From Spirochaetales bacterium (lineage in GTDB: Bacteria > Spirochaetota > Spirochaetia > Sphaerochaetales > Sphaerochaetaceae): a stretch of 36,536 nt of DNA. Below the pieces are notes generated by a model. It saw only the letters and a program-made list of their open reading frames with translations. It was not told the origin of the DNA and searched no databases. The position numbers were made by a program, and so were the translations under genes. The DNA lies in contig JAAYDK010000142.1 of assembly GCA_012729295.1 (NCBI GenBank), positions 1 through 36,536 of the forward strand, in the 5' to 3' direction. This document shows, in pieces, positions 1 to 36,536 of the stretch; the stretch's first letter is position 1, and every line of letters starts with the position of its first letter.

Positions 1-41
1 TTCTTTGTATTCGCCCCAAACGGCGCTTTAATCTGAGCCAT
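1..41 (-). CDS. rplO: 50S ribosomal protein L15, N-terminal fragment (runs off left edge)
   Basis: ATG at 41-39 (minus) reads MAQIKAPFGANTK..., immediately downstream of rpmD as expected in the spc operon. Confidence 0.65.
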   Translation of the reverse strand, partial: MAQIKAPFGANTK

Positions 42-42
42 G

Positions 43-231
43 TTATATCTCCTCGACTTTCACCAAGTGTGAAACTACGCGAACCATTCCGAGAACGGAA
101 GGGCTTGCATCATGTTCCACAGAGCTGCCGATCTTGCCGAGCCCAAGGCCTTTAGCGGTCTTGCGTTGTGCAGGCAAACTTCCAATCAGACTCTTCGTCA
201 GGGTCACTCTGATTCTTTTCGTTTGTGCCAT
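43..231 (-). CDS. rpmD: 50S ribosomal protein L30
   Basis: 62 aa, L30-like (KRIRVTLTKSLIG...TAKGLGLGKIGSSVEHDASPSVLGMVRVVSHLVKVEE); position between rpsE and rplO. Confidence 0.95.
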   Translation of the reverse strand: MAQTKRIRVTLTKSLIGSLPAQRKTAKGLGLGKIGSSVEHDASPSVLGMVRVVSHLVKVEEI

Positions 232-235
232 CGGA

Positions 236-739
236 CTACCCCCACATCTCGCTCAGGGATTTTCCCCTGGACTTCGCGAGTTCCTTGGCATCGAACAATT
301 GTTCCAAAGCAACAAATGTCGCTTTGACCGTATTGATGCTGTTCTTAGATCCAAGCGATTTACTCAGAACGTCTTTGATTCCACAGGCGTCCATCACATG
401 ACGCACAACACCGCCGGCAATGACCCCTGTACCGGGGACTGCAGGACGAAGCAGTACGCTTGCGCTCTTGAAACCACCAATTATTTCATGAGGAATCGTG
501 GATTTGACCATAGGAACGGTAATCATATGTTCTTTAGCTTTATCGACTGCCTTACGGATTGCCTCGGTAACGTCGTTGGCTTTTCCCGAACCATAACCGA
601 TATGGCCATTCTGGTCGCCCACGATAACGAGGGCCGAGAACGAGAACCGACGACCACCCTTTACAACTTTAGAAACGCGGTTGAGATTCACAAGCTTTTC
701 AACCAGTTCGTTTTCCTTTCTCTCTGTTCTGTCCACCAT
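236..739 (-). CDS. rpsE: 30S ribosomal protein S5
   Basis: 167 aa; [31 protein letters not shown]...VGYGSGKA-type motif. Confidence 0.97.
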
Positions 740-745
740 ATCCCC

Positions 746-1105
746 CTAGAATTTCACTCCGGCTTTTCTTGCACCGTCGGCGATACTCTTCACGATACCG
801 TGGAAGAGATATCCGTTGCGATCGAACACCACAGTGTCGATGTTTTTCTCGAGCAGACGTTTTCCAACAATCTCGCCAAGTTTAAGAGCATCTTCAACCG
901 TATTTTTCAAATCGTGCAATTCGGGCTCAAGACTGCTTGCCGAAACCAACGTATTTCCCGCGACATCGTCGATAACCTGAACGTACATCCGGGTATTGCT
1001 TCTGAAAACGGTCATTCTGGGTCTCAAGAGTGTCCCGGAGATATGTTTTCTGATATGAACCTTACGCTTCGCGCGCTTTCTTTGCTTGTCCAAAATCCTA
1101 TTCAT
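746..1105 (-). CDS. rplR: 50S ribosomal protein L18
   Basis: 119 aa; R-rich N-terminus, L18 motifs, spc operon order. Confidence 0.95.
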
Positions 1106-1118
1106 GCTATCACCCTAC

Positions 1119-1661
1119 TTATTTCTTACCGCCGGCCTTACCGACTTTGCGTCTGATGGTCTCGGTGTCGTACTTGATTCCCTTACCCTTGTACGGTTCG
1201 GGAGCTCTGAGCGATCGGATATCGGCACTTATCTGACCAACTTTCTGCTTGTCTATTCCGGACACAACAATAACCGTCGGTCCTTCACATGCGATTTTAA
1301 CATCGCCGGGAATAAGTAACTCGATGGGGTTGGAATAGCCGAGGTTCAGCATGAGGCTGCTACCTTTCACTTCGGCTCTGTACCCAACACCGTTAATCTG
1401 TAACCGCTTGGTAAAACCGGTCGTGACTCCGACGATCATGTTATGAATCAACTGCCGGTACAAACCGTGGAACGAACGGGCTTCTTTGGTTTCTTCCTTG
1501 CGGGCGACGGCAACCTCGGTTGCGGAAACGGTAATTTCCACTTCGGGGCGGCAACTTTGCACTAATTTTCCCTTCGGGCCTTCAACCGTGACCGTTCCGT
1601 CAGTAACGGATACTTTCACGCCCTTAGGCAGCGTTATGGGTAATTTTCCAATTCGAGACAT
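1119..1661 (-). CDS. rplF: 50S ribosomal protein L6
   Basis: 180 aa; MSRIGKLPITLPKGV...PEPYKGKGIKY. Confidence 0.98.
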   Translation of the reverse strand: MSRIGKLPITLPKGVKVSVTDGTVTVEGPKGKLVQSCRPEVEITVSATEVAVARKEETKEARSFHGLYRQLIHNMIVGVTTGFTKRLQINGVGYRAEVKGSSLMLNLGYSNPIELLIPGDVKIACEGPTVIVVSGIDKQKVGQISADIRSLRAPEPYKGKGIKYDTETIRRKVGKAGGKK

Positions 1662-1672
1662 ATTCTACCACC

Positions 1673-2074
1673 TTACCAAATCGAGCAGATCAGCTCTCCG
1701 CCGACCTTCTTTTCGGTCGCCTTCTTACCGGTAATGATACCGGAAGAGGTCGAAACGACCAACACGCCATAACCGTTGTAGATTCTCGGCATGTCGCGGT
1801 AACCTGAATACACTCGCCGGCCTGGGGTAGAGATTCGGTCTATTCCGTGCAATACGGGATTTTGCTTCTCATCGTATTTTAAAAACACACGGATGTAGTT
1901 GACGCCTTCCTTGCTCACGACCTTTTTGAAGTTTTTGACGTATCCTTCATTCTTCAGAATCTTAACAATCTGAAGTTTCATTTTGGACGTGGGAATCTCC
2001 ACTTTCTCATGTCTAGCCTGGCTAGCATTCCTAATCTTTGTCAGCATATCTGCAACAGGATCACTTATAGCCAT
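1673..2074 (-). CDS. rpsH: 30S ribosomal protein S8
   Basis: 133 aa; [13 protein letters not shown]...[13 protein letters not shown]. Confidence 0.97.
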
Positions 2075-2083
2075 CTTATTCTC

Positions 2084-2269
2084 CTACCAGCTGGATTTGG
2101 TTACACCAGGAATCTGTCCTTCACTGGCCAATTTTCGAAAGCAAATCCTGCACATTTGGAACTTCCGCATATATCCACGAGGTCGTCCGCACAATTTGCA
2201 GCGGCGTACGAGCCTTGTACTGTACTTCGGCGTTCTATTCGCCTTGATGATCAATGATTTCTTCGCCAT
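2084..2269 (-). CDS. rpsN: 30S ribosomal protein S14, zinc-binding short form (type Z)
   Basis: 61 aa with CxxC...CxxC ([25 protein letters not shown]). Confidence 0.96.
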
Positions 2270-2286
2270 CTTTGCTCTACTCCACC

Positions 2287-2838
2287 TTATTTACTGAAGG
2301 GCATTCCAAGCTTTTTAAGCAAGGCAAACCCTTCTTCGTCGGTCTTGGCCGAAGTCACGATTGCGATGTTCAAACCGCTTACCCGTTCGATCTTGTCGTA
2401 ATCGATTTCCGGGAAAATGATTTGCTCTGTAATCCCAAGGGCATAATTGCCGTTTCCGTCAAATGCATTCGGATTCACGCCTTTGAAGTCTTTTACTCGA
2501 GGGAGAGCCACTCCGATAAGGCGTTCCAGGAAAAACCACATATTATCGCCACGGAGCGTCACCATAGCTCCGATTTCCTGACCAGCACGAACTTTGAAGT
2601 TAGCAATAGACTTGCGGGCTTTTGTCCGTACTACATGTTGCCCGGTAATCTGTTCGAGTTCCTTCACCGCCGAGTCAAGAAGCTTCTTATTAACGATAGC
2701 TTCACCGACACCCACGCTGACGGAAATCTTCTCGAGAGCGGGAACTTGCATCTTCGATTTGTACCCGAACTCGGTAAAGAGCTCTGGAGCAACCTTTTCC
2801 AGGTATTTTTTCTTTAGGCTTGGTATTAACTTTTCCAT
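2287..2838 (-). CDS. rplE: 50S ribosomal protein L5
   Basis: 183 aa; L5 motifs ([34 protein letters not shown]). Confidence 0.97.
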
Positions 2839-3143
2839 CAGACTGTTTCCCCGGTTTTCTTAGCGAAGCGGACCTTCTTGCCACTCTCATCGAATTTCAT
2901 GCCGATTCTTGTCGTCTCTCCATTTTTCAGAAGAAGAGCTACATTCGAAACATGAATCGGAGCCTCAATTTCCTTGATGCCGCCTTGATCCTGCTGATTG
3001 CGTTTCTTCATGGTTTTTTTCACCATGTTGACACCCTGGACGACGACTCGCTCTTTCTCGCGGTCAACCTTAAGGATACGGCCTGATTTGCCCTTATCCT
3101 TACCGGCGAGAACTTTGACGTTGTCATTCTTCTTAAGCTTCAT
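2838..3143 (-). CDS. rplX: 50S ribosomal protein L24
   Basis: 101 aa KOW protein; [23 protein letters not shown] overlap with rplE. Confidence 0.96.
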
Positions 3144-3154
3144 GTTCTCAACTC

Positions 3155-3523
3155 CTACAACACTTCCGGCGCCAGCGATGTGATTTTCACGAATCCGGCT
3201 TCACGCAATTCACGTGCTACCGGCCCGAAAATACGTTTGCCGCGCGGGTTATTGTTGGCATCGACAACAACACACGCGTTGTCATCGAACCTGATGTAGG
3301 TACCGTCAGGTCTGCGGTATTCCTTTTTTGTCCGGACTATGACAGCTTTCAGCACATCGCCTTTCTTGATGGCTCCGTTAGGAAGCGCATCTTTGACTGC
3401 CACAACGATGATATCGCCGACTCCGGCTATCATCCTATGGCTTCCGCCCAAAACCTTAATGCACTGAACCCTTTTGGCTCCGCTGTTATCCGCTACATTC
3501 AAATATGTCTGCATCTGTACCAT
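3155..3523 (-). CDS. rplN: 50S ribosomal protein L14
   Basis: 122 aa; [27 protein letters not shown]. Confidence 0.98.
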
Positions 3524-3541
3524 GGCGTTGCTCCTTAAAGA

Positions 3542-3793
3542 CTACTTCGCCCGCTCGACGACTTGTTCGAGACGCCAGCACTTCTCCTTGCTGAGAGGAC
3601 GGCATTCGACCACGCGCACCGTATCGCCGATATGGGCATCGTTGTGCTCGTCGTGGGCCTTCACCTTTTTTGTACGGGTCACATATTTCTTGTACAACGG
3701 ATGCAGGGTCCTTGTTGAGATCGCGACTACGATGGTCTTATCCATTTTGTCGCTGGTCACCAGTCCGGTGAATCTTTTCTTATTACCTTCCAT
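3542..3793 (-). CDS. rpsQ: 30S ribosomal protein S17
   Basis: 83 aa; [14 protein letters not shown]. Confidence 0.96.
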
Positions 3794-3809
3794 ACGGCAC
3801 GAGCCTCAC

Positions 3810-4016
3810 TTATTTCGATTTGACGCGTATGCCGAGCGCATACTCATGAATGAGCGTGTTCAATCTGGCAATCTTTTTCTTTGTCGTCTTGATGGCCATG
3901 GGATTTTCCACATGACCGAGAACACGCGCCATTCTCAGGTTCAAGGCTTCTCTACGAAGCTCGTCCCTCTTTGCAACCATTTCCGCATAGGTCAAGTCTG
4001 TATATGAATTTTTCAT
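3810..4016 (-). CDS. rpmC: 50S ribosomal protein L29
   Basis: 68 aa; L29-like, between rplP and rpsQ. Confidence 0.93.
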
Positions 4017-4019
4017 AAC

Positions 4020-4436
4020 CTACTCCACATCCCTTCTCATAATGAACTTCGTTTTGATCGGAAGCTTAGAGGCGGCGAGCTGTAGAGCTTCGCGGGCGAG
4101 ACTCTCTTCAATACCACCCATCTCAAACATGACCGCACCGGTTTTAACGACCGCGACCCAACCCTCGGGGCTGCCTTTTCCGTTACCCTGACGAGTTTCA
4201 GCGGGCTTTTTGGTAAACGGCATATCGGGGAAAATCCGAATCCATACCTTACCACCACGCTTGACGTGACGGGTCATGGCGATACGAGCAGCTTCGATCT
4301 GGCGGTTGGTGATCCATCGCGGCTCTACCGCAATCAGACCAAACTCACCGAAAGCCAGGGAATTGCCGCGATGCGCGACTCCATCCCGAGTCCCTCTCTG
4401 CTTCTTCCGATATTTTACTCTCTTAGGACTTAGCAT
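4020..4436 (-). CDS. rplP: 50S ribosomal protein L16
   Basis: 138 aa; [15 protein letters not shown]. Confidence 0.98.
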
Positions 4437-4442
4437 GGTGTA

Positions 4443-5156
4443 TCAACTCCTTGCCTCAACACCGTTCATGCGCTCCTTCGGTGTTTTCTTCACCAAGAGC
4501 CCGGCGTCGTCTTTTTTAGCCTTATCGAGGATCTCACCGTTGAACACCCAAACCTTTACGCCGATAACGCCAAAAGTCGTGTTCGCCTGGGCAAATCCGT
4601 AATCGATGTCGGACCGCAGCGTGTGCAACGGAATCCGGCCTTCTTTCAACCATTCAGATCCTGCGATTTCCTTTCCGCCCAAGCGTCCGGAAACCTTGAT
4701 CTTTACACCCTGGGCTCCGGCCTGAATCGCTTTCGAGATAGCCGTCTTCATAGCCCTTCGGTGGCTTCCCCGGCTGACTAGCTGTTTTGCAACGTTCGCT
4801 GCAATCAACTGTGCGTCCGCCTCGGGTTTCTTGATTTCTTTGATCTTTATCTGGATCTTTTTATCGGTGAGGCTCTGAAGACGCGCACCCAACTTTTCAA
4901 CATTGGCACCCTTTGACCCGATGATGATTCCCGGGCGGCTGGTTGCGATTGTCAAAGATACGCGTTGAGGTTTGCGGACAATCTCTACGTCGGAGATTTC
5001 AGCGCCCTGGACCTCAGGACAAGAAAGGAGCACTTTTCGCAACTTCAAATCTTCGTGTAGCGTTGCGGCATACTCTCTAGGATCCACGTACCATTTGGAT
5101 TTCCACGTCTTATTGACTCCTAAACGGAGACCAATCGGATTTACTTTCTGACCCAT
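4443..5156 (-). CDS. rpsC: 30S ribosomal protein S3
   Basis: 237 aa; MGQKVNPIGLRLG, KH domain. Confidence 0.98.
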   Translation of the reverse strand: MGQKVNPIGLRLGVNKTWKSKWYVDPREYAATLHEDLKLRKVLLSCPEVQGAEISDVEIVRKPQRVSLTIATSRPGIIIGSKGANVEKLGARLQSLTDKKIQIKIKEIKKPEADAQLIAANVAKQLVSRGSHRRAMKTAISKAIQAGAQGVKIKVSGRLGGKEIAGSEWLKEGRIPLHTLRSDIDYGFAQANTTFGVIGVKVWVFNGEILDKAKKDDAGLLVKKTPKERMNGVEARS

Positions 5157-5513
5157 TTACTTCCCCACCTTCTCGTCAAGCACTACAGTTATGTGGCACT
5201 GTCTCTTCAACAAAATGTCACGTCTTCCATGAGATCTGGGCCATACTCTTTTCATTCTCGGCCCATCGTCCACGTAGAGTTCGGCAACAACGAGTTGCTC
5301 TTCGTCCAAGCGTTTGTTCTGGCTCATCGCGTTGGCAGCTGCCGATTGTACGACACGCCTAATCAGGTATGCGCCTTTTTGGGGCATCGCCTCGAGAATT
5401 GCCATGGCTTCGACATACGGCTTCCTCCTCACCAAATCCGCGACCGGACGGACTTTAGAAGGAGAGGCCGGTAAGTATTTTGCACATGCTCTAAAACCTT
5501 TTTTTTCTTCCAT
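5157..5513 (-). CDS. rplV: 50S ribosomal protein L22
   Basis: 118 aa; AKYLPASPSKVRPVADLVR. Confidence 0.96.
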   Translation of the reverse strand: MEEKKGFRACAKYLPASPSKVRPVADLVRRKPYVEAMAILEAMPQKGAYLIRRVVQSAAANAMSQNKRLDEEQLVVAELYVDDGPRMKRVWPRSHGRRDILLKRQCHITVVLDEKVGK

Positions 5514-5529
5514 TTCGTTAACCTACCGC

Positions 5530-5808
5530 TTACTTTTTCGCTTTTTTGTCACTAGCGGTGTGACCACGGAAGATCCGAGTGGGAGCGAACTCGCCGAGCT
5601 TGTGCCCTACCAAGTTCTCCGTGACGAACACCGGCACCCAGGTCTTGCCGTTGTAGACGGATATCGTATACCCAACCATTTCGGGGATGATCGTGGAAGT
5701 ACGGGAATACGTCTTGATCATCTGCTTTTGGCCCGATTTGTTTGCTTCCGAGATCCTTTTGAAAAGTTTTTTCTCAATAAAAGGACCTTTCTTGATTGAT
5801 CTAGCCAC
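5530..5808 (-). CDS. rpsS: 30S ribosomal protein S19
   Basis: 92 aa; [19 protein letters not shown]. Confidence 0.98.
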
Positions 5809-5818
5809 TTTTCTACTC

Positions 5819-6643
5819 CTACTTCCGCTTCTTCACGATAAAAGCGCTCGAGGGCTTGTTCTTCTTCCGTGTCTTATACCCTTTGGTAGGTAATCCCCAC
5901 GGAGTTACTGGATGGCGCCCTGCGGCTGTCTTGCCTTCACCACCACCATGCGGGTGATCGACCGGGTTCATGGCAACACCACGGACCTTCGGTCTCTTTC
6001 CCAACCATCGGTTACGTCCGGCTTTACCTAACGTGACATTCATATGGTCTCCATTCCCGATATCGCCGAGAGTCGCAAGGCATTCGCCAAATATCATTCG
6101 CATCTCGCCGCTGGGAAGACGCAACGTTACGTAATCACCTTCTTTCGCGACAATCGTTGCTCCTAAACCAGCGCTTCGGACTAATTGACCGCCTTTGCCC
6201 AACTGAATCTCGACATTATGAACGGTCAAACCAAGCGGGATGTTCTTAAGTGGAAGCGCGTTTCCGACTTCCAACGGAACATTCGCACCGCTCAAAACCC
6301 TTGCTCCTACCTTAAGTCCCTTTGGAGCAAGAATGTAGCGCTTTTCACCGTCAGCATAGAATACCAATGCGATATTCGCACTGCGGTTCGGATCGTACTC
6401 GATAGTCTTCACCGTTCCGGGAATATCAAACTTATTCCGTTTGAAATCGATAATCCGGTATGCCCGCTTATGACCGCCGCCTCGTCTGCGAACACTGATA
6501 CGTCCAAACGCATCGCGACCAGCTCTTCTATGCAGGCCTTTGGTTAAAGACTTCTCACTCTTATCTGTAGTAATCTCGTCGAAAACCAACGTCGTTTTTT
6601 GGCGAAGTCCGGGAGTGTACGGTTTATATTTCTTCAGTGCCAT
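5819..6643 (-). CDS. rplB: 50S ribosomal protein L2
   Basis: 274 aa; [20 protein letters not shown]. Confidence 0.99.
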
Positions 6644-6654
6644 GTCCCTACCTC

Positions 6655-6957
6655 CTAGATCCCTTCGATGGCTTGAATCGACTGTCCATTCTCAAGAGTC
6701 ACGACAGCCTTCTTCCAATCACCCGTCGTCCCTGCGATATGACCGCTCTTCGTCCGGGTAAATTTCGGTTTTCCCTTCACAATCATGACATTGCACTTCA
6801 CTGGCTTTACTTCGAACAGCTCTTTGATTGCGTCCATGATCTGAAACTTGTTCGCGTCCATATGTACTTTGAACGTATACTTCTTCGCTTGTAATTCCCG
6901 CGCTAAGTTAGATTTCTCTGTCAACACGGGCTCGATTATTATCTGGTCTGCTCTCAC
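6655..6957 (-). CDS. rplW: 50S ribosomal protein L23
   Basis: 100 aa; [10 protein letters not shown]. Confidence 0.95.
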
Positions 6958-6967
6958 ATTCGGCCCC

Positions 6968-7597
6968 TTATTTATCCCCGTAGAACTCGTTGAGGTTCGA
7001 AGCAGCCTGCTCGAGAACCAAAACCTTCCTGCCGTACAGGAGCTCTTTGGCCGAAAGCCGGTTGTACGAAAGAACGCGCAGGTAAGGGATGTTCCTTGCA
7101 GCGCGCCGCATCAACACGTCGTCATCTTTGAGGATCAGTACGGTTCTCTTCTCGTCTTTCATAAAATTCTTTATGATTGCCGCCAGATCCTTGGTTTTGC
7201 CGCTTTCAACGGTAAAATCCTCAACCACGACCATTCTGTCTTCCTTAACGGAAAGAGAAAGCAGAGACTTCATGGCCAGTCGCTTTACCTTCTTGGGAAT
7301 CGAGTAGCTATAATCGCGCGGCTTCGGTCCGAAGATCGTACCACCGCCAACCCATATCGGCGATTTCTTGTCACCAGCACGCGCATTTCCAGTACCCTTC
7401 TGCTTGTAGGGTCTCGCATTGCTGTAGTTGACTTCGCCACGGGTCTTCGTGCAGGCAGTGCCCACACGTCTGTTTGCCAGCTCGTTGTTCACGACATAAT
7501 AAATGCAGCCGTCGCTCACTTCTCGGTTAAACACTTCGTCGTTGAGCAGAATCGTGCGCACTTCTTCGCCGTTCGTTGAATAAACTTTCGTTTCCAT
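6968..7597 (-). CDS. rplD: 50S ribosomal protein L4
   Basis: 209 aa; [36 protein letters not shown]. Confidence 0.97.
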
Positions 7598-7606
7598 ATC
7601 TCGCCT

Positions 7607-8227
7607 CTACTTCTTCTTCGCTTCTTGAACGATGACGACACTCTGGGCGGGACCGGGAATCGCTCCCTTCACCAACAGAACCTGCATCTCTTCGTCAACA
7701 CGAATTACGCGTAGATTCTGGACCGTTACTCTATCAGCACCCATGCGTCCAGCCATCTTCTTGCCTTTAAAGGTCTTTGAAGGACTGGATGACATTGCGG
7801 TACCGCCAAGGTCGCGGTGGAATTTGGAACCGTGAGTCGCTCGACCACCATGGAACCCATGCCGTTTCATACCGCCTTGGTAGCCTTTCCCTTTTGAAGT
7901 TCCAACTACGTCAACGAACATGATATCTTTGAATAGATCGACACTCAGCACATCACCGACCGCCGCGTCTTTATCGAAGTCACGCATCTCGACCAAAGTC
8001 TTCTTTGGCTCGCAGACTCCTTCGAATTGACCCCCATACGGCTTTGTAACACGATTCTTTTTCATATCAAAAGAACCGAGTACACAAGAATTGTAGCCGT
8101 GTTTCGCGACGGTGCGGTTCTCGATGACCACATTGTCCTCTATCTTTATAACAGTCACAGGTGTCAGTCTGCCGTTTGCATCAAAGACCTGTGTCATTCC
8201 TAATTTTTTGCCGATAAGCCCTAACAT
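7607..8227 (-). CDS. rplC: 50S ribosomal protein L3
   Basis: 206 aa; LGLIGKKLGMTQVFD...GKGYQGGMKRHGFHGGRATHGSKFHR. Confidence 0.98.
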   Translation of the reverse strand: MLGLIGKKLGMTQVFDANGRLTPVTVIKIEDNVVIENRTVAKHGYNSCVLGSFDMKKNRVTKPYGGQFEGVCEPKKTLVEMRDFDKDAAVGDVLSVDLFKDIMFVDVVGTSKGKGYQGGMKRHGFHGGRATHGSKFHRDLGGTAMSSSPSKTFKGKKMAGRMGADRVTVQNLRVIRVDEEMQVLLVKGAIPGPAQSVVIVQEAKKK

Positions 8228-8244
8228 CTCTTACCTCAGCTCAG

Positions 8245-8553
8245 TCACTGTTTTATTTCTACATCCACGCCTGCGGGAAGCTCAAGCTTCATCAGGGCAT
8301 CCATGACTTTTGATGTAGGATCCAGTATGTCGATCAACCGCTTGTGAGTTCTCATCTCGAATTGCTCGCGAGACTTCTTATTGACAAAGGGCGATCTCAG
8401 AACAGTATATTTATTGATTCGAGTCGGTAAGGGCACGGGGCCGGAGACTTTGGCACCAGCCTTAACCACTGTCTGTACTATTGCTTTCGCGCTCTGTTCA
8501 ACAAGCTCTATGTCAAAACCCCTCAGCCGTACCCTAATTCTATCCTTAACCAT
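8245..8553 (-). CDS. rpsJ: 30S ribosomal protein S10
   Basis: [25 protein letters not shown] trimmed to the M after a GGAGG Shine-Dalgarno (start 8553 or the adjacent ATG at 8556) rather than the 8601 upstream ATG. Confidence 0.95.
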
Positions 8554-8562
8554 CATTCCTCC

Positions 8563-8602
8563 AAAAAACGGATCTTGCCCGCACCGATGCGGAACGGGCA
8601 AG
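8563..8602 (-). terminator. Candidate weak terminator/attenuator between tuf and rpsJ
   Basis: Minus strand CTTGCCCG-TTCCGCATCGGTG-CGGGCAAG (8-bp stem, alternative nested CCGCA/TGCGG stem), then ATCCG-TTTTTT and GGAGG (rpsJ SD). Confidence 0.45.
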
Positions 8603-8614
8603 ACATTCGTCTAA

Positions 8615-9805
8615 TCAGTCAAGAATCTCAATAACTTGTCCGGAAGCAACGGTTTTGCCGCCTTCGCGGATAGCGAAACGAAGACCTTTGTCCATAGCAA
8701 CCGGGTGAATCAATTCGATATTAAGCTCGGTATTGTCTCCGGGGAGAACCATCTGCTTGCCTTCGGGAAGATTCACGGTACCGGTGATGTCGGTCGTTCT
8801 GAAATAGAACTGCGGGCGATAACCGCTGAAGAACGGAGAGTGACGTCCGCCTTCTTCCTTCGACAATACGTAGACGGTACCCACAAACTTGGCATGGGGA
8901 GTAATCGACTTCGGCTTCGCAAGAACCTGTCCACGAACAACTTCTTTCTTATCTACACCGCGCAGCAAAGCACCGATATTATCGCCAGCCTGACCTTCGT
9001 CTAGCAGTTTGTTGAACATTTCAACGCCTGTGCATACAGAGTCTTTGGTCTCTTTAATTCCAACGATGGAAACAGGATCGTTCACATGGATGATACCACG
9101 TTCAATACGACCGGTAACAACAGTGCCGCGACCAGAAATCGAGAAGATATCTTCGATCGGCATCAAGAACGGCTTGTCAACGGCACGCTCCGGAAGCGGG
9201 ATATAGGAATCCATCGCGTCGAGGAGGTCCTGGATGCACTTGGTTTTTTCCGGATCATCGGGGTGTTCCATAGCTTCATAAGCCGAACCCTTGATAACGG
9301 GAGCATTCTTTCCATCGAATTGGAAGAACGTAAGAAGGTCTCTCATCTCTTCTTCTACGAGTTCGATGAGGTCCGGATCGTCAACCATGTCTACTTTGTT
9401 GATGAAAACAACGATTGCAGGTACACCTACCTGGCGGGCGAGAAGAATGTGCTCTCTTGTCTGGGCCATGGCACCGTCGGTTGCGGCAACAACGATTACG
9501 GCTCCGTCCATCTGGGCAGCTCCGGTAATCATGTTTTTGATGTAGTCGGCGTGTCCCGGGCAGTCTACGTGAGCATAGTGCCGATGAGCACTCTGATATT
9601 CTACGTGCCGGGTGTTGATGGTAATACCACGGGCTTTCTCTTCCGGGGCATTGTCGATTTCATCATAGTTCAAGACTTTGTCACCGAACGTGCGCCCGCA
9701 ATAAATGGTGATTGCTGCGGTGAGGGTAGTCTTGCCATGGTCGATGTGACCGATGGTTCCAACGTTCACATGTGGCTTTGTTCTCGAAAATTTTTCTTTA
9801 GCCAT
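8615..9805 (-). CDS. tuf: Elongation factor Tu
   Basis: 396 aa from [37 protein letters not shown] just upstream; the listed 463-aa ORF is an in-frame extension into the leader. Confidence 0.98.
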
Positions 9806-10085
9806 CAGTTCCTCCTTGTGACCTCTTCTATGGTCACAAACTTCATGTTCATAAAGGCAAGACGCCTTTACCTTCATATTGGAGAGACAAACGGCATTCT
9901 GTTGTCGAGCAAGGATAAGGGAGGGATCCAGAGGTCGAAAGTCTACAGAGGACTGCCGACATAGTACAGACTTTAAAAGATCTGTAAACTGGAACCACCT
10001 TATCATCCAAGCATTTCGAACAGGATGATCGGTTTGGCTCTTGCAACGCCTTCCAGGGCATACCTACCCATTCATGAAGACGCCT
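9806..10085 (-). promoter_or_regulatory. Structured ~280-nt 5' leader of tuf
   Basis: Lies between a predicted promoter and the tuf SD; contains perfect hairpins at 9816-9839 (8 bp), 9852-9870 (7 bp) and 10002-10029 (7 bp). Confidence 0.6.
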
Positions 10086-10090
10086 TTGCC

Positions 10091-10119
10091 ACTATAGTTG
10101 GTTTGACAAATTGTGTCAA
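10091..10119 (-). promoter_or_regulatory. Sigma70-type promoter of tuf
   Basis: Minus strand TTGACA-17 nt-TATAGT (-35 at 10119-10114, -10 at 10096-10091). Confidence 0.8.
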
Positions 10120-10147
10120 GTCGAAATGGCAAAAACAAAAAAACAAT

Positions 10148-10184
10148 AAAAAGACCGAGACTCCGGTGGAGAATCGGCCTTTTT
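10148..10184 (-). terminator. Rho-independent terminator downstream of rpsG
   Basis: Minus strand AAAAAGGCCGA-TT-CTCC-ACC-GGAG-TC-TCGGTCTTTTT followed by ATTGTTTTTTTG. Confidence 0.88.
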
Positions 10185-10198
10185 TCGGTATCCAATTC

Positions 10199-10669
10199 TT
10201 AGCGGTTGTGTGCTGAGAAGGCCTTGTTGGCTTCCGCCATCCGGTGCGTATCTTCTTTTTTCTTGAAAGCAGATCCGGTATTGGCAAACGCATCCAGCAA
10301 TTCGGCAGAAAGCTTTTCAGCCATCGATTTGCCGTTTCGACCACGTGCAGCAGTGATAATCCAGCGCATGGCCAATGCTTCGCGACGATTATCTTTAATC
10401 TCGACCGGCACCTGATAGGTTGCTCCGCCTACTCGACGAGATTTGACCTCGACAACCGGCTTAACATTTTCAAGAGCTTTCATAAATACTTCAAGAGCCG
10501 GTTCTCCGCTCTTCTGTCCCACAGTCTCAAGCGCTTGATAAATGATACGCGAACTAATCGATTTCTTACCGTCAAGCATCATGCGGCGGATAAACTTCTC
10601 CACTACAATACTGTTGTATACGGCATCGGGTAGAATTTCACGTACCGGCGCTACAGTTCTTCTTGCCAT
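10199..10669 (-). CDS. rpsG: 30S ribosomal protein S7
   Basis: 156 aa; [20 protein letters not shown]...[11 protein letters not shown]. Confidence 0.98.
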
Positions 10670-10684
10670 GATATTCTTCCTCCG

Positions 10685-11059
10685 TTAGGCCTTTGGCTTT
10701 TTGGCGCCGTATTTTGAACGTCCGCGCTTTCTATCAGAAACCCCGAGGGTATCTTTCGCACCGCGAATGATGTGGTAACGTACACCTGGAAGGTCTTTGA
10801 CTCTTCCACCACGCATTAAAACTACCGAGTGCTCCTGGAGGTTGTGGCCGATTCCAGGTATATAGGCGGTCACTTCAATTCCATTGGAAAGACGCACACG
10901 GGCAACCTTCCGAAGAGCCGAGTTAGGTTTCTTCGGTGTAACGGTCATAACTCTGGTACAGACTCCACGCTTCTGAGGACATCCCTGCAATGCGGGGGCC
11001 TTGGTCTTGTTTGCCTTCGTGGAACGACCATATCGTATCAATTGGTTAATAGTAGGCAT
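10685..11059 (-). CDS. rpsL: 30S ribosomal protein S12
   Basis: [12 protein letters not shown]...[20 protein letters not shown]; start trimmed from ORF start 11116. Confidence 0.98.
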
Positions 11060-11205
11060 CTGTTCGATACACTCCCTTTGTTCTGTTTCACGGCAGGCTC
11101 CACATGAGCCCGTCATCTTCGAGCCGGTCTTTCCGACTCCATATCTATCTCATTTCCAAAGTCAGCATGTAGAGCCTCAAACCTTCTGGAGGACAGTGGG
11201 GAAGA

Positions 11206-14200
11206 TTAATCTTCGTCACTGTCATTCTCTTCGGAGTCTCCACCTTCGGATATTGTCTCCCCTAAGTCGTCGATATCGAAATCATCGTCGTCTTCGAACA
11301 TCTCGGAACGTCGCGCACCAATAATCGACTGCACTTTCTCTCCAAGATCGATCGGATTATCTTCTTTAACTCTTATTGAACGATACCGCTTCATTCCGGT
11401 ACCGGCAGGAATAAGATGACCGATGATGACGTTCTCTTTGAGACCGCGCAACACATCTCTACTACCAGCTATCGCAGCATTTGTCAAGACCTTGGTCGTT
11501 TCCTGGAAGGATGCGGCCGAGATAAACGAATCGATGCTTAGCGAAGCACGGGTAATACCGAGAAGGAGCGGGCGGGCATCGGCCGGCTGGCCTCCGTCTC
11601 GAATCACGCGCTCGTTTTCCTCATTGAAGCGGAATTTATCGACCTGCTGCCCTTGGATGAATTTTGTATCTCCAACGTTGATGATTTCTACTTTTCTCAG
11701 CATTTGACGCACCACAACGCCCAGGTGTTTATCGTTGATGTCTACACCCTGTAGCCGATAGACCTCCTGAACCTCGTCCAGCAAGAACGACTGGAGTGCA
11801 TTTTCCCCAAGAATGTCGAGTATGTCGTGCGGATCAATCGGACCGTCGCAAAGCCGTTCCGAAGCCTCCACCCTATCGCCGTCGCGAACGAGCAGATGCT
11901 TGCTCATCGGAACCAGATGCTTGAACTCATGATTGAAATCATCTTCAACAATGACTACACGCTTGCCCTTTACAATAGGACCGAACTTAACCACTCCGTC
12001 TACATGGGACAAAATCGCAGGCGTCTTAGGTCTTCGGGCCTCAAACAGCTCCCCGACGCGTGGCAGACCTCCGGTGATATCCTTAGTCTTTACGCTTTCC
12101 TTGAGCAGTTTTGCAATAATCCGGCCTTTTCTGACTTTAATTGCGTCTTCAACGTTGAGGTACGAGGATGCGGGAAGGAAATAGGTGGCCATAACTTTGT
12201 CTTCGTCATCAACGATCGCTATACGCGGCTGAAGCGTCTCACTGATATGGTCGGTAATTTTCTTCTCGATGCTTCCCGTTTCTACGTTGACCTCTTCTTT
12301 CAGCGTAGTGCCAAGCTTGATGTCGATAAATCGGATCGTACCATCGAATTCGGCAATAATCGGTTCGCTGAACGGGTCAAAGATTGCAATCGCCTCTCCT
12401 GCTCGGACGATCATGTCCTCGTGTACGCGCAATTCCGATCCGTTCCGGATATCGAGTTTCTGTTCCTGGGCTACAAGAAGTAGCTGATCGTGGAACAGTC
12501 TGATGATACCAACATCGTGCGAGGTTACCTGTTTGCCACGCTTGTCCTTATATAAAGGCACACCGTGATAAACTCGATCACCATCCTGAACCAAAATGGT
12601 TTCGTTGCCACCAGTCGGGATAGAAGACAAAACCCGGGAGAATTTAATAAATCCCTTTCTCGTGAACAATCTCGATCCGTTATCCGTTTCGACGATTGAA
12701 CCAGTGATGTTGTTTATTACCGCATCGTGGCCAAGAACCAATTTATTTTCTTCGGCACCGCTGGTAGCGGTTCCTCCGATATGGAAAGTACGCATCGTAA
12801 GCTGGGTACCCGGCTGCCCGATCGATTGAGCTGCGATGATTCCTACCGCCTCGCCGATTTCCACCGGACGATTCGTAGCAAGATTTAGACCGTAACATCT
12901 TCGGCAGACACCATGTTTTGCCTCGCAAGTCAGTACGGTACGAATCATCACTGATTCGATACCCGACTCTTCAATCAGACGCGCTTTTTCGAGAGTAATT
13001 TCCTCATTCACATCGATGAGAGTCTCTCCGGTTATCGGATGCTTCACTTTTTCCAGCGTATAGCGGCCGACGATCCGTTCGGACAAGGACTCGACGACTT
13101 CATCGCCGTCTTTCATCGCCGTCCTCTCGATTCCGTTGATCGTTCCGCAATCGTCATCGTTGATTACGACATCCTGTGCGATATCGACGAGACGACGGGT
13201 AAGATAACCGGCTTCGGCTGTCTTGAGAGCCGTATCTGCAAGACCCTTACGGGCTCCGTTCGTGGAAATAAAGAACTCGATAATGGAAAGTCCTTCCCTA
13301 AAGTTCGAACGAATGGGGAACTCGATGATATCGCCCGAGGGTTTTGCCATCAGTCCGCGCATACCACCTAGCTGACGAATCTGCGTTTTAGAACCTCTGG
13401 CTCCCGAATCGGCCATTAAGTAAAGAGGATTGAAACCGTTCTGACTGGTTTTCAGCTCTTCCATCAAGGCGTTGGATATTTCTTCTGTAGTCTTGCTCCA
13501 GACCTCGATAACACGGTTATAACGCTCATCCTGGGTGATGTGGCCTTGCCGGTACTGCTCGCGTATTTCGCTCTGCCTTTGATCTGCATTCTGTACCAAA
13601 TCGAGTTTTGCTTGGGGCACAATCATGTCCGAAAGCCCGATGGTCGCACCAAACAACGTGGCATACTTAAACCCGATATCCTTAATCGAGTCGAGCATTT
13701 TTACCGCCACGGAGGTTTTCTGGGATTTGATCACTTCGCCGACCAGCCGCTTAAGCTCCTTATCGCCGAAACATACATTTTGAAATTCGATCTCGGGCGG
13801 CATGTCCATATTAAATATCACTCGTCCGGGAGTTGTTTCGAGTACATTCCCGTTCGGCTGGCGGTATTTGATCAGCGCGTTATATGAAAGCGAGCCTGCA
13901 TCTATTGCAAGCTGAATCTCGTCATAAGAATCAAAGAACTTGCCGGTTCCTTTGGCGCCTTTCATTTCACGAGTAAGGTAGTTGATACCCAGCACCATGT
14001 CTTGAGCGGGGAATACAATCGGTTTACCGTTAGCTGGGTCGAGAAGGTTCGTCGCAGATAACATAAGCGTCCAGCATTCGATCTGTGCAGCCTGAGTCAA
14101 CGGAACATGCACCGCCATCTGGTCTCCGTCGAAGTCAGCGTTGTAGGCATGACAAACGAGCGGGTGCAGCTTAATGGCCTTGCCGTCGACTAAAACGGGT

Positions 14201-15480
14201 TCGAACGCCTGGATACCGAGCCGGTGAAGTGTAGGTGCGCGGTTGAGCAATACGGGGTGTTCTTTCACGACATCGTCCAAGATAGCCCATACTTCGGGGG
14301 TTTCCTGTTCGACAAGCGTCTTTGCCTTCTTAATATTATAGACAACACCTTTCTGTACCAGCTTTTTCATGATAAACGGCTTGTACAGCTCTAGCGCCAT
14401 TTTAGCGGGCAGGCCGCACTGATGCAGGCGTAATTCGGGACCGACGACAATAACGGAACGACCGCTGTAGTCGACCCGCTTTCCAAGAAGGTTCTGTCGA
14501 AACCGACCCTGTTTTCCTTTGAGCATGTCAGAAAGGGACTTAAGCGGGCGATTGGAGGCACCTTTGACAACGCGCTTCTTTTTAGAATTGTCAAATAATG
14601 CATCCACCGCTTCCTGCAGCATCCGCTTTTCATTGCGAATGATGATATCGGGTGCATGTAGCGACATAAGGCGGGTAAGCCGGTTATTGCGGTTGATTAC
14701 CCGGCGATAGAGGTCGTTCAGGTCGCTCGTCGCAAAACGTCCGCCATCGAGTTGAACCATCGGACGCAATTCAGGCGGAATGACGGGGATTACCGTTAAA
14801 ATCATCCACTCGGGACGGTTGCCGCTGTCTCTAAAATTTTCTACAACTTCGATTCTCTTGAGCAAGCGCTTGTCAGCCTTGTCGCCTTTCTGAAGCATTT
14901 GCTCACGTAACTGAGCCGACAACTCTTCAAGATTAAGGTTCTCGAGCATGACTTTCACCGCCTCGGCACCCATAAGGGCTTGAAACGATTCCCCGTACTG
15001 ATCGCGGGCGTCATAATATTCTTCTTCGGTGAGCAGCTGCTTGTACTTGAGTTCGGTTTCGCCGGCATTGGTAACGACATACTTCTCATAATAGAGAATC
15101 GACTGCAGTGCCGTCCTCGGAATATCGAGCAACAGGCTCATCCGGGAAGGAACTGAACGATAGTACCAGATGTGGGAAACGGGAGAAGCGAGATTGATAT
15201 GTCCCATTCGTTCTCGGCGAACCTTGAAATGTGTTACTTCTACTCCGCAACGATCACAAATGACGCCCTTATAGCGAATCGACTTGAATTTACCGCAATA
15301 GCACTCCCACTCTTTCGTGGTTCCGAAAATCTTCTCGCAGAAGAGGCCGTCGCGTTCCGGTCTTAAAGTTCTGTAATTAATGGTTTCGGGCTTTTTGACT
15401 TCACCGTAAGACCACGCGCGGATTTGTTCCGGCGAGGCCAGCTTTATCATGATGCTGTCGAAATCCTGAATTTCTTTCAT
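11206..15480 (-). CDS. rpoC: DNA-directed RNA polymerase subunit beta'
   Basis: 1424 aa; [12 protein letters not shown] catalytic motif, zinc-binding N-terminus ([23 protein letters not shown]). Confidence 0.99.
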
Positions 15481-15495
15481 CCGATATCTCCTGCT

Positions 15496-18400
15496 TTAGT
15501 TGGCAGCGTTCTTCTTGTTAATAAGTTCTTCATCACGTTCCGTAAGGGGAACCTGCTTGCCCTTCGAATCGTATACAGACATATCCAATGCAAGTCCGCG
15601 AACTTCTTGAACCAATACGTTGAAAGCTTCGGGCATCCCGGCATTCGTGGCCGGTTCGCCTTTTACGATACTCTCGTAAATCTTGACTCTTCCGTTCATA
15701 TCGTCAGATTTTATGGTCAGCAATTCCTGCAGTGTATTGGCGGCTCCGTAGGCTTCTAAAGCCCATACTTCCATCTCACCCAGACGCTGGCCTCCGAATT
15801 GCGCTTTTCCTCCCAGCGGCTGCTGAGTGACTAGCGAATAGGGTCCCGTCGAGCGGGCATGCATCTTGTCGTCGACCAAGTGGTGTAGCTTCAAATAATA
15901 GATATACCCACAGAAAACAGGGTTGACAAAAGCTTCACCGGTGCGGCCGTCGTAAAGCGTGGCCTTTGAATTAAGCGGAAGTCCCGCCTCTTTCATCTTT
16001 GCCTCGATTTGATCGACCGATGCCGATTGGAACACCGGAGACGAATACCATTCGTCGAGCTGGTGTGCAGCCCAGCCGAGCTGGGTCTCCATCAGCTGCC
16101 CAATATTCATTCGCGACGGAACGCCAAGCGGATTGAGACATACATCAAGCGGAGTCCCGTCTGCCATGAACGGCATGTCTTCTTCGGGAAGTACTCTGGA
16201 AACAACACCCTTGTTACCGTGGCGTCCGGCCATCTTGTCGCCTTGCCTCAGCTTGCGCTTCGTAGCAATAAGAACTTTAACCATTTCGTCGACTCCAGGA
16301 GGAAGCTCGTCGCCTTCGCTCCGTTTCAATCTCTGGATGTCGATAACGGTACCTTCGGTTCCATGAGGTACTTTTAATGAGGTGTCGCGGACTTCTTTGG
16401 CCTTTTCTCCGAAAATTGAATTCAAAAGTTTGAATTCCGGAGTCGTATCCGATTCTGATTTCGGGGTTACCTTTCCGACGAGAATCGATCCGGGACGTAC
16501 CACGGACCCTATTCTCACGATTCCGTCCTCATCCAGTTGCTCAAGGGTTTTTTCACTGGTATTGGGAATATCACGGGTAAGTTTTTCCGGTCCGAGTTTC
16601 GTTTCTCTGATGTCGGTAGTGAACTCTTTGATATGGATTGAGGTATAGATATCCTCTTTCACCACACGTTCCGAAATTAGAACCGCGTCCTCGTAGTTAT
16701 ATCCGTTCCACGGAACGAAACCTACCAGAATGTTCCTTCCGAGAGCAAGTTCTCCATCGTGTGTTGCCGGACCGTCGGCAATGACCATCCCGGCTTCGAC
16801 GCGCTGACCCGCCGATACGATCGGTTTCTGATTGAAACAGGTGTCTTGGTTGGTCCGTTCGAATTTGCGCATTTCGTATACGTCGACTTCACCTTCGATT
16901 TCAGGTTTGTCGGGAGTTATTACAACTCTGATAGAAGAGACATAGGATACCGTACCCGCACGCCTCGCCTTGACCAGCACTCCGGAGTCGTACGCGGTCT
17001 TCGCTTCCATTCCTGTCCCGACGTACGGAGCTTCAGGGAACAACAACGGCACTGCCTGCCGCTGCATGTTCGAGCCCATCAGCGCTCGGTTTGCATCGTC
17101 GTGCTCGAGGAAAGGAATAAGAGATGCGGCAACGCTGATAACTTGTTTCGGCGACACGTCCATGTAACGAATTTCTTTGGCCGTTCTGGTAGTGTAATCA
17201 CCGCTTCGCCTGACAGGGATATCCTGTTCGAGAAAATTACCTTCGCCGTCGATATGTGCATTTGCCTGGGCAATAAAGAACTTCTCTTCGTCATTAGCAT
17301 CGAGATAGCGGTATTGGTCGGAAACCTTTCCCTCAACGACTTTGCGGTATGGACTTTCAAGAAATCCATGCTCGTTGACTCGAGTGTAGTTCGCCAGAGA
17401 TACAATCAAACCGATGTTCGGACCTTCAGGAGTTTCGATCGGGCACATACGTCCATAGTGGGTGTAGTGTACGTCACGAACTTCGAATCCAGCCCGATCA
17501 CGAGAAAGACCTCCGGGGCCCAGAGCGTTGAGACGTCTTTTGTGGGTCAATTCGGCCAACGGGTTTACCTGATCCATAAACTGGCTCAATTGGCTCGAAC
17601 CGAAGAATTCTTTGATAGCGGCGACTACCGGCTTAATGGAGATCAAATCCTGAGGCTTGACCTGACTTGTTTCAAGATTCATCCGCTCGCGTGCGATACG
17701 TTCCATTCGTGCAAAAGCGCCGCTGAGTTGATTCTGCAACAGCTCGCCTACCGAACGAACACGTCTGTTTCCCAGATGGTCGATATCGTCGACGTTTTCT
17801 TCTCCGATGTAAACTTTTATAAGGAACGCCATCGTGTTGACGATATCTTGGGGAACGAGAACGGTGAGGTCGGTACTTGCATTTTCATCGCTTTCTTCGT
17901 CACCCGAACCGAACTTTTTATTGAATTTATAACGACCGACACTACCCAAATCGTACCTTCGATTCGAGAAGAACATATCGGGCAAGTCTTTTTCTGCACG
18001 CTCGATGGCAATCATTTCTCCAGGCTGGAGAACCGAATAGATTGGAGAAAGCACATCTTCTTTGGTTGGTTCGTCGTTGCCTTCCTGAGTATATTTTGCA
18101 TCCTCTACTTCGAGACAATTAAGAATAATTCTGGAATGGAGCGACTGGTCAGCCTCTTCATCAATAACTTGAATCGCCGTTACGCCGTCTTTGACTAACT
18201 CGGTAATAGCAGTCGGTGATAACTCATCACCGGCACGTAGGCGTTTTACCTTTTGTCCGTCTTTTTCTACCCAAATGTCGTTATATGCAACCGAGCCGAC
18301 CAGCAAATTGTTAGCACTCTGGTCCTGTGACAACTCGACCGTTTTCGATTCATAAAAATGAGAAACGATTTTCTGGCGGCTGTCTAGACCGATTGCACGA

Positions 18401-19014
18401 AGAAACAGCGTACCCAAAATGCGTTTTTTTCGATCTATTTTCGCAAAAATCAGCTCTTTCTTCTTGTCATCGATCTCAAATTCCAACCAAGACCCGCGAT
18501 AGGGGATAATTCTTGATGAATATACACCTTTTTCATTGGAAAATATTACACCCGGCGAACGATGAATCTGACTTACGACAACTCGTTCGGCTCCGTTGAT
18601 AATGAACGTACCGCGTTCGGTCATCAGAGGAATATCTCCGAAAAAGATATCGCGCTGTCTCAGTTCTCCGTTAGAAGTGAATTCCAGCGTAATTTTGGCT
18701 TTAATAGGTACCGAGTATGTTCTGCCCTTGCGCTTGCATTCCATTTCGGAAAATTTGTTATTGTCAAAATCGATGGTATAGCCGTCATAGTGAAGACACA
18801 TTTCGCCATTCTGACTTTCAATCGGGAATGTCGATTGGAACACTTGCTCTAAACCAAAAGTCGGATTCGGAGGAAGATCTTGCTTGAGACGTTCGAGTTG
18901 CAGGAACCTCTCGTAAGACTCGAGTTGAATGCCGACCAGATTCGGCAACTCGCAGACTTCCTTATAGTTGGCCCCGACATATTTTCGTTGGATGGATTTG
19001 CCTTTGGCAACCAT
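15496..19014 (-). CDS. rpoB: DNA-directed RNA polymerase subunit beta
   Basis: 1172 aa from [22 protein letters not shown]; rifampicin-pocket motif [32 protein letters not shown]. Confidence 0.99.
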
Positions 19015-19031
19015 TGGTACCCTCCACAGGT

Positions 19032-19157
19032 TGTGAGTGCGCACTATCGGACACACGGTCCAAAAGACTCACATCGGATTAGGGAACATATCCGAATCTC
19101 TTTGACGAAATCCGGAACAAAGACACGACCGGCCACCGGAACCTCTCCGGTGGCTGG
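19032..19157 (-). promoter_or_regulatory. Structured rplL-rpoB spacer (candidate processing/attenuation element)
   Basis: Stems at 19129-19157 (12 bp, one G-U), 19074-19095 (6 bp) and 19032-19073 (7-bp closing stem with inner stem), the last two directly adjacent. Confidence 0.5.
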
Positions 19158-19196
19158 CTTCAGGCAGATGCCTGGTCAGTAAACATGAAAACCGAA

Positions 19197-19571
19197 TTAT
19201 TTGACTTCAATAACAGCGCCTGCAGCTTCGAGCTTCTCTTTGATGTTCTTTGCTTCATCTTTCGAGACAGCCTCCTTGATTGCTCCGCCAGCGGTAACCA
19301 GATCCTTAGCCTCTTTCAGGCCAAGACCGGTAATAGCGCGGACTTCTTTGATGACGGGAATCGTTTTGCCTTCCCCAACGCTCTTGAGGATTACATCAAA
19401 CTCGGTCTGTTCCTCGACCTCTTCAACAGCAGCAGCCGCTCCGGCACCGGCGGCAGCAACAGCCACGGCAGCAGTAACACCGAACTTCTCTTCCATCGCT
19501 TTAATAAGCTCGGAAATCTCCAACATCGTCATGTTCGCGATAGACTCGAGGATCTCTTCTCTAGTAGCCAT
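19197..19571 (-). CDS. rplL: 50S ribosomal protein L7/L12
   Basis: 124 aa; Ala-rich hinge, [20 protein letters not shown]-type C-terminal domain. Confidence 0.98.
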
Positions 19572-19594
19572 ATTATCTTCTCCTTATGATTGTG

Positions 19595-19632
19595 TACGGT
19601 AGTAGCAGGTCTACGTGAAGACTAATACCGTA
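19595..19632 (-). promoter_or_regulatory. Inverted repeat in rplJ-rplL spacer
   Basis: TACGGTA...TACCGTA (7 bp perfect) with inner GTAG/CTAC, starting right after the rplJ stop codon. Confidence 0.4.
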
Positions 19633-20139
19633 TTAATTTTGATTTGCGTCGACAATAGCTTGCAACGTTCGTACGAATTTCGCCAGGGGCTCCTTCATCG
19701 TTCCCATGAGCATAGCGATTAGATCAGATCTCGAAGGAAGCTTGCTGTATGCTTCAATCTGCGTCTGGTCATATACTTTTCCAGCGATATAGGCACCTTT
19801 GACTTGCAAAGGAGCTCCTTTAGAAAAATCAAATAAAATCTTTGAAACTGCATTCGATGCGTCTTCACCCCTTACGAGAGCGATTGCGGTAGGTCCGGTT
19901 AATGACTTATCCGTTCCAGTATGATTCAGATTGTTGAGTGCGATCTTCGCGAATCTATTCTTCACGACGCGATAACCAGCTTCTTTTCCCCGTAGCTGAT
20001 TGCGAAGATTGGTGATCTGCTCAACAGTCATCCCTCTGTAATCGGTAAAGATATACGAATCGTATTGCGAGAATTCAGAGGTGATTTCCTGTACTGCATC
20101 GATTTTTTCTTGTGCTTTTCGAGCTTCAAACTTAGCCAT
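19633..20139 (-). CDS. rplJ: 50S ribosomal protein L10
   Basis: 168 aa; DYRGMTVEQITNLRNQLR. Confidence 0.97.
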   Translation of the reverse strand: MAKFEARKAQEKIDAVQEITSEFSQYDSYIFTDYRGMTVEQITNLRNQLRGKEAGYRVVKNRFAKIALNNLNHTGTDKSLTGPTAIALVRGEDASNAVSKILFDFSKGAPLQVKGAYIAGKVYDQTQIEAYSKLPSRSDLIAMLMGTMKEPLAKFVRTLQAIVDANQN

Positions 20140-20149
20140 TGCTCTCCTC

Positions 20150-20827
20150 CTAGTTCTCTTTCACGACGACCATGACACCAGGGCCCATGGTGGAACTGAG
20201 TGAAATACTTTTAAGATAGTCGCCTTTTGCGTCGCTGGGTTTCTTTCGCATTACTTCTGCAAGTACCGCGGTGGCGTTCTCGGAGATTTTCTCCGCTGTC
20301 ATCGAAACCTTACCGATCGCGAGGTGAACGACTCCGGTCTTGTCCGAACGAAATTCTACACGGCCTTGGCGGAGTTCTGCGATTGCCCCTTTCAAGTCGA
20401 ACGTTACCGTCTGAGTCTTCGGGTTGGGCATCAAACCCCGGCGTCCGAGAATCGGACCAAGACGGCCGACATCCTTCATCATGTCCGGTGTTGCCACCGC
20501 GATATCAAAATCGAGCCAGCCTTCCTTGATCTTCTCGATCAAGTCATTATCACCGACAAAGGTAGCTCCGGCATCGAGTGCTTCCTGGGCTTTCTCGCCC
20601 TTGGCAAACACCAAGATTCTCTTTTCTGCAGAGAATTGATGGGGAAGAACCACTGTATCGCGAACCGATTGGCTCTTCTTCAGCGAAAGGTTCAGCGAAA
20701 GCTCCACCGTCTCGTCAAATTTTGCGAAGGCAACCTTTTTCACAAGCTCGGCAGCCTCGGCAAACGAATACTGCTTGGTTTTGTCAATCTGCTTATACGC
20801 AGCAAGATATTTCTTTCCGTGCTTCAT
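20150..20827 (-). CDS. rplA: 50S ribosomal protein L1
   Basis: [21 protein letters not shown]...[14 protein letters not shown]; start trimmed from ORF start 20905. Confidence 0.98.
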
Positions 20828-20828
20828 A

Positions 20829-21260
20829 TTACGCCTCCACCTCGACACCCATGCTTCTCGCGGTGCCGGCGATAATCTTCTTGGCTGCTTCCAAATCGTT
20901 GGCATTGAGATCGGGCATCTTCATCTTGGCGATATCTGTCAGCTGCGTTTGGGTTAGTTTTGCCACTTTCTGATTGTGGGGAACACCCGAACCCTTGTCG
21001 ATTCCGCATGCTTTTTTGATCAGCACGGCAGCTGGTGGAGTCTTCAGGATGAACGTAAACGTTCTGTCCGCGTAGATAGTAATCACTACGGGAATGATAA
21101 GCCCAGGTTCGTAGGCCTTCGTTTTATCATTGAACTGTTGGACAAACTGCGGTGCACTAACGCCATGGGGTCCGAGTGCGGGACCTACCGGCGGTGCAGG
21201 CGTAGCCTTCTGGGCAGGACACTGCAACTTTACGATAGCAGTAACCTTTTTTTTAGCCAT
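20829..21260 (-). CDS. rplK: 50S ribosomal protein L11
   Basis: 143 aa; [34 protein letters not shown]. Confidence 0.98.
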
Positions 21261-21295
21261 ATTCTTCTCTCCTTACGCGGATTCAAACACCGCGT

Positions 21296-21351
21296 TGGTA
21301 ATAGCGCCTTCAAAAGAAGGCTCCCACCTCCTGTCTCCGAAGACAGTGAGG
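21296..21351 (-). promoter_or_regulatory. Candidate L1-binding autoregulatory leader of rplK-rplA
   Basis: Minus strand AGGTGGGAGCCTTCTTTTGAAGGCGCTATTACCA, resembling the 23S rRNA L1 site (AGGUGGGAGGCUUUGAAG) and GUGGGAG...UUACCAC leaders; preceded by CTGTCT-TCGG-AGACAG tetraloop hairpin. Confidence 0.6.
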
Positions 21352-21407
21352 AGTGTTTTCAAAAATCAATCGAATGTCATGCGGCCAAGGCCCACACACG
21401 CGATCTT

Positions 21408-21965
21408 TTATATCTTCTCCACTTGGAGAAAATCAACCTCGACGGGAGTGGAACGACCGAAAATACCAACAAGAACCCTCAACTTACCCTTCTCAAGGTT
21501 AACTTCTTCGATCGTACCGGTGAAGGTCTCAAACGGACCTTCGATAATTTTAACCTGCTCGCCTGCACTAAAGGTCTGCTTCGGACGGAGTGTTTTGTCA
21601 GTCTTGATCTCACCCGTCTTCTGCAATATTCCTTTGAGCTCGTCGCTGGTCAGCGGTGTCGGCTTTTTACCGTCAAGCGATCCTACGAATCCGGTGACAC
21701 CCTGAATCCGCTTGATTTGCGAGCAAAACATCTCCCACTGATATTCTGGCAAATCCATCTCGACCAGAATATAACTTGGGAGAATTTTCCGCTTGACCGT
21801 TTTTTTTACGCCGTCTTTAACTTCAACAACTTCTTCGGTAGGCACCTTGATATCGGAAACGACTTCAGCAAAGTGATGATCGCTCTCCATTATCTTGCGG
21901 ATTGTCTTTTCAATCTTATTTTCATACCCCGAATAGGTGTGAACTACATACCAGCCTTTCGCCAT
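21408..21965 (-). CDS. nusG: Transcription termination/antitermination factor NusG
   Basis: 185 aa; GWYVVHTYSGYENKIEKTI, KOW (FSAGEQVKIIEGPFETFTGTIEEV). Confidence 0.98.
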   Translation of the reverse strand: MAKGWYVVHTYSGYENKIEKTIRKIMESDHHFAEVVSDIKVPTEEVVEVKDGVKKTVKRKILPSYILVEMDLPEYQWEMFCSQIKRIQGVTGFVGSLDGKKPTPLTSDELKGILQKTGEIKTDKTLRPKQTFSAGEQVKIIEGPFETFTGTIEEVNLEKGKLRVLVGIFGRSTPVEVDFLQVEKI

Positions 21966-21973
21966 CTTCTCTC

Positions 21974-22156
21974 CTAGAATAATAGATTGACACCCTGGAC
22001 AAGCAGGAAGTCAACCAATCCGAGGATGAGCGCGATAACCACGGTAGAAATCATGACGACTTTCGTCGAGGCAATCACTTCATCGCGGCTAGGCCATACG
22101 ACTTTTTTCAACTCGTGATGCGATTCTTTAAAATATCGAATCAACTTGTTCATCAC
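21974..22156 (-). CDS. secE: Preprotein translocase subunit SecE
   Basis: 60 aa; FKESHHELKKVVWPSRDEVIASTKVV plus single TM helix. Confidence 0.95.
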   Translation of the reverse strand: MMNKLIRYFKESHHELKKVVWPSRDEVIASTKVVMISTVVIALILGLVDFLLVQGVNLLF

Positions 22157-22183
22157 AAAACTCCCTTTTTTCCAAGCATCGAA

Positions 22184-22256
22184 CAGGCCAGGTAGGACTC
22201 GAACCTACAACATCTGGTTTTGGAGACCAGCGCTCTGCCATTGGAGCTACTGACCT
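22184..22256 (-). tRNA. tRNA-Trp(CCA)
   Basis: Cloverleaf AGGTCAG...CTGGT-CTCCAAA-ACCAG...GTAGG-TTCGAGT-CCTAC-CTGGCCT; located between rpmG and secE. Confidence 0.95.
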
Positions 22257-22275
22257 GTACGATACTCGAACGTGT

Positions 22276-22458
22276 CTATTTGATTTTCGTCTCGCGATGA
22301 AGCGTGTGTTTGTGCTCAAACGGACAATACTTATTCAACTCGAGCTTCCCCGGAGTGTTACGACGGTTCTTCTCGGTAGTATAATTCTTCTGCTTACACT
22401 CTGTGCACTGCAATGCGATCTTTTCAACTGGACCTTTCTTCTTACTGCTGCTGGCCAT
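22276..22458 (-). CDS. rpmG: 50S ribosomal protein L33
   Basis: 60 aa from [60 protein letters not shown]. Confidence 0.95.
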
Positions 22459-22513
22459 GTTTAGACTCTCCTCATGTGGATTGCTCCACGTGCTTTTCGG
22501 CACCAGATAAACA

Positions 22514-22586
22514 AGCCCTCGATCGGATTTGAACCGATGACCCCCACCTTACCATGGTGGTGCTCTACCGACTGAGCTACAAGGGC
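22514..22586 (-). tRNA. tRNA-Thr(GGT)
   Basis: Cloverleaf GCCCTTG...CCACC-ATGGTAA-GGTGG...ATCGG-TTCAAAT-CCGAT-CGAGGGC. Confidence 0.95.
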
Positions 22587-22633
22587 AAAAAAAACAACGA
22601 CCGGACACACCGAAACACCCGTGTCTTCGGTCG
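22587..22633 (-). terminator. Terminator-like hairpin plus U8 tract in the operon leader, directly upstream of tRNA-Thr
   Basis: Minus strand CGACCG-AA-GACAC-GGGTGTTTCGGT-GTGTC-CGGTCG-TTG-TTTTTTTT then tRNA-Thr. Confidence 0.6.
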
Positions 22634-22643
22634 AGCAGAAGTC

Positions 22644-22672
22644 AAAGTAGCAAATCGACACTGTTTTGTCAA
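22644..22672 (-). promoter_or_regulatory. Sigma70-type promoter of the tRNA-Thr...rpoBC operon
   Basis: Minus strand TTGACA-17 nt-TACTTT (-35 at 22672-22667, -10 at 22649-22644). Confidence 0.7.
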
Positions 22673-22791
22673 TATAGGTTATAGTTATTGCGTTAACCTT
22701 TGTTTATCGCGAGGTTGCATCGTTTAACTCTTTCGTAATACTATTCGACCGGATCATACGTTACATTTTGTCGACGTATCAAGAGGAGCAT

Positions 22792-25299
22792 ATGGAGAAC
22801 CATTCATCACATACCCGTTTTTCCCCGTCAAGTGAAGCGATCAAGATAGATTTTGCCGAACATCTGAAGTATTCGCTTGATGCAGACGAAGTACACGGCA
22901 CCGAACATACACGGTTTACCGCTTTAGCATATACCATCAGAGATCGAATCATCCACCAATGGCACCAAAGCCGTTTTGTTCAACGACAAGCCGATACAAA
23001 GCGCGTATACTATCTTTCTCTAGAATTCCTGATGGGCCGCGCAATGACGAACAATGTTGCTAATTTAGGATTGGAACGCGAAGTACGGGAGGCTCTTTCA
23101 TCACTTGGATACGCGTATGAGGAAATCATTGAAGTCGAACCCGACGCCGGTCTCGGCAATGGTGGGCTCGGCCGTCTCGCGGCTTGCTTTCTCGATTCGA
23201 TGGCTACTTTAGACATTCCAGCCTACGGCTACGGCATCCGCTACAATTACGGAATTTTTAGACAACACCTTCGAAACGGATGGCAATCGGAACAACCGGA
23301 CAACTGGTTAAGGTACGGCAATCCTTGGGAAATCCAGAGAGACGATCTGCGTTTTACCGTTAACTTCGGCGGGGAAGTCAACGTATTCCGCCAGCACGGT
23401 AAGGACGTTTTTAAGTGGACCGGTGCGGAACAGGTACTTGGAACCGCATACGATATGCCGATAGTCGGGTATGGAGGTACCACGGTTAATACGTTACGAC
23501 TTTGGAGTGCGAAAGCTACTGAAGAGTTCAATTTTCAAGAATTCAACGAAGGTGATTACGTCGAAGCCGTCCGTTCCCGTATCTTGGCTGAGAATCTGAG
23601 CCAAGTTCTTTACCCGAATGACACGCTTTATATGGGCAAGGAACTCAGGTTAAAGCAACAGTACTTCTTCGTTGCCTGCTCGTTGGCAGATATCGTACGA
23701 CGCTTCAAGCGCCAGAATGCGCCGTGGTCCAAATTTCCTTCTGCTGCGGCGATTCAGCTTAACGACACGCATCCTTCGCTCGCGATTCCGGAACTTATGC
23801 GCATTCTAGTCGACGAAGAAGACCTCGAATGGGACGAGGCATGGAATATCACCATCAATACCATGGGTTATACAAACCATACCCTCATGCCCGAAGCATT
23901 GGAAAAATGGCCGGTTCCCATGCTCAGTTCAATTCTTCCGCGACATATGCAGATTATTTATGAAATAAATCATCGATTTCTGCAAAAAGCGGTTTCGTTT
24001 TTCCCGCTTCAGCCGGAGGCACTTAGAAAGCTCAGCATAATCGAAGAAAGTAATCCGAAACAGGTCAGAATGGCAAATCTCTCGATTATCGGAACCCATT
24101 CGACCAATGGAGTTGCAGCTTTGCATTCAAGATTACTGAAAGAACGAATGTTCCCCGAATTCGCAACTGTTTTTCCACAAAAATTCAACAATAAGACAAA
24201 CGGAATTACTCAGCGAAGGTGGCTTTTGAACGCCAACTTCCCACTTGCCGAGAAAATTACATCGGCAATCGGCGATGCTTGGATTACCGATTATCAGCGA
24301 ATCGCAGATTTGGAGCCATTTTCCGAAGACAGCGCATTCCGTAAAGAATTTATCGCTATCAAGCGTAAGGCAAAAGTGGAAGCCCAGTCGTTCATCAGAC
24401 AAGACTGCGGGATACAGCTAAATCCCGATACCCTGTTCGATACGCAAGTAAAGCGAATCCACGAGTATAAACGACAGTTACTCAATGCTCTTCACATCGT
24501 CATGCTTTATCAGAGATTGAAGGAAGGAAAACTGCAGGATTTCCCCCCCACAACATTCCTATTTGGAGGAAAAGCCGCTCCCGGGTACGTGAATGCAAAG
24601 CTCATCATAAAATTTATCAATAATATTGCAAAAGTTATCAATAGCGATCCTGCTGCAAAAGATTTGCTTCAAGTCCATTTTCTTCCCGACTATCGTGTGA
24701 CGATGGCTGAAAAGCTGATTGCCGCTACAGACTTATCGGAACAGATTTCGACTGCCGGATTTGAGGCCTCGGGTACGGGTAATATGAAATTCATGTGCAA
24801 TGGGGCCCTCACCATCGGTACGATGGACGGGGCTACCATCGAAATGGCCGAAGAAGCCGGTGAAGAAAACATGTTTATCTTCGGCCACAAGGCAGAGGAA
24901 ATCGAAGCGATGCGGCCATCGTATGATCCATATGATTGGGTATTGCGCGATCATGCAATCAAAAACGCCGTAGACTTGATATTCTCCGGATTCTTTAATG
25001 TTTCGGAACCACATATTTTTGAACCGCTCAGACAAGCTTTGTTCGATCAGGGTGACCGATACTTTCATTTTGCAGATTTGAGATCGTATGCCGACATGCA
25101 TGATCAAGCATCCTTCTTATACTACAACAACATCGACGAATGGGCACGAAAGGCAATCGTCAACATCGCACGCTCAGGCAAATTCAGTTCGGACCGGACA
25201 ATTTTGGAGTATGCAACGGGGATTTGGCATGTAAAGCGCTGCCCGATTGAAAAAGACCAATCGGCTCATTCAACAATGCGAACTGCAAGAAAGAGGTAG
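22792..25299 (+). CDS. glgP: Glycogen/starch/alpha-glucan phosphorylase
   Basis: Glycosyltransferase family 35: EPDAGLGNGGLGRLAACFLDSMATL, PLP motif EASGTGNMKFMCNGALTIGTMDGATIEM; AGAGGAG SD before ATG 22792. Confidence 0.97.
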   Translation: MENHSSHTRFSPSSEAIKIDFAEHLKYSLDADEVHGTEHTRFTALAYTIRDRIIHQWHQSRFVQRQADTKRVYYLSLEFLMGRAMTNNVANLGLEREVREALSSLGYAYEEIIEVEPDAGLGNGGLGRLAACFLDSMATLDIPAYGYGIRYNYGIFRQHLRNGWQSEQPDNWLRYGNPWEIQRDDLRFTVNFGGEVNVFRQHGKDVFKWTGAEQVLGTAYDMPIVGYGGTTVNTLRLWSAKATEEFNFQEFNEGDYVEAVRSRILAENLSQVLYPNDTLYMGKELRLKQQYFFVACSLADIVRRFKRQNAPWSKFPSAAAIQLNDTHPSLAIPELMRILVDEEDLEWDEAWNITINTMGYTNHTLMPEALEKWPVPMLSSILPRHMQIIYEINHRFLQKAVSFFPLQPEALRKLSIIEESNPKQVRMANLSIIGTHSTNGVAALHSRLLKERMFPEFATVFPQKFNNKTNGITQRRWLLNANFPLAEKITSAIGDAWITDYQRIADLEPFSEDSAFRKEFIAIKRKAKVEAQSFIRQDCGIQLNPDTLFDTQVKRIHEYKRQLLNALHIVMLYQRLKEGKLQDFPPTTFLFGGKAAPGYVNAKLIIKFINNIAKVINSDPAAKDLLQVHFLPDYRVTMAEKLIAATDLSEQISTAGFEASGTGNMKFMCNGALTIGTMDGATIEMAEEAGEENMFIFGHKAEEIEAMRPSYDPYDWVLRDHAIKNAVDLIFSGFFNVSEPHIFEPLRQALFDQGDRYFHFADLRSYADMHDQASFLYYNNIDEWARKAIVNIARSGKFSSDRTILEYATGIWHVKRCPIEKDQSAHSTMRTARKR

Positions 25300-25303
25300 C
25301 AGT

Positions 25304-25331
25304 AAAAACGTCGTCGAGAGACGGCGTTTTT
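25304..25331. terminator. Bidirectional terminator between convergent glgP and DUF554 gene
   Basis: AAAAACGTCGTC-GAGA-GACGGCGTTTTT, 12-bp stem with one G-T pair, T-run on both strands. Confidence 0.85.
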
Positions 25332-25333
25332 GC

Positions 25334-26047
25334 TTATGGAAGGAATTGGGACAACCATGAACCGAATTTTGAAAATACAGGGGCAAAAAGAAGAGCGGGT
25401 AAAAAATTGGCCGTTTTAAATTCCTTTACCTTAAGTAAGGATAAACCGATCATCAACAGCAGTATTCCGCCAGCGGCGGTTAGCTCGGCAAGGCCTGCTT
25501 CGCCGAGCAACGGCGAAATCCAAGAACCTGCCAGAGTGAAGAAGCCTTGATAGACGAGTATGACAATAGCAGATCCGAATACCCCGGGACCGTATGCAGC
25601 GGCAAATATGATCGCCATGCATCCGTCCATCACCGATTTAATGAGTATGAGATCATACTCGCCCTTCGTCCCTGCAGCAATCGAACCGACAATAGACATT
25701 GCTCCAGAACAAAATAATATTGAAGAGTTTAGAAATCCTCTTGCGAACATCGAACCAGATTCAGGTGTGATGGATTCTGTCCGTTTGCGTTCAAACAGCG
25801 AACCGAGTTTGAGAATAGCCTCTTCGATGCCAATCAGATAGCCGAGCAATCCTCCGGCGACGATTGAGAAAATCAATACGAGATAACTTTTAGTTTGCAA
25901 AGCCATCTGAATTCCGATGACAATCGTCACCAGACCCGATGCGGTAAAAACGACCTGCTTGAACTGATCTTTGAGTTTTGCTCCGATTAATAATCCGAGC
26001 GTTGTTCCAATCAGTACCGCTATGCTGTTTATATACGTGGCAATCAT
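25334..26047 (-). CDS. DUF554 family integral membrane protein
   Basis: 237 aa polytopic; MIATYINSIAVLIGTTLGLLIGAKL...GGLLGYLIGIEEAILKLG typical of DUF554. Confidence 0.88.
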   Translation of the reverse strand: MIATYINSIAVLIGTTLGLLIGAKLKDQFKQVVFTASGLVTIVIGIQMALQTKSYLVLIFSIVAGGLLGYLIGIEEAILKLGSLFERKRTESITPESGSMFARGFLNSSILFCSGAMSIVGSIAAGTKGEYDLILIKSVMDGCMAIIFAAAYGPGVFGSAIVILVYQGFFTLAGSWISPLLGEAGLAELTAAGGILLLMIGLSLLKVKEFKTANFLPALLFAPVFSKFGSWLSQFLP

Positions 26048-26054
26048 GACAGCG

Positions 26055-26084
26055 AGTATAATCGCATTGCCAGCATTATTTCAA
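26055..26084 (-). promoter_or_regulatory. Candidate promoter of the DUF554 gene
   Basis: Minus strand TTGAAA-18 nt-TATACT; predicted TSS falls at about the start codon. Confidence 0.5.
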
Positions 26085-26104
26085 TCATGGTACTCTTGCG
26101 GTAT

Positions 26105-26695
26105 ATGGAATGTATCATTTTAGCTGCCGGATTGGCTAACCGAATGTCGAATCAGGTCAAGCTACTGTTGCCTTATGAGGGAAAGCCGCTAATCGTTCAT
26201 GCGGTGCGTGCTGCCCTCGACGCAGTAGACCGAGTTGTGGTCGTTACCGGCTTTCACGCCGAAGCAGTAGTCGAAGCGCTTCGCACACTGCTGTCGCAAC
26301 ACCTTAGCATTGTCTATAACGAACAATTTCACTTAGGTCAATTTGCTTCCACTCAGGTGGGAGTTCGTGAGATTTCTCCTGATACCGATTTTTTTATCTC
26401 GATGGCCGACCTACCGCTGATCCGTTCCGACCATTATCGGCTATTGATTCCAATGCTCGAGACACACGACGCGATACGTCCGTATGTCGGTCTTACACCG
26501 GGTCATCCGGTATTGCATCATCGTCGTCTGAGAGAAGAGATTCTTCGTCTGCCATCCTCATCGAGCATGAATACGTTCCTGAATCAAAAGGATGTAATCC
26601 GATACGATGCCGATGATCCTGCATGGATCACCGACATCGATACCAAAGAAGATTACCTGCATATCATCGGTCCGATCTCGCCTTCCGTGACATGA
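26105..26695 (+). CDS. MobA-like nucleotidyltransferase (molybdopterin cytidylyl-/NTP-transferase family)
   Basis: [30 protein letters not shown]...[13 protein letters not shown] track start 26087 is an alternative. Confidence 0.85.
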
Positions 26696-29258
26696 CAATC
26701 TCGTCGTTATGTGCGGTTAAAACAATCGAATCACCTTCGGCAAACTGTCCGGCCAAGATCATTTTAGCCAATGGATTTTCAACGAGGTTCTGAATAGTCC
26801 TCTTAATCGGCCTCGCGCCAAATTCCGGTGTATAGCCTTTTTCAGCGATTAGTGAAGATGCTTTCTCATCATAATCGAGCGTAAGATTTCGTTTTGCCAG
26901 TCGCTGTGCGAGCAGAGCCATTTGCAACTTTACGATTTGGGCAATCTGTTCTTTCCCGAGTCGCCTGAATACGATCAACTCATCGATTCTATTGATGAAT
27001 TCGGGGCGAAACGAAGCTTTTACGATAGATTCTACTGCAGCCTTCGCCGCCTGTTCATCCGGAGTATGCAGCAGCTCGTTACTTCCGAGGTTGCTCGTCA
27101 TGATTACAATAGTATTGGTAAAATCGACAACCCTACCCTGACCGTCTGTCAAACGCCCGTCGTCGAGCAGCTGGAGCAATACGTTAAAAACTTCCGGATG
27201 GGCTTTCTCGATTTCGTCGAAAAGAATGACTGAATACGGTCTGCGGCGAACGACTTCGGTCAATTGGCCGCCCTGATCGTAGCCTACATAACCAGGAGGA
27301 GCTCCAATCAGTCGGCTGACTGAGAATTTCTCCATATATTCGCTCATATCGATTCGCGTCAGAGCCTTTTCGTCATCGAAGAGGAATGAAGCCAGTACTT
27401 TAGCCAGCTCGGTTTTGCCTACTCCGGTAGGACCGGCAAATAAAAACGATCCCAACGGTCTTCGTTCATCTCCGATTCCGGTCTTATTGCGTCTGATGGC
27501 ATTGCTTACAGCTACAACGGCTTCGTTTTGCCCTATGACTCGTTCGGAAAGGATTTTTTCCAAATTCACATATTTTTCCATCTCCGAAGAAAGCATCTTG
27601 GCTACCGGGATGCCTGTCCAGTTGGAAACGATTCGCGCAATGTCGTCATCCGAGACTTCTTCACGCAACAATGGAGATCCGCTTTGCTGGAGATTGTTCA
27701 GCTGAGTCGTACCGGTTTCGATGTCTTTCATTAAAGAAGGAATCAAACCGTGTTTGATTTCGGCAGCACGTGCAAGATTTCCCTGCCTCTCTGCCTGGAC
27801 TTCCTCTTGTTTCAGTTGTTCGAGCTTCGCCTTTTTCTCACGAATCGTTGCAATTGCCTGTTTTTCATTCATCCAGCGCAGGTGCAATGCATCACGTTGG
27901 GTCTGCAAATCAGAGAGCTCAGACTGGATTTTCTCCATGCGTTTTATCGAAGCTTTGTCTGTCTCCCTACCTAATGCCTGCCGTTCGATATTCAGTTGGA
28001 GAATCTTGCGTTCGATTTGATCGAGCTCGACCGGCTGGCTTTCGATTTCCATCTTCAGCTGGCTGGCAGCCTCATCTACAAGGTCGATTGCCTTATCCGG
28101 CAGGAACCGGGCGGTTATATAGCGATCAGATAATAAGGCAGCAGCAACGAGCGCTTCATCCTTAATCCGCACGCCGTGGTGGACTTCGTAACGTTCCTTA
28201 AGGCCGCGTAATATCGCAATCGTATCCTCAACTGACGGTTCTTTTGTATACACCGGTTGGAATCGTCGTTCAAGCGCTTTATCGCTCTCGATATGCTTGC
28301 GGTATTCGTCCAGCGTCGTCGCACCTACTGCCCGTAGCTCTCCGCGTGCCAATGCAGGTTTCAAGAGATTCGAGGCATCGGTCGAGCCTTCGGCTGCACC
28401 GGCACCGACAAGAGTATGCAATTCGTCGATAAATAAGATGACAGACCCTTCGGAGCTAACAATTTCGTTGATGACAGCCTTCAAACGTTCTTCGAATTCA
28501 CCTCGAAATTTTGCTCCGGCAATCAATGCTCCGAGATCCAGCGCCAGTAATCTCTTATCCTTGAGAGAATCGGGAACGTCGCCTGCAACGATTCGCTGGG
28601 CAAGTCCTTCTACGATTGCTGTCTTGCCCACTCCCGGTTCTCCGATAAGTACCGGATTATTTTTTGTTCTCCGTGACAAAACCTGCATGACACGCCGAAT
28701 TTCATCGTCACGACCGATGACAGGATCGAGTTTTTGCGATCGTGCCAAAGCCGTCATGTCCTTACAATATTTCTCCAAAGACTGGTAGCGGCCTTCCGGA
28801 TTTTCATCGGTAACGCGCTGATTACCGCGCACCAGCTGAAGTGCCTTAAGGACATTATCCTTATTGATTCCCAAGGAACGCAACTGACGGCTCAACGGAC
28901 AGTCGTCTGCTAATACTGATAACAGATAATGCTCCGCACTAATGTACTCGTCTTTAAACAAAGAAGCCTGTTTTTCTGCTGCATACAATTGTTCTGCAAG
29001 CTTTGGAGCGAGCGAACTCTGCCCAGATTGCCCGTATGTCTTCGGCATTCTCTCTACGAGTTTGACGACTTCATTCTCGAGCTGGCTTCTAGGGATTCCG
29101 AGGCGGTCGAATAAAGGACCGAACAAACCGTCTTCCTGTTGTAAAAGCGTAAGAAACAGGTGTTCGCTTTCAATCTGCGGATTATGATATTCGCGCGCAA
29201 GAGAATCAGCGCTCTGGATTCCTTCGCGCAATTTAATGGTCATCTTGTCGAAATTCAT
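26664..29258 (-). CDS. clpB: ATP-dependent chaperone ClpB
   Basis: 864 aa, two AAA+ domains ([18 protein letters not shown]), middle coiled coil, N-domain. Confidence 0.97.
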
Positions 29259-29346
29259 TGATCAACCCTCACAAGTAGTATGATCGGCACGCAAAGAGAA
29301 TATACCCAATTAAAGAGGCAGGCGGCAAATGAGTTGGATACTTCGG

Positions 29347-29961
29347 TCAGGCAAGTTGGGTATGGGTTGTCGGTTCGAGCAACGTCATGTAGTTTGCCAC
29401 GACCTCTTTTGCTCCCACCGCATCGAAGGCATCAAGAAATGCCAGTTGGAAGCAGAACGACTCCAGTAGAATCACCAGATGTTGCGTAATCTTATTGATG
29501 TCGCAAGAGCGAACCTGTCCATTACTGATGCCGATTCGCAATAGGCGTTTGAAGAGAATATGTAGTTTCGCAGTCCTTCGAAAGATGATGTCTGAGAAAT
29601 CCATACCCTCTTTCTTAAGCTGGAGCATAACATCCATAAGCGAGGTTAGCTCATTTCGATACTGCTTAGACATATCGATGATATCGTTACAGATGGTGTT
29701 GATGCGGATAAGTACCGAATCCGCCGTATTCCAGGCATAATCGGCATACTTGGCAAACATTCTGCCGGTGACTAATTTTACAGCGTAGTAATAGATCTGT
29801 TCTTTGTCCTTAAAGTACTGGTAGATGGTCGGTCTTGAAATCCCGCATTCTGTAGCTATGAGCGAAAGGTTCGAGTCCCGGTAGCCTTCACGGGCGAATA
29901 CCTTCAGCGCTGTTTGGAGAATTTTTACTTTTCTTTCTTCATGATCTATCTTTTTTGGCAT
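29347..29961 (-). CDS. TetR/AcrR family transcriptional regulator
   Basis: 204 aa; N-terminal HTH KILQTALKVFAREGYRDSNLSLIATECGISRPTIYQYFKDKEQIYYYAV. Confidence 0.93.
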   Translation of the reverse strand: MPKKIDHEERKVKILQTALKVFAREGYRDSNLSLIATECGISRPTIYQYFKDKEQIYYYAVKLVTGRMFAKYADYAWNTADSVLIRINTICNDIIDMSKQYRNELTSLMDVMLQLKKEGMDFSDIIFRRTAKLHILFKRLLRIGISNGQVRSCDINKITQHLVILLESFCFQLAFLDAFDAVGAKEVVANYMTLLEPTTHTQLA

Positions 29962-30005
29962 ACTCTCTGTCGGCGACCTCTCGAATCGTTCTTATATGTG
30001 CTACA

Positions 30006-30036
30006 CTATAGCATGAATACGTCAAATACGCTATAG
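30006..30036. promoter_or_regulatory. Inverted repeat in the tetR / M20 divergent region (candidate operator)
   Basis: CTATAGC-17 nt-GCTATAG. Confidence 0.45.
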
Positions 30037-30068
30037 AATTACGCAATAAGGAAAAAGGAGCGCATTTC

Positions 30069-31526
30069 ATGATAGTCGGATGGATAGTTCTGTTAGTCGG
30101 TCTGCTGACGGTATCAGTGGTAGTAGTTGCTCTCATAAGAACGGCGATTGCTAAAAGCAAGCACAATAAATTTTTTGAATCAAAAAATTTACCAAAGATT
30201 ACAGTTGATCGTGAAGTAGCCAAAGTACATCTGGCTGAAGCAATCGCCTGTAAAACAATCGGGGGCCGAGATTGGGCTATGGTCGATACTGGTGAATTCA
30301 CCCGATTCAGGAATGTTCTTAGAGATGCGTACCCGCTAATACATTCCAAACTAACTGTTCGACAGATCTCAGCTGACAATCTTGTATTCGTATGGGAAGG
30401 AAGCGACACTCATGCCGAACCTGTTTTATTTTGCGCTCATCAAGACGTGGTTCCTGCGGTGGAAGAACAATGGACTCACAGTCCCTTCGGAAAAGACATT
30501 TCGGACGGGTATGTATGGGGTCGGGGTAGTTTTGATATGAAGGGGCAATTGATCGCCATGCTTGAGGCAGTCGAGCAATCGCTGAAAGAAGGTGTTATCA
30601 TTCAAAGATCGCTGTGGATTGCACTCGGGTGCGATGAGGAAATCCGTGGTGAGAATGGTGCGAAGATTATTGCGCAAACATTGTTTGATGAGCATCGCAG
30701 ATTTGCGTTTGTATTCGACGAAGGCGGGGCTGTAGCCAAAGGCTTTTTTTCGATGCTCACCCAACCGGTAGCCGTAGTAGGGATGGCGGAGAAGTCTTAT
30801 GCCGATGTACGACTGACCTACCGCGGTCACGGTGGACATTCCAGTACCCCCGAGCATCCTACTCCGGTTGCCCGCCTTGCCCGCGCAATCCATCGTATCG
30901 AACAAAAGCGCCGACCAGCACGGTTCATCGCTCCAATCAAGGCCATGATGCACTCTCTGGCTCTCGAAAGTCCGCTACCGATAGCAACAGTCCTGTACAA
31001 TCCAAATTTGTTCAAACCTCTTATCGTTTCGTTATTTTCCAAAAATTCGACGATGAATGCGTTGATTCGGGACACACTGGCGGCCACTATGGTGCACGGC
31101 AGCGATGCTCCGAATGTAATCGGTGCAGTAGCGACAGCGAATATTAATATCAGAATGTTGTGCGATACACAGCTGGAAGAATTGATCGATTGGATGAAAA
31201 GGGTCATGAAAGACGAGCAGATAGAGGTAGCGGTCGCCTCTTCTAGCCCTGCTTCAAAAGCAACCGATTCGAAACACCCGAATATCGAACCGTTCTTCTG
31301 CGCCATTCGCGAGACGTTTAGCGATGCGGTGGTGTGTCCATACATCATGACCGGCGGCTCTGATGGATTATGGTACGAACAGGTCTCCGATTGTGTCGTA
31401 AGATTCTCCCCGTTCGTTATGGATAAGAACGAACTAGGAAGAATGCACGCCAACGACGAACGACTGTCGATAGACAATCTGGCAAAGGGTATCGAATTCT
31501 ATCGGAGACTCATCGTACGATTATAA
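30069..31526 (+). CDS. M20 family metallopeptidase (PM20D1/CPS1-like) with N-terminal membrane anchor
   Basis: 485 aa; N-terminal TM helix, FCAHQDVVPAV, WGRGSFDMKGQL, GCDEEIRGENGA, GGSDGLWYEQ. Confidence 0.9.
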   Translation: MIVGWIVLLVGLLTVSVVVVALIRTAIAKSKHNKFFESKNLPKITVDREVAKVHLAEAIACKTIGGRDWAMVDTGEFTRFRNVLRDAYPLIHSKLTVRQISADNLVFVWEGSDTHAEPVLFCAHQDVVPAVEEQWTHSPFGKDISDGYVWGRGSFDMKGQLIAMLEAVEQSLKEGVIIQRSLWIALGCDEEIRGENGAKIIAQTLFDEHRRFAFVFDEGGAVAKGFFSMLTQPVAVVGMAEKSYADVRLTYRGHGGHSSTPEHPTPVARLARAIHRIEQKRRPARFIAPIKAMMHSLALESPLPIATVLYNPNLFKPLIVSLFSKNSTMNALIRDTLAATMVHGSDAPNVIGAVATANINIRMLCDTQLEELIDWMKRVMKDEQIEVAVASSSPASKATDSKHPNIEPFFCAIRETFSDAVVCPYIMTGGSDGLWYEQVSDCVVRFSPFVMDKNELGRMHANDERLSIDNLAKGIEFYRRLIVRL

Positions 31527-32522
31527 TCAGATTTCAAAGGGGCACAGCGTCGCAACAAGAACAGCCTTGATGGTGTGCATACGGTTTTCGGCTTCATCGA
31601 AAACCACCGAATGTTTGCTTCTAAAAACTTCGTCGGTCACTTCCATCTCTTTCAAACCGAAACGCTGGTACACATCGGCCGCTATTGCAGTGTTTGTGTC
31701 ATGGAAGCTTGGCAGGCAATGTTCAAAAATCACCTCGGGATTACCAGATGCTTTTACCAGATCCATGGTAACACGGTAGGGCTCAAGCAATTGTATCCTT
31801 TCGGCTGTTTTCGCTTCCTCTCCCATCGATACCCAGACATCGGTATAGATGATATCGGCGTCTTTAACAGCTTCAAAAGGATCGACTGTACATCGAATAT
31901 CGCTATGAGTATCGCTTGATATTGTGGCGAGTTCGGCAAGAAATTCAGAAGGGATAGTAAGCTCTTTAGGCGATGCAACCGTACATGCCATACCGACTTT
32001 TGCAGCACCGATCATCAATGCTTTCGCAACATTGTTGCGTCCATCGCCGATATAAACGAGCTTCATTTTATGTAACGGTTTGTCGATATGCTCCATAGCT
32101 GTCATAAAATCGGCGAGTACCTGTGTCGGATGATCGTCGTCGGTCAATCCGTTATAAACAGGAACACCCGAATAGGCAGCCAAATCTTCCACGAGCTTTT
32201 GGTCGGATCCTCGATATTCGATTGCGTCATAATATCGCCCGAGTACTTTTGCGGTATCTTCGATCGACTCTTTTTTTCCCATCTGGCTGTTGGTAAGGAA
32301 CGTTACCTGGGCTCCTTCATCGAAAGCAGCTACCTCAAACGCACAGCGCGTTCTTGTCGAGGTCTTGTCGAAGATTAACACGATGTTTTTGCCTGCCAGC
32401 AGAAGGTCTCGGCGGCCGTTACGCTTTTTGTCCTTGAGTCTAATTGCCAAATCGAGCAGATGTAGTATCTCCTCGGTTGAAAAATCTTTCAGCGTTAGTA
32501 GGCTCTTCCCGGTCATGTTCAT
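31527..32522 (-). CDS. argF: Ornithine carbamoyltransferase
   Basis: 331 aa; [19 protein letters not shown] and [10 protein letters not shown] motifs; AGGAGG SD 7 nt upstream (argF vs arcB role unresolved). Confidence 0.9.
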
Positions 32523-33787
32523 CGTGATTCCTCCTGTTCTTCCGAATCTTCACTATCCGAAGCATTATTCCAATCCATTTTCAGCATATTTTGAGCATCA
32601 GAAACGGGCAACTCTTCGACCGAGGTAAGACGGCGACGAATCGTTGTAGATTTCTTGGTCGCCAAATCTAAATCTCCCGAAGCCTGATCAAGACGTTTCT
32701 TCGTTTTTTCCAACAACTCTCCAAATTTCCCGAATTCGGTCTTTACCGCTCCCAACACTTTCCAGACTTCACTGGAACGCTGTTGTATGGCTAATGTCTT
32801 GAAACCCATCTGCAGACTGTTAAGCAAAGCTGCCAGAGTAGTGGGGCCTGCCAAAACTACATGATGGTTGCGCTGTAGTTCGTCGACGATTCCCGGCATA
32901 TTAAGTACTTCTGCATATAATCCCTCGAATGGCAAAAATAAGATTGCAAAATCGGTCGTATGGGGAACGTCGATATATTTATCGGCAATATCCTTCGCCT
33001 CGCTTTTAATTCTGATCCTGATTGCCTTTCGGGCAGTTTCGCTCAGATCGAGATTCCCTTCTTTTTGTGCGTCAAGAAGCCGTTCGTAATCCTCTTTTGG
33101 AAATTTGGCATCGATAGGGAGGAACACTTTGGAATCCTTGTCCCCCTTTCCAGGCAGACGTACGGCAAATTCAACTCTATCAGAGCTTCCCTGCTTCACT
33201 GCTACATTGGTAACATACTGATCGGGAGCCAAGATATCCTCAAGAATGGCGTGGAGTTGAAATTCACCGAGAATCCCGCGTGTTTTCACATTCCCGAGGA
33301 CTCGCTTGAGGTCTCCCACTCCGTCTGCGAGTGTCTGCATCTCGCCCAAGCTCTTGTTGACTACCGTCAATTGCTCGCTTACCAATTTGAAAGACTGACC
33401 TAGACGTTCTTCAAGCGTGGCATGAAGTTTTTCGTCGACGGTAGCCCGGATATGTTCAAGTTTCGTAGAATTGTCGTTTCTGATGAGCTCTAACTTTTGT
33501 TCAACTTGTTCTCGTACATATTTCAACTGATTTTCAGTTCTCTCAGATAACTGTTCGGTTTTTCTAGAGACTTCGTTCAGGCTTTCCTGGGTAATGGAGG
33601 CGATTTTGGAAATGCTTTCGATTGAACCGAGTTGGTTCGACTGAAGCATCGAAATCAATTCGCTACGCAGCTGAGAAGATTCTGTTCTCTGTTCCCTTGT
33701 TGATGAACGAATGGTGAGCACTGTAAGAATCGACAGTACTGCACTTGCTGCGATAATGATGGAAACGAAAATATATGCAAAGAGCAT
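32519..33787 (-). CDS. rmuC: DNA recombination protein RmuC family
   Basis: N-terminal TM then coiled coil then RmuC domain ([55 protein letters not shown]); start trimmed from 33862. Confidence 0.93.
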
Positions 33788-33829
33788 CGGCTCCTGCCTC
33801 CTTCGACCTGAACGCAGGCATATCGAAAC

Positions 33830-33855
33830 AGCCCCGGCCGTTTTCGGTCGGGGCT
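33830..33855 (-). terminator. Hairpin downstream of metQ (probable terminator)
   Basis: AGCCCCGACCG-AAAA-CGGCCGGGGCT on minus strand (11 bp, one G-T), followed by GTTTCG; short U-tract. Confidence 0.55.
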
Positions 33856-33861
33856 GGCGCA

Positions 33862-34662
33862 TTAGAACACAGTTACGACTTCGCCGTTCGGATAGGTTTT
33901 TGCAACATAATCCTTAATGACCTGGCTTTGGAGAGCCTTAACCAAGGCAACGATGGCTGCATCATTCTCGCGTCCGGCCTTCACTGCAACAACGTTCACA
34001 TACGGTGAGTCGGCACCTTCGACTACGAGACCGTCGACATTAGCGCGCAAGCCCGCTGGAATTGCATAGTTGCCGTTGATGACCGCTGCATCTACATCTT
34101 CGAGAACTCTCGGCAACGAAGCTGCTTCGATTTCGCGGAACTTAAGATTCAGCTTGTTTTCCACGATATCGAGCGGAGTAGCGGTAGTGCCTGCTTCAGC
34201 TTTGAGCTTTAACAAACCAGCGCTCTGCAAAAGCAAAAGGGCTCGGCCTTCGTTGGTCGGATCGTTGGGTATTGCGACAATGGCACCCTGCTTCAGGTCG
34301 GCAAGCTTCGAAATCTTTTTCGAATACAAAGCGAGCGGTTCGATATGGATACCGCCGGCATTTGCCAAATGAAAGCCTTTTTCCTTGTTGAAGGATTCGA
34401 GATACGGGATATGCTGGAAAAAGTTTGCATCCAGCTGCCCGCTTTCGAGAGCCTCGTTCGGCGTCACATAATCGGTGAATTCAACAATTTTTAAGGTGAT
34501 TCCGGCACTCGCGAGTTGCGGTGCAACCAGCTGCAGAAATGCTGCGTGGGGCTCTGGAGTGGCTCCTACGGTCAACACATTCTGACTCTCTTTCGCTGCT
34601 GCACCAAAGAGCAACGATCCGGCAAGTAATAAAACGACAAGACTTACGATAAGTTTCTTCAT
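33862..34662 (-). CDS. metQ: Methionine ABC transporter substrate-binding protein MetQ
   Basis: NLPA family: VGATPEPHAAFL, QHIPYLESFNKEKGFHL, IPNDPTNEGRALLLL. Confidence 0.93.
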   Translation of the reverse strand: MKKLIVSLVVLLLAGSLLFGAAAKESQNVLTVGATPEPHAAFLQLVAPQLASAGITLKIVEFTDYVTPNEALESGQLDANFFQHIPYLESFNKEKGFHLANAGGIHIEPLALYSKKISKLADLKQGAIVAIPNDPTNEGRALLLLQSAGLLKLKAEAGTTATPLDIVENKLNLKFREIEAASLPRVLEDVDAAVINGNYAIPAGLRANVDGLVVEGADSPYVNVVAVKAGRENDAAIVALVKALQSQVIKDYVAKTYPNGEVVTVF

Positions 34663-34680
34663 AATCAACACTCCTATTGT

Positions 34681-35343
34681 TCATCGACGCGCCATCATGC
34701 GCGCACTTAGACGATTTCCAACCAACTGGATACATTCTACCAGTACCAGTATGACGATTACCGATACGAGCATCACATCGGGTCTGAACCGCTGGTACCC
34801 GTAGCGTATTGCCAAATCTCCAAGACCGCCGCCTCCGATTGCTCCGGCCATTGCCGAATATCCGATAAGGTTGATGATGGTGAGCGTGATACCGCTTACC
34901 AGTGCAGGCATAGCCTCGGGAATCAACACCTTGATGATTATCTGCATCGGTGTCGATCCCATCGCGCGGGCGGCCTGAACGACCCCCGGATCCACCTCCT
35001 TTAAAGCTGACTCGATAATCCTTGCCACAAACGGAGCCGCAGCTATCGAAAGCGGAACGATTGTCGCGACGGTACCGATGCTGGTACCAACGATGATTCT
35101 TGATAAAGGAAACAACAAAATCATAAGAATGATGAATGGAAAAGATCTCAGGACGTTCACGATTCGTCCAAGTACATTGTTCAACACCGGTTTTGGGATA
35201 ATTCCGCCTTGCTCCTCTGGCCCGGTCGCGCACAGCAGCACGCCGATCGGCAATCCCAATGTCAATGAGAACATCGTTGAGGCGAGGACCATGATAATTG
35301 TCTCGACAGTTGCAGCACCGACAAGTCTCAATAAATCACTCAT
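34681..35343 (-). CDS. metI: Methionine ABC transporter permease MetI
   Basis: 220 aa polytopic; EVDPGVVQAARAMGSTPMQIIIKVLIPEAMPALVSG. Confidence 0.95.
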   Translation of the reverse strand: MSDLLRLVGAATVETIIMVLASTMFSLTLGLPIGVLLCATGPEEQGGIIPKPVLNNVLGRIVNVLRSFPFIILMILLFPLSRIIVGTSIGTVATIVPLSIAAAPFVARIIESALKEVDPGVVQAARAMGSTPMQIIIKVLIPEAMPALVSGITLTIINLIGYSAMAGAIGGGGLGDLAIRYGYQRFRPDVMLVSVIVILVLVECIQLVGNRLSARMMARR

Positions 35344-36356
35344 TAGACCGCTTCCTCCTCGACAAGTACCCCAGCCGATTGTAAAGCCTCGACGGCTTTA
35401 GTGATTTCGCTACCTTCTCCGATAATATCGCAAATCAGCGTACCGACATCCTCATTTCCTACACGCTGGACACCTCCGGCGCGTATGTTGAATTCAACTT
35501 CACATTGTTTTTGAATTCTACTTAAAATAGGCTCGCCAGTCGAACTTCCTCTAAATCGTAAGGTAAACCGACCACCTTCGGCAGACCATCGAACCATGGT
35601 ATGGTGCTGTTCATGCTCAGCTGCAAGCGGAGAAAGGTTTGCGAGGAATTCCTTCGTAGTTGAAGATTTTGGTGATGCGAATACATCGACGACTTTTCCC
35701 TCTTCGACCACGGTTCCGTTATCAAGCACGGCAACATGTTCGCATGCATCCCGAACGACTTCCATCTGATGCGTAATCATCACTACCGAAAGCTGCATCT
35801 TTTTCTGCAGATCGCGTATCAAATTTAAAATCGAACGAGTTGTCTGGGGATCGAGCGCACTTGTGGCTTCGTCGCAAAAAAGTATATACGGATTGTTTGC
35901 GAGTGATCTGGCAATTGCAACCCGCTGCTTCTGACCACCCGATAGTGTACTGATGGGAGCATTTCCACGTCCGGCAAGATCGACCAGATCGAGTAATTCA
36001 TTTACTCGTTTTTTTATAAGCGATCGCTCAATCCCTGCGATTTCAAGCGGATAGGCGATATTCTCGAAGGCATTTCGTGATGAGAAAAGATTAAAATTCT
36101 GGAAAATCATGCCGATCTTACGTCGTTGCGAAATCAATGCGTCTTTTTGCAAGTCGTCGACGCGCTTTCCATCATAAAGGATTTCACCCGAATCAGGACG
36201 CTCAAGAAGGCTGATTAAACGTACGAGAGTTGATTTACCCGCACCGCTACGGCCAATGATGCCGTAAATGGTATTGGCCGGTATTTCAAGGCTTATGTCG
36301 TCGACAGCTCGAAGAGTTCCGTATGCTCGGCTCAAATGCTTCAAGGATATATGCAT
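35343..36356 (-). CDS. metN: Methionine ABC transporter ATP-binding protein MetN
   Basis: 337 aa; Walker A GRSGAGKSTLVR, LSGGQKQRVAIARSL, C-terminal NIL domain. Confidence 0.97.
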   Translation of the reverse strand: MHISLKHLSRAYGTLRAVDDISLEIPANTIYGIIGRSGAGKSTLVRLISLLERPDSGEILYDGKRVDDLQKDALISQRRKIGMIFQNFNLFSSRNAFENIAYPLEIAGIERSLIKKRVNELLDLVDLAGRGNAPISTLSGGQKQRVAIARSLANNPYILFCDEATSALDPQTTRSILNLIRDLQKKMQLSVVMITHQMEVVRDACEHVAVLDNGTVVEEGKVVDVFASPKSSTTKEFLANLSPLAAEHEQHHTMVRWSAEGGRFTLRFRGSSTGEPILSRIQKQCEVEFNIRAGGVQRVGNEDVGTLICDIIGEGSEITKAVEALQSAGVLVEEEAV

Positions 36357-36409
36357 GCGAATTCAACCTCTTAAGCCGGTATAGCCGGGTACCACATCAT
36401 AAAAGAATC

Positions 36410-36440
36410 ATTGCCCTTCATCAAGCGGTATGAGGGCAAT
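36410..36440 (-). promoter_or_regulatory. Hairpin in metN leader (candidate attenuator)
   Basis: ATTGCCC-TCAT-ACCGCTTG-ATGA-A-GGGCAAT (11 bp, 1-nt bulge), followed by GATTCTTTTATG on minus strand. Confidence 0.4.
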
Positions 36441-36481
36441 TCCTTTGTGAACTATGCGCTAATTTTGCATATATATAAAAA

Positions 36482-36523
36482 TATCACTCATTTTTAGCAT
36501 AATTATGCATGAAATGAGTGATA
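36482..36523. repeat. 42-bp near-perfect palindrome
   Basis: 21-nt arms TATCACTCATTTTTAGCATAA / TATCACTCATTTCATGCATAA with 18/21 matches and no spacer. Confidence 0.8.
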
Positions 36524-36536
36524 CTAAGATAAAAAA

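Follow-up and report, generated by a model that had tools for sequence, protein, structure and literature searches.

The leader that precedes tuf in most of the Spirochaetia families sampled contains a conserved structured RNA, and the core of this RNA very probably derives from the 3′ end of the canonical str-operon fusA gene (EFG I), as its position and codon strings suggest. What is new here is that origin: the core as the remnant of a dead fusA gene, kept as RNA. The leader lies in a window (the whole stretch of DNA that was analysed) of 36,536 nucleotides from a Spirochaetales bacterium. The account as a whole, in which a conserved cis-acting RNA with a noncoding fusA remnant at its core would let a protein adjust expression of tuf and the S10 operon, we judge marginally more probable than its negation.

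Locus, leader and conserved core

On the minus strand of the window, the gene order is rpoB-rpoC-rpsL-rpsG, a terminator-like hairpin, a promoter, a leader of ~280 nt, tuf, and rpsJ-rplC-rplD (Table 1). A preliminary description of this DNA had proposed a promoter that gives tuf a leader of ~280 nt, three perfect hairpins within that leader, and a tuf gene that stands outside a classical rpsL-rpsG-fusA-tuf operon and has its own promoter. These observations held. The predicted promoter is present and conserved across the window's own family (coded f1; other Spirochaetia families are f3, f4, and so on), no fusA gene lies between rpsG and tuf, and all three hairpins exist, although the one at 10002-10029 is no more than the apical part of a bulged stem that extends further (10037-9995). 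In nearly every f1 member, the predicted start is 24 to 62 nt upstream of the core. The leader folds at −97.3 kcal/mol; dinucleotide shuffles gave −80.4 ± 5.0 kcal/mol, and 1 in 100 of them was as good (z, −3.35). We take the leader to be beyond chance because of conservation and covariation in relatives, not because of this single-sequence fold.

Searching at the DNA level recovered the leader throughout f1, with 66 to 83% identity over the longer matches; in the f1 alignment, the promoter and blocks of sequence are conserved, and the loops vary. We gathered tuf upstream regions from ~43 Spirochaetia families. The deepest conserved element was CCAAACC-hairpin-AGGTGG, which was located ≤600 nt from tuf in 80 loci from 27 families; with f27 added, the core is found in the rpsG-tuf interval in 28 of the ~43 sampled families. 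A strict pattern run against 84,980 species matched 29 contigs, all titled as spirochaetes. tuf was downstream of the match in 28 of the 29, at 106 to 281 nt (the fetched stretch of the remaining one was too short), and the rpsG stop codon was upstream in 28 of the 29. The element was upstream of tuf wherever it was found and checkable. A looser pattern had no match in 132 sampled genomes from other classes of the phylum. Families f7, f14, f19, f21, f28, f29, f32, and f36 have neither fusA nor the element, indicating that the element is dispensable.

In f29, f32, f36, f28, f7, f14, and f21, from which both fusA and the element are missing, tuf follows rpsG or a gap; loss of both is thus possible. 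Three loci of the Borreliaceae-like family f19 (L294, L297, and L298) carry a different conserved leader hairpin, TTTTAGAAAAACACG...CGGGTCAATTTCTAAAA, ~150 to 250 nt before tuf. In one f18 locus (L296), the rpsG-tuf interval holds a degenerate trace, CCGATCATCC, which may be a remnant at a later stage of decay.

We measured covariation in 73 distinct core sequences from 27 families, with both strands joined and loops removed. The loci had been picked by the outer strings alone; the covarying inner stem played no part in their selection. The core has the architecture of a bulged hairpin, CC-AA-ACC-[hairpin]-A-GGU-GG, whose inner part is 16 to 98 nt long across loci. Two-sided changes occurred in 10 of the 15 core pairs (96 cells, versus 28.6 ± 6.3 in shuffles), and pairing was 89.8% in register, falling to ≤59% once the partner was slid by 1 to 3 columns. 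The CC, ACC, GGU, and GG segments were nearly invariant, and the core holds thirteen nearly invariant nucleotides. There was no variation at all in CC/GG, in the A-U pair or in the first C-G pair of the middle stem; these positions are therefore uninformative on pairing, but they point to sequence recognition. We conclude that the core of the tuf leader is a conserved structured RNA.

The preliminary description had named covariation in relatives and an Rfam scan as ways to check its proposal. The former bore out the structure, with compensatory changes in the stems and the broad retention of the element given above. The latter gave no family: the window and 12 relatives had no match among 4,227 Rfam families, with nothing above chance at gathering or permissive thresholds. 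A search of the open PMC literature returned no paper on a tuf leader RNA in spirochetes.

Table 1. Features of the tuf locus and its leader in the window
Feature	Positions	Strand	Basis
rpsJ (S10); begins the S10 operon 3′ of tuf	8245..8601	-	Pfam
tuf (EF-Tu, 396 aa); ATG at 9805	8615..9805	-	Pfam
Shine-Dalgarno GGAGG of tuf	9811..9815	-	Sequence
Leader (untranslated) of the operon that begins tuf-rpsJ-rplC-rplD; start predicted at ~10085	9806..10085	-	Promoter, fold z, family conservation
Hairpin TTGTGACC...GGTCACAA abutting the Shine-Dalgarno	9816..9839	-	Compensatory variants
Hairpin TAAAGGC-gtctt-GCCTTTA, conserved in f1	9852..9870	-	
U/C-rich TCCCTCCCTT 3′ of P3; candidate anti-SD, able to pair with GGAGG of tuf	9917..9926	-	Duplex scan
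Second domain: P3, TCCAG 9993-9989/CTGGA 9931-9927; P4, ACAGA 9985-9981/TCTGT 9970-9966; P5, GTCG 9960-9957/CGAC 9937-9934	9927..9993	-	
Core element: CCAAACC (10037-10031), inner hairpin, AGGTGG (10000-9995); probable fusA-derived bulged stem	9995..10037	-	Recurrence, covariation, fusA homology
Inner hairpin, arms ATCATCC (10029-10023)/GGATGAT (10008-10002)	10002..10029	-	Two-sided changes in 7 of 7 inner pairs
Probable fusA remnant A-K-P-I-I-L (GCC AAA CCG ATC ATC CTG)	10021..10038	-	nhmmer fusA-tail profile, E 0.0013, profile 258-291
Sigma-70-type promoter TTGACA-17-TATAGT, 11 of 12 consensus matches	10091..10119	-	Conserved in nearly all f1 relatives
Terminator-like hairpin 3′ of rpsG; parts the str genes from tuf	10148..10184	-	Inverted repeat and terminator-like sites
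rpsG (S7), upstream neighbour	10199..10669	-	Pfam

The core and the lost fusA gene

In f16, f35, f37, and f39, fusA stands directly before tuf, and the best call for the element lies inside fusA. Both core halves correspond to codons of the fusA 3′ end, A-K-P-I-I-L ... G-G-K-V-V; in the fusA gene of G192, for example, these regions read GCC AAA CCA ATC ATC CTG (A-K-P-I-I-L) and GAT GGT AAG GTG GTT (D-G-K-V-V). The fusA strings are near-identical to those of leaders that lack fusA, and their order and the gene interval in which they lie are identical. The two pieces are ~105 to 115 nt apart in fusA, a spacing reduced to a hairpin loop in the leaders. In f13 and f41, some likeness runs beyond the core (GGKVVQAVVLL and GGKVVAAHASV, versus GGKVVKAHVPL).

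An nhmmer profile built from 12 fusA tails matched leaders of nine families, the window leader scoring best (E, 0.0013). Core pieces made up 26 of the 28 sense-strand matches, at the two matching zones of the profile, while a control with reversed sequences gave 2 weak matches, located elsewhere. Individual nhmmer matches were weak. A protein-level EF-G search of the leaders gave E values of 0.2 to 2.4, from pieces too short for significance, with matches on the sense strand alone. The case for homology with fusA is made by position, collinearity, the near-identical strings, and the reversed-sequence control.

EFG I is normally encoded in the str operon (PMC3150367); it is absent from spirochaetes, which have spdEFG1 and spdEFG2 in its place (PMC3150367, PMC4342817). 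The window genome has three EF-G-family genes, all on other contigs. The EF-G genes of genomes with fusA-less loci have different tails, in accord with the published replacement. We found a str-type EF-G in 16 of 395 genomes of the class; five further, weaker matches were divergent paralogues. The preliminary description had put the leader forward as a candidate cis-regulatory RNA. The part of this that stands is a conserved structure with compensatory changes upstream of tuf; the core, however, appears not to be free-standing, being the likely fusA remnant.

We also considered when the RNA arose. Two intact fusA genes, those of G192 (f37) and G051 (f16), contain a complete paired hairpin (P values of 0.004 and 0.037, respectively, versus synonymous codon versions), a result that is suggestive only, because 15 genes were tested. 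Other intact fusA genes have the hairpin in part, and the invariant strings are missing from f9 and f39. In a tree built from the tuf and S10-operon proteins of 59 loci, most fusA-bearing families fell in one clade. Families f29 and f32, which lost fusA and did not keep the element, are nested within this clade. Fast trees hinted that fusA was lost several times independently, each time with retention of the same remnant, but a single loss was not rejected (AU test, p 0.548). Tentatively, and with some doubt, we suggest that the ancestral fusA 3′ end may have been both coding sequence and an RNA that controlled the tuf-S10 operon downstream, of which only the regulatory hairpin would have been kept, class-wide, after replacement by spdEFG1 and spdEFG2.

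Candidate regulatory role and its alternatives

Dedicated control of EF-Tu, as proposed in the preliminary description, is too narrow a reading, since tuf opens a tuf-S10 ribosomal operon. This position makes control of tuf-S10 in cis, through an RNA-binding protein, the most likely role, and we consider it probable that the leader regulates the operon in cis. The ancestral order would have been rpsL-rpsG-fusA-tuf-S10 operon. In this lineage of Spirochaetia, the EFG I gene would then have been lost except for two short segments from its 3′ end (A-K-P-I-I-L and G-G-K-V-V). The retained pieces would form the bulged hairpin CC-AA-ACC-[variable stem]-A-GGU-GG, with its almost invariant outer part. 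The tuf-S10 mRNA may be recognised at its invariant bulged stem by an RNA-binding protein of the translation machinery, which, once bound, would adjust expression of tuf and the downstream ribosomal-protein genes. In f1, this could alter ribosome access at the tuf start by way of two elements, the hairpin next to the Shine-Dalgarno sequence and a U/C-rich stretch able to pair with that sequence. Recognition of the core by a ribosomal or other translation protein is plausible, and we lean slightly against it.

The element might instead serve the str (rpsL-rpsG) transcript, as part of its 3′ end, in termination, 3′-end processing, or read-through into tuf. In one subclade (f8, f27, f34, and f43; loci L057, L058, L292, L103, and, from f43, L110), the element follows rpsG and the best predicted tuf promoter is downstream of it; in L292, a terminator-like hairpin lies between the element and the promoter. 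The main tuf transcript in these families would therefore not carry the element, which would be present at most on read-through transcripts from rpsG, and "leader of tuf" is thus not a universal description. Most families, however, have the predicted promoter upstream of the element, the window has both a terminator and a promoter between rpsG and the element, and a T run rarely follows the element. We consider a role as the str 3′ end unlikely.

A more specific form of the protein-binding account holds that the CCAAACC/AGGTGG stem imitates helix 49a of 23S rRNA, and that a protein located at that helix, such as uL22, binds the leader and represses the operon autogenously. E. coli 23S rRNA contains CCAAACC-GACAC-AGGTGG at 1606-1623, with 0 mismatches to the stem strings (1 of 300 shuffled 23S sequences was as good), and a Sphaerochaeta-like 23S rRNA has 1 mismatch (11 of 300 shuffles as good). 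Helix 49a comprises 23S positions 1611-1620 (PMC3753638), A1614 in its loop adjoins the uL22 hairpin loop (PMC6685948), and rplV (uL22) is inside the downstream S10 operon. A Treponema pallidum-like 23S rRNA, by contrast, departs from the stem at the outer pair and does not match it significantly. Moreover, the leader has another loop in place of the one through which helix 49a contacts uL22, and the CCAAACC/AGGTGG string is already accounted for by fusA codons. The 23S rRNA of the window organism itself was not found in the assembly; the spirochaete sequences compared were the Sphaerochaeta-like and T. pallidum-like ones. The likeness to helix 49a would name uL22 and is a weak lead; we regard mimicry of this kind as decidedly unlikely, and uL22 in particular as an improbable identity for the recognising protein.

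Transcription attenuation, in which binding of a ligand or protein would toggle a terminator between the element and tuf, has a precedent in the E. coli S10 leader, which acts partly in this way through uL4 (PMC10931766). Terminator-like sites between the core and tuf were found in 3 of 80 leaders, however, versus 2.1 expected by chance, and attenuation is very improbable. We rejected a leader peptide or surviving EF-G fragment, with the AKPIIL frame still translated, as scarcely credible: the window does have a 22-aa open reading frame in the fusA frame (10003-10071), but an in-frame ATG or GTG occurs in only 30 of 80 leaders, one open frame spans both core halves in only 10 of 80, and core changes track base pairing rather than codons. 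Barely credible, too, is neutral debris from a slowly decaying, functionless pseudogene, since decay of a lost gene, even one whose trace is missing from several families, would not be expected to leave thirteen nucleotides nearly unchanged in 27 families, together with compensatory changes, at loci chosen by their outer strings and not by the covarying inner stem.

The leader can be set beside known systems. The E. coli S10 leader, regulated by a ribosomal protein of its own operon, uL4 (PMC10931766), is likewise a long structured leader ahead of the S10 operon. In the spirochaetes, however, tuf parts the leader from rpsJ, a bulged hairpin apparently made from fusA forms the core, no terminator separates core and gene, and no Rfam family matches. 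The E. coli str operon is controlled by uS7 (PMC10931766), again through regulatory RNA inside the rpsL-rpsG-fusA-tuf cluster, but the S7 site falls in the rpsL-rpsG interval, whereas the spirochaete element is between rpsG and tuf. The leader also resembles the ribosomal-protein leaders in Rfam (L10, L20, S15, and others) as a cis RNA with variable arms and a small invariant core like a protein site, although it matches none of them. Protein genes have turned into RNA genes elsewhere; Xist arose partly from a dead protein gene, and there, too, coding function is gone and part is retained as functional RNA. The spirochaete case differs in that it concerns a cis element in bacteria, and the two strands of its single hairpin would once have been codon strings.

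The element would be a new RNA family in a large class to which Treponema belongs, situated before a gene set that ranks there among the most highly expressed, and a clear bacterial case of a dead protein gene with two codon strings surviving as conserved hairpin strands. It would also offer a handle on the coordination of EF-Tu and ribosomal proteins in spirochaetes that split EF-G function between spdEFG1 and spdEFG2, and it suggests a search for hidden RNA elements within intact fusA genes.

Other leader domains near the tuf start

The second domain (P3 to P5) was seen only in f1, f3, f4, f17, f22, and f25. P5 had two-sided changes in 4 of 6 pairs, P3 was nearly invariant by pair counts, and P4 was present with differing sequences, as counted by crude automatic parsing. 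The candidate anti-SD was the top or near-top pairing site in many group I leaders, though not universally, and was not the top site in many families. An anti-SD role is suggested for the window's group only, that is, the six families with the second domain. The hairpin abutting the Shine-Dalgarno sequence has compensatory variants in relatives (GGC/GCC, GAT/ATC, and GTGT/ACAC), with the sequences compared by eye. Together with the candidate anti-SD, it speaks for a translational step in the window's group.

Three further observations concern the leader 5′ end and long-range pairing. AAGGTGTCT at the leader 5′ end is conserved in f1. A direct repeat, AAGACGCCTTTRCC, occurs at 10077-10090 and 9859-9872, such that the leader 5′ end duplicates an arm of the hairpin at 9852-9870 and could displace that arm. 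Finally, GAGCCAAAC (10040-10032) can form a long-range pairing with GTTTGTCTC (9892-9884) that is exclusive with the core stem and is seen in f1. Alternation between this pairing and the core stem is a possible switch; two loci, L012 and L013, have compensatory GGACCAAAC/GTTTGCTCC at the paired positions.
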